Shown here: one piece after another, positions 1 to 64,000 of the stretch | Numbering within the stretch: position 1 is the first letter of the stretch | Layout: each line of letters opens with the position of its first letter | Source: Diplocarpon mali | Lineage: Eukaryota; Ascomycota; Leotiomycetes; Helotiales; Drepanopezizaceae | DNA: 64,000 nucleotides | Direction of reading: 5' to 3' | NCBI GenBank assembly: GCA_024741835.1 | Contig: JAENRP010000055.1 | Location: 134,011-198,010, forward strand | Position numbers and translations under genes: made by a program | The notes under the pieces: generated by a model | What the model was told of the DNA's origin: nothing | What the model saw: the letters and a program-made list of their open reading frames with translations, nothing else | The model's database searches: none

Positions 1-283
1 TCTCGCCGTCTCTAAGTTGAACTGTGAGGATGACAGGTGCGGCTGCAAGCTCGTCTTCGATTCGAATGACTGAGGGAAAGGCTACTGGCACATCATTGAT
101 GGAGAGACAAGCCATACTGCCTTGCCGGAGGATCTGACGATTCTTGATGAGATAGGCTTCTCGCTTCTGGCGATCCAGCTCCTGGAGACCGGGCAGTACG
201 TCCTTGCACGAGGGTCTGATGGCCCGTGGATGCCGCTTCCTCTCAAAACCAAGCTCCAGCCCGTGGAACGAAAGGTCTGCCAT
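1..283 (-). CDS. N-terminal part of an unrecognised protein, cut by window edge
   Basis: An open frame runs on the minus strand from an ATG at 281-283 to the window edge without a stop, giving the first 94 residues. The start context is MADLSFHGLELGFERKR. The frame is rich in charged residues and reads like normal protein with no low-complexity tracts. I do not recognise the family, and no catalytic motif is visible in this piece. No signal peptide or membrane segment is seen. The rest of the gene lies to the left of the window. A competing frame on the same strand (to position 318) uses a non-ATG start and has odd composition. Confidence 0.5.
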   Translation of the reverse strand, partial: MADLSFHGLELGFERKRHPRAIRPSCKDVLPGLQELDRQKREAYLIKNRQILRQGSMACLSINDVPVAFPSVIRIEDELAAAPVILTVQLRDGE

Positions 284-1065
284 CGTAACTCCTTTGTGAC
301 GACGGCTCGCAGAACCAACCGGGATCCTCATCTCTTCTCCAATTCCACCCCGCATGCTGTTCCGGTCAGCATTTTCGTGGTATGATGACTGACGTGCGGT
401 AGGTATCCTGATGATATACGAGGCTTGTAGGATATCATGCGCGAAGAACTCACCAGCCGAACCTGTCGATAGTAGATATCAGCTCGGCTTACGCTTGGAA
501 GCAGGCTTGCGCGCCACTATACTTTCGCCCCGGCGAGTTCCAAAGGCGTTGGCGCGGCGTCCTCGGCCCCGCTTATCTTCTAGCGAATGTCAACAGCGTA
601 AGCAGCAGGTAGCTGCAACCTCGTCGTTTTCGTATCGCTGCCTCGGCCACCAAGCCGAGATAGGATGTCGTCAACACAGTAGGCCGTGGGATATCCTCTC
701 CGAATATGACGGGGTTTGCCCAAGAACTTCCGCCTCCCTTTCTCGTCAGCGGGATGTTTGTTTTGTAGAGGAAGAATGAAGGATTGGAAAGGCTGTGGTT
801 TGTGATACTCGCTGCTACGGACCTGGAATGGGACAACGCGCGACTATATACGGTTTTCTCCGTGGACAGCTGTTTAGACGAGGCGAGAGGCGAGCAGGGT
901 CGAGGGGATGGATGGGGGGGGTCGAGCTCGCGAAAGCTCATGTCGGAAATCCTACTTTTGAGATTGTGGGGTAGGGGTAAGAGACTTAGGGGTGGGATAG
1001 CAGAGGGATAAGGTCTAGTCGTAGTGGCGTGACCTTGATACTGACGCGGTTTGGAATAAACGCTT

Positions 1066-1432
1066 AGTATATGGAGAGCGCTAGGGAGTATATGAAATCT
1101 GATTTACATATCAACTACTCCTACCTACGTTGCTCTTTTTATGTAATTAGTTAATCTCTACAACTTGGCTCAGTTGCTCTTCTGATATTTCGAGGTTGAA
1201 GACCAAGATACCGTAGTCACGTCACATGGCCCTTATACCGAGCTATTTTATGATAAATACTAAGTATATAGACTAACGCCGGGTTCCCTGTGATGCCTGT
1301 TTTACATATTAATTCTCACCTAGTCCGCCCCGATTGTCCATTTAATCAATCTCCATGGCATAGCTGAGCTGCTCTTCCAATGTTTCGAGTTTCAAGATCA
1401 GGATACCAACCTCATAAGGCCTCATACCCATC
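1066..1432 (-). repeat. Decayed duplication of the 3' end of the neighbouring hydrolase-like gene
   Basis: The segment about 1066-1232 resembles about 1262-1432, which holds the stop codon and last 30 or so codons of the gene ending at 1342, plus its downstream flank. Matching landmarks are CTTAGTATAT versus CTAAGTATAT, TTTACATAT in both, and TGCTCTTCTGATATTTCGAG versus TGCTCTTCCAATGTTTCGAG. The outer copy has lost the coding frame. The rest of 284-1341 shows no supported gene; it must hold the promoter of the edge gene and the 3' flank of the hydrolase-like gene. Confidence 0.6.
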
Positions 1433-3208
1433 GTGTGAAGAAGCCTGCCGTTCAAGATCCATTCCGATGCTCCGTACAACACCTCCACTGAGGTGGCAAT
1501 TGCGGGCAGCACAAACGAGACCAGCGTACTAATATCGCGATTTTCGCTAGCAAACGCAACCAACATCTTCCCGTCTACAATCCAGGCACTCACGTCTACT
1601 TTCGGCTGTCCTAAGACGGACGGCTTGACCGCGTTCGCCCCGAACAGAAAGCCCCTGACAGCCTCGCTCTGGAAGACCTGCCCCAGCTTCCCGCTCCTGA
1701 CGTTAATATCCGGTTTGCTCGGGTACAGCCAGTACGTCAGCCCCTTGGCGTTGTGGTTCACCGCCAACACCATCATGTTCTCGACCTCGTCGGCGGTCGG
1801 CACGTTACTCCAGTACGGATTGTCGGCGAATGCCTGGATGACCGCCCACGTCGGCTTGCTTCCTTGGCCTTGGATGTTGTCCTGGTAGCTTTGGAGGTCG
1901 TCGAGGCGGGTCGCTACGTCGGTGAGCTTCCCTACGCAATTGTCGCAACCGCAATCGCCGTACGTGGTGTTGCAGGGCGTTTCCCAGTGGGAGCACCACG
2001 TGGGGTTGATGCCGACCGGGTAGGCATCTTCGTAAATGATGTCGGCGCCGGAGCTGTACTCGGCGTAGTGGTAGTTCTGGCAGTTCAGGGCTAGCGATAC
2101 GGGGTGGTATGGGTCGAGCTCGCGAAGCTGCTTGTAGGCGCGCGACGTTGAATCGAGTGGATAGCTCCATCCGTCGGGTTCGTCGGCTGTTCGCCGAGTT
2201 AGTCATCGCAGCTGGTGGTCTCGCCGGGCCTTACCTGTATACCACATCAGCAGCGTGGTTCGATTCTTCCACTGCTCAACCTGCTGAGACAACCGAGCAG
2301 GATTCTGGAAAGCAAAGCGGAACTCGTACACATTGAAGAGGTTGAGCTCGTCCATCTTATCCCAGTACTGAGCGAACTCGGCAACGGGGTAGGTCTGGTC
2401 TGGCAAGCCTTGGTCGGGGACGATGCTGAGAGTGTTGAACCCTTCGGAAGCATAGGCCTGGAGGTTATGGAAGCTGATGTCCGAGGGGGTGAGATGTTTC
2501 CCATCGCCGTAGCCTCCATTGGGGAATATGCTGTACCACCCCGACCACTGGTTGCGTGCGTTCTGAACATACAGGCCCCCGAACAGGTTGTCAATCTTGA
2601 CGGCACTTCCGAAATCGCGCGAGGGCAGGACGTAGAGCTCGGTGGAAGCCGCGTAGGTCTGCTGGCCATCAGGAGAGGCGCCGCGTATCGAGACTGCATA
2701 TGGTTGGAGGCGTGGTGGGAAGGACGAGAGCGAGAAACCGACTATATTGGCCGACGAGTTGACTGGAACGGAGCTGGATGCCAGGAGCGCACCAGACTCG
2801 TCGCTGAAGATGTCGAATTTCAGCTTGGTCAAGGGCTCTGAGCCAGATGTCCGGTCTTTTGGGGGCGCGTATGGCTGGCCAAAGTAATGAGAGAGGGTAG
2901 CATCGACAATGAATTCTCCCGACTGGTCACTCTCCAGGAAGATCGAGTAGCGGGGCTGCACCTTGAGGTAGAGCATCGCAGACTCTCTCCGCACTGGAAA
3001 TTGAAACTGGCCTCCAGGGTCAACGGCAGCATTCCTGGACGAACATCAGCACGACTCCCGCGACTTATATAAGATTGTGCACCGACTGCTTCATGTATGC
3101 CTTTCCGCACCAAGTCTCGACACCCGCCGCGGGAGGGTTAAATGCTGTAGCTCGAGAGATCGAGAGGAGAATCGACAGTCCCGCCGAGCAGAGGGATTGT
3201 AGCCGCAT
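1342..3208 (-). CDS. Secreted TIM-barrel glycoside-hydrolase-like protein
   Basis: Predicted 580-residue protein from three exons (3208-3083, 3006-2235, 2186-1342) whose lengths sum to a whole reading frame. Residues 1-22 (MRLQSLCSAG..ISRATA) are a typical signal peptide. An N-terminal beta-rich part of about 200 residues is followed by a barrel-like region with WSGWYSIFPNGGYGDG, LMWYTADEPDG and a later IIYEDAYP. The ADEP acidic pair sits where retaining TIM-barrel glycosidases carry a catalytic acid; that role is inference. A short Cys-rich loop (CSHWETPC..CGCDNC) suggests extracellular disulfides. The 48-bp intron at 2187-2234 has a CTAAC branch site. The first intron is less certain: the stretch it removes also reads NAAVDPGG in the frame leading into FQFP, which looks protein-like, yet the alternative acceptor before it is out of frame. 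Substrate unknown. Confidence 0.7.
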
Positions 3209-6094
3209 CCTGGCCCGTATCTGCAAGATCTCCTTCGAGGGCAGAGAGGCGACGGCGGGGGAGATTCGACGACGCAGAAACCGACTGGTGAGTGCTCCTG
3301 ACCCTCGAGCTGCTCGTCCCCATTATATAGTCGATTCGCGCCATCAGGTCCAGGTCCAGGTCCGATATACAAGAATATCCCGCTCGCATCCTGGTGGCGC
3401 GAGGCATGGCTTTCCCATGATGGTGGTGAGTCAGGAGAATCCCGACAGTGAGGTGGTTATTCTAAAAATGCCAGGCCCAGTCTCGAACCCAAGTGGGAGA
3501 AGAAATTCGTATAATTGGTCCCACGTGACCAGCTCCCGAGAATCCTGCCGCCTCTCGAAGATAGTCACGTGATCAACAAAGTAGCCTATCTTCGTTCCAA
3601 GGCCTTACCACGTTGACTTGGTAGATGTCAAGAATGAAGGTCCTTGGATCAAGTCGCCCGGTCTACTCGTGCTTCTCTCCCTTTTTTTCGTGCCTCTTGA
3701 GTCGCTGTGTAGAATGCCGCCTGCAAGTCCTCTTTGGCCGAACATCATCATCTGATCTACATAGCGCCCAAGGAAGCACAATAGTCATCTATAATCAGCA
3801 AACGACATTTGAACACAGCAGAGCCACACGGGCAGTTGGATACGTAAGAGTAATTCTTGCTATTGTTGAATCTGACCCAACTCCGCTACACGAATCTCCC
3901 GATTAGAGTCTTCAGAGGCATATTTAGAATGGTCTCGTCCTGGTCTGGCGGTTCCTGCAGGATTTCCTATCCGGATCCGCAACCACATGTACAGGACTAA
4001 TGCGACGTTGACGACAACTTCAGGGCTCATCCGCCCGCGACACATAAGCTTCTTCGGAGTCTGATGGAACCTCGTCGGGTTACATATCTCTCTTGACGGA
4101 TTTCAGTTGGTTTGTCGCGAGTCTGTCTACAACACGAGGCGGGGTAGCCTCGCCATACTGTGACGATCTGTATAGCTGAGCGCCTCTGCGGGTGACAGTC
4201 TTCCCAAACATGGCGCAAGATTGAGATGAATGCTCCCCAGACGCGGCGGCTTTCCTTCACTCATCTATGCTCATGCCATCAATCACGCTGCGCGCTTCAC
4301 GTGATCTGCACGTGACTCTTGCTCGAATAAAGGCCCCTCAATTTCCCTTCCGCAAGCTTCTGGCAATCATCGCAATGAACTTTGTGTCTTGGATGAAAAC
4401 GGTTTTGACAAAATCCAAACCAATATTCAAGACTTGTTCCTGCCAGCCAGCCGGTTGAGAAGCCTTCAAGCAACCAGCGTCCTGAGCACCGAAAGGCAAC
4501 TGTACTTAGCTCAAGGAGGGTTGAGCTGAAACGAACGAACTGTAGATACTACGTTGGCGGGGTGTAATAGATTCAGGTAATGTTCGGACGATTCTGGTTT
4601 GTCGTTCTTGGGTGATGTATACTCTTCATCCAGCGATTACAGTATCGGAGTGTGAGTAAGGGACAGTAGAAAGTTGGAGATAAGCCAGGTTGAATAAGTG
4701 GGGAGCAAGTCACTTTAGTAGCTACTGCAGTAAGATTGAAACTACCAAGGAGCTTCACTTGAACTAGCCTCTAGAGGGCTTGTATTTACAGTGTATTTTA
4801 TATTTACTATTTCAATTCCAAAAAGGGCCTGATGTTATTGAAATTCAAAGTGGAAAGTTCATCGTGCTATATGTTAGCTAATCCAACCTTATCACTACGC
4901 TTTTACGGCTCTTATTCATATACACCCTCTGGCAAGAGATATCTCTTACTGGTTTTTTTTAGAAAAAATAAACAAAAGAGCTGCTTCGATAATCAAATTA
5001 TACAAATACTTACATATACTTACCTTTCAATACGCTACTAATGAGTCACTTAGGTAACAGAGAACAGTGAGTAGATGAATTTTAGACAATAGATTTGAGG
5101 AGCAAAAGGCACGTAATGATAGCTTGACGTTCCCATAGCGAAATGATTTTACCTTGAAGGCTTAGAAGTTAACTGTCATCAATGTGACTATCCAAGTACG
5201 TACGTAATAGATAGATCATATGTTTGGTATTCTCTGGTAAAAATCAAGACAATCCAAACAAAACTTTACATCAGCTTCATATCCTTGAATCTATTATGCT
5301 CATTACAAAGAGAGATTGCTGGTGATTATCTAGTTTTGCTTCAAATGTAGACTTTGCTGCAAGAATGCATTTCATATGTTTGTCACATGACTTAGGACAG
5401 TGCCAAGGAGGCACTTACCTTAAATAGCTCTTAGTTAGAGAGCTCTCTTAGACCTTAAGACAACTAACTATCGTCGTATGCAACTCATAATTTCTCGTGC
5501 ACTCTTCTAGTTTACTATTACGTTCACTATCAGAGCATCTCCTTACCAAAGATTTGACTTCTGAACAAGAGGAACAGGGAGATACTAATTTCATAGCATT
5601 AAACTAGCTATGTTGAGCCGGGCTGATAGACTAATAGCAGGCGCAATTCAGTTAACAAAGCAGTCAATTATCAGGTATTAAATTTAGCCAAGACCAACTG
5701 CAGTTAGTTCAGTTCTTGGCCAAGATGGGAATCATTTCACTGCACAGGATACTAATCGCACATACGTTCAACTTGCAATCGCTTGTTTGAGCATGGCTTT
5801 TAAAATCGATTTTGATAAGTTATTGCCTTGTATCTGCTAATATTCACTGCTGTATCGTTTGATCGGCGGGATCACTACCGTGCACATCCTTAGCGGTATG
5901 AAAATAGTTTTCAGATTGCACTAGAATATTCAGAGTTGACCTCGCAACTTGGGGCCCTCAACGCCTTACGCTTTTGACCGCGTCCAGTCAGAGGTTTTAA
6001 AGAGAGTATTTACAGATATCATAGCGGCTATAAGCAATCACACGTGCGACGTGTTTTGACAAGGAAAAAAAAAAAAACCAAGAAAAGGAAATGC
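3209..6094. other. Intergenic, AT-rich from about 4.55 kb
   Basis: Upstream region of the hydrolase-like gene and downstream flank of the FAD oxidase gene. The part 3209-4500 has ordinary composition; only short unsupported frames occur (3625-3906, 4027-4260). From about 4550 to 6000 the sequence is AT-rich with stops in all frames, like mutated repeat DNA. A short GGTCCA-type repeat lies near 3346-3362. No RNA gene was seen. Confidence 0.5.
3522..3571. promoter_or_regulatory. Pair of CACGTG E-boxes upstream of the hydrolase-like gene
   Basis: CACGTG occurs at 3522-3527 and 3566-3571, about 315-365 bp upstream of the ATG at 3208. E-boxes bind bHLH factors in fungi. Two sites 44 bp apart is suggestive, but a functional role here is inference. 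Confidence 0.3.
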
Positions 6095-7792
6095 TCAGAT
6101 ACCAAGCTTGAAGCCTCCCCAGCTCAGCTTGCTGAAGACCTGCAGCGGATCGTAGGCGGCGCGGATCTCCTTCATCCTCTGCAGGTTCTCCTTCGGTAAG
6201 CCGGCAAACCCGTCCTGGAACTCCCCGGCGTCGCCCATGTACATGAAATCGTGTGCCAGGCCGGCATCTTCGTTCTCCTTGTGCCAGTAGTCCATGAATT
6301 CCCGCGCCCATTCGGTCATACGGGAGTCGTCGGCCTGGTTCTGCCAGCTGGTGGAGAGCTGCCAGACTAGAATCGGCGTTAGGATGAGGTCAAAGTTTGA
6401 TTAGGAAGGGGGAACGCACTCATCAGATCCTGGTTGTCGTCCAATCCCCAAGTGTTGCCCATGCCGTTTTCCTTGGCAACCGTCATGCTGCTTTTTGAGA
6501 CGATGTTGAGGACAAAAGTCGGAGCGAGACCCTCGACATCTTCGACATCCTTCACCGCCAGCTTCCAAGCTTCGAAGATCTTGTTCAGCTGGGGTTTGTC
6601 GAGGAGCATTGTCTTGTGAGCAAACTGAACACTGCTTCTCGTTAGCATTCGAAGTGAAGTGGCCCGGGCGAGTCTTACCGGAACATCTGGTTCGGGGTTT
6701 CTTTGTCACTGTGCCAGTCGATCGGAGCCATGACCTTGTTGATTGCAAAGCTTGACTTGATCGCCGAGTAATGGGCGAATCGCGACGGTGGGGATTCCGT
6801 GCCCTCTTGGACGCCGAGAACCAACGCCGAGAACTTTTTAGTCGTTACGTTGTACGCGGCGGTGACCACAGACCCTGCGGCGATGTCTGGCGTGTTGCTG
6901 ATGGTCATGTCGACCGTCGCGTTGATCCAGGCCGGGATCTCGGGTTCTTCAAACCTCTGCATGGTTGTGCTGATCTGCGGGATGGGGTATGCCTTCATGG
7001 TGAACTTTGTGACGATGCCATAGTTGCTGGCTCCGCCCTTCAGTGCCCAGAAGAGCTTGGGATGCGATTTGGCGCTGGCGACAACCTGGGTTCCGTTTCC
7101 TAGAACGACGTCGTAGCTGAGGACCTGGTCCATGGTGAAACCATACTTGTTGATCAGGTAGTGGAAACCTCCGAGCAAGGTCAGACCCGAGGCGCCGATA
7201 GTCTTGAGACGGCCCCCTATCGTGTACAGGCCGTGGGGTGCGAGAGCTTCGTAGACGTCGACCCACCTGGCGCCCGGGCCGAATTCTATACTCGAACTAT
7301 CGTTGGCGACCTTGGTGTTGACCATCTTGTAGAGCGCCAGCGTCACGCCGCCATCTATGCTGTTGGACCCAGGGTACTATCACAGTGTCAGGGACGGGCC
7401 GTCTGGGGGAGAATTCGATTGCTACATACGTTCATGTGCCCTCCTGCCCGGATGGCAAACTGGGCCCCGCAAGATGTGAGTATTCTGACTGCTGCTGCGA
7501 CCTGAGCCGCCGTCTCGGGGACAAAGACACACGCGGGGGCGAGGTTGGATCGCCTGTCCCAGTAGTCGGTGCACTCAGCCGTGTAATTCTCGGACTCTGG
7601 AGTAACGAGCATGCTGTTATACGCCGAATTGAGCTGGTTGCAGGCGCAGGACGCGCCGACGGCGAGATCAGCAACTGTGAGGGATGTCGGAATGGAGGCA
7701 TTTTGCGCCTTGTGAACTTCCCGTGTCTGGCTGTACTCAGCGGAGGAGGCCGCGACCATGAAAACACCAGCAAGGAGGGCTTTGGAGAGCAT
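6095..7792 (-). CDS. Secreted FAD-linked oxidoreductase (berberine-bridge-enzyme-like)
   Basis: Predicted 514-residue flavoprotein from four exons (7792-7430, 7376-6679, 6631-6420, 6366-6095). Residues 1-18 (MLSKALLAGVFMVAASSA) form a signal peptide. The FAD_binding_4 fold is seen in the VPETAAQVAAAVRIL and IRAGGHMN segments, then IGGRLKTIGASGLTLLGG and VLGNGT. His119 of GGH is the residue that carries covalent FAD in this family. The second covalent anchor, a Cys found in bicovalent members, is absent from the IGGRLKTIG loop, so a single histidyl-FAD link is expected. The C-terminus (YDPLQVFSKLSWGGFKL) matches the BBE domain. Such enzymes oxidise sugars, alkaloids or secondary metabolites; the substrate cannot be told. 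Splice sites are canonical and the exons close in frame. It stands alone, with no biosynthetic cluster around it. Confidence 0.88.
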
Positions 7793-10700
7793 CTTGGAGT
7801 GATGTCAAGCGAATGTGAAAGGGGTGCAGCAGCCATGATGAGGGAGGGTAGGCCGGTTGATATAGTCGGCCGAGTTGAGGGTGAAGGTGAAGACGATGGT
7901 GACGGTGACGATGATCTGGGAGAAGGAGGCATAGCCTTGGAAAGCCAGCGTTAGAGCTTGAGTGTTGTCGTCGAACTGTCCGGGATTGATGCGAGATCAG
8001 CACCAGGTTCTCCATGCGAATTCTTCCAAACTTCGGCGCATGAAAATGAGGGATGTCGTGGTTGGGAAGACAGGAGACAGGAGACAAGGGAGTAGAGACA
8101 GTGCTTGCACGTGACATTTATCTATCAGCCGCATCAGCATCAGCGTCCGCATCTCTCCGCCCAAGTACGTGCGAGTATCAGCGCGGCTCGATGGCGCAGT
8201 CAGACCTTGAGGCTATTCGCACGCTCGTAGCTCTCCGAGGTACGTCTATCTCGCTCCCTGATCTCTCCATGTCAATTCCATTCTTCTTTGCCAGCGCCAG
8301 AAATCAAATCTGATGGTCATCTCGTCTTGTCACGTCACTGCTCGTAATCGCCCTTCGCACTCGGGTTCGGCCTTTGGAGCTCGGCCAGCACGTACCCGCC
8401 CTAGAAGACGAGTCAAGAGTCCTCTCCATGTCGGCAAGATCGAGATTGAAGCAGGAAGCTTGTATCAAGTCGTGTAGCTTATATTATTTGCCGAACCAGC
8501 ATTCTGGGCTGGGCCCTTGCGTCTCTTTGGGGGTGGGGGGGATGGGAGCTGCGAGCAGACAATAGCTACTCGCCCTGGCACCTATGAAGATCGGAACACG
8601 TGGAAAGCTGTCGTCCCGCGTGAATGGGATTTTTATATTTCTGATGTTATTTGGAGGTGTGGGTAGTAGCCGGCTCACCAACTATCTTGCTCGAGGCTCT
8701 ATCGATAAAGTTCTCTTATTTGCCTTCTTTCAAGTACGGTAACATAAATCATGCGCAGGACTGCGCTGGAAAGCAATGAGTTCTGACCACTCATCTAGGT
8801 GAGCCGCAACAAGTCGAGTCTCTACAAGTTCAAGGGCCAACCGAATTGTGACTGCGATGAAGTTGGGGCAAGTTTCCCTCTTTTTGGTGGCGGACGTTAT
8901 TTTATGCTTTTAGCTACTTGGCATTCGGAGTTTATACTTTAAATCACGACTCCCTCCAATCGGATGCTGAATTGCACTAAAACTGGGTCGGGACTGGAGG
9001 CTATATAAATAAGCTTATATAGGGGATGCAGCAACCATAGCAACTTGCACGATATAGAGCCCCTGTTTTTCCATGGAAGCTCTACGGAGCGCCAGCTAGT
9101 CACGCATCGTGGAAGTAGATTCTTGCGGATGTTTTAAAGTGTATCTCAAAGCTAATGGCTCTCAAAGACTAATAAGTGGGTTGACGATCCACGTGTCCGG
9201 GGAAGAAGAAGAGAAGAAGAAAAGAATATTCGGCGAGTCAGCCTCTCATCTCAGCCCTTAATGCAGATATTATCTATTATTGAGATCCAAAACATGCTCA
9301 GCTGGTATGGATCACACGAGAACACAGCAATGCAGACGGTTTCATCTATTCTCACCCGATCTTTCGGGTATATGCGGTCGATTCCATGTCCGCGACGCCT
9401 GTCAGAATGAGGCGGCCAAGACACTGGGATGCGAACTAGCTATTGCCGGGAGACGAGTCGGATAAAGTGCAGAGTAATCAAAGCTTCCATCTCGATTGTT
9501 TGCTTGCGGTGTGTTGTTACTTGGCCATATGTACCATCTCTTTCCCCTCCGCAGTTCTCGTTTGAAGTAGAGCTGTAGCTGGGGATTCCAGGAACTGGCT
9601 GGGAATCGACGTGCCGGAGGAACTCGGACGCAGAGGGGAAGAGTCAGACTAGAGCCCTCGTCAACGATCTGGGAGGCTTACTGCTCGCACTGATTTTGGC
9701 CGCGAAGAGTGTGAGATGCCATTGTTTTGAGGGCTAGCTGTAAGGGTCTAGTTCCAGCTGTTTCGTATTACAGTTCAAAGTCGGCTGGAAAAATGCTTAG
9801 TACTAGGAGCAAAAAGCTCGAGGAAGCTCGAGAAAAATTGCTAGTCTCAAACGCAACAGGAGGCGCCTTCATCCAGATTGGCCATACGCGTCTATTTGTC
9901 AACACAAGAAGCATAGCTAGTCAATCTGAGAGGGTAGAGCCTGACGCGGATTGCGGCGGTTTGAGTCTCGGGAGGCGGGAAACAGTGGAGCAACACACGG
10001 GTCCTAATACAAAACGCGGGTTAAATGAGGTTAAAAGATGATCCACAGCATTCGAGCTTGGCAAGGCTACATCTGAGTAACTTAAGGTTTCGAATGTCTA
10101 GTTGAAGTTTGACTTTAGATTTCGGGCTGAATGTCTTTATACTGTGGTGCAGGGATGAAGTGTTGCCTCTCGTCTTTGGCAAAGACCTATCACGAACTAG
10201 ACTTAGTGGTAATAATTCAGTTACAAGTTTGTACTAACCATTCCCTATCTATAAGTACATATATTTTACAGTTCAGTAAACTGGTCCTCAGTTTTACTAA
10301 CAACTCTATGATGCTTTAGTATGCTCCTGATTGGTTTTATAAGCTTACTTGTCCTTGATATTCAATTCTGCTATGGATAACGCAGAACACTACATGGAGA
10401 TTAGTTGAATTGTTACTTGACTAGGCTTAGACTACTCCTCCCTTGTTGACTAGGGACAACACTTAACAGCTGTACCTCGGTAGTCACCATAACAAGGGTA
10501 TATCATCGGTTAAAATCAAGCCTAGTAGACCTGCAGCGCTGCTGTGCTAGACTATTCCAATCAGGTTGTTCTAGAATGACTAACCGGCTTTTTTACATGT
10601 ATAATGTTGAAAATTTTTGTTAAAATTGTCTTTATGTCACAGACCCCAAAACAACATAATAGCTTACTTCCAGGGAGAGTTGAAGTGGTTCACGACCGCT

Positions 10701-11031
10701 CCGCCTACTAGCAAAACGCTCGATGTGATCAAACTAAGAGCCACCATCGGCGAGAGAGGCGTGTCCTGGAATCGAGAACCCGAGGCGACTCTTTTTGTCT
10801 AGGCACCTTCTGGAGAACGTACTCGCCCGAGGCCTGGAGGGAATAACTGTCGACTGAGGTACGGGTTAGTTAAACTCTTGTCTGAGGAATCGGGAACCAA
10901 GGGTACATCGGGTGGATAGTGAAGATACACAGAGCTTTTGACTGGTTTCTATTTGTGTATAAAAATACAGTACAGCGTTTCCCGTTCGTGCTACATGGTT
11001 TAGAACTAATACAGCACGTGAAAAGGGAAAA

Positions 11032-11106
11032 AATGTGGGTTGGAATGTTTATATATGCTTTCACGTGGAAATGTGGGTTGGAATGTTTACATATGCTTTC
11101 ACGTGG
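11032..11106. repeat. 37-bp tandem duplication
   Basis: Two adjacent copies begin AATGTGGGTTGGAATGTTTA and end TGCTTTCACGTGG (11032-11068 and 11069-11106), almost identical. Confidence 0.85.
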
Positions 11107-11867
11107 TTTTGTCACACCTGCGACCTGCTATGCCGAGTATCTCTAATTATTCAATCTTGGCTCTGTTTGAACGCCAGGGCTCAGTACAAGGTCTGGGTTC
11201 TACTCATCGCAGGCCAAACAGACGCAATATTATTTTTATTTCCAGGGGCCTTATGGTAATATTGCAAAGCTGGAGCGTATTTTTATGATTTTATTTGGCC
11301 TGCGATTCGCGGTAATCTTGATATCATTTCACTTTGGCCTCACGACTTCGGAGTCTATCAAGGTCCGGAGAATGGACAACGGCTCGTGGACGAGGGAGAA
11401 TAGCTGACGGTTGAAGTACGGAGCAGAGCTATCATGGTCAAATGTCAACCTGTCTTCTTAGTATCGGATCTTCTTTATCGCGCATCAAGTGTAACAGAAA
11501 ACTCGACTTCATTTACCGCTGTCTCGAGATGCCCTCTAGGACTATTCTAGGCTCTTGATCATCCGGCAATCTTCAGATTCCCAGGGCTAACACGGTGTCG
11601 GTTTACAGGTACCCAGGGACTCCCTTGACACGATTTCGGGCTTCCCGGACGAAGTCAATTAGAGAACAAGTTGTCAAGCCTCAGTTAGACAGAAGTTGAA
11701 TCACGCTTCTCCAAGGTCAACCCCGCTTGTTGTCACTGTCTTCCATGAATTTCAATCGTAGACCGATCAGCTTCCCTGTTACCGATATAACCGTCAGTGG
11801 CGTACGGTGGTCGCATAAGATCGGGAGCCAAGCTTTCAAACCACTCTCAAACATGGCTGCCAAGGGG

Positions 11868-12030
11868 GAGGCGACGACTCAACACCTGTCCGCGGTGTCT
11901 CGTCCGAACCTATAGATTCTGTAGAAGTGTTTGCAGAGCCAGGATTGAGTCCTCTCGACTGCGAAATACCAACCCCCAAGTTGGACCAAGCTGTTACTCT
12001 TCAGAAGCTTTACTTAAAAACCTCTGCTAA
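11868..12030 (+). repeat. Relic repeat, copy A (partner at 23048-23220)
   Basis: Contains GGCGACGACTCAACA, CGGTGTCTC, AGATTCTGTAGA, GAGTCCTCTCGACTGCGAAA and CCCAAGTTGGA. The same landmarks occur in the same order 11 kb away at 23048-23220. The two copies are clearly related but diverged. The frame here is interrupted. Probably a remnant of a transposon-borne or repeated gene. Confidence 0.6.
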
Positions 12031-14009
12031 ATCTGGTAAATACCCTTGATTTTGCCTTTTGGAATGTATTCTCTGATTATATAAATATGTAGCTACGTTA
12101 AACAAAAGGCTTAATAGTTGATCGGGTGAATAAGATAATCGAAGTATACAAGGAAGAGGGGGACGAAAGACATATTTGAAAGACTTCGCCTTGGCTTTAA
12201 AAGCTCACGGTCAATAAGAAGGGTTAATTAGAAGGACGCTTGATATAATCAACTAAACAGCCGCGATGATTAACGAGGCTTTGTCTTGGAACAAGGAGCC
12301 CAGGCGCCTCCTTACGAAACACTTGTCCGAGAACCGAGAGAATAGCCATCAACTACGGTAGCAGGCGGACTCTTATCTAAGGAATCAGGATCTCCTGTAA
12401 GTATGCTAGGCTAAATAACAACCCTACAGAGTCGACTAGTTCTCCTATTCCTCCGACTCTAGCGTTTGCTGCTTATCATTCACAGCTAACAACTCACATT
12501 TCATATCGAGCGAGGAAAAAGCCCTCCCCTTTCTTTTGAACAAGTCCCTGTTCAGCTTCAAGCTGGAGGCATTTCAAAAACGATCCTCAACCGAGTAGCA
12601 GGCCCTCCAAAACGCAACTACGGAACAGTAGTATACTGTCACCGCAGAAGCACCGCAGAAGCCGACGATTGAAAGTCTACAAGATCCATCACACGATTCA
12701 ACATCGCGTCCAACCTCCGAGTCACAAGTGTAAAACCGGCTAGCCTCTATATCACCAAGTCGATAGACTCCTAGGCGTACAGGTAGTCCTTCTCACCACG
12801 TATCAGATACTCACCGAGCTGTATCAACAATCAACCCTTTTTTTTTTTTGACCAACGTGCTATGTTTGTTCTGGAGATATGTAGCACTGTAGGACCTCCC
12901 GTCTTCCCCAGGCTAAGGAAGGCACCTATTGCGCAGGGAAAAAGAGTCCGAGGTTCGCAAGGATACCGCGGATGTGTGTTGAGTCTTCGTCCCCCGTCGG
13001 CAAAGATTTAAAACTTTGACTCGCTATATCAAACCTGTCGCAATCTCAACAGCTCTCCTCCAAGTCGCTATGATGATATATACGATTAGTATGCCAAATT
13101 GGCCAACAGGCTTACATGGAGCAAATAATGGCTGGGGTTTATTTCATCCGGCCAGGGTAGAACGCCTTGGGGTCTAAAACCACACCGGGAAAGGGGCAGA
13201 AACAGCTGCGCCAGCTGGGATGCTGCCGTGTTTCTGCGAAGAGTAGGTCGACAATGGTAAATATTCAAACCCACACGAGTCTTCATTACTTGGGTTCATA
13301 CCATTCACGGATCAATACCTTGGTTCAGATCCCCTCCATTCTCCCAACCACCGTGACTCGGTAGGGCCGACGTGAAAAGGTTGACTCCCACCTCCACGTT
13401 CTCTCACATGCGCCAGATTCTCAACAACAGCTAACCTAGAATTCTAGAACTCTAGAACTCCACCTAGCTAGCCGACTACTTTCTGTAGTCTATTTCACCT
13501 TTTCCCATCTATTCATCTATTCATCTATCCATCGACGTCTTCATCTGCTTATTTGTCCATCTATGGATCCAAATCCAGGAGACATCTGATACACCAACAC
13601 CGATGCAACTAACCCTGCCCAGTCTTATGCAAAGTACCGATATATCTACGCCGTTACCGTCCCCTTCACCCGGCAGAACGTTAGTCTGCCGCCGATGCAA
13701 TCATCAAGATGCTAAAGATGCTAAGAAAGAACCCCCGTTGTATGCCGATACAAGAATGCAAAGAAGGACATGCCGCCAATCGAGGCGGGATCAGCCACCG
13801 CAAATCGAAACGAAGAAGAGTGAGATGCGAAGGTGACGTCAAATGGAATCACCAGACGGTGACGCCCTCCAAAGGTAGCTCATGTTTGTGCCTGGACTTG
13901 ATGCCCCAGCCCCTTGTCCACCTCGCCGTAGGTCCAGATCCCGATCCCGATCCTGCTCCCAAATCGATCCGAGAGACGACGAGGAGCATGACGAGTGGCA
14001 CCCCAGATA

Positions 14010-15107
14010 CTACTGCCCCGAGAAGGGCGTCACGAGGTCGATGCTCTTCGGCCGATGTCCAAAGCCACTCGGACCCGTCCTCGGCGGCAACGGCCGATCC
14101 ATGCCCATACCGCCGATACTGCCGAACCCACCCCCTCCGCCGTACGCCGCTCCCTGGCTCTTCCCATAGGCGTACAAGTCCTCCCTGCTCCGGCCCGCAC
14201 CATAACTCTGGCCGCAGTTCTTGGTGTACGAGTTCCCGGGAGTGGCACTGGGCGTCGGCGCCGCCGTCTTGCTGCCCGTGAACCGGGACGGCATGTAATC
14301 CCACACGCCCGACCCGCTGCGGGAGATGGAGTGAGGCGGGGACACGGGCGCCGCGTCCGTCGAGCTCGATCGGGATGATTTCGGGAGAGCGGTGGCGAGG
14401 GAGCGGAGAGACGCGAGGGCGCTGGAAGATGTGTCGTCTTCCCGCTCTAGGTCTTGCTCCCCCTCTCGATCTGGATCTGGGTCCTGGGATTGGGACGGGG
14501 AGCCGCAATGGTCATGGCTCTGTGGATAGGGATCCGAGTGGAAGTACGACCGCGGTCGGCTCTGGGTCGGCGAGAAGGGCGGGATGATGTCGGGCCCTTC
14601 GTCGTAGGTCAGCGCGGAGTAGGGCCGCGGGTAGGGTGCCACGGGGGAAGGGGAGGCGTAGAAAGAGGTCGGGCGCGCGGTGGGGGCTTGATCGTGAATG
14701 CGACAGCTGAGACTGGTTAGATGGATGACCGTGGGGATTGCGAGGAGAGGGGGGGGGGACGAACGACTCGGAACAGTAGAGGCAGGTGTTGCTGGCGGGT
14801 GAGAATTGTTTCTCGCATGTCATGCTGGAGAACGAATTCGTCAGTTCTCGTCTAACCGTGTATCCCCTCGCCCCTCTTTGCCTCGGTATTCCGATTTTAT
14901 GTGATGCGATACTCCCCTCGTCTGGATCCGAGCAGAGCAAGGCCGACGGGACCAACACCGGTCGGGTCTCGCAGCCGTACGGTACTGCGCAGGGAAGACG
15001 TACCAATACTGCAGAAAGCTCTCCCCGCTGCCGACATCCTCCTCACGCTCTCTCCTCGCACTCTTGCCGGCCTGCGTCTGCGTCTGCCCGGTATTCCTCC
15101 TCGGCAT
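14010..15107 (-). CDS. Ecl1-type zinc-binding protein (life-span regulatory factor family)
   Basis: Predicted 286-residue protein from three exons (15107-15004, 14824-14765, 14706-14010). The joins build a compact Cys motif: Cys35-x2-Cys38 and Cys49-x2-Cys52-x3-Cys56 (QYCMTCEKQF..CLYCSESCR), each half on a different exon, which supports the splicing. This arrangement fits the small Ecl1/2/3 zinc-binding family, linked in fission yeast to extended chronological life span and nutrient starvation responses; the filamentous-fungal members are longer. The rest is Ser/Pro/Gly-rich and probably disordered. The N-terminal 34 residues are basic. Introns are 179 and 58 bp with CTGAC and CTAAC branch sites. 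An additional upstream exon cannot be ruled out. Upstream lies a 14-bp minisatellite. Confidence 0.75.
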
Positions 15108-15355
15108 CGCCGGCCGCGTATGGGTGTGCGACTTCTTCTCCGACACCACGAATTCCTTGCCCGACTTGCGGCGCGTGTGGTGTTTCTTCTCGGTGCCGCG
15201 CGGGGAGAGGGGAGGGGGGGAGGTCGCGAGGGGATGAGTCCGGACTGGTGGGGGGCGGGATTGCGCCATGCTGGACTGGCTGTTATCGGGATATTGGAAT
15301 CGAGCTGGTTGGCGGACGAATGGAGCGAGGGCTGGAGGGTTGAAGGGGTTTCTGG

Positions 15356-15462
15356 GTGTTGTGTGTAGGGTGTGGTGTGTAGGGTGTGGTGTGTAGGGTG
15401 TGGTGTGTAGGGTGTGGTGTGTAGGGTGTTGTGTGTAGGGTGTTGTGTGTAGGGTGTGGTGT
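15356..15462. repeat. 14-bp minisatellite, about 7 copies
   Basis: Unit GTGTGTAGGGTGTG repeated head to tail about seven times with few changes. It sits 250 bp upstream of the Ecl1-like start codon. Long minus-strand frames through it (His/Thr/Pro repeats) are products of the repeat, not genes. Confidence 0.9.
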
Positions 15463-16916
15463 ATATGTGGGTATGAGGATGTGAAGGCGCGGGGGACGTC
15501 TCCGCGACGGTCTGATGACACGTAGATGTCGGAGATGAGGAGGTGGAGGTGGAGGTAGAGGTGGAGGTGAAGTGATAGATGAGAAGTGACGAGAAATTGC
15601 TCTCGGTACGGTACGAGCAGATAAGGATGCTTGGTACGAGCAGATAAGAGGTCGAAGAGGTCCCGTCGCTAAGGCCTCGTTTTCGCTCGGCTGGAGAGCG
15701 ATAAGGATAAGGAACAGGATACGGATAAGGATACGGATAAGGATGGGATGTGAGGTGAGGGTGGCCGGAGTGTTGTGACGAGGGCTCTTGGAGAAGGTTG
15801 CGGCGATCAGTCCGGTCGCGAGATTGATCGCACGGCGGCGGGGTGGGTGAAGATATAACGAATGAATCGAGGGACGATTGGATCGATGAAAGATGACGAT
15901 GCTCAGGCCGTCCGAGGAGACCACCTGGCCCTCTCACAAGGTTTGCGGTGGTGACCTTGAGGGTGACCTTGGGGGTTGACCTTGGGGGTTGACCTTGAGG
16001 GTTGTATTATCGAGACTGGGCCCGTGGCGCAGATGGTCGACCGTACCGGTGAGCGAGACCTGATGGTCCTGGCAAGGATTTCCCTGGCTTCTCTCTCTCT
16101 GCTCTGCTCTGCTCTGCTCTGCTTTGCTGAGCTTGGATTTTTGAATTCGTCTCTGATTGTGGTTGGCACCGTCGNCGGGGGGGGGGGAGGTCGGACGAGT
16201 TCAAGCGGTGGATGCAGGTTTCGTGAGTAGTGTGTTTCGATTGAAGCAACGGTGAGCCAGAATGCCTGCCAACCCGTGCGGCAATCCTTTCCCGACGATA
16301 CTTTGGACGCAAAGCCAATGCAAGATCCGGGGTGCTTCTCGCAGAGTCGGATTCGCGGAATCGAAGAGAGAGGGGAGGAGAGGGGAGGAGAGGGGGGAGA
16401 GAGGGGAGGAGAGAGAGGGGAGAGGAGAGAAGAGAGAGGGAAGAAGAGATCCGAGAGAAGAGATTCGCAATCTAAAGAGGAGAGCTTGGGAGACGGTTAT
16501 CTTGCTCGTTGTTGTCGCTGTCGCGGCCAAGCAGCCTGTCTTCCGTCCCAAGACAAGAAAAGAAGTCTGACTGGGTGTGCTTTGCATTGGCTGGATGGCG
16601 TGCTCAGGGTCCAGGTGAAGTCAAAAGGTCCAGGTCGGATGGCCAGCCCCAGCAAATCTTGGGTCGCCCGTCATCTCCGCCGGACGTCCTGGGCTCGAGA
16701 AGGATGCGCGGGGAGCCCAGGCCTGGTGATAAGGAAGCAATCAACACGGGGATCTCGACGGCGTGCCGGGCCGTGAGCGGTGATGAGATCCGTCCAACGA
16801 GTCGCGTCGTGGCTGGCATCACGACGAAGCGTCGCCTGCTTACGGTAGAGACGAGCCGCGGGGGGATGTTGATCTACAGATATCCTAGGGAGTCTTTGGG
16901 CAGATGGGCAGAGGCG

Positions 16917-17151
16917 TATTATTTCTGTATTATGTCTGTATTATGTCTGTATTATGTCTGTATTATGTCTGTATTATGTCTGTATTATGTCTATATTATG
17001 TCTGTATTATGTCTGTATTATGTCTGTATTATGTCTGTATTATGTCTGTATTATGTCTGTATTATGTCTGTATTATATCTGTATTATGTCTGAATTATGT
17101 CTGTATTATGTCTGTATTATATCTGTATTATGTCTGTATTACGTCTGTATT
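16917..17151. repeat. 11-bp minisatellite, about 21 copies
   Basis: Unit TCTGTATTATG repeated with a strict 11-bp period. Because 11 is not a multiple of three, all three plus frames read the same 11-residue Tyr/Cys/Val-rich pattern, which explains the spurious open frames here. Confidence 0.93.
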
Positions 17152-17272
17152 CGTTGGAAGGGTAAAGACGAGCCCCCGTCTCGACTTGTAGATTGACTGT
17201 ACTTGTCCTCCGCAAAATGCCGCAGCCACGACGACGACTCTGGACTCTGGAGTCCGGGTCAACCTCCAAGGT

Positions 17273-17420
17273 CTACATTAGAGCCAGTGTCAAAGTCAAC
17301 CTCAGAGCCAGTGTCAAAGTCAACCTCAGAGCCAGTGTCAAAGTCAACCTCAGAGCCAGTGTCAAAGTCAACATCAGAGCCAGTATCAAAGTCAACCTCA
17401 CAGCCAGGATCAAAGTCAAC
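17273..17420. repeat. 24-bp minisatellite, about 6 copies
   Basis: Unit CAGAGCCAGTGTCAAAGTCA + ACCT in tandem. The period is a multiple of three, so both strands stay open across it; no start, domain or splice context supports a gene. Confidence 0.9.
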
Positions 17421-20071
17421 CATCCTCGTACGTAGAGGGTGTGGGTGGGGGGCGTACGTTTCGTGCTCCCCAGCCTCGAGGCTTCTAGACTTCGGCGGTC
17501 TCTCCGCATTCATTCCATCTCGCCCCGGGTTGCGCCTCGACGTTGCATGGCATGGTGTTGCGGATGATGGCATGGGCCAACTCACATCCCATCCCCTTTA
17601 TCGTAGCGTAGCACCTCACATCCATCCCCTTCATCCCGTCCCATCACTTCACCTCCTCCATCACATCGTATTCCGAGGACACCCATCCCATGCCTCCATC
17701 AATCGTATTCCGAGCACACCCCATCCCATGCCTCCATCACATCACATCACATCCGCCCCAGCCGGATGACATCCGCCGCCAGCCAAAAGCCCCCCCACCC
17801 CCACCTCAAACATTAAGTCAGTCGAGAGACCATCCTGTGCCCGCTTCTCACAGGACAGGAATGTATTCGTCGAAAACTTCCGGGCCAATGGTCTCGGGAT
17901 ATGCGAGCGTAGGAGACTCTGTCTGCTGCAGCCACCGGGGCCTCCTCAGCTGGCCCCCTTGCCCACCCCCTTGCCCCCCCCCCAGCAGCCCCAGCACCCC
18001 CAGCACCCCCACCGACCAGGAGGCAACGCAACGCAACGCAACGCAGGCTCAGGCGCAGGCTCAGGAGCCGACACATCTGTGGCGGAGACGGCTGTCATCG
18101 GCTTCTGATGCTGCTCTGCCCCGTCCATCTCGTCTGCCGGGTGTGCAGGTGGGCTGGCCAGTCCCGAAAAGCGCCGCGGATGACTTGCGACGTCGATATC
18201 GCCAGGGAGCTCGGGTAGTCATGCGGCGGGGGAGAATCGCACTCCGAAGCCGACGCAGGACAAGACACCCGGGCCCCAAAGAAGAAGAAGAAGAAGTAGA
18301 AGAAGAAGAAGAAGAAAGAAAAAAAAAAAAAAAAAAAGTCAAATCCCTCGGGATACCTTCTGCTCTCCCTCAAGCGGCGGCGAGGCACGTTGCTTTCCGT
18401 CGGCCAATCCACACACCGCATTCTCCCCTCGGACGCGCCGCTTGCTTCTCGGCCGAGGCCGTCCGCGGTGCCAGAGTCATGACACGACATTCCTCGAGCC
18501 GAAGCGAGGCGGCAACGTCAACAAGCAGAGAAAGGGGGGTTCGGGTAAACCATCGCACCACCTCTCGCTTCTCACCGCTGTCGGGGATGGGGACGGGGAC
18601 GGGGACGCGCGAGGTGACAGCTGCGTGGCTAGAGGGGGTTTCGGTTGGACGGGTGTGAGTATATAAGAGCGCGTTTCAGCACCACCTGAGTTGCGATGGG
18701 TTGGGAGCGCCCTCGCTCGATCCGGTTCCAGCCGCAGCCTCATCCCCCCGCTCGAGCGTCGAGATTTCTCCATCCTGGCCAGGATACGTCCAACGAAGTC
18801 TTGTTTGTTGTCGAGCCGCGCTCTCCCTCTCGACCTGGTGGCCATCTTGACCAGCACACCTCGCTCTCTTATCTGACCCTTTCACCGCCGTCACTTGAGA
18901 GCGGCGACGGTGCCGACGGATAAACATCCAACTCCCATTCTCCACCGTCCCCATCCCCTCTCTTCAGCGCTGCGGGAATCTCTCCCCATACACCGTGGGA
19001 CTCGCAACCGGGAGCGAGAGAGAGGCACGCGAAGTCATCGCCTGCCGCCTCCTGCACCCTCCCCCTGCGGCGTCGCGCGGTTCGCATAGCGCCTGGTGCT
19101 GATGCGTGCGTGGGTTGTTTTTTCTCTCGCTGTCGGCTTACGATTCGTGGTGCAGCGGCCGAGGCCATGGCGGAGTCTGTCCTCGGAACATTGGTTTGCA
19201 GTTCTCTCGCCTTTTTCCCCTCGGTCTCTGAGCTGCGGGACAAGAGCGGAGATGGGTTCTTGCGTGGGATTCTGGCTGGCTTGGCGCTCTGGCAAGTATC
19301 ATCGCGACTATCAGGCGAGTGCATTGGCCAGCTCGGGAAAATAGGGGCAGAGAAGAGATCGAAGCACGTCTCGGCTCGCGCATTCGAGCAAGCTGGATCT
19401 ACACCTGTCATCTGCAAACTCTATTGCGCAAAATTGGTTTTTTTCCCTAGCTTATTCTTCAAGTGCGGTTCGTCTTACCATGCATTAAACTGTATCCCAC
19501 AGTGTTTAGCCCACAAGCACTATTACCTTCTTCAGCGCCTTTGCCATGGGTGCAAAAGCACAGCCTTGAATTTCCAATCAGCAGAAGCACTCGTTGACCC
19601 AAGCGAGTTGGTTGCCACTTTCACGTAGAGTTCCTGAAAGACAACAAGAAACCATCCGCTGACGTGAAGGTCCGGGGCGAAAGTGCTCCTGTAGCAAAGC
19701 CGTGGCGCCCGAATCTACTCGTGTGTGAGGGGTTCGGCGCATCTTATTCGGAACATAGACTTTCTATATGCTCGCGGCTGGGGGCTGGCAGGAAGTCGTC
19801 GTTTCGCGATCTGCACTTGGCTTTCTCCAGTACAGGAATGTGTTGCATTGTGTTTACTCTGGGTCTGTTACGGGCTGGGTGGAATGGCAGAGTTGCTGAA
19901 CGCCAGCAGAGCTGAGGCAGAGCGTTTCCTCGGCTGCGCGCACATGTCGATACGCTTCAGTCCGAGTGGCTTGTGTCAACGAAATCAAGCCATGTTCTTC
20001 CTGGCCGCGAGAGTCACGCGTCTTCACCGTGTCGGTGATCACACAACTCACAACACACGCAATGAAAGCAT

Positions 20072-20246
20072 ACTTGCAGAGGTTTGGCGCACTTGACGCT
20101 TCAGACTTGCAGAGGTTTGGCGCACTTGACGCTTTAGACACTTTGAAAGCACCAGTCACCAGTGGCCGAGGACCCGGTGCGAAGAAGCTTTAGACACTTT
20201 GAAAGCACCAGTCACCAGTGGCATCCGAGGACCCGGTGCGAAGAAG
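20072..20246. repeat. Two overlapping tandem duplications
   Basis: ACTTGCAGAGGTTTGGCGCA + CTTGACGCT is present at 20072-20100 and 20105-20133. The following segment, from CTTTAGACACTTTGAAAGC to GGTGCGAAGAAG, is present twice (about 20132-20187 and 20188-20246). It lies just downstream of the small secreted protein gene. Confidence 0.85.
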
Positions 20247-20408
20247 TTGAAATGTCATGATTCTCAAGCCTACTACAGCTCGCGTACAGAGGGTTCCCAA
20301 GATTCTGCCGAAACCGACCCCCGAGAGCGCCAGACGAGTTGAGAGAGCTGGCGCGCTCCTAACGAACGAGCCCGTCGGCCAGGCCGAGAATGCCAGTCCG
20401 TCTTTTCC

Positions 20409-20732
20409 TTACGCGACGCAGCAGCCGCACTGGATGGAGTTGTCAGCCGTGCAATCCAGCGACGGATACGTGGAAAACCTACATCCCACCCGTTGGATTT
20501 GATGATGCAGCTATTGGTGCCTTTCAGTAGAGGCTGCGGGCATTGGAAGGCCGCAGCCGCGGTTTCGCACTCGCTCTGCGAATTCTGCCAGAGGAACGTC
20601 AGCAAGTCGCCATACGAAGGGGAGTCGAGCTTGGAGGCGACGTACGCATGCACCGGTGTAGCGCGAGCATTGTGCGGCTGCTCCGGCAGCGAGGGAGTAG
20701 ATGAGCGCGATGGTGAAGTAGACTGAACGCAT
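20409..20732 (-). CDS. Small secreted protein with eight cysteines (69 residues)
   Basis: Three exons (20732-20646, 20584-20483, 20429-20409) join in frame to a 69-residue protein. Residues 1-20 (MRSVYFTIALIYSLAAGAAA) are a clear signal peptide. The mature part has Cys at 22, 29, 35, 44, 55, 64, 66 and 67, enough for four disulfides, and ends CGCCVA. Both introns have full signals (GTACGT..TTGCTGACG..GGCAG, 61 bp; GTAGGT..GCTGACAAC..CCAG, 53 bp). Unspliced, the region looks like two overlapping frames with a shift, so it is easily missed. Size, Cys content and isolation in a repeat-rich region resemble fungal effector or hydrophobin-like small secreted proteins, but the spacing is not that of hydrophobins. 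Function unknown. Confidence 0.75.
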
Positions 20733-21799
20733 GGTTGCGAGAGTGATTTGCGATGGGATCAAAGTGCTGGTGTTGAGTTGGGAAGTCGAGTATGGCTTTG
20801 GAGTGAGATGTTGTGTTGAGCAGCTGTCGAGCGAGCTGAGTCGGTATTTATATTCGCAGCTTCTACGGATAAGTCGGCATTGGACTACAAGGTTTCCGGG
20901 TATTGTTACATCTGCTTGATGGCTACCTCGTGTTCTTCCCTGTCTTCCTACCGTGGCATCACCCGCTTTTCGCTTTATTAATAAACTGGAGTAGGGGGAA
21001 GTTTGGAGATCAGCCGGCGCTGGGTCGGGGTGGTTTCCAGAACCATGCCACTCTCTTTCATCGGGGTTTTATTTCGATCTACATGATTCATAGTAGACAG
21101 GATTACAGGTGTCCCGAAGCACTCTCGTGATGGTAAGATACTCCACCCTACCCACGTCCTTGGTCGCAGGCTCACCTGGAGTCCTCGAGACTCTTTTCCG
21201 GACGGGGTTTCAGTGCGTTGGCAAGCTCGAATCCGCCTTGCTACGAAGCTCTGAGGTTCGTATGATGTTCCCTGCTTGGTATGTGACAATGTAAAGTTAA
21301 CTTCATTCGTATATGCCCGAAAGATCACCGCCTATTAATAGTCCATGCGGATGCCCATGTCCAGGAGGCACCGGGTGATGCTGCTTTATTGCCTTCCCTT
21401 GATATTCCGTATACGCACCTGGAGTTGAACCACCGTCGCGCCTCTCCGTAGCACTTCACCACTTACTTCCCCAGTATCGCAGGGTCTTGGTCTGCGTAGC
21501 GCTCTTGGTGCAAGCCAGCCCAGCGGCGACTTGGTGCGAAGATCTTCCTGATTTCTCGCACCAAAAGCGGCGGGTTAGTACCGCGTTCGTGTTAGGTAAT
21601 GCCTCTCGAGGAAGTTCTAGAATACGAGTAGATGATCTTCTGGGCACAGTTGTGCCGGTGATCCCCAGCCCTGCGGCTGCGGGGTTGACCCGCTTGAAGG
21701 GCAGCACGGCCACCCCCTATGGGAGGCCAACTGAATGAAACAATACGCGTAGCAACATGATACAGCCGCTCAGCGCACTCCAATCCTTGGCCGCATATA

Positions 21800-21929
21800 C
21801 CGGAGTCCGACGTCAATACTGGGGCGAGCATTAAACGCGTAAATATGTCAGACATACTGCTATGCCGGAGTCCGACGTCCATACCAGGGCGAGCATTAAA
21901 CGCGTAAATATGTCAGACATACTGCTATG
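21800..21929. repeat. 65-bp tandem duplication
   Basis: Two adjacent copies begin CCGGAGTCCGACGTC and end GTCAGACATACTGCTATG (21800-21864 and 21865-21929) with only a few differences. Confidence 0.9.
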
Positions 21930-22253
21930 GCGTTATTCCCACAGGGCTAGACGCCTGAAAGTAAACATTCACAGGTGCTTGAGTTAAGCAGATTATCGAA
22001 TCTAGAGGTGTATGCATTCAAGAAGCCATGAAGCAAGCAGACGAGTACGGGAACACTCGTCAGCTGATATAACAGCTAGCCTGAAGTGTTGTATCGAACA
22101 GCTGCACAACCCTCTCCGATGCTCGAATCCTTACGACTCAGACCATACCTGCTTTTGCACACTCCTTGCTCCGCCCCCCTACAGATGAGGATTGAGTAAT
22201 TAACTTTGGGCTGTGTTACATCGAGGTCTCTAATTGCTAAATCAAGAATGCCA

Positions 22254-22885
22254 AGGTTAACATAACCTTACGTATATAGAGATGCTGAGAGGATAATTAG
22301 AGTAGCATAACCTTACGTATATAGGATGCTGAGAGGATAATCAGAGCAGTATAACCTTACGTATATAGAGATGTTAAGAGGATAATTAGAGTAGTATAAC
22401 CTTACGTATATAGAGATGCTAAGAGGATAATCAGAGCAGTATAACCTTACGTATATAGGATGCTGAGAGGATAATTAGAGTAGTATAACCTTACGTATAT
22501 AGGATGCTAAGAGGATAATTAGAGTAGCATAACCTTACGTATATAGAGATGCTGAGAGGATAATTAGAGTAGCATAACCTTACGTATATAGAGATGCTAA
22601 GAGGATAATTAGAGTAGCATAACCTTACGTATACAGGATGCTAAGAGGATAATTAGAGTAGCATAACCTTACGTATATAGAGATGCTAAGAGGATAATCA
22701 GAGCAGTATAACCTTACGTATATAGAGATGCTAAGAGGATAATTAGAGTAGCATAACCTTACGTATATAGGATGCTGAGAGGATAATTAGAGTAGTATAA
22801 CCTTACGTATATAGGATGCTAAGAGGATAATCAGACTAGCATAACCTTACGTATACAGGATGCTGAGAGCATAATCAGAGCAAAC
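22254..22885. repeat. 43-46-bp minisatellite, about 14 copies
   Basis: Each unit contains CATAACCTTACGTATATAG, then AGATGCT or GATGCT, then GAGAGGATAATTAGAGTAG. Units differ by a two-base indel (AGAG versus AGG) and by mainly C/T and G/A changes. The array is AT-rich and lies in gene-poor DNA between the two small secreted protein genes. Confidence 0.95.
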
Positions 22886-23016
22886 AAGTGCCCGCACTAC
22901 ATCTGTACAGCGCTATGATCTTCAAGAGAGGCCCTAAGGCCAAACGGAGATATAAAAACTCATTTTAATTAATAAACATCTCGGTCTATCCTTAAACTAT
23001 TTCGACCTACTTTGAC

Positions 23017-23274
23017 TTGAACACTTGCATGAAACTTTCTCCTAGGGGAAGACGGCGACTTACTCCCTCTGTGCGGTGTCTCCTACGAGCCTGCGGATTC
23101 TTTAGATCCTCTCAAGAGCGTTCGCAAAGCCGAGATTCAGTCCTCTCATCGGCGAAACAATCACACCCCAAGTCGAATAAAGCTAGAACTTTTCGGAAGC
23201 CTCGAAACGAAAATCAATTCTATTACCCCTTCTACACATACCTCTCACTTTCGACCTCGACTTACGTACTTTAG
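23017..23274 (+). repeat. Relic repeat, copy B (partner at 11868-12030), with an 85-codon open frame
   Basis: Shares ordered landmarks with 11868-12030: GGCGACTTACTC, GCGGTGTCTC, GGATTCTTTAGA, GTCCTCTCATCGGCGAAA, CCCCAAGTCGAA. An ATG-started frame of 85 codons stays open here while the other copy is broken. The translated product is basic and Ser/Arg-rich with no domain I recognise. It may be part of a mobile element protein. Confidence 0.55.
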
Positions 23275-24397
23275 AAGTATCTAAACATCCAGCCACAACT
23301 AGAGGAAGGACTTAGTATACATAGCGAGGAAATGCTCTCATAGCAGTCTAGAAGAGTGCACGAGGCGGTTCGAGGTGATGATCGTTGGTGGTCTTGATGT
23401 TCTAACGGAGAGTTCTCGAAAATCGAGAACATCCAAGGACCTAGGTTGTTCGGCCTTGGCGCCTTGGCAATGAATCATGTGACTAACATGTGACACGCAT
23501 CCACCCGCAACAGAATAGGATATAAAAAGAGAACGTGCAAGTTATAGTATATAAGGCAAAGGAAAAGAGAAACGGGAAAAGGATATATTTAAGCTTTAAA
23601 GCTCGGTAAGGACTATAATTATAAGCCGGTGCTAACTAGTAAGACGTTAAATATTATTAAGTAAATAGTCATACGAGTAAGAAAGGCTTATTCAAAATGA
23701 GGAACCTAAGGTGACCTTGTCTAAGTACCTCTCTAAGAATATACTTCCCTAAGACTTAAAGAGAATAATTATCAACTGATGTATAAGTTAGACTCTTCTC
23801 TTTCGATTCAAGGTCCTTATAATGTAATATATCAAATACTAAACTTAAGGACTTACACTACTTTCGCTTTATGCTTAATGGGGCTAAAGTATTTTCGGCT
23901 CATGCTGTATAGTCCAAAATAGTATATTATCTTGAAATAAAAAATTCCTTTTACAGATATAGTCACTTACTACTGACGTTGACTGCGATTAAGGCCGCAT
24001 GCTTTCACAAATTTTCTATATCATTCTACTAGCTGAGTGATCTAACTATTAGCTTCATTGAGATTGTGAATAAGCTCCTATTACTAGAAAATTTGAAGGG
24101 ATCGAGAGGAAATCAACCTAAGACGAAGTTTAGGCAGAAGAACCCACAAAATTGCTTAACGTAATAAGTCTTGAGAATCTACTTCAGAAAATCGACTGTT
24201 CTGCTGCATTTGACTGTGTGTTGCGGAGGTATACTAACACCGCACAAGTACCAGTCTTCTGGTGCTCCAAGAGGCATACGGTCAATTATGATTCGTCTAT
24301 GGCGTCAGTGTAAACCGTTAGCCACCACTCCATACTGCCACCATGCCAGACCGTAGCCCCCTTCTCCCCCATACCCTCAACACCCACGTATCCCATC

Positions 24398-24928
24398 CTA
24401 ATTGCAAGTAACAACCTTGTACTCTACAGTATCGTTGCCAGTCTTCCAGACCTTAGGCTTAAAATCAAGGTACACGAGCTGTAATGTCATCAGCATCTGC
24501 CGCCACGATTCCCAACTCGGACCACAAGTCGACCCAGCTTACCTCTCCTTTCTCCGGAGTCCACTCCCCATCTGTATCCCGATAGTATACAATCTCTCCG
24601 CTAGCAGCATCCTTGACCTCCGCAGTAGTATGGCTGACGGTTCCCTCGGTGCTCCATTCGATCTGGTAGCAGGTGGCTTTGGTAACGAGGAAAGGCTTGC
24701 TGCAGCGCTGGTTTCCGTCTTTATCAATGCACTTCTCGACGGCGAAGTCGAGTATCTTGCCAGAGGAGACCTCGTCGCCTTCTATTGACGAGATCGTAGT
24801 ATCAGCGAAAGGACATGAAGAGGGAAGGACTCTGTTAACAGCGGAGGAGAGGAATTACTCATGGATTTCATGCAGCCAGTGGCAAAAAGGCCGGCAGTGA
24901 GGATCTGTTGTGCAGATGGGATGAACAT
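24398..24928 (-). CDS. Small secreted protein (120 residues, four mature cysteines)
   Basis: Three exons (24928-24859, 24781-24543, 24451-24398) join in frame to 120 residues. The N-terminus MFIPSAQQILTAGLFATGC is hydrophobic and reads as a signal peptide. Cys at 41, 50, 61 and 119 would give two disulfides; Cys19 is probably at the cleavage region. The mature part is polar and acidic with alternating short beta-like segments (TCYQIEWSTEGTVSHTTAEV, GEIVYYRDTDGEWTP). Introns are 77 bp (GTAATT..ATAG) and 91 bp (GTAAGC..CTAAG). Without the second splice the frame would end at a shorter, less convincing tail; the spliced exon ends EYKVVTCN. No family recognised. Like the eight-Cys gene 4 kb away, it lies in repeat-rich DNA, a setting often seen for host-interaction proteins; that is inference. 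Confidence 0.7.
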
Positions 24929-26808
24929 CTTGTTGTTTGTACTCGCGAAAAGTGTTGGTTTGCTTTATATGATTCCTGGTCAAGAGGGGTGGAAATCACA
25001 GAGATGTTGATTATCGAAGTAAGTTCTGTTCAATCTGGGTACGAACTAGGAGTGGCAAGGCGCCAGCAAACAAGCGTAGAGAGGGGATGACGCTGTGGCT
25101 TCGAGTGGTAGCGGCAATTGAGACCATGACGAGCAGGTCTAGCCACGTGATTCCAGCCAAACTGGCGAGTAAAGCGCACTCGCGCTGCACACTCAAACAG
25201 GAGATCAAGAAGCTCTGAATTGGAACAGCAAGATCTCCATTTATTCATCTAGCGGAGGCTCTAGAGAGTCCAGAAGCATTGTGTTGCAGCCTTGTACAAT
25301 GTCCATATGGCGGTGTTTATGGCTTGCAGCCTTTGCAGTAGTCAATATTTACCTCGCGAAACCTCGCTTGACTACCCCTTTTGCCTCCTGCTGTTCATAG
25401 ATCGGAAGCGGCAGTAATTGCGATAGGGATGAGTAACACACAAGGTGGTAAAAGCACATATTTGAATATTTTCCATTGATCTTCTTTCTAGCGCCCTTTC
25501 TTGCCGCTTAAATTTCCAACAGTACCGCCTATAACCCGGCAATTGACGGCTGGTCATGACTGCAAGCAATTGGCAATCAGTCAGTCTAGAAAAAGCTAAC
25601 GTCCTGCCTCAAATCCCCTTCGATTCTCTAGCTCCATTTGTATTCATAAATCTCAAAAAGATCATCGTATCCTATTTTGTCCCATCTCCCGACCAGGAGG
25701 TGCGTCTTAAAGTTACAGAAGCAGATACTGTATTCCGGACTGAGACTACCAATATCGCTTGATTGGATATCCATATTCTATGCCTCAGAATTATATTCGA
25801 AAGTTTGAGTGATGCTAAGATATAGAACAATCATCGCCCTTGAGTAAAGCTCTTGGGTGATACCTTTTGCGGTCCATAGCTGTGAAGGGTTTCTACGAAA
25901 GGGGTTTATGATTGGTGTAGAAAATGGCAGAGGGGCGAACAAAGGAGAGGTCCCGAGGCTATATACACGCATAGCGACGGCCACTTTGCGTTACATAAGT
26001 CACGCAACTTTATCGAGCGAAACGACTGCGAGTTTTAGAACGCCCCTCAAGAGATAACACGGACCGAGTACCAGGACCCGTACGTGCAATACAATGGAGA
26101 AGAACGTGTAAAAAAAAGGGTTAGCATCTCCAGATATCTAATCACTCTTCGCCCGAGCTTGAATTGGCTAGACGGCCTTTGTCACCTGATAATATCGAGA
26201 TGCGACCATGCACTCAACATACCCTTTGACTATCATGGGTCCTCGGAATAATATCAACCAGGCAACGAGATGCAACAGAAGAGTGAGAACATGTAGTACA
26301 TTTTCCAGGAGAAGACCTCCGCTAGTTATGTAATTAGGGCTAACTCTTGTTGGCGTTAGTGCCGGCTAGACTTCATGAGTGGTGTGTCTCCTCATTGTGT
26401 GCAACTAAAATGCAAACAAGATCCCACCTCTACTACGCCGGCTTGAGGAGGTCCTCGTCTTCATCAATGGTCTCATTCCATCTCCCATCTCGTTTTTCGC
26501 AGCGATTCTCTATACATCACGCATAGAGAATGCCTCTTCCCCCTTTTTCCGCGCCGTTCGTTGCCTTGAGGTCGAATCCCGTCATCAGACGGTAGTTTCC
26601 ATTTGGTGTATAGACTAGTAGTCTGAATAGCGAAAAGACGTTGATCTCTGGGACCGCTTGATGCCATTCTGAGTATGGTTCATTGTCAAGCGCTGCCTGC
26701 CCACCATGCCTATCAGATCCCTTTCTCCCAATTTACTTCCACTTCCACCAACCACTTCCTGTCTCTTTGCTATCCCTCGAACCCTACATATGGCGGGGTA
26801 AACAAAAG
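24929..26808. other. Intergenic, no supported gene
   Basis: Upstream of both the small secreted protein gene (minus) and the siderophore transporter (plus). Short frames at 25372-25569, 25556-25762 and 25857-26057 show no domain, signal peptide or splice context. Composition is mildly AT-rich. Confidence 0.5.
26187..26196. promoter_or_regulatory. Back-to-back GATA motifs upstream of the siderophore transporter
   Basis: TGATAATATC contains a GATA on each strand, about 615 bp upstream of the transporter ATG. Siderophore genes of filamentous ascomycetes are repressed by a GATA factor (SreA/Urbs1 type) at ATCWGATAA-like sites. Here only the GATAA core matches, so the assignment is tentative. Confidence 0.3.
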
Positions 26809-28878
26809 ATGGAGTCCGACAGAGCTGGGCATATGGAGGATGTTCCCCTGGGGGAACTTGGAGAAGGGAGAAAGGATACCGGAACGTCTGTTGGCAGTGG
26901 AGGTACTCCTGATGGCAGAGGAGCGAAAAGGCCCAGCGACATCGATGTCGAAGCGAGCTCGGGCAACAGGAATGGCAGCATTGGTGCCGATACAGCTCCC
27001 CAGAATGCCCAGGCTGGGGTCAGAAACATCGAAGCAATTGCCACGACCTGGACAGCCTGGGGTCTTGTCATTGCATATGCGAGGTTCGCAGCTCTCATCT
27101 CGTGGGTAGGCTATTGCTCACATTGATAGTCTCTTCCTCACGGCGTTCACGGTGTCTCTGGAAGGCCAGGTGGTCCAGTCCTTGTCGGTCTTTGCTACCA
27201 GCTCCTTCCAAGCCCATTCCCTGATCTCGACCGTCTACGTGGTTCAAGGAGTTGTCAACGGTGATATGTCTCATTCCCAGCGAGAGACCATCGAGCACCT
27301 CTAACGGGCCGGCAGCTGTGATCAAACCACCCATGGCCAAAGTCGCCGATGTGTTCGGTCGTCTCGAAGCCTTCTCCTTCAGCGTCCTGCTCTACATTAT
27401 CGGCTACGTACAAATGGCAGCCTCTCACAACGTTGAGACCTACGCCGCCGCTCAGATCTTCTACTCGGCAGGGAACACCGGCTTGCAGGTCCTACAACAA
27501 GTCTTCATCGCCGATACGTCTGATCTCCTCAACCGCGCCCTCTGGTCGAGCCTGCCAGATATCCCGTTCCTGATCACAGTCTGGGTTGGCCCTCTCGTCG
27601 GGGATGATCTCCTGAGGACTACATCCTGGAGATGGGGGTACGGCATGTGGTGTGTCCTTCTACCGCTCACGTTCGTGCCTCTCGCCTTGACATTGTCTGT
27701 CAACAACAGAAAGGCGAAGAGGCTCGGATTGACGACCGAGCCGCAACTCCGGAGGATGGGCTTCATGCAAGCTTCCCAGTATCTCTGGGTCGAACTCGAT
27801 ATTGGAGGGATTGTCCTGCTCAGCGCTGCATTTGCTCTGATCCTGATCCCCCTTACCATCGCACCCAAGCAGTCGAATGGATGGAGCAGTGGTGATATCA
27901 TAGCCATGATCGTGGCCGGAGCTGTCTGCCTGATTGCATTCCTGGCTTGGGAGGCCGTCACGAAGCTTGTACCATACCCGTTGGTTCCTCCCTACCTGTT
28001 CAAGACCGGGACTTTTAGTGCAGGATGTGGGGTGGGATTCTTCTATTTCAGTATGATGACCTGTCCCGTCTACCTTCACGACGACCTTCAAACCGCGTAC
28101 TGACTCGACTGACCCAGTGGCATTCTACCTTTCTGTGCAGCCATACTTCTACTCATACCTCCTCGTCGTCCAGCACGTCTCCATCCCAGCCGCCAGCCAC
28201 ATCACCCAAACCTTCTCCTTCACCTCCACCGTCGCCTCGATCGCCGTCTCCTTCCTGATCAAATACACCAAGTTCTACAAACCGTACGTCGTAGCAGGCG
28301 TCTGCATCTACATCCTGGGTCTCGGCCTCATGATCAAGTACCGCTCCGAGGGCGTCTCAACCGGCGCTCTCGTCGGCACCCAGATCGCCGTGGGTATCGG
28401 CGGAGGCATGCTCAACGTCTCGGCCCAGCTCGGCGTCCAAGCCAGCACAGACCACCGGCACGTCGCCGTCGCCACCGCCGTGTACCTGACCTGCGTCGAG
28501 CTCGGCGGTGCCGTCGGATCCGCCGTCTCCGGAGCAGTCTGGGGCCGCAACATCCCGCGGAAGTTGGCGCTGTATCTGCCCGCGTCTGCAGCGGGCCGGG
28601 CGTCGGACATCTACAACGACATCACAGTCGCGACTTCGTACGCGGCCGGGACGCCCGAGCGCGCGGCCATCGACCGGGCGTACAACGAGACGATGCGCAT
28701 CCTGCTGATCATCGCGGTTGGTGTCGCGGTGCCGCTCCTCTTCTTCAGCGCGATGATGAGTAGCTACAGGTTGGATGAGCTGAAGCAGAATGTGAAGGGG
28801 AGGGTCGTTGGTGATGCTGTTCGGGATGGCCAGGGAGTGGAGGCCGTGAGAGAGGAAGAGATGGGAAGACGGAGATGA
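26809..28878 (+). CDS. Siderophore-iron transporter, MFS (SIT/MirB-type)
   Basis: Predicted 633-residue membrane transporter from four exons (26809-27083, 27130-27260, 27316-28050, 28118-28878). A polar N-terminal tail of about 80 residues is followed by 12-14 hydrophobic segments. SIT-family hallmarks are AVIKPPMAKVADVFGRLEAF, QILQ-like LQVLQQVFIADTSDLLNR, DIPFLITVWVGPLVGDD with SWRWGYGMWCVLLP, and a C-terminal YNETMRILL segment. The family takes up ferric siderophores by proton symport at the plasma membrane. The 46-bp first intron (GTTCGC..ATAG) gives the expected AYASLFLTAFTVSLEGQ join; a longer read-through ends in a stop. No siderophore biosynthesis gene is nearby, so it may import xenosiderophores. 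Iron repression by a GATA factor is likely but inferred. Confidence 0.9.
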
Positions 28879-30521
28879 GGCTCTGCAGGTGGCTGCAGTG
28901 GCCCCGGGTGAAGACGTGCGAAGCTGGGACTGGCTCTCCTATCATGGCGTCCTGAAGATACATTTCGATACCGGCGTTGCATGGAAGGCGTTGGGACTGG
29001 GCCACAGTGCGTGGTACGGGGTCAGCACTGGAGATATTCACATATGATATATTGCTCGACCTTTGCCTCCGGCCATCCGATGTAGCGTGCTTGTGATTGT
29101 GATGTGTGTTTGAGTTTTCGCTCGGTAGAAATTCGTACTTCAACCAACTGTAACTTGAAAACTCCACCACATATTTGCAACAAAAGACTTGGTTCTGCCC
29201 GGGGTCTCTGTATTCGGCTCTCCAAGTTCTATTCTGCTCTCTACTCGAGAGCCGTGAAATTTATATCTTGATCTTGCGTCCGGATGGCGACTTTCGAAGA
29301 GCGATAGTCCGCAGCGCGCAACCGGCCTTGGGTGCTGGTTGGGGAGGCGGCAGGATTATTGCCGCAGACATGGTGGTAGACAAGCTTCATCGGCGCTGAT
29401 TCGCGGCGCCAGTCTTCAGGCGAATCTTGGATCGCAGAGGGAGCACTTTCATGCATAGTTGGCTGCTAAAGCTTAAGTGACTCGTACGGAGTATTGAAAT
29501 GTCTTTTCAAGTTCGGAAAGGAGAAGCTTTTTTTTGTTTTTGTTTTTGTTCTTGTTTTGCTTCAGAGTTTGGATAGCGAGAGCCTTTTTGGATTGGTTAG
29601 GTTCCTTGACAGTGGCTGAAATTTACACATGCATTGCAGGAATTATCATACACATGTATTGCAGGAATTATCATTCGTCATGGCATGAGACGTTAGAGCT
29701 GGCGATACGGCTCATCAAGGGCAGTCGGTTTGGGAAAGTCATCGGCTCTCGGTAGCAAAGCGTAAGCTGCGTATTCTGGCAGCCATTTCCGAACTTGTCC
29801 GATGCTGGCTCAGTAGAACTCAGAGATCCGTAACTTCGCAGTCTCCTTGGGTTCGGCGGACGCCATAGTGTCTGGGTCTTTTCATTGGGTAGGATTTTTG
29901 AAATTCTCTCTTGCCCTGTTCGATGTTTGACTCTGAGACGGGTTGAGTTGCATGCTGATCCTCCGGCCTCTCCAATGCAAATTACATGGCCGGGGCTTCG
30001 CATGTACCATCCTCTTGTATTTCCGTTGCGACTGGTTGAGCGGAAGAGGTTATGCTGAATCAGTAACACGATGTCCGGCCTTTGGCTGACCTGATCTGAT
30101 TGATTCAAGGGTCAACGCTGGACCTTCCGAGGTAAAGCTGGGCCATGGTTCTCTGTAGACACCGCGGCATAACACAAAGCGGTGGCTCCAATTCTTCGGC
30201 TGTAACCTGATAGTCGGTATCGCTCGAGGCGAATAATATTTGTTTCCTTGCTCCGCAGACTTCAGTCATGATACGCTCGGGGGCTGAGGAGGGGAGACCT
30301 TGAGTATTCTCCGTGTGCCGAACCAGCGGGATGTTTGGCAGGCTGGGACACCGAAATGAAAGGATCTGAGCCCGGAACGCGTAAGCAGCACCCAGCTCCA
30401 CGCCATGGGAAAATATCTCCATCGCTTGCCATGGTAGAAGCACCCGACGTCCTCAACAGCCCGGGGGAACTTCGCAATCGTCCCAATCCCTCGAGCCTCA
30501 ACTGCCAGGTATGACCTGTCG
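28879..30521. other. Intergenic between convergent genes, no supported gene
   Basis: Holds the 3' flanks of the siderophore transporter (plus) and the Vma22-like gene (minus). A TTTTTG/TTTTTC run lies at 29528-29560 and a short direct repeat of ACACATGCATTGCAGGAATT type at 29625-29670. Open frames at 29671-30108 and 30262-30568 have no recognisable features. Confidence 0.5.
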
Positions 30522-31229
30522 CTATTCCAAAACATGAACGCCCCTCTCGACCTCTGCCCCCTCCCCAAGCAGCTTCACTCTTCTCTTTCTCGCTCTCCTA
30601 ATCTCGATCTCAAGCGCCCTCATCCTGGCATCCACAGTCAGTAGCCGCGGCACCAGATCCAGCAGCCCCCTCGTTTGGGCCTGTGTCTCGCGCAGCGCAT
30701 TCGGGACCGCCAAACCAAACATGCGGAGAGGATCCGGGACGTAGCTCCTGTCTTGTTTTCCCCCATCCCCATGCTCCGCAGCGCTCACGCGTGGGGTTTC
30801 TGCGTCCTCGCTGACGTCTGCGGGGTGTTTTACCTCGAAACAGTGTATTCCATTATCGGGGGTGATGCGGCATACACGCGCCGGCAGCATTGCGCGCTCA
30901 TCGTAGAAATCCTGGCCGTATCGGACGCCTCGCTCGGCGTGGAAGTTGGCGCGGGCGAGGGAGAGGTAGATCTAGTTCTTGCCAATTAGCTATACGCAAT
31001 GATTGCATAGCCAGATCAAATACCGCTACGATGGTGCACATGTCTGTGAATATATATACGTCTGATGGGAGGGGCGCTGGAGAGGGTCGAGCAGGAGGAG
31101 AAAGGGCCATACCGAGGCCTGGGCAGCGCTGAGCTGTGCCCGGATGGTTGTGTAGGTGTCGAGCAGGAAGAGATATGTGGTGAGCAGGTCGTCGATTTCA
31201 CCTGAGAGGGCGAGAGCTTGAGAGGCCAT
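30522..31229 (-). CDS. VMA22: V-ATPase assembly factor, Vma22/CCDC115-like
   Basis: Two exons (31229-31113 and 30971-30522) give 188 residues. The N-terminus (ALSGEIDDLLTTYLFLLDTY) is an amphipathic coiled-coil start, followed after the splice by IYLSLARANFHAERGVRYGQ and DFYDERAMLPARV. The C-terminal part has DPLRMFGLAVPNALRETQ and a helix of LEIEIRRARKRR type. This order matches the Vma22/CCDC115 family, an endoplasmic-reticulum factor that helps assemble the Vo sector of the vacuolar proton pump. The usual middle region is short and acidic or polar here. The 141-bp intron starts GTATGG and ends AACTAG and keeps phase. The family call rests on pattern memory; the gene model itself is solid. 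Confidence 0.75.
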
Positions 31230-32989
31230 TGTCTTGGGGGAGAGGGTGGCGGGTAGAGAAAGAGAGGGATTCGAAGTAGAGCGAGAAGAAAAGAAGAGGG
31301 GAAAAACGATTTTCGTGGGGCCTGGTGAGAGCAGGTAGAAATAAGTATTCCACCCGCTTTACTGTGTGCTGTGTCGTGAGGTTGACGTGATGCGAGAAAT
31401 ACTCCAGGTAGCACTGCAAAACTCCCCAGCCATTACGCTGCTTTAGCCCCATCTGTCCCGGAGACTTCTCGATGGATTCAGACTGAGCAGAGGGTCAAGC
31501 TTGACTTGATGGCCGCGTGCGATGATCGTTGCCCGGTGGAATGAATAACGAGGCCTCCACTCGACCGAGGATCTTTGTCTTTGATCATTCAATGACTGGT
31601 TTAATTGTCCAACTACCCATTTGCCCTATCCATTTGCCCTATCCATTTGCCCTACCCATTTGCCCTATCCATTTGCCCATCTATCCATCTATCCATCTGC
31701 CCTATCCATCTATCCATCTATCCATCTATCCATCTATCCATCTATCCATCTATCCATCTATCCATCTGCCCTATCGATCTGCCCATCTTCCCATTTACTG
31801 GGCTTTTCTATTCATTCACCGACGCTGCTTTGCCGTGCCATGCCCTGCTGCGTGCGATGTACTGTGCGGTGATGTGGGATGCTGTGCGTGTAGCTATATA
31901 TACCATATGTACCATATATACACGTATATAACACCATCTATATATCTTTTGCTTGACGACAGACCTACTCGCCTCCACCTCCTCTTTCACCTGGCAATGC
32001 GGGAGTTCCAATGTCAGCTCGAGAGTTCTGCATTACAGCAGTACTAAGGAAAACTTACCGGAGGTCTGGTTTGGCCTCAACAATAGGCCTTTCACTACTT
32101 TGCGGTGATATTTATCATCAGAGCTTCCCCCGACTGCCGTCTCCCAGACTCAGTTCAAGCATCGGGCTCTTCCATTTCACATATTCTCGAATATATGCAA
32201 TCCCGTACCCCCTTACCCCATGGTAGCTGCGGTCATCTGTCTACCGCCTCCAAAACTCGGGTAAGTCTGGTTCAATCCAGTCCCCGGAGCTGGAGATTCT
32301 AGATGGTCTGATCCAGATCACCCCCGAGATTAAGATAAGATATTCCCCAAACATCCCGGCCCTTCTGAATCACGACTTGTCGGATCCTCAACACTGCCAG
32401 GAAACACAACATTTGTCGACCCAGGCCCCGCGGCGCACACGCATTCTCCCACGCAGTTTTCACGTCCGGCTAGGAAGCAAAAATCGTCCTCGAATTTTCG
32501 GCCTCCATTGCTCTTCAACTCTGCACTCGCTCGCACTCTGCCCCGTCACGCTCCCTCTCCTTTGCCTAGCTCGCTGTCCCCCCTCCCTCTCCCCTCCCCC
32601 TCCCCATCCACCTCATCATCATTATCCCTCCTCGTCCTCACCGTCATCCTCCTCCTCCTCCGCCGCCGCCGCATCTTTACCGGTATTCACACGGCCACTC
32701 GATCCCGATCTAGGCCTCGTGCTGCTGTTGGGTCGCAGTCCCAACCGGGGGGAGAAAAAAAAAAAAAGGTCAGCCCAGCCATCGGAATACCCGACCTAGG
32801 CCTGCACCTTGAATCGCTCTCACCAATATTCAATCTTCCTCCCCCTTGCGACAACCCGCAAGCCCCTCAGCACCGCGACTCCACGAGTCTTCGAGCGTAG
32901 CAGCGACGACGGCCAGTCCTTACCGACGAGGGTAGCGGACCGTTTCGTATCTATTCGGAAATCGCAGAGGAAGGCTAGCCAGCGTAACG
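31230..32989. other. Divergent intergenic region, promoter side of cdc42
   Basis: Between the Vma22-like start and the cdc42 start. Contains the pyrimidine tetranucleotide array listed separately, a TATATA cluster near 31895-31945, and from about 32530 to 32680 a long CT/CCTCC-rich tract typical of strong fungal promoters just before transcription start. The cdc42 leader is probably several hundred bases long. Open frames here follow the low-complexity DNA. Confidence 0.5.
31612..31795. repeat. ATCC-type microsatellite with CATTTGCCCTAT units
   Basis: A run of CATTTGCCCTATC units (31618-31680) passes into CATCTATC repeats (31680-31770). All plus frames stay open and encode Ile/His/Leu/Pro repeats; these are not genes. 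Confidence 0.9.
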
Positions 32990-33856
<867 letters not shown>

Positions 33857-35358
33857 AAACGCCCCCAGATACCCCTTGGAGCCTGGTGATACCGCGCCAG
33901 CTTTGCCCGTTTTTTGATCTTCCGACGTTAGGCAGAGCAGGGGTCGGGCATCTCCCCCTCTCCCTCTGCCTCTTCTCTGCCTCTTCTCTTCCTCTTCTCC
34001 TTCATTTTTAATTGTATGATGGCCACAGAGCGGAGTGGAGCGGAATGGGGGCTTTAAACATTCAGGGCATCTATCTGCTTCTATGTTGGGTCCTGGTCAT
34101 TCCCGGCACTTGCCTGTGCTTTTCTACCCAAGGAACCGTGACAGAGGACGGCAAGAAAGAAAAGGGGGGNNNNNNNNNNNNNNNNNNNGGGAGACGAATC
34201 GATATTTCTTCCAAGGCCGGGCTGGAGTATGCCGTGCTGGCTTCTAATCTTTGCCCGTCTCGCTCTCTGCTACTCTCCCGCCAACCTGCCGCGCGTGGGT
34301 GCTGGCGCTGGTGCAGCGTGCATGTTTCTCTCTCTCTCTCTCTCAAGCATTTATCGAGGTTTCTATTATGCGGCGGTGTTTTGGTGTAAACTTGACTTGC
34401 AAATACAGAGGACATTTTTTCTTCCTTTTCTTCTTCTTCTCCCTCCTACTCCATTTCCTTTTGTTCCCCCCTCCCCCCACCCCACCCCCTTCCTCCTTAC
34501 CTTCATTTTCCCACCTTGCCTATGTGGATTTGTTGAGTTTATTTATCTGCAGGCGGTATAAGTATATGGCGAGAGACTCGGGCTTGGCAGGTTTGGTTTG
34601 TGGTAATGGTCCTGGGACAGGATGCGAGGCGAGCCAGTGGCCCGAAACAGGTCGGTGTCGCGGGAGTGGCTTCACTTCGCTTGCGTTACTCTATGTTGGA
34701 AGAGCGAGGTTGCTAGAGATACTGAGGGGAGTAGGTAGGTATCAACACCCATCTGCTGCATGACTATCTTGAAGACCGAGGCGGGAGAGCGGGGCCGTAG
34801 CCGTGACGAAGTAGCGAGGTTACGATTCATCGGCCTATTGACATCTATGGGTTGCAGTTTCAAGAGGGTAGACAGCATAGTGAAGCATCAGAACCGCCGT
34901 CTGATAGAAGTCAATGTTTATATTACTGATCATAAGGATGCTAATGATGCTAATGATGCTAATGATCATGCCAATACTACTGATCACAATGATGCTAATG
35001 ATCACGCCATGTGAATTCTATCGTTAAACAGTCCATAGAGCAAGTTGGCGAGTCCGTGTAATACGGTTGAAGCGAAGCGGGACAACAAGCGCAGAGATCA
35101 AGAGCTCGGAGGCAGGTCGTGTAAACGGTAGCGCGCCCTACGTGGGGTACTTGGCTAGCTGCTTCGGTACTAGTACAGCAACACCAGTCTAGCTGATTAC
35201 ATAACGTGCACCTTTTCCCTCGTCGCCAGGCAGATGGGAGAGGAAATCCATCCAACCCTCCCATCCCATTCCGCCCAACGCGATTTCGGATTCGGACGTT
35301 ACCATCTACTATTCAGATCAGATCAAGATTCACGTCATCTGAGATCTGATATCCAGAG

Positions 35359-35396
<38 letters not shown>
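33857..35396. other. Intergenic with assembly gap and simple repeats
   Basis: 3' flank of cdc42, with CTCTGCC repeats (33958-34000). Nineteen undefined bases (34170-34188) follow a G run. CTCTCT and TTCTTC tracts lie at 34325-34345 and 34420-34510. GATGCTAAT repeats occur at 34930-35000. A GA dinucleotide run (35364-35395) immediately precedes the ureohydrolase ATG. No gene is supported. Confidence 0.5.
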
Positions 35397-35397
<1 letters not shown>

Positions 35398-37401
35398 TGA
35401 GGATCCAGCAGCGCTGGCCAGTGGTGATGGCTGCCCTGGGGGCTGCCAATGCATATACTGACGCGAGGGGAGATGGAATTGCACTTGAACCTGGGGCAGC
35501 AGAAGGAGGAGGAGAAGAGGTGCCGTTGCATCGGAGGGTGTTTGTGGCGGATTCTACAGAGGAGTTGGAGAGGAAGTGGGGCTTTGAGGTTTGTCTTCTC
35601 GTCTCTTCCTCTTCCTCTTCCTCTTTTCTCTTCTCTCTGTACGCTCTTTCTATCTCTCTGTCGGGCGTGTGTGCTGTATCTGTGTTATTTTTGTTCGTTT
35701 TTCACGTATTCTCTACTTCTTTTGTGGCTGCGATCTGGGCGGAAATGGGCCGTTTCTTGCCTTTGATCGACATGCACTTCACTCGTTCCTTGGAGGAAGA
35801 GGCGCTGGGTGCCCATCCCGCGGAAGCGTACAAGTGTACACCGTGTATTTGGTATGCCATGTGTAATGTTAAAGTAACTAAAGATAAGTTGTTTTTTACG
35901 ATGTTTGTGCTGCGAGGCGGAGCAATCTCTGAGCTAGGTAGTGCGCGAGTTGAAGCTGCTCTGTCTGCTAGATTGGAAATCAGATTTAGAGGTGCTTCCA
36001 TGTGACTGGTTCCACTCGTACATTCTACGTTCTGAAGGACCACCTTCACACGGCGAGTTCATTTCTTGGATCTTCAAAGTTACCTATCCTGTGGAATCCT
36101 AGCCAGATACTCGAGATGCAGGATGCGAGCAAGTGCTCCACGTCGTACCTGATGTGCTTATACAGCACCAATGCTTCCCTGAGCCGCTCATACATGTCAA
36201 GAACCACGCCTGCAGTCTGAGTGTAACACCGAGTAATGTTCTCATCACAGTGGGGCTTCAACGGCGTCAACTCGTTCGCACATCTCGAGCACGTAAAGTG
36301 TCTTACGAGACCAGAAAGGCCGTTCGACATAGCCATCGTTGGCGTACCGTTTGATACTGCCGTCAGCTATAGACCCGGTACGGTGGATGATGGATGCTGG
36401 CAGGCTGGTCCCGAGGGGATGGAGACAAGAGAGTAGGCTGACGAGAAATAGGAGCCCGCTTCGGCCCTCGTGCGATTCGCGCTGCCTCCTCCCGCCAGAC
36501 GTCCTTCCGCGGCTTCAACTCCCGGGCTTCCATGAATCCCTATACCTCCTGGGCCACGATCCTCGACTGCGGTGACATTCCCGTCACTCCGATGGACAAC
36601 GCCGTAGCCCTCGCGCAAATGACATCCGCCTACCTGGAGCTCGGGCACCGCGCTCCCCTCTCCTCTACGCTCTCTCACCCCAGGATCATCTCCCTCGGGG
36701 GCGACCACAGTCTCGCGCTCGCCGCCCTCCGCGGTCTTCACAACGTGTACGGCGGCCCAGTCGCCGTGCTGCATTTCGACGCCCACCTCGACACCTGGCA
36801 CCCCGCCAAGTACCCGAGTCCCTGGCCCAGCAAGCAGTCCGAGTTCAACCACGGCAGCATGTTCTGGATCGCCTCGAACGAAGGCCTCATCCGCAATGGG
36901 TCGTCTGTGCACGCCGGGTTGAGAACGCGACTGAGTGGGGATGACTGGGCTGATTACGAAGACGATACCCACCAAGGTTTCCTCCGCATCTCCTCGGACG
37001 ACCTGGACGACCTGGGCACCGCGGGTATCATCTCGGCCATCCTTGCCCGCATGGGCACCACCACGCCCGTCTACCTCTCGGTCGACATCGACGTGCTGGA
37101 CCCGGGCCTTGCGCCCGGAACCGGGACCCCCGAGGCCGGCGGCTGGACGAGCCGGGAGCTGATCAAGATCTTGCGGGGCATCGAGGGGCTGAACGTCGTC
37201 GGGGCGGATGTTGTGGAGGTTGCGCCGGCGTACGATGGCGCCGGGGAGCAGACGGCGCTGGCGGGCGCGCAGGTGGCGTACGAGATTCTGACGAGCGTCG
37301 TGAAGAGGGGGCTCGCAGACATGGGGAGGGCGAGTGAGGTGGCGATCAAGGATGGGACGGGGAGCAGGGGGACGGGGGAAAGGGTTCGAGATGAGTTGTG
37401 A
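35397..37401 (+). CDS. Agmatinase-like ureohydrolase with signal peptide and C-terminal RDEL
   Basis: Three exons (35397-35588, 36251-36377, 36452-37401) give 422 residues. Metal-binding motifs of the arginase/agmatinase fold are complete: GGDHS (about 188-193), FDAHLDTW (about 215-222) and SVDIDVLDPGLAPGTGTPE, so a binuclear manganese site is expected. Agmatinase hydrolyses agmatine to putrescine and urea, but related guanidino substrates are possible. Residues 1-19 (MRIQQRWPVVMAALGAANA) look like a signal peptide. The protein ends RVRDEL, resembling an ER-retrieval signal. The first intron is 662 bp, far longer than others here; it joins KWGFE to WGFNGVNSFAHLEH. That junction fits the family, but an extra exon inside it is possible. 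The second intron (74 bp) joins YRPG to ARFGPRAIR correctly. Confidence 0.85.
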
Positions 37402-37530
37402 TTTGGGGCGAAGGGAAAGGGTTAGAGATGAGTTGTGATTTGGGGCGAAGGGAAAGGGTTAGAGATGAGTTGTGATTTAGGGCGACGGGGGAAAGGTTAG
37501 AGATGAGTTGTGATTTGGGGCGACGAGCGG
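37384..37530 (+). repeat. 37-bp tandem repeat starting in the last codons of the ureohydrolase
   Basis: Four copies with periods of 37, 37 and 38 bp. The first begins at 37384 and includes the coding end and stop codon. Each copy contains GTTMGAGATGAGTTGTGA (M is C in the first, A in the others), which would encode Val-Arg-Asp-Glu-Leu-stop in the same relative frame. Confidence 0.9.
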
Positions 37531-38047
37531 AGCGCCGCAGTATTGAAATGGAAGAACCGGTTGTTACATGGGAATTGAATTTGGCACACAGTATGATGGG
37601 GGCTGCGCGGGCGGACTCGAGATGCGGCCATTGCCGACCGGCCACGAGACGCGAGAGTGACGAAGAGTATCTCCCGGACCTGGGCCGCCGCCGGTTCTCT
37701 ACACCTCTCGTTCCGCACCGAGACTCCTCGCTCCGGTGAGGCTCGGAACGAATCACGATGGAGCATTCCTCCCCGCTCATCCACGACCAGCACGGATAGA
37801 GATGTATATAAATCAATATCAATATCAATATCTACCTATCTACATATCTACCTAACTACCTACCCACCTACCCAGGTATATATCTCACCCCTAGCGCAGC
37901 CACCCTACCACGTGACCCATCCCAGCCCAGCCCAAGCCTTCTCGCTTCGCCGTCCCCACCACGCCCGGCCCGCATCGAATCCCGATCCCACGTCGAGCCT
38001 GCGCAGACATAAATGCTTATTTCACCTCCTGACACCACACACTTCCA

Positions 38048-38199
38048 CCCTCGGTCGTCTAGTTGGTTTATGGCGTCCGGCTGTAATGGTACAGTCTCAC
38101 CGGAATGTCGCGCGTACGTGGCCCGCCCTTCTTCTCCATGAAGAGTTTCTCTCAGACGGCTGCTAACAGCTGTACCAGGTTCGACTCGCGCCTGAGGGA
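38048..38199 (+). tRNA. tRNA-Tyr(GUA) with anticodon-loop intron and a second insert in the T arm
   Basis: The cloverleaf can be assigned base by base. The acceptor stem CCCTCGG (38048-38054) pairs with CTGAGGG (38192-38198), with discriminator A at 38199; C1-G72 is the pair eukaryotic tRNA-Tyr uses. The anticodon stem TCCGG (38076-38080) pairs with CCGGA (38100-38104), and the loop is CTGTAA + A, anticodon GTA at 38083-38085. A 12-bp intron (38087-38098) follows position 37 and holds TACAG, complementary to CTGTA of the loop, as usual for tRNA-Tyr introns. The T stem GCGCG (38110-38114) pairs perfectly with CGCGC (38187-38191) only if 38114/38115-38178/38179 is removed, leaving loop TTCGACT. 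Removal of both inserts gives 75 nt. A- and B-box-like promoters (GTCTAGTTGG; GGTTCGACTC) are present and a T run follows. Confidence 0.85.
38114..38178 (+). other. 65-bp spliceosomal-type intron inside the tRNA-Tyr T arm
   Basis: Begins GTACGT, contains CTAAC (38163-38167) with the branch A 12 bases before the end, and ends TACCAG. Length and all three signals equal those of mRNA introns in this window. Exact excision restores five T-stem pairs and the TTCGACT loop. The boundary can shift by one base because G flanks both sides. Confidence 0.75.
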
Positions 38200-38205
38200 A
38201 CATTG

Positions 38206-38211
38206 TTTTTT
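38206..38211 (+). terminator. RNA polymerase III terminator of tRNA-Tyr
   Basis: Six T residues begin 7 bases after the tRNA discriminator, followed shortly by TTTT at 38215-38218. This is the normal pol III stop signal on the non-template strand. Confidence 0.7.
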
Positions 38212-39049
38212 ATTCTTTTCTTTTCGGCTGGGTTGTTTAGGGTTTTCGTTCGGTGTGTGTGCTGCGCCAGGGACGGCGTCTCGGGGGTTTGGGGCGGCAG
38301 GGAGGGGGTTGGTCTTTGATGGTTCCCGGGTTTCCTTCTTTTGCTCTGCTTTTGCTCTGTTTTTGTCTGTTTTTCTCCTATTTTCTTTTTTCTGTTTCTT
38401 TTTTCCGCAGAGGCGCTTTGCCGCTTAGCGGCTGGAGTTGCGAGGGTCCGCAGCGCAAACTCCGAGCAGACTTGACGTCTTGGCGACCTGAATTGAATTC
38501 CTTGTCTACGCCGTCGCGACCCGGCCTGTCGATTCACCAGCCAGCGGGTGTGTTCTTTGATACTTGGCTATATCCCCCATCCTTTGCTCTTTTCCTTTGC
38601 TTTCTCGGGCCATCTGATGTTCCCCGGTCGAGCAGCGCTGCACTTCATTCAATTCCGGCAGCCTGGGGGATAAACACCTAGGAAATCAATGGTAGACTGG
38701 AGGCTGCTAGTGGGAGATCCCAGCAGCTCCCAGATGTGCACACACACACACACACCTACAGGTTCAGGTTTCAAAGCTTTCCTGGTTTTGGTACATCCAC
38801 AGTAGGAGAGGCGTGAAGCCGCGGCTCCCTCTGCTTCAGAATCCGCATCGTAAATTGTCGTCATGGTGAGAACCTCGCTATTACAGGGCAGACAGAGCGA
38901 CACCACATCTCCGAGGTCCAGACCATCTAAGCTCAAATCCCTCCCGTCCCGACCTCGTCCCCGCAACGCCTCCCTCCCGTCTCTTCCCTCCCTTCTCCCG
39001 GAAGCGAAACGCAGCCGAGCTGCTCGTACCAAAGACACAAAGCTCCGCT
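38212..39049. other. Intergenic, no supported gene
   Basis: Between the tRNA-Tyr and the 3' end of the DNA ligase gene. T-rich TTTTGCTCTG repeats lie at 38340-38400 and a CA run at 38740-38755. Open frames on both strands lack recognisable features. Confidence 0.5.
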
Positions 39050-42016
39050 CTAATACTCAAAATCATCATCCACAGCCGGTCCTTTGCTCTTCGTCACACT
39101 CTCCTGTTTGCGATACATCTCAACCACCTGCCGACTCCCCGTCGCCTCATCCGGCTTCTTATCGTCCCTGACCTTGATAAACCTCGGAAATCTCAGGCTG
39201 ATCCCCTTCTCCCCGCCCCCATCCAGTCCCTCCCTCCATCCGGCCTTGTACCTAGGACTGAGCGTCAAGTCAGCCGTCTTGACCTCCCATACGTACTTCG
39301 GCTCGAACCAGACGTCGGGCTGGTGTGTGTTGCCGGTCGAGTGCGAGTAGAAGGGCTTGGGCCGGTCGATGATCAGGGGGGAGAGCTCGGCGTGGAGGGT
39401 TTCGAGGACGGCCTCGGAGAATCCGGTGCCGATATTGCAGATGGTTTCGTAGCTCTCCGAGGTACGGTTGAAGCAGGCGAGGAGGAAGGCACCGTAGACC
39501 GATGTTCGTTTCCCTTTGCCGTGGTAGGCGCCCAAGACGACGAGGTCGAGTGAGTCGCCGATGCCAGAGAGGTAGTCTTTTTTGATCTGCATCATTTTAG
39601 CTTGTGGACTGGGCCAGGCGCTGGTTCAGGCTGGGTGCCACGTACCTTGAGCCAGTTCCTACTGCGTTTGCTGGGCTCGTAGCCGCTCTCTGCACCGTCC
39701 AGCATCTTGACCATGAGGCCTTCACAGGAAGCTTTCATGCTCTCGTCGAGGAAGGTTTGGATTTCTTCGATCTCTTGCCCGTCCATGCTGCTCGCAAACG
39801 CGAATTCTCCCTCCACAGGCACGCAGGATCCGTGGAGAAGCTCGCGACGCTCACGGAGAGATCTGCCAACCACGGCCTCACCGTTCAAGAAGAGAAGATC
39901 AAATGCAAACACGCAAACCTTGACTTTCACGTCTTCAATCTTGACGTCCTTCTTCTTGCGGGTCATCAGTTGTTGGAAAGGGAGGACCTTCTTCTCGACC
40001 ATGTCCCAGGCCACAGTCTCACAGTCCATGACAAAGCTCTTTGTGTGTGGCTTTACCCAAGTATTGAGCTTAGCGAGGATATCCGGGTACTTCTTGGAAA
40101 GATCCTCGGAGTTGCGCGAGAAGATAGCGGCCAATCCCCCGTGTGCTGTTTTGGTCACAGCTTCGGCTGGGCCGCGATACTGATGCGGAGAGTCCTTGGC
40201 GACGTAGTGGATTTGAGCTCTCTCACCATCGTACTTGTATTCACAAGTAAAGGTTTGATTCTCGAAGCGGTCGAGCACTTCTGTGATGGCTTTCGTGGGC
40301 TTTGCCAACATGGGCTTCAGGGGCACACCTGGTTGAAGCTTGCACTTATCACGAAGGTTGAAGATACCATGCTCCAACATTGCTGGGATAATGACATCAT
40401 AACTGGGGAGTTCACTGCGAGGGTCAGCACGGGTGAGGCCATCGAATTTGAGATTTCACCTGTGAACGGCTTTGAGAACCGACTCTCCTTTGGCCAATTG
40501 CTCTGTGCTTGGGAACATGTCGGATCCTTTGGCTTCGGTCTCGTGGCATACCATAGCTTGGGCAAGCGACACAAGCACAGTCTTCTCAGCAAGACCAAGG
40601 CGTAGCTTTCCCTCGAGAAATCGTACAATGAACTTTGCCTCACTCGCTCCACCCTTATCCTTGGTGATGTCAACTTTCCCAGACTTCGAAACATCAGCTG
40701 CGGCGAGTAACTTTCCGATCAGGTCAACCTTTCGACCCTGAGCTCCATTGCCCGAAGTAGTCGCAACATCCATCAGACCTTTATGGACAGCTCGGACTGT
40801 CAACGGCTTCGGCTTGAACATAACTGGCTGATTTGCTCTGCTTTTGACTGCAACCAAACCTAAATCGCCAATCTCTCTCTGATCTTGCTTGATCTGTGCC
40901 AGATTGCGCCCCGTAGTGGCGCCAATAGCTTTCATGATCAGTGATTCGCCGATGCCAAGCTCAATCCCAGCATAATCGGCAGCCAGTTTGTTGATCATGA
41001 GAAGGACGGTTGGCAGCATGTCATCGGGGGTCAATCTGAGCACTTGTCGGAGGAACAGAGAGCAGTGTGCGGCTATGATCAACCGCTTGGAAGTCATCTC
41101 AATCAGAGAGAAAGTCGTGCAGAGCGCCGCATATGGCACTGGCTCTCCCGGCTTCCAGTCTGGATATGGATCCTTCGTCTTGGCCTTCAGTGTAGTCTGG
41201 ATCTTTTCACGGGCCTTTGCTGCAACCTCTGGCTTCTCATCTTCCTCGTCATCTTCCTCGATTTCCGAGGCTGATGATGCATCGGAAGCTCTCCTCTTCG
41301 TAGGAGAGCTAACTTCTTCGACTTCTTCATCCTTGTCTTCCACCTCCTGGGCCGCCTCTTTGGATTTCTTGTGTGGTAGAGGCATGCTCTTTTTCGAAGT
41401 TGCCTTTCCATTTGTTTTGCTCCTGGGCTCTGCTTTTGAACTGATCGACGCCGGCTCGTCATCCACCTCAGCTTTGATCATGCGGCGAGGTCGCTTTAGA
41501 ATCGGCTCGTCGTCATCTTCCTCCTCAATAACCTCTTTTTTGAATGTCTTTCTGTTATCCGATTTGGTCTCTACCGGGGAAAAGGATCTTGATCGCTTCC
41601 TCGTCTCTGTTGACTCCAGGTCAGCAGTAGCACTCTTAGCGAAGCAACTGCCACGTACCATTTATAGGCTTTACACTTTCTCTTGCATCTGCTGCCGGCT
41701 CTGCCTTGATTTTCTTGTTGGCCTCTTCGACGACTTTAGGCTTGAATCCCACAGTATATGCGTCATCTTCATCCTTCATTTCGGTATTCCCGTTCTCCTT
41801 CGCTGCGCTAGAACTTGGAGGGGTGCTTGTAGCTCTGCTACCAAAAGCGAGCTTGGACTGCTTCGACGGCGCCTTAGTACCATTGGGATTCCCAAAAAAC
41901 TTCCTGTTCAGCAAATATATCAGCAAGATTCCATAGCAATACAACGTTCTCACACACCCCAAGGTAGTCTGGGAATCTCGAACATACCCCAGCGTTGACT
42001 GCTTGGGAGGCATCAT
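39050..42016 (-). CDS. CDC9: ATP-dependent DNA ligase I (Cdc9/LIG1)
   Basis: Five exons (42016-41988, 41903-41659, 41606-40460, 40414-39646, 39586-39050) give 908 residues. It seals nicks between Okazaki fragments and in repair. Residues 7-14 are QSTLGKFF, a PCNA-interacting peptide (Q-x2-L-x2-FF), built across the first splice. A long Lys/Glu-rich disordered region follows, then the DNA-binding domain, then the adenylation site EYKYDGERAQIH with the AMP-accepting lysine near 534, and later motifs including FAFDLLFLNGE, CEGLMVKML and the NWLKIKKDYL join. The C-terminal OB-fold is present (LVVLGAYHGKGKR; FPRFIKVRDDK). Two ATGs are adjacent (42016 and 42013). The frame stays open upstream without an ATG. 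It is transcribed divergently from asparaginyl-tRNA synthetase, with MluI-type boxes between them. Confidence 0.95.
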
Positions 42017-42344
42017 GAATCTTTTAAAAGCCTGTTTCCGTGTAAATATAGTCCTGAACAGACTTAGAGAAGCCACAATTGATGGCCGCTGAGCGGGTGA
42101 GTTGTAGAGCCAAGTTCATCGGATGATGTGGTGAAGAGTATTCTCTGTTGGATGGAGGCAATAGTTGAACCAGATTTGTCGGCTTGAGTCAATATCTGGA
42201 CTGCACTCTTAAGCAGACGAGTTGCTTCAGGTTCAAGATCAGATTTAAAATGTCGAGTGCCGAGTGACAAGGATTGGAGAATTAAGCAGCGCGTTGTAAG
42301 AAAGTAAACAACCTAAGATGGTGATGGTCGCCTTACCCTCTTGT

Positions 42345-42357
42345 CGCGTCGACGCGT
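42345..42357. promoter_or_regulatory. MCB-like cell-cycle box pair in the DNA ligase promoter
   Basis: CGCGTCGACGCGT contains a perfect ACGCGT (42352-42357) and a second overlapping CGCG core in inverted orientation, 330-340 bp upstream of the ligase ATG. In yeasts the MBF factor binds ACGCGT and drives G1/S expression of replication genes including DNA ligase I. The presence of the site is observed; its use here is inferred. Confidence 0.55.
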
Positions 42358-42527
42358 CCTTCCGTGTGAATTAGCTTTGGTGGATATAATTTGCCGAGTT
42401 TCGGATATTTACACACAGTATGAAGAGGGGTTATGACTCAAAGCGGTGAGCCCTCAGATTACCCCCCCCCCCCACCGAAAAAAGTTCCCAAGTGCCATTG
42501 ACCATCAACACCGACAGATTCGCCAAT

Positions 42528-44323
42528 ATGGCAGACCTTGCAACAAGAGTCAAGATGGATACGATCTACGTCGACACAGACACCGGCGCCGATGACCAGA
42601 CAGCGACTGGCGATGAATCGAAACCATACAAATCTCTGGCCTTCGCCTACATTCAACACGCTGGGACTGAGGGTGGGAAATACCTATCGCGCGCGTCTGT
42701 GACAGGACCTGTGTCTGCAGATGGGGATCCAGAAGAGCGACTTGTTTGGAAGGAACCTGCAAAGGCCGCTGTCAAGAAGGCTCAAGGCGCATTGGATGCA
42801 CACAAGAAGAAGCTCCTGAGACAGCAACAAGCTTCCGCCCAAGAGGAAGAGAAGGAGAAGGCACGTCTCAAGACTCTGGAAGATGCAAAGAAGATTGTTA
42901 TCGCCGAAGACTCGAGTCTGCCAAAGGCTCTCAAGATCAAGATTGGCGACAAGAATATCGAGTTGGGTGAGGGTGAGATCAAGGGAACTCGGGTCAAGGT
43001 TTCTGGGCGGATACATAGACTACGACAGCAAAAACAAGCAACGTTCATCACCCTGATCGATGGCTACGGACATCTTCAATGTGTGCTTTCTGGCGTCTTG
43101 ACGAAAACATACGATGCTCTTACGTTCGCCCAAGGCACTTCCCTAACCCTCTTTGGTGAGATGCGAAAGGTCCCGGCCGGCCAGACTGCACCGGACGGCC
43201 GAGAACTGCATGTCGATTACTTCAAGGTCATGGGAGCGAGTCCTTCTGATGCGGATGCAATCACCAACAGAGTCTCGGCTGCACAAGACCAGTGGGAATC
43301 GTCAATGCTGGACAACCGTCACCTGGTGCTCCGAGGAGACACTGCATCATCCGTCATGAAGGTCCGATCTGCTGTGGAGTGGGCATTTGCCAAGGCATAC
43401 AAAGAGTTACGCTTCACCAAGATCAGTCCTCCAGCTTTCGTCCAAACACAAGTCGAGGGTGGATCCACACTCTTCGAACTGGATTACTATGGCGAGAAGA
43501 CCTATATGACTCAATCCTCTCAACTCTACCTCGAGACTGGTCTCCCCAGTCTTGGAAATGTCTACTGTGTCGAGAAGTCGTTCCGCGCGGAGAAGTCATT
43601 GACCCGTCGGCATCTGTCTGAGTATACCCACGTCGAGGCCGAGCTTGACTTCATCGATTTTGAAGATCTGCTCGATCACTTGGAGGAGATGATCAGCCGA
43701 GTCATCACCACAATCTTGGACGATGAGGTGATCGCTGGTTATATCAAAGAGCTCAACCCGGACTTCAGTCCTCCCTCAAGACCATTCAAGAGAATGAGAT
43801 ACTCGGATGCTATCGACTGGCTCAACGCCCAAGACCCTCCGATTCTCAACGAAGAGGGCAACCCCCATGTCTTCGGGGATGACATTGCCGAGGCTGCCGA
43901 GCGAAGAATGACCGACATCATCAACCTCCCAATCCTCCTCACCCACTTCCCGGTCGAGATCAAGGCCTTCTACATGAAGAAGGATCCGCAAGACCTTCGG
44001 GTTACGGAGAGTGTGGATGTGCTGATGCCAGGTGTCGGAGAGATTGTCGGAGGCTCGATGAGAATGGAGGGCTACCAGGAGTTGATGGATGCGTACGAGA
44101 GAGAGGGTATCTCGCCGAAGGAGTACTACTGGTACACCGAACAGCGAAAGTAAGTCATCCCGTCCGATAAGCCTGACCACGTCTAACGGATGCCAGGTAC
44201 GGAACATCTCCTCACGGAGGCTACGGATTGGGTCTGGAGCGATTCATTGCTTGGATCTGCAAGCAGCACTCTGTTCGCACGTGCTGTCTGTATCCTCGGT
44301 TCATGGGTCGCTGCAAGCCTTGA
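42528..44323 (+). CDS. DED81: Cytoplasmic asparaginyl-tRNA synthetase
   Basis: Two exons (42528-44149 and 44197-44323) give 582 residues. It charges tRNA-Asn in the cytosol. The start MADLATRVKMDTIYVDTDTGADD begins the N-terminal extension typical of eukaryotic AsnRS, followed by a Lys/Glu-rich helical segment (about 85-130), the anticodon-binding OB-fold (VKVSGRIHRLRQQKQATFIT), class II motif 2 (SFRAEKSLTRRHLSEYTHVEAEL split over SFRAEKS and RRHLSEYTHVEAE), the VDVLMPGVGEIVGGSMR segment that separates AsnRS from AspRS, and motif 3 GGYGLGLERF after the splice. The end YPRFMGRCKP is family-typical. The upstream in-frame start is GTG, so the ATG at 42528 is chosen. A C-tract (42464-42474) lies just upstream. 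Promoter region is shared with DNA ligase I. Confidence 0.95.
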
Positions 44324-45039
44324 AAGGCCTACATCTTTTGACATCTCTGATCACCTGGTCAAGCTTGCTTTAGTCCTTGCAGATACACCTAGACCTGCTT
44401 CTCGGGTCGCGTGATGATATCCCTCGTGCCTCTCCTGACCTCTCTGCATTGGTGTCATTCCCACTCGTATTCTAGTGGATGTTGGCATGACTGCGCTCTG
44501 GCTCGCCACACGGTCATGAACGTTGGGATTTCTCTTTTCCATTAGCAGCAATGTTGATTTGTCACCTGCCGTATGGGTAGCTTCCAAAACGCCGTATGAC
44601 CTTGTCTCGATGCCGACGGGATTATCTTCGCCAGGCTGTAGAAGAGAATCACAATTAAGTAAAATCAATAAGATAAAATACAATATTATGTGTATGTCTA
44701 TACGACAGCCCTGCTTCCTCAACGCCGCGGGCACACCGGAGAGTCGCGGTCACCGAGGCATCGTCGGCGCTGGGGTTGGGATGGCAAGGCTGGAGACGGA
44801 GATGGACTGGCCGCAGAGAGAGAGGTGGAGGATACCCTGGTGCGAAGAGTGCGTTGCATGAACCGCCACGCGCGGGCCGGGGCCCGGACGCCCTTGGGTA
44901 CGGGGACTTCGAGGTTCCCGAGGCCCGAGCGGGGTCGGGCGGATCGGGACCATGTCTCACGGAGAGCGCGCGGCTCGGTCTTTACCCGGTGTAGGGACGG
45001 GACGGGACGGTGCGGTGCGGCGGGACGGCACGGAGCGGG

Positions 45040-45041
<2 letters not shown>

Positions 45042-45080
<39 letters not shown>

Positions 45081-45192
45081 GGAGGCGGAGGCGGAGGCGG
45101 AGGCGGAGGCGGAGGCGGAGGCGGAGGCGGAGGCGGAGGCGGAGGCGGAGGCGGAGGCAGTGGCAGAGGCAGTGGCAGTGGCAGAGGCAGGA
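45042..45192. repeat. GGCGGA hexamer array flanked by GCGGAGA repeats
   Basis: GCGGAGA repeats (45042-45082) pass into about 13 GGCGGA hexamers (45083-45157), then GGCAGT/GGCAGA variants to 45192. All frames on both strands remain open, giving poly-Arg, Gly or Ala-Glu and Leu-Arg reading; none is a gene. Confidence 0.93.
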
Positions 45193-45652
45193 GAGAAAGG
45201 GGTAAATGAATCCATGAACTAACGGACGAACGAACGCATGCACGCCCAGCCGTCAGGGTCTCGCGGCTGCACGTACTCTGGGCCGCTTTGGAATTCGACC
45301 ACTAGTCATTGATTGCTGATCCGGAGGTGCCCAGCACGAGGTATAGTACCACGAATCGTCTTTGTCCTGTACGGGTATTATTCTGGAACCTGGGCTGGAG
45401 CACCGCGAGACGCGGCATGCGAGACATATCGCGTACTCTTCGTACATACTTGAATGCCCAAGATCTAATATCCTCAATCCGATTAGTTGTGAAGAAATCC
45501 GAGCTCTGCTGTGATATAGGGGTACGGATCAAATCGACCTGCGCCCGCCGCATTTATTTGCATGGCGCATCTTGCGTGGAGAGAGAGACAGGAGGGGGGG
45601 TGCGGGACAGGAGAGGAAGGGGAGGAAAAGAGTTCTCTGGTAAATGGGTAAA

Positions 45653-45805
45653 TGTGTAGTTGTGTAGGTATAAATGTGTAGGTATAGATGTGTAGGTATA
45701 AATGTGTAGGTATAAATGTGTAGGTATAAATGTGTAGGTATAAATGTGTAGGTATAAATGTGTAGGTATAGATGTGTAGGTATAAATGTGTAGGTATAAA
45801 CGTGT
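45653..45805. repeat. 14-bp minisatellite, about 10 copies
   Basis: Unit GTGTAGGTATAAAT in tandem with few substitutions (GATGT for AATGT), fading into related GTGTAGACAAGTAAATATGC sequence to about 45880. Different in sequence from the 14-bp array at 15356 but equal in period. Confidence 0.93.
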
Positions 45806-46955
45806 AGACAAGTAAATATGCAGATATATAAATATATAGATACACAAGTCCATAGGTGTGTAAATGTGTAGATGATCAATATACAAATGCGCATCTAGAG
45901 ATACCGGCGCGTGCTTGTTAATTCCACATCATCATGCGTTATAGTTGTCAAGGCGTATCTTGCAGTCGCGGGAGTAGCAGCACTAGTACTCCTACCAGTC
46001 GTCGCAGCACACGATTCGACAAAGGGGCTCAGCCTCTCTGGCCTGGTCAAAGTGGCAGCTGGAGCTGCCAAGGCAGAGTAGGGGGGCTGGTGGGCCGGCC
46101 CTTGGGCCACTCTGCGTCGAACCCGACCATGTTCTTTATTTATGTCTGGATTGATTGAGGGATCAAACAATCACCCAATCAGTCCATCCGTCACGGGAGT
46201 GGTGATCCCATCCCGCTCGAGGATCTGCGGAGCCCGGACGTGTAATTATAGAGTGATTGTCTCGCTGTCTGCGAGCACGCGGGGCTCGGCCTGTGGCTCG
46301 GGCTCGGGCTCTGGAGTGTTTGGTAGTAGAGGAGAAATCGTGGATGGGGATGGGATGGGGTTTGGTTATTTCGGGAAGGGGAGATAGATAGATGGATGCA
46401 TTCTGGAAAAAGGACAATGGCGGTGGTGGAGGGAAGTACGGGCATTATCTTGCATCGCGTACACATCTACACTCCGGTCGGTGTGTTATGTAAACGTCGG
46501 CATCATTTACGTAGGTCTCGTCGACGTCGGGGTTCGAGGCTCGGGACCTATGGTGAACGAGCTGAGCCACGTGATGACACCGTCCCGACAGAGACGCAGA
46601 AGAAAAAAAGGAGAGAAGAGAGGCCAGGGGTTCGAGAATGCTGGGGCACCGGAGAGGAACCATCAGCTCCGCCGAAGGCCGCGGGGGGCTCGGGAGGACG
46701 CCGGTTTGAAACCTCCAGTTTCGGGATCCTGATCTCCATGTTTTCCAACTGGGGGCTGGTCGTCTGTCGTGGTGGTGGAGGTGGTGGTGGTGGTGGGGGA
46801 CGTCGTCGTCGTTGTGCTCGTGGTCGTAGGCTGGACGCGGGTCGCTACGGTGGCCGCCGGCTACCGTAGTCGCTCGTCGCCAGTCGCTGGCTGCTACTGC
46901 TAGCTGCTACTGTGCACAGTCGGCTACCGTACCTCGCTGGGCGCTCGTCGCGACG

Positions 46956-47020
46956 CTACGGTACGGTTTCGGCAGGCAGTAGAGTTGTAGAGTACCGTAC
47001 CGCACCGTACCGTACCGTAG
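46956..47020. repeat. Perfect 12-bp inverted repeat with GGTAC-rich arms
   Basis: CTACGGTACGGT (46956-46967) and ACCGTACCGTAG (47009-47020) are exact reverse complements, 41 bp apart, with further CCGTAC copies inside and beside the arms. It could form a hairpin in DNA or RNA about 1 kb upstream of the Nrd1-type start codon. Confidence 0.8.
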
Positions 47021-48021
47021 TCGCCTCCACCTCCCCACCTCCCACCTCGCGTTATCTCGTTGTCCACACGATGTACTCGGGCTTACGTAACCCAACCTCC
47101 CTCCACCCCCGTCCCGACGCTCCACGCCCTATGGCTGCTATTGAACCTCTCAACCTAAGGCACCTTTTGGCCCAAGATCCTGATCCGATCCTCTTAGCCT
47201 CCCCCCAAATCCCCATCCTTACCTCCTCAGCTTCCTCCCTCTTTTCTATTCCTCCGCTTATCCCTCCACTTTCCTCGCACTACATCTTCCTCCTTTTCTC
47301 CTTCAACCAGCTATTTATTCATTCGGCTGCTTCAGTCGCTTCACACTCATTGCCCCCTTCTTTACCCGGACCTTGCCTTGCCCTGCCTGCTCTTCCGCTT
47401 CGTCGCTGCTTTGCCATTCCCTTCACCCTTTACATATAGACTCTTTATTCCAGCTTCCTCGACATTCGCTCCATATTCTTTGTTCTGCCCTGCATATTGC
47501 ATCTCTGGACTGTCCTCCTACCAAGACCGCATCGATTGCAATCAAGTATACCTACGAGAGAAGAGAGAAAAGGAAAAAAAAAAAAAAAACCGCCCCTCCG
47601 AAAAGAAAAGAAAGAGAGAGGGAGAGGGAACGAAAATTTCTTGCCCATCGCCGAGTCCCGCATCCCCGTCGTCGATGTTTTTCGCTTCCATGCCGACTTG
47701 AAAAACCTGTACCATACCACGGCTAGCAATTAATCTACGCAAGACTCTGTTCATACCACACATCCCCCCGCCGCCGCAGACTTCTTTTCGACATTAATCA
47801 ACCCGGCAGACCGGGCGAAAGTCGTTTACTTCGGCCGTCCATTGGCTCGCCCATTGATCGCTTGCTTTCTCATTTCGTCGATCAGCAGAGGAGATTCGAT
47901 TGCTGCGTCTTGTTCATCAACCCACATCAGTGCCTCCTCGGGCACTCCCCAATCCGCCAAAACGGCTGTACTCTCGTCTCTTGTGCGGGACAGCGTCGCC
48001 CTGCCACCTCACCTTCGCAAG

Positions 48022-50511
48022 ATGCAGGAGATACAGACATCAACGCCCCAGGGGGGGGCGGGCACTGCGGCTGCCAGCAGGATCTCCGGACACGCTTCGA
48101 AGCCTTCGAACAGCGAGACGGGCTTCTCTCACGGCGCCTACAGCTCCAACCAGGTCTCGATGGGTGGGTACGGGGACAGACACCCGCGCCGGGTGAACAT
48201 TCCTTCGATCAACACCCAGCCGACGGATCGACAAGCACACAGTGATCTGGTGACCCCCGGCACCGCCTTCGATATGCAGTTCACCCCCTTGCTTCCCTCC
48301 CAGCTCCTCCTCGGGTCTCCGTTCCAGACCGGCTCGCCGGCCGCCTACCCTCAGTTCCACAACTACGCCGCGTTCCAGCAGCCGCACCAGCAGCAGGCGC
48401 AGCAGCAGAACGCGGCCCCCCTCTCCCCTCCCCTCTACCAGACCCTCGTCTCTCCGTCGACCTATGGGGCACCTCAGTTCTACAACCCCCAATCGCCCAC
48501 CGGGAATGGCTTCGCGAACCTGAACAGCCAGATGAGCCAGATGCAGATCCAGCCCTCGTCTCCCGTACAGATGTCCCCGGGGCTGGTTTCGGGCACCAGC
48601 CGGACCGTGTACCTGGGCAACATCCCCCCGGAGACATCCGCGGAGGAGATCCTGGGGCACGTGCGAAGCGGGCAGATCGAGTCGGTCCGGCTCCTGCCCG
48701 ACAAGAACTGCGCTTTCATCTCCTTCCTGGATGGGAGCTCTGCCACCCATTTCCACTCGGATGCCATCTTGAAGAAGCTTTCGATCCGTGGCCAGGACAT
48801 CAAGGTGGGGTGGGGGAAGCCCTCGCAGGTGCCGACGTCGGTCGCCCTGGCCGTCCAGCAGTCCGGTGCCTCCCGGAACGTGTACCTGGGAAACCTCGAG
48901 GAGACGGTCACCGAGGATGAGCTCCGGGAGGACCTGAGCAAGTTTGGGCCCATCGACACGGTCAAGATTGTCCGTGAAAAGGCAATCGGCTTCGTCCACT
49001 TCCTGTCTATCGGCAACGCGATCAAGGCGGTTGCCCAGCTTCCCCAGGAGCCCAAGTGGCAGGCCCCCCGACGGGTGTACTATGGCAAGGATCGTTGCGC
49101 CTACGTTTCCAAGACCCAGCAGCAGAACGCGGCTCAGTACCTCGGCATCGCCCCGGGATACGCGCACGTGCTGAATGGCGCGGACCGTGATCTGATTTCC
49201 AACGCTCTGGCGCAGCAGTCCGTTGCGGCGGCGGCGGTGGCTACCACGGCCGGAGGCATCAACAACCTCGGCAACCGCACGGTCTACCTCGGAAACATCC
49301 ACCCCGAGACCACCATCGAAGAGATTTGCAACGTGGTCCGGGGTGGACTGCTGCATCACATCCGATACATACCCGACAAGCACATCTGCTTCGTCACGTT
49401 CATCGACCCTACCTCTGCCGCTTCCTTCTACGCTCTGAGCAACATGCAGGGTCTGATGATCCACAACCGGAGACTGAAGATCGGGTGGGGGAAGCACTCG
49501 GGCGCGCTCCCAGCGGCTATCGCTCTGGCTGTCAGCGGTGGGGCGTCGCGCAACGTCTACGTGGGAAACCTGGACGAAACCTGGACCGAGGAGAGGCTGA
49601 GGCAGGACTTTTCCGAGTACGGTGAGATCGAGCTCGTCAACACTCTCCGCGAGAAGAGCTGTGCGTTTGTCAATTTTACCAACATTGCCAACGCCATCAA
49701 GGCGATTGAAGCTGTCCGGGGCAAGGATGATTACCGCAGGTTCAAGGTCAACTTTGGCAAGGATCGTTGTGGAAACCCTCCTCGTCAAGTGCAGCAGCAG
49801 CAGCAGCAACATCAGCAGCATCAGCAGCATCAGCAGAATGCCCAGTCCCCCCGCAACGACGGGGTGAACTCGCCTCCCCCAAACAGCGGGGGTCTTCAAC
49901 CCAGCCAGAACGGAAGCTCGCCAACCCACTCCCACACTCCCGGCTCGATCAACGGCAGTCAGGGGTTCCCGCAGCCGGCTCCGACCCCGTCAACCATCCT
50001 CAACGCTGGCAGCAACAACCCGCTTACGATGTACCTCAATCAAGTCTCTCAACAAGCACAGCAGCAGCAGCAGCAACTCGACCCCTACTCCGTCGCTCAG
50101 CTCCACCAGCAGCAGCAGCAAGTTCTCCAGGCTCAACAAGCCGCCCTCTATGGCAACGGCTCCCAGGACATCGATGCGCTAGACGTACAGCAGCAGGCCA
50201 TGGGTCACCAACCGTCCGCCAGCATCAACGGTTTCCAGACGGGATCTTCCGCGGCCCCTACGATGAACGGACTGTTGGCGCCTGCTCGTAGCCAGCACAA
50301 CCGCGCCGTCAGCTTACCGGTCTTCGCTCAGCAGATCCAAGAGAACGGCCTGCAGAACGGCGACCAGCAGAGACGCGGCCACCAATATCAAAGCTCGTTC
50401 TCGGGTCTCGGCAACGGTACCTACGCGAACGGCTACGGGCTTACGATCCAAGACAACTCGGGGATGAACGGGCTCAACGGATGGGTCGAGGAGGAGGTCG
50501 TCGGTAACTGA
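48022..50511 (+). CDS. nrd1: Four-RRM RNA-binding protein, Nrd1/Msa2-type
   Basis: Single exon of 829 residues starting at the first in-frame ATG (MQEIQTSTPQGG); the upstream open frame lacks an ATG. After a disordered, Gln/Pro-rich N-terminus come four RNA-recognition motifs at about 194-268 (TVYLGNIPPETSAEE), 284-355 (NVYLGNLEETVTEDE), 418-490 (TVYLGNIHPETTIEE) and 508-580 (NVYVGNLDETWTEER), each followed by VGWGK- or YYGKDRC-like ends. The tail is rich in Gln (about 587-612 and 675-725) and disordered. The RRM arrangement matches fission yeast Nrd1/Msa2, which binds U/C-rich mRNAs and delays sexual differentiation, and its uncharacterised filamentous-fungal relatives. A cytoplasmic mRNA-binding, stress-granule-type role is inferred. 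Very strong codon bias toward G/C ends suggests good expression. A 631-codon antisense frame is a shadow. Confidence 0.9.
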   Translation: MQEIQTSTPQGGAGTAAASRISGHASKPSNSETGFSHGAYSSNQVSMGGYGDRHPRRVNIPSINTQPTDRQAHSDLVTPGTAFDMQFTPLLPSQLLLGSPFQTGSPAAYPQFHNYAAFQQPHQQQAQQQNAAPLSPPLYQTLVSPSTYGAPQFYNPQSPTGNGFANLNSQMSQMQIQPSSPVQMSPGLVSGTSRTVYLGNIPPETSAEEILGHVRSGQIESVRLLPDKNCAFISFLDGSSATHFHSDAILKKLSIRGQDIKVGWGKPSQVPTSVALAVQQSGASRNVYLGNLEETVTEDELREDLSKFGPIDTVKIVREKAIGFVHFLSIGNAIKAVAQLPQEPKWQAPRRVYYGKDRCAYVSKTQQQNAAQYLGIAPGYAHVLNGADRDLISNALAQQSVAAAAVATTAGGINNLGNRTVYLGNIHPETTIEEICNVVRGGLLHHIRYIPDKHICFVTFIDPTSAASFYALSNMQGLMIHNRRLKIGWGKHSGALPAAIALAVSGGASRNVYVGNLDETWTEERLRQDFSEYGEIELVNTLREKSCAFVNFTNIANAIKAIEAVRGKDDYRRFKVNFGKDRCGNPPRQVQQQQQQHQQHQQHQQNAQSPRNDGVNSPPPNSGGLQPSQNGSSPTHSHTPGSINGSQGFPQPAPTPSTILNAGSNNPLTMYLNQVSQQAQQQQQQLDPYSVAQLHQQQQQVLQAQQAALYGNGSQDIDALDVQQQAMGHQPSASINGFQTGSSAAPTMNGLLAPARSQHNRAVSLPVFAQQIQENGLQNGDQQRRGHQYQSSFSGLGNGTYANGYGLTIQDNSGMNGLNGWVEEEVVGN

Positions 50512-52644
50512 GGACCGATCGAGAGGGGGGGTGGGGTGGCGATTTGGGGGGCTTGGACACCTGCATGGATACTCGTTTTAATACTTGGGACTTCACTGTG
50601 TTTGCTTATTTCTTTTCCACCTCTGCCAATTATCCGCCTCTCTTTTTCGGGTTTCCTTTTTTTTTTTTTTTTTTTTTTTTNNNNNTTTCTCGGAATCTGC
50701 CGCCGTTGTTCTTGATGGGAGCAGTTCATTCGCTTTGCGGGGATGGTCCCCTTTCGTTGAAGGGGTCTGCAATGCTTCGCTTGCTTTATAGCAGCGCTGT
50801 AGTCTCTGGCCCTGCTTCTGGGGAAGCAGAGGTCGGGTGGAGAGAGGAGGGCTTGTGTTTGTGTTTGCAGAGCGAGAAGGATTGGAAAATGGGTAATGCA
50901 ATAGGCAGATGAGAATCGACCGACTTGTTACTGGGGCGCTTTCCGTGTGCTGCAAGATTGAATCTGAACTTCAGGGGCTTGGGTGTGAATCAATCGGGTG
51001 GGATTTGAGAGATGGGGAGCTCTGTTGGCATGTCTCTAGGCTGGGACGCTGTCTGATCGGGATGCGACACCCTGCATGGGTGGGATTAAAGCAGTGCCCC
51101 TTTTCTTGCAGGTGTACTCCACACAGCTCAACAAATGAGCATCTGATGTAAAACTACGAGGTGGGGGGATCGCAGGTTCACGGAGGCCGGGGGACTGAGA
51201 GAATGTGTCGCTTGAGTTGCCTTGCCTTGTCGGCGAAGGCACTTGGTTTAAAAGCCTGAGTTGGGATCTGGGATATGGAGAAGAGAGGGCTTGTGTCTGT
51301 GTGCTTGGGGGATGAATCACAGGAGTTTTCTTCTATCTTTGCAGTTGGATTAATTACTAGGCTGTATCTTTCTCTCTGTCCCTTTTAACGTGTTGTGTTA
51401 GCTATAAACGACGTAGCACTGTAGGACCTCTTGTCCTTCTAAGACCAAGGGTACCTATCCCTTGGGTCGTACATCCTCTCTCTAGCTCTACCCTATCTTA
51501 GAAAGCTTCTCATGGATGGGATAAGGCTCAGTAGGACCTATTTAACGTAGACTTCAAGGGCGTCTCAGGCCTTCCTTTTCTGATTCTCCAATCACTCGAC
51601 AACTCTCGGCATTTGCGTATCTGCGTAACTGAGAAAAGTCAACGACGCCCCTCGGATATAGCTCTCGCTCGCGAGTCCGGCGCTCATCCTGCTTCGCACC
51701 TCGCAACCTCTCTTCCTCCGCGAATCGTCCTTGTGTTGCCGCAATAACCGCTTGACGCGCAGGGAGGCCGAAAGTCGTCATGCAGTGCTATGATGGCCAC
51801 AGGGTCACGAGTCTGCTGGAGCATTGCACTCTCTGAGACTCGGGTCCTCGCCGATGTGCCTGGTAGACCAGCTCTCTAACGAGAGATGGTGGCTGGCATA
51901 ACTGGATGAGCTGGTGTGGCCTTTGTATTGCAGCGTCACGCTCTCTACACACCTCGCACCCGGGCCATACGTCAACTCTGTACCCGCTCGGTGCGAGCTG
52001 CCATCTCATCCACAGCACCGCGCGTCTGCATGCGCTGAGGTCTCGGCGCGGGGAACGTCGAGCCGTCGCACGAAGCGCGCTCGTTTCAGATGCCGAAGTG
52101 CAACGGTCGTGTCCCTCGGCCGACGTCAACACGCCTTCTCGCTTACAGCGGGTACCATGAAAGGGGCTCACAACAAGAGCCAAGGCGCGGAGAGTATGCT
52201 CAAACACGGGATGGCATCAATCTGATTGCTCGTCTGATACATCAGGAGAATCCCAAACATACCCCCAAAAGCCGTGAAGAGGGGCGCCGTCTTCTGCACA
52301 TGGGAGGGTCGGGGCGCTTGCAAACCAAGAGGCCGGAGTCAATACCCCCCCCACCACGACGCAGATTCGCTCCGTGCCCAAGTGCCCAGACAAAGCTGAC
52401 TCAGCTGCTCGCCGTCAACCTCCCCCTCTCCAAGCACAATCCTTTTCACATCTTCCCCCCCTCTCCCCCCCTCCTCTGCGAATTCATAGCCACGCGCAAG
52501 CACCTTCGTCCGATATCTCCCAGCTGGGGGCTACATCGCATCGCACAACCTCCCTCGACCCCGCGATTCCCCTCAAGGACCCCGCCCAACTCGAGAAGCT
52601 TGCCGACGAAAAAAACACCCCGCGCACACCACCGGACGGGCGTA
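50512..52644. other. Intergenic, no firm gene
   Basis: 3' flank of the RNA-binding protein gene, with a poly-T run and five undefined bases (50681-50685). From about 51400 to 51550 lies a segment sharing GTAGCACTGTAGGACCT with 12884-12900, probably a repeat fragment. Minus-strand frames at 51554-51781 (75 codons, charged, ending LRRP) and 51788-52207 look partly protein-like but have no recognised domain. The last 250 bases before 52645 are CT-rich. Confidence 0.45.
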
Positions 52645-53391
52645 ATGTCGACCCGCGACACCTACCGGATCGCACACACAGCCCGCTGCAAACTGCGGAT
52701 GGCCGCCGACTCGCCCGACCGCAACCTCCGCTTCATCCTCGGGCACGCCTTCACGCTCGACAGCCTGCGCCTGCGCATCGCCGAGATCGAGGTCGGCGGC
52801 AGCGCCGACGCGGATTCCGACTCGGACCCGGCGGAGATGGAGGGTCGTGCGGTCTGTCCTGGCGCCGCGCCTCCACCGAAGCAGGGAGCCGGGACGTGCG
52901 GGCCGCGCAGAGTCAGCTTCCAGGAGAAGAGCCTGAGCTGGGGCACAAGCAAGGCCAGCGCGCGGAGGGGGAACCGAAGCCCGCCGCCGCCGCCGCCGCT
53001 GGACGAGGACACGGAGAGCGGCGGCGACGACGACACCGACGACGACACCGACGACGATGCCGCCGCCACGGACGAGGACGAGGACCTCGGGCTGGTGAGG
53101 TTCGGGTCTGCGGCTGCGCAGCCGCCGCGGATCTCGGACGGGGAGGAGGTCGAGGCCGAGGCGCTCGCCGGCCGGGGAGGAGGCGTCGAGGTCGGAGCGA
53201 AGATCTACAGCGACTCGGAGCTCAAGGCTCTCTGCGCGGGCGAGGGGGATACGGAGCTCGCAAAGGCCTACGGACGCATTGCCGGCTGCCCGTGTCATGG
53301 GGGCGAGGGGCCGCACCTCGAGAAGCTCTGGGCGCTGCCGCAAGCCCGGGGGGCGCTGGGGCCGAGGATGGCGGTCATGAGTATCGCGTAG
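52645..53391 (+). CDS. Conserved-type fungal hypothetical protein with acidic middle
   Basis: Single-exon frame of 248 residues from the ATG at 52645 (MSTRDTYRIAHTARCKLRMA). The basic N-terminal part with DRNLRFILGHAFTLDSLRLRIAEIE is a pattern I associate with a widespread Pezizomycotina protein of unknown function. The middle is disordered and very acidic (runs of Asp/Glu around residues 125-150). The C-terminal part contains CPCHGGEGPHLEKLWALP. There is no signal peptide or membrane segment. The frame is open 185 codons further upstream from another ATG, but that stretch crosses a CT-rich promoter-like region, so the internal ATG is preferred. A nuclear or cytoplasmic adaptor role is possible but not shown. 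Confidence 0.7.
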   Translation: MSTRDTYRIAHTARCKLRMAADSPDRNLRFILGHAFTLDSLRLRIAEIEVGGSADADSDSDPAEMEGRAVCPGAAPPPKQGAGTCGPRRVSFQEKSLSWGTSKASARRGNRSPPPPPPLDEDTESGGDDDTDDDTDDDAAATDEDEDLGLVRFGSAAAQPPRISDGEEVEAEALAGRGGGVEVGAKIYSDSELKALCAGEGDTELAKAYGRIAGCPCHGGEGPHLEKLWALPQARGALGPRMAVMSIA

Positions 53392-54974
53392 TGCTGGGCT
53401 CGGATACTGGGTGGGAGGTGCAGGCTGGACAGAGGGCGTCGCACTGGAGGGAGTCAGGTGGCGTTTGGGGGTTCTGGATCTTGGGTAGGCCGGCCGTCCA
53501 TGGGACTTCGGGATAGCGAGCAGGTGTCACGGTTGGTCTGGATGGATGGGTGGGTGCGCGTCCTTCACATCTTCCCCCGTGGCGCCGCGCAGAACCTGTC
53601 ACATCGCATGGGCACATTCCTGAGGAAACGCCAGGCATTCCAACCCCGCCCCTTTCCCCGAGCTGCCGGGGGCATCGTCAACTCGACGTCCACCTTCACA
53701 CGCCCGCATCTCCTCCACGCCAGGGAGCGGGAGCAGGAATAGGGGAGAGAACAGGAGCAGGACCTGTTGCTTGGGACTCGGGAGGCGCTCTGGAGACGCA
53801 AGAAATCCCACGGCCGCCGTTCCCCCCGCGTGGGTGCGATCTCGACCGGGTGCCGTCGACGGAGCGGCAGGTTGGCTGGCAGGAGCAGCGGCCGGACAGA
53901 ATCCTCACCTACTCGAGGGTCGAGGGGTACTCGACGCAACTTGGGTGATGCAGATATCACGCGAGCCACACGACCACTGCTCGAGTCCACTCGATCGGTT
54001 GTTAGGCGGGCCGACTTGAACAGACACCCGAGGAGTGCTCTGGCAGTTTTGACGACGGCAGGATTTCTCTACCTTGACGAGAATGCATGAAAGAGCATAC
54101 ATGTGCATATATATGTGTATATATATATCTCCCTCTCCCCCTCTCCCTCTCTCTACGCGCCACTGTCCACACCCGTAGTCCCGTTCGCTACACCACCACG
54201 CTACACCCCACTCACAGCACCCAGCAGTCTACCCGCGCTCGAAGCACGCAAGACCCTCTCTCCAACCCGAGCATTCCCGCCCCCAACTCCCCAGCCATGC
54301 AGGTCTGGCATACGGGGGATCTCTGACCGCGAAATGTCTTTTCTTCTCTCTGTTTTCCTCTCTGTTTCCCTTTCTGTTTCCCTTTCTGTTTCCCTTGTCC
54401 CTGTTCCCCTTGTTCCTCCTCTCTCCTCTCTTCTTCCTCACTTCGATATACGTACAACTTCTACCCACACGTGCTTGCAAGAATCCTCTCCTCCCCGTCT
54501 CTCTCACGCATATTTATATATTCGTACGTATACACAGCTTTCAATCCGCTCGCCAGCATATTTCTTCTCACAGCCTCATCAAGCAGCGCAACCTCACACT
54601 GTGTAGAGCTTACAGTACGATTTCTTTAGCTGTGTGCCAAGGATGGCACGCGCCGCATTATCTTCATATTTTCATTACACAAATTCCCGTTCCCACATAC
54701 CCAAACACGTCCAGAGACTGTGCATACCGCTGGGCCCACGTAACGCGACGACCAAGAATACCCGAAAATTGGAAGTCTATCTATATCTATCTATATTCGC
54801 ACGGGTAATGTACATTGAAAAGAGAACTCCATGCGTGAGCAAGCACGCATGTTTCGCTGAGAACGCCGGTAGGATGCCAAGGTGCGCAAAAGCCGACAAG
54901 CGACAACGGCCTCAAGGTTGTGAACGAGAAACAAGGCGTGAGTTGAAGGTGAGAGGTGTGGGTTGCCGGAGCGC
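53392..54974. other. Intergenic between convergent genes, no supported gene
   Basis: Holds the 3' flanks of the acidic hypothetical protein (plus) and the ABC transporter (minus). Low-complexity tracts include TATATA/CTCCCT (54105-54160) and TTTCCCTTTCTG repeats (54350-54420). Open frames show no domain or splice support. Confidence 0.5.
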
Positions 54975-57900
54975 CTATTCAGCCTTCTTGCTAGCCTTGG
55001 TGCGTAGCTTCATGCACAGGTACACCATGGCGTAACTACTGATGGCGAACAGCGTCACGATGGCCGCATCTCTCCAGCCGTAGTAGTACTCGGGGATGTT
55101 GACGGTGGCCATGTAGTCGGCTCCGGACTTGTACTGACACACTTTGCACCCGCTCGTGGCGTCGGGGTTCGTGAGGTTTGCCGCCGAACCCTTGTCCTGC
55201 AAGTAGTCGGCCAGGTACTCGAAGCAAGTCTGCCCGGATATCGGGGTGTCGAACAGGGCAAACTCGCGCTCGCTGCAGACGACGTCCTCGCCGTAGACGG
55301 TGAAGGTCAAGAGCGCCCCCATCAGGTAATTGAAGGGATTCAGCCAGTAGATCCAGTAGCGCCAGAACTCTTGGATCTGGTCGTACGGGACGAGCACCCC
55401 ACAGAAGGAGATCAGCGTCCCGAGGAGGATGGGATTGGCGAGCGAGGCGAAGGTCGCGTTAGGTGCGTAGGCCGCGATGAACTGGCCGATACCCGTGTAG
55501 ACAAACTCGTACATGATGACGACGTACAGCACCGAGAGTGTCTTGCCCGAATCGGTCGAGAAGCCGGTGGTCCAGTACCAGCAGACGAAGTAAAGGATAC
55601 CGCAAACGACAAGGTAGGGCAGCTCAGAGACAATGAGGCCGGTCACGAAGGCAACCCAGGAGTACATCTTTGACTTCTTCTCGCGAGTCTCGTAGATGTC
55701 ACGACGGTCAATGAAGAGGGGTTGGAGCTGTGCGATGACACCAGGCGCCACGAACATGAAGGTGAAGACCGAGAAGAGACGGAGTTGGAGGTCGCTAACA
55801 GTGTTCCCAATATCCCAGAACGAGAAGCCGTTGAAGAGACCAGAGAAGATGTGTAGTGCTACCTTGTTGTTGATGTAGTCCTACGGTATGGTTAGTTCAT
55901 GTTCTGAAAGCATACACAGACTGGCTTGCGAGATCCCTAGGCGGGCAGGGTCCTAGAGCCCACTCTGGGGGGTTGGCACTTACAGTGTTCCGCCACAGAG
56001 ACACGTTCATACGCTGCGTGACTAGCTTCAGTTGTTCCAAGAGGGGTGTGGCAAACTCGTAGCCGTCGTCCACAGTCCCGGGTTCCTTGGCCGCGGCCTC
56101 GGCGATGATGCGGTCCAGTTCCTCCACAGTGTACTTGTGCTCGGGTGATTCGAGCCAGACCTTGTTCCAGTCAGTGGTCTTGCTTAGAGGACCAGAGACG
56201 ACGTCGATCATGTGTTCGGCTGGGTTGGCCTCGATCGGGCAGGGCGCGCCGTAGCGTGCGAAGTAGCCCTTCAGCGTTGATGCGTTGGGGCCGATATCAC
56301 CAAAGTAAACGGTCTTTCCTCCTCTCTGGAGGAGCAGGAGGCTGTCGAATTGCATAAACAGTTGGGCACTGGGCTGATGAATGGTGACGAGGACGGCTTG
56401 GCCAACGTCAGCTAGCTTGCGGAGGAAACGTACGGTATTGAACGCCGCTTGACCATCGAGACCCGAGGTAGGCTCGTCGAGGAAGATCAGGATGCTAGGC
56501 TTCGAGACGAGTTCCACTCCGATCGTCAGACGCTTGCGTTGCTCGACGGAGAGACCGGCGCCGGTAGAGCCGATGAGGGTGTTTTCGATATCATGCATCT
56601 CGAGCAGGTCAATGATCGTGTCGACATACTGCAGTTTCTTTTCCCTTGGTGTCGTCCGTGGCTGGCGCAGGAGAGCAGAGAACTCGAGAGCCTCCCTGAC
56701 AGTAGCCAGAGACTCGTGAACGTCCAATTGTTCACAGTATCCAGCAGACCGCTGGAAGCTGACATTGAGAGGTCGACCGTCGACGAGGATTGACCCGTGG
56801 ATAGTACCGTCTGTCTTGCGCTGCGCGAGCACATCCAAGAGAGTCGTTTTGCCGGCACCCGACGATCCCATCAGGGCACCCAGCATCCCAGGCTTGACCC
56901 ATCCCTGGACATTGTCCAAGAGAACCCGGTCACCGGAAGGAGTCTTGACAGTATAAGTGAGGTTCTTCCAGGTGAAGACGGAGGTGTTGCGGACGAGCTC
57001 GTCATCGGTTCGCTCGACGACTCTGGTCTCCGAGGAATCGATTGACCCCGAAGGTTCGTTGCGGCTCCCTTCAGACCGTTGAGATTCTTCATCTGCGACC
57101 AGCAGGTGGGTTTTCTTGGCATTTTCGCGCGGGATCAGCAGGAAGCCACTGTTTCCGGATGCCGAGTCCCAGTTATTGGTGCAGTAGACGGTGATGGCGA
57201 CATATAATGCCCACCACGCCAGATTGATTCCAAAGTTGCGCCAGATGTTGTCTTTTGAGTAGGAGAGGGACTCGAGGTACTCCTCGCCCGTGAGGTTTGT
57301 CGCGCCTTGCTTCGCGCCAGCGACTCCAGTACAAGCCTGGAAAGCCGAGTCGTTGTAGCCTGGGCCGTTTGGCACAAGATTGGGCCCGACACAGGGGATC
57401 ACGGTGTCCTTGAACTCATTCGCAAGGATCGCCGAGAAGCCGTAGGCGAGGGGGTTGAGCCAATAAATCCAGACGAACCAGTCTTGCATGCCCTTCTTGG
57501 GGATCATATACCCCGCGTACGTGACAAAGGCCGAGACCAGGAATCCCGAGACCTTGCTCGCCGCGTCGAAAGAGGAGAAGGCAGCTCCGACCGAGCGGAA
57601 GCAGGCCGTCATACACATGGTGCTGGAGAACACAATGATCCAGAAGGTGAAGAACGCTCCGGCCGTCGTCTTCAACCCGACCATGAAGTAGAGGATCAGA
57701 GAAAAGGACGAGATCTGGAAGAAGATGACTGGAATATCTGCGGTCACTTGGGCCAGACAGAAGGCGGCAGGGTGATATAAAGCCTGTGTTCACGTTAGTG
57801 GACATTGTCTCGAGACACCTTCTCGAGCGCGGCCGGATCGGGTGGCTTACGAAGGATTTATGTTTCGCGAGCACTGGGCGACCGGTGAAGGAGTCGGTGA

Positions 57901-59659
57901 CCTCGGACATCGCCAGGAGACAGTTGAACAGGAGGGCGAAGAACAGAGCGCCCGACTTGCTGAAGAGACCGCCCGTGTCGTCCGGCGCGTCGTAGAAGAG
58001 CGATCCCGCGATCAGAGCTTGGGCTATGGTCGATAGCTGCTTAATCGCGAAGGTGGCCTTGTCGCCCCAGAGGATCTGATACTGGCGCGTGATAGCGGCC
58101 TGGACCTGCACTGTGAAGCCCGTGGTCAGGGGCGATTTCTTCGGCAGACCTGGATGCTTCTCCCACGACACGCCGATGCGAAAGTCCTCGGTGTTCTGCT
58201 TGGCCTCTTCGCTGGTGGGATAGCCGTACTCGGCCTCCATTGCGGCCTTGATGTTGGATTCTCGGTAGCGATTCGCAATGTCGGCGGCCGTCCGCGGGAA
58301 GGACTTCTCGAATCCCGGCCGGATCATCCTCTCCGAGGGGACGACGACGCCGGTCAGGTAGTCTCCGATGTTGGCGCCGTCGGCGCAGGCGAAGCCCAGA
58401 CTCTCCATGAAGGGCCGGGCTTCTTTCCTGGGACCGTAGTAGAGCTCCAGGCCCATGTCCAGGACGAGCACCTTGTCGAACTCATTGTAGATGCCGTTCC
58501 CCGCCTGGTAGAGGGTGATGATGGAGGCGAGCCCAAAGACGTTGGTGATGGCGCGGATGGCCTTGGTGTATTGAAGTGCGGTGCTGGCATCCAAACCGCG
58601 AGTGGAGTTGTCCCAGCAGAAGACGGAGGCCCGAGTCGCCAGGACCTCGAGGATACTAACCCGCTTCCGCTCACCGCCCGACACACCGCGCACAAACTCG
58701 TTTCCGACCTTGGTGTCTTTGGTGTGGGCGATGCCCATCGAGCGCAGGAGGAAGTCGCGATTGGTTTCTTGGAATTCTTTGGCCGAACCCGTGCTGGATG
58801 GCAGGCGGTAGGGGACCTTGGCGAGGCGCGTTAGTCATCATCCTCACATCGTCGTCCTCTTCATCCTCATCCTCCTGGGCGCCCTCATCGTCGTCCTCCA
58901 TCCTCGCCGTCCATCCGCCACACGGCCCGACGCCAATCCACACGAATCCACACGAATCCACATACCTTCATCCGGGTTGCAAAGTCAATCGTCTCGCCGA
59001 CAGTCAGGGACGGGAAGAACAGCTCCTCCTCGGTGTTGATCACGATCTGGCCGCGGTAGTTCTCGGCCTCCTTGTGGTCGAGCGTTCCCCAGTGCACGTC
59101 TCCCGTTACCTCGGCGTACCCACGACGCTTGTTGGCAAGGATCTTCAGGAGGGATGTGCAGCCCGAGCCGGGCCGACCGAGCACGAGCAGCATCTCTCCA
59201 GGCCGGACACATCCGTGACTGGCATCGATGATGGTCCTACACGGTCTCGTCAGTTCCGTCTCGGCTGGGCCGTGGGCCTCGACATGCAACCTACTTCAGA
59301 GGTGCTCCGCTCCTTTTCTCCCGGATCAGCTGCGGGATGTTGTACTGCGACAGGTAGTTCTCGTGGAAAGCCGCGTCGGCTCCCACCCCTTTCACGGTCA
59401 GGTTGGTCCAGGTCACTCCCAGCTTCCGGCCCTTGACGTTGTCCTTCTCGCCCTGCTGATACATGGCTTCGACCTCGGGGAGCATACTCCAGTCGTCCGA
59501 CCGGGCCTTCTCATCCTCGTCAGAGTCGTGGGCACGACTCCGCCGTCTTTCCGACATGACGGAGTTGCTTGTGAGAACACGGGTAAGTTTACGCTCTCCG
59601 TCGTGATCGCCCCCGACAATCGAGGCAAATGCCTTCTCGTCCAGGCCTGTGTTGGCCAT
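54975..59659 (-). CDS. PDR-type ABC transporter (ABCG full-length)
   Basis: Five exons (59659-59295, 59236-58966, 58816-57851, 57783-55984, 55880-54975) give 1435 residues in the order NBD1-TMD1-NBD2-TMD2 of fungal pleiotropic drug resistance pumps. NBD1 has the PDR-typical degenerate Walker [10 protein letters not shown] (142-150), signature VSGGERKR (257-264) and Walker B ending [14 protein letters not shown]2 has canonical GSSGAGKTT, with [10 protein letters not shown] as its signature and [14 protein letters not shown]1 includes [13 protein letters not shown] and [24 protein letters not shown]2 ends with a Cys-bearing extracellular loop ([23 protein letters not shown]) before the last helix. 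It likely exports lipophilic compounds such as azoles or secondary metabolites at the plasma membrane, using ATP. Introns are 58, 149, 67 and 103 bp and all junctions restore family-typical sequence. The substrate cannot be told. Confidence 0.95.
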
Positions 59660-62600
59660 CTCGGCGGGGTTGGAGCGTCGTCACGGCGTTTCTCCTCGGC
59701 TCACAGGAACTTGCAGCGCTTGCTCTGATGGAGATAGCAGTGGAGGGCTGGGGGCGAAGGGACACGATAGTTGGAATGGAACGATGCAGTGATATAAAGA
59801 AACGCACATACAACGTATCTGGACAGAGTCGGGGTCCTGGCAAAGATAATATACATGATGGCACGACATACTGGCCGCGCTCCACTCTCCAGGCCGGAAA
59901 GAAAGGGTCGACACCGCAACAGGATTTCCGGCTCGGGAGACGTGGAGCCTCCGACCCGCGAGCTGCTCTCGAGTCCTCAACTCGAGTTAGTCTACTCTAC
60001 GTAGCACGAGTGCTATCGGGGGGTGCCCCTTCGCTGCCCTCGGCCTTTCGCTGAAGGCCGAAGCCTGACCTGGCGAGACAAGTCCGGCAGAAGCGGGGCG
60101 AGACGTTGCGTCAAGATGTCTGGATTGTGATTTCCTGAAACTCAATTTCCAACGGTAGCCTCGGATTGGGCGGAAGGAAGCCATGGCGCCGTGGTGCGTG
60201 GTGTTGGGTGTTGTGGGTGTCAAGAAGGCGGAGTTGGCCCCATCTCCCCATCCCCACCGTCGGGATCGAGGGGACTACCGCAAGCCCGAAATCTCGCTGA
60301 CTCAGCAGACTCTCGCTTCTTGTCTGTTTGCAACCCAACCTCCTACATCCGACCGCCCGACCCCTTCGACATGGGATGGGATGGGATGGGATGGGATGAG
60401 GCTCATGACGTCTTGTCGTCAGCACGTCATGGTCTCTCTCTCTCTCTCTCTCTCTACTCAGCACGCGCGCATACAGCGTCCCTGGCTGCCGACGAGAGTC
60501 GCCACAGGTGCGAGATAGCCGTCCCGGACTGTTCCTCTGCAGGAATCCGCCGCCGCCGCGGCACCTCTGAGCTGCCTGTTTGTACCGTACTCGATGCAGT
60601 AGCTGGGTCAGATATGATGCAACAGATACGGTACAGTAAGGTTACCTGTGGAGATAGATGGCGCGGCCCCACCATCCCGGATCGCAACGGCCTGATTGGT
60701 GCACGGGTGGCATTGGTAATTTCTGGGTACGCGCTGGGGAAGTCTTGTTTCGGCCTGGATTTAGGATTGCCGTTCATGTCATTCCTCTGCGGCTCGGTGT
60801 TGTTATTGTTGTTGTTGTTGTTGTTGTTCTTCTCGTCAGCACTACCGTCTCAGGCCGGAGGTCCAGCCCGCCGGTTGTCCCGGCCCTTGGCGGATCAGCC
60901 CGTCACCGAAAGACGCGATTGCGATCGATGCGCTACAGGGCTTTACGAAGTAAGCCGGGCTGGCTCAACAGGGCAGGAACTGTGTCGGCATCTCGTCTCG
61001 CGTCGGCGCCGGCTCGAGCGTGTGCCCTTCCGAGAGCAGATCCACCCAGCTCCACGTGACCTGGACATCTTGTCGACATGTTCGCATCGCTCCGTTCCGA
61101 CTCCGGACAATTGCCCCCCCCTTCGTCGGAGTGCTGGGGCTCAGTAGAGCTCATCTCCAGCTTCATGTTAGCCACGACTCTGGCCACTCTCTCTTCACGA
61201 TGCCATCCTCGATCTGCATGTGGTCTACAGCACCTCTGTGCAGAGAGCCTGCACGGAGATGACTCTTACCACCTACCTACCATGTGGGGTTCCCAGCCAT
61301 TTCGGCCTGGATATGCCAGCGAGCAAGGATCCCGTAAAGAGAGAAGGGAGGAAGTACTCGTCGGGTTGGGGAGTTTGAAGAAACTCGCTCCTCGTATCCT
61401 GGCCGTGTATCTCGACCATGCGTTCGGGTCTGCACGTTATACGGAGGGAGTATCGGTACTCTCGGATATCTGTACTGTGTCACACCTCGCAGCAGGGTCA
61501 CTCAGCGGGTCGGGAACGATTGAACCCTTCTCTGCGCCGCCACCCTGCCTGCGTCGGAAGGGTTGGCGCTACCCAGTCCAGATGACTGCTTCGAACTTCT
61601 GCTGGTGTTTACTCTAACCTGGATGTGCCTGCGTCGGAAGGGTTGGCGCTACTCAGTCCAGATGACTGCTTCGATCTTCTGTTGATGTTTACTCTAACCT
61701 GGATGTTCCCCCGCGCCCCCTGCCCAACCGAGTGGCCGGCTCCGCATCACCATCACCACCAACCCTCAGTGGAAGGAGGCGCAATAGACGAGAGCGGGCG
61801 CCAGCTACTGTGGGGTGCGAAAAGTTCGAACAGCCCCCGTTCCTGGCAGCCAGGGCTCACTCACTTTGGTTTGGGATACCCTTCTCGTGCTGCTTTTTGG
61901 TACGTCTCCTGCGAAAAATAAACACCCCCTCTCTCAGGTAACTTATAACACACGACGGAGCTAGGCTTTATGAAGGAAGCATGAGAAGAGAGACCCTTCA
62001 AGAGATGCATTTATCACTTGCAAGATAGTCTCTCCCCTAGGATTCGTGTCACTCAAGACCTTGACGCTCTGAGAAAAGCAGAGCTATATCGGCTTTCTCC
62101 CCAGCTCGACTATGCCCCCGGTACTAGCGCCACTTTGGATGCTTTCATCCAGATGCTTAGTATGATATCGATCCAAGATAAATTTCTCGATTGGCTACGG
62201 TGATGCACTCTCGAGGGCATGTCATTATGAGCCATGCGGAGAGGTTGTATATAGCATATTAGAATTCAACTTGTCTACTCTTAAAAGCAGCGATGCTTAT
62301 CACACGAAATCAAGTACGTGCGCCTTGGCTGCTAAGGGGGGATTCCAACTTTTTGCACCCTCCTGTACTCTCCTCTGCTCCTCCTGCTCCCCCTTACGCC
62401 CCTTGCGTATGGCGGGAGTTCCGAGGAGTCCGGTCAGTGCGCTGGCTCGACGGGAATGCAGCCGCGCAGAGGCCAGAAATCCGGTCTCCCGGAGCACGCA
62501 CTTCGTCGCAGAAAAGCCAGCCTCCTGGCTCCAGCTCGGCCGGCTTTCTCTTCTCTCGAGCCCGGCGGACACGGCGACCCACCGCCCGTGGCTGGGGAAG

Positions 62601-64000
62601 GGCGACGACGGCTCGATTCTGGAACGTCTCATCCTCTCGTCGATCAACCGGTCTCCAGGCGAGCAGGTGGTCCGAGGCTGTTTGGGGCGAGGTAGATGGG
62701 AGACGACTTGTCTGGAGGATGGAGCATGGGAGAGCGGCTGCGTGTCAGCTGCGCTTCTCTCGCGGCGGGCTTGATGAACAGCTGTTCCTACGGTGTGGGT
62801 ACTGTGGTCGATGACCGCTGGACGAGGCAGATGGGATGCACCTCCGGCTCTGGTTCATCGGGTCGCATGTGGGACCGTCGTCGAGAAGAGGTGCGTATGG
62901 CCACCATCTCCCGGGACCATTGCCAAATGTCATGAGTCCATGATACTGGGACTGCAGCCGTGGCGGGATTGACGACCGCAGTACGGGCAACTGCCCGAAC
63001 GTCACGTGGGGTGTATGCCAGTTTCTCTAGGACGAGGACATGAGCATAGGAATCGGCGCGGGCTGGACATCAGAGTAAGTCAGCACCGGGAAGGATAGTA
63101 ACACGATCGCACTGCTTCGCCCCGCAACAGAGCCATCGAGTCTCAATCGGCTCGAAGTACTTCATCGGCGAGCATTGCCGCGACATGCGGCCCTCCAAAT
63201 CAATTGTGTCATGATGCGCAGGTCATTGCATTATGGAGAGAGCTGCAAGGGAGGGGTTTTCCTGCGACGTTCTGTCGGCTCCGAAGACGAAGGTTTGGCC
63301 GCTGTGGAGCGCTCGAGAAGTCCGGAGCCCGAAGCTCTGGGTAAGGGATGTAGAGCTCACCCGCGTGAAGGTCTCTTTGAAGGATCTCTCAAGCAATCGA
63401 ATAGAGCGACTGCGACACCAAGTTATCTCGAGGGACTCTCCAGATTAACTGGGGTCAAAAGCGGTCTAGACGAGCCTTATCCAGACGGGACCCGAGATCA
63501 CACTGTATAATGAGCAGTAGAGCACATGAAGACCTCACAGTCTCACCCTTCACAAGAGACTCACCAACTGCAACGACGAGTGCACTATTCGCTCTATCGC
63601 GCTGTAAGATTTCTATCAAAACCCAGGTATGGCTGGCAGCACAGAATCCAGGGCCTCGTTGAGAGCTGCAAGGGTTGAGATTTCCACGAAAAGATCTCCG
63701 CGATCAGAAGAACAAGGTTTGATCACGGCGGCGCGCCTGACCATCGAGCTCAAGGTTCTACACATACGTAACAGAGTATAGCTTGTCCCAGGTCTCGATC
63801 ACCGAGGCCCGCTCCCGCCTCTCCATCCACGTTGCTTGGGGAAGAAGGCTAGTGCACGACGGACTGCTCTCTTCAAGATTGGCTTTCTACTTCGTACAGG
63901 GCGTAATAATCTGAGGTTCCCTGTCTGTGCACACTAGATTCTTGGCAATGCTGCTTTTATTAAATTCCTTAGTATTTTATATAGCCACCTTTTGCGTCAA
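59660..64000. other. Promoter side of the ABC transporter and 4 kb without supported gene
   Basis: The first several hundred bases are the transporter promoter. GGGAT repeats lie at 60373-60397, a CT run at 60433-60455 and a TTG run at 60803-60828. A tandem duplication is listed separately. A frame at 62018-62203 (ending FLDWLR) reads partly protein-like but is only 61 codons with no recognisable domain or splice partners. The last 100 bases are AT-rich. No tRNA or intact mobile element was seen. Confidence 0.5.
61546..61706. repeat. 80-bp tandem duplication
   Basis: Two adjacent copies start TGCCTGCGTCGGAAGGGTTG and end CTCTAACCTGGATGT (61546-61625 and 61626-61706). The few differences are nearly all C to T or G to A in the second copy. 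Confidence 0.9.

Follow-up and report, generated by a model that had tools for sequence, protein, structure and literature searches.

Can a nuclear tRNA gene be interrupted by an intron of the kind that is removed from mRNA? This question is raised by a tRNA-Tyr(GUA) gene of the apple-leaf fungus Diplocarpon mali, whose genus belongs to the Drepanopezizaceae (Leotiomycetes, Helotiales) in the NCBI taxonomy. The gene lies in the 64,000-nt stretch of DNA analysed here (the window), the end of a 198,010-base contig in a draft assembly of 49.4 Mb and 676 contigs. Among its protein-coding genes, that for AsnRS matches D. mali JHW43_003726, and the RRM protein encoded at 48022-50508 shares 99% identity with a D. 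coronariae protein. Judged from sequence, the 65-nt insert in its T arm is in all likelihood a U2-type spliceosomal intron, one of at least 19 in the tRNA genes of this assembly. A preliminary description of the locus had favored a spliceosomal-type T-arm intron, and this is the best-supported reading, given three Tyr loci, the splice consensus, and a second fungus.

The interrupted tRNA-Tyr gene

ARAGORN called no tRNA on the 64-kb window or on the interrupted gene as it stands, and an Rfam scan of 36000-40000 (E up to 1) gave no tRNA match. Once the 65-nt insert was deleted, ARAGORN called tRNA-Tyr(gta) with five T-stem pairs. The gene had been described beforehand as an interrupted tRNA-Tyr carrying a 12-nt anticodon intron after position 37, with a T stem restored in all five pairs by removal of the second insert, and each of these observations is confirmed (Table 1). 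The donor, branch, and acceptor motifs proposed for the insert are likewise in place, the branch A lying 12 nt before its last base. Its size and T-arm location also stand, but not the site, which had been put at 53/54; the GT-AG reading moves it to 52/53, leaving G53 in the 3' exon. Among 4452 deletions tried on the window gene, the GT-AG product had the top score, and three shifted deletions yield one identical product. Because the final base of the intron is G, the B box remains unbroken. The predicted spliced junction at the Tyr loci is GTCGCGC joined to GTTCGACT. A local direct repeat upstream of the gene, at 37369-37500, shows up as two tandem weak Rfam matches (E 0.13 and 0.28, under the gathering score) to a model of a human lncRNA.

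Table 1. Coordinates of the tRNA-Tyr gene and related loci; positions are those of the window unless a contig or locus is named.
Feature	Position	Strand	Basis or remark
tRNA-Tyr(GUA) gene, whole (copy a, contig C55)	38048-38199	+	sequence reading
Exon 1, tRNA positions 1-37; A box inside, ~38055-38066	38048-38086	+	box by eye
Canonical anticodon-loop intron, 12 nt, 3' of position 37	38087-38098	+	ARAGORN, deletion scoring
Exon 2, tRNA positions 38-52	38099-38113	+	ARAGORN fold after insert removal
Putative spliceosomal-type T-arm intron, 65 nt, at 52/53	38114-38178	+	sequence, deletion scoring
Donor GTACGT of the 65-nt insert	38114-38119	+	
Branch CTAAC of the 65-nt insert, A at 38166	38163-38167	+	
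Acceptor CCAG of the 65-nt insert	38175-38178	+	
Exon 3, tRNA positions 53-73	38179-38199	+	sequence, ARAGORN
B box GGTTCGACTCG	38178-38188	+	spans the intron's last base and exon 3
Six-T run, likely pol III terminator	38206-38211	+	sequence
Tyr copy b (L047), insert of 80 nt: GTCAGT, CTCAC, GCAG	G000:C52:149388-149456		
Tyr copy c, insert of 59 nt: GTACGT, CTGAT, ATAG	contig C36		
U6 snRNA gene, insert of 51 nt	L098 1501-1653; G000:C67:136807-136959		

The tRNA-Tyr family

A whole-genome DNA search found three tRNA-Tyr loci, all of which carry a diverged GT-AG insert at the same site, and no intact tRNA-Tyr locus was found in the assembly. The count of tRNA-Tyr genes, recommended in the preliminary description, thus speaks against its alternative of a recent insertion that killed one copy, which fails for a family in which all three loci found are interrupted. 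A search for an uninterrupted Tyr T arm with up to three mismatches returned four matches, one being the interrupted arm of copy c; the remaining three, read by eye, lack TTCRA. The Tyr anticodon arm, searched with a loose pattern, matched 55 times, compared with 74 for a reversed control pattern. Further copies of the insert had also been suggested as worth looking for; the 65-nt sequence, the one insert of the 19 used as a query against the genome, found no second match, which argues against its belonging to an introner family.

Anticodon-stem pairs 29-41 and 31-39 covary between the Tyr copies with pairing kept, and removal of the insert gives five T-stem pairs in copies a and c, but not in copy b. 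The latter has a weak donor, GTCAGT, and is left with an A53xC61 mismatch after removal; from its sequence, copy b looks decayed.

The same insert in a second fungus

Prokaryote genome contigs were scanned with the first 21 bases of the Tyr gene, which led to a match in NYXK01000105.1, a contig labelled as part of a deltaproteobacterial metagenome-assembled genome (MAG); viral contigs, searched with three patterns, gave no match. The contig holds a eukaryotic tRNA-Tyr gene that has an anticodon intron and, at 52/53, a 92-nt insert, whose donor is GTAAGT and whose 3' end is close to those of D. mali Tyr copies a and b. Nearby, an amidase fragment shows 76% identity over 171 aa to the amidase beside D. 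mali copy b. Given the similar tRNA-Tyr and the amidase neighbor, it is very likely that the two are orthologues at a syntenic locus and that the contig is a fungal contaminant. The orthologue has a GTAAGT donor and G53, and so neither fault of copy b. The comparison with related species that had been proposed therefore finds a Tyr insert at 52/53 in a further fungus, whose assembly is independent. As a public record, the MAG labelled Deltaproteobacteria is contaminated, with ~1 Mb of fungal DNA on long contigs.

An insert-aware scan of 954 kb of this fungal DNA recovered uninterrupted genes for Met, Lys (2), Pro, and Ser, along with Tyr and its insert, and gave no spurious GT-AG tRNA; the scanner is incomplete, having missed Tyr b, both Gln, and Ala among the D. 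mali loci, as well as an Arg gene detected by RF00005.

Splice signals and borders of the inserts

The 19 inserts in D. mali tRNA genes are 47-80 nt long. The donor GTNNGT is present in 16 and a YAG acceptor in 18; a CTVAY branch whose A lies 9-15 nt before the end is likewise seen in 18. All three occur together in 15/19 inserts versus 25 of 20,000 random GT-AG segments of like length. This test is not wholly independent, because GT-AG helped to set the borders; the branch and donor positions +5 and +6, however, played no part in this. One consensus element is missed or bent in each of the Tyr b, Met a, Met b, Gly c, and Ala inserts. In protein-coding genes, the neighboring AsnRS and DNA-ligase genes have three introns of 47, 52, and 59 nt with donors GTAAGT, GTACGT, and GTACGT, picked by GT-AG and reading frame, one of them without a branch match in the scan. 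The consensus of fungal U3 introns, which are taken as spliceosomal in PMC5832005, is equal to that of the D. mali tRNA inserts.

The borders were examined in two further ways. Against paralogues, the GT-AG deletion was among the best in all nine D-arm cases, where ~2100-2250 deletions were tried per case and GT-AG made up 0.6-1.5% of those. The references were uninterrupted genes of the same genome, except for two Gly cases that were compared with the product of another interrupted gene, and Leu-UAG and Lys-UUU were set against a different isoacceptor. By cloverleaf score alone, the chosen GT-AG product ranked first or tied first in 9/17, the exceptions being Tyr b, Met a, both Leu, both Gln, His b, and Ala.

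Avoidance of TTTT within the inserts was also considered and dropped: TTTT occurs in none of the 19, but a shuffle test on 17 was not significant (P = 0.077), and the Tyr insert of the second fungus contains TTTT.

Chance as the origin of the intron-like insert is excluded, because there are two more Tyr copies with diverged inserts at the same site and one in another fungus, and because of the consensus test over 19 inserts.

Elongator tRNA-Met and the wider tRNA set

Elongator tRNA-Met is represented by two loci in the whole-genome DNA search, both interrupted, and no intact elongator-Met locus was found in the assembly. The insert lies in the variable loop in copy a and inside the T loop in copy b. 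Acceptor pair 7-66 is A-U in one copy and U-A in the other, and both have five T-stem pairs after insert removal.

At least 19 tRNA genes of the assembly, out of 72 counted, have a GT-AG insert, which is placed in the D arm, the variable loop, or the T arm. These 72 comprise 45 RF00005 matches (one of them interrupted, Met a), three Tyr, Met b, and 23 from B-box candidates; RF00005 scored 63 of 2443 candidates, and the total is to be read as a minimum. L025, counted among the 72, may be a mitochondrial gene. From a larger number of T-arm (B-box) pattern matches, 42 stretches were examined, 23 being counted as tRNA and 19 not; L114 was counted as an uninterrupted Ile, and the uncounted stretches include L095 as well as L116 and L117, which had an ARAGORN check only. 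Fourteen of the 23 B-box-derived genes are interrupted: Leu-CAG, Leu-UAG, Glu-UUC, Gly-GCC (3), Gly-CCC, Gln-CUG (2), His (2), Ala-AGC, Lys-UUU, and Val-CAC. The whole-genome DNA search for further copies covered Tyr and Met only. Insert sites range from 8/9 to 55/56, all outside the anticodon loop; in Gly-GCC c and Lys-UUU the 5' exon measures just 8 nt besides the leader. Shortly downstream of the 3' end of Ala L023, L024, and L093 and of His L079 and L105, a further element resembling a T-arm B box, GGTTCRANTCC, was seen. For strain NL1, 136 tRNA genes have been reported (PMC7864672).

These counts bear on the possibility that the interrupted genes are dead or dying and that intact copies elsewhere supply the tRNAs. 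Such is the usual view of D- and T-arm insertions, as put in an excerpt of PMC4090602, and the decay in Tyr b agrees with it. Uninterrupted copies are present for Glu-UUC, Ala-AGC, Leu-CAG, Gln-CUG, and Gly-CCC, and single interrupted copies of those could therefore be dead. As a general account it is nevertheless very unlikely, since it is opposed by the lack of an intact Tyr or elongator-Met locus among those found in the assembly, by stem bases that change in pairs and cloverleaves that are regained even though the copies have diverged, and by the retention of the Tyr insert in the second fungus.

Promoter and terminator elements

T runs were found downstream of all 17 interrupted genes checked; the distance is at most 24 nt in 14 of them and 54-71 nt in Ala and the two His genes. 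By eye, the A and B boxes are both whole in Tyr and Met a; D-arm inserts interrupt the A box, and the Met b insert the B box. A split A or B box should weaken transcription by RNA polymerase III. Among the genes tested, 8 of 19 interrupted and 27 of 42 uninterrupted have a TATA-like box upstream, as against 215 of 3000 random stretches (binomial 2.6e-5 for 8/19). Such boxes fit pol III genes with upstream TATA elements, and for this reason the genes with a split A box may still be transcribed.

Relation to known introns

An mRNA-type intron is known in the U6 snRNA gene of fission yeast, and the D. mali U6 gene is itself interrupted by a 51-nt GT-AG insert, which follows AGCATGGC and has the signals GTGAGT, CTAAT, and CCAG. 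This locus was the sole RF00026 match among 47 scored of 3126 candidates. Like the D. mali inserts, introns of fungal U6 snRNA and U3 snoRNA genes are of mRNA type and interrupt genes for short non-coding RNAs, of which U6 is transcribed by pol III; for U3 the donor, branch, and acceptor consensus is the same and the branch distance similar (PMC5832005, excerpt). The hosts differ, being snRNA and snoRNA there and tRNA in D. mali.

Genes outside pol II transcription are also host to mRNA-type introns in fungal nuclear rRNA, including that of lichens, although these are pol I transcripts rather than tRNAs; for the 18S rDNA of deuteromycetes, a 1993 study is cited in PMC11782384. Searches of open-access full text turned up no account of a spliceosomal intron in a nuclear tRNA gene. 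The introns are of a known kind, and tRNA is a host class for which those searches yielded no report of them.

Non-canonical tRNA introns of another sort, situated in the D and T arms, occur in archaea, nucleomorphs, and the red alga Cyanidioschyzon merolae, where some genes have a second intron at the canonical site (PMC4090602, excerpt), as does the gene of the window. According to the same excerpt, those of Cyanidioschyzon are attributed to the tRNA endonuclease with bulge-helix-bulge (BHB) motifs, and those of the Guillardia nucleomorph measure 3-24 nt. The D. mali inserts differ in their 47-80 nt, GT-AG borders, branch site, and lack of BHB enrichment. That the inserts are introns of this sort, cut by the tRNA splicing endonuclease, is very unlikely. 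The precedent in some eukaryotes is real (PMC4090602, excerpt), the His a insert has a full 4-bp central helix, and the two ends of the window insert can pair (GTAC/GTAC), which had been put forward as a means of bringing them together. That pairing, however, is absent from Tyr copies b and c, and there is no BHB enrichment in 17 inserts (Lys and Val lying outside the test), with four of four central pairs in His a alone and control fractions of 0.05-0.80; such introns would not be expected to show GT-AG, branch, and acceptor signals, and U6 carries the same type of insert. The suggestion is thus unsupported.

An assembly artefact or self-splicing introns can be set aside as scarcely credible: the assembly is a draft of many contigs, yet there are nineteen loci with mostly unlike inserts and the same Tyr insert in an independent assembly of another fungus, while Rfam gave no group I or II match in 36000-40000 (E up to 1) and at 47-80 nt the inserts fall below the size of group I and II introns.

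Expression and biological meaning

The argument for spliceosomal introns is drawn from insert anatomy, genomic recurrence, presence in a second fungus, and a regular cloverleaf after removal. On this reading, RNA polymerase III would transcribe the interrupted tRNA-Tyr gene, the spliceosome would remove the T-arm intron, presumably before folding and end processing, and tRNA endonuclease and ligase would remove the 12-nt anticodon intron; RNase P, RNase Z, and CCA addition would complete the tRNA, and the tRNAs of interrupted genes would be put to use. The sequences suggest, then, that working tRNAs of D. mali need the mRNA-splicing machinery.

Since all Tyr and elongator-Met loci found are interrupted, dependence on the spliceosome is hard to avoid, unless intact copies are held in the extra 1-2 Mb of related assemblies, which are larger, at 50.3 and 51.5 Mb (PMC7864672 and PMC11527701, excerpts); the draft may lack such copies. 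Probably, cytosolic translation in Diplocarpon is directly spliceosome-dependent, through every precursor of tRNA-Tyr and elongator tRNA-Met, and the tRNA genes of its lineage gained spliceosomal introns many times at different places, the Tyr one at a stage so early that another fungus has it too, with the result that standard finders miss a good part of the tRNA set in genomes of this sort. Low tRNA counts have been reported for some helotialean fungi, 51 in Hyaloscypha hepaticicola and 50 in Gamarada debralockiae (PMC11678538, excerpt), and interrupted genes missed by tRNAscan-SE could be one cause of such counts of about 50. If true, the finding would expose a blind spot in tRNA annotation and provide a system for the splicing of very short pol III transcripts. 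It would also offer a natural set of essential tRNAs dependent on the spliceosome, in a fungus whose translation would be tied to spliceosome function.
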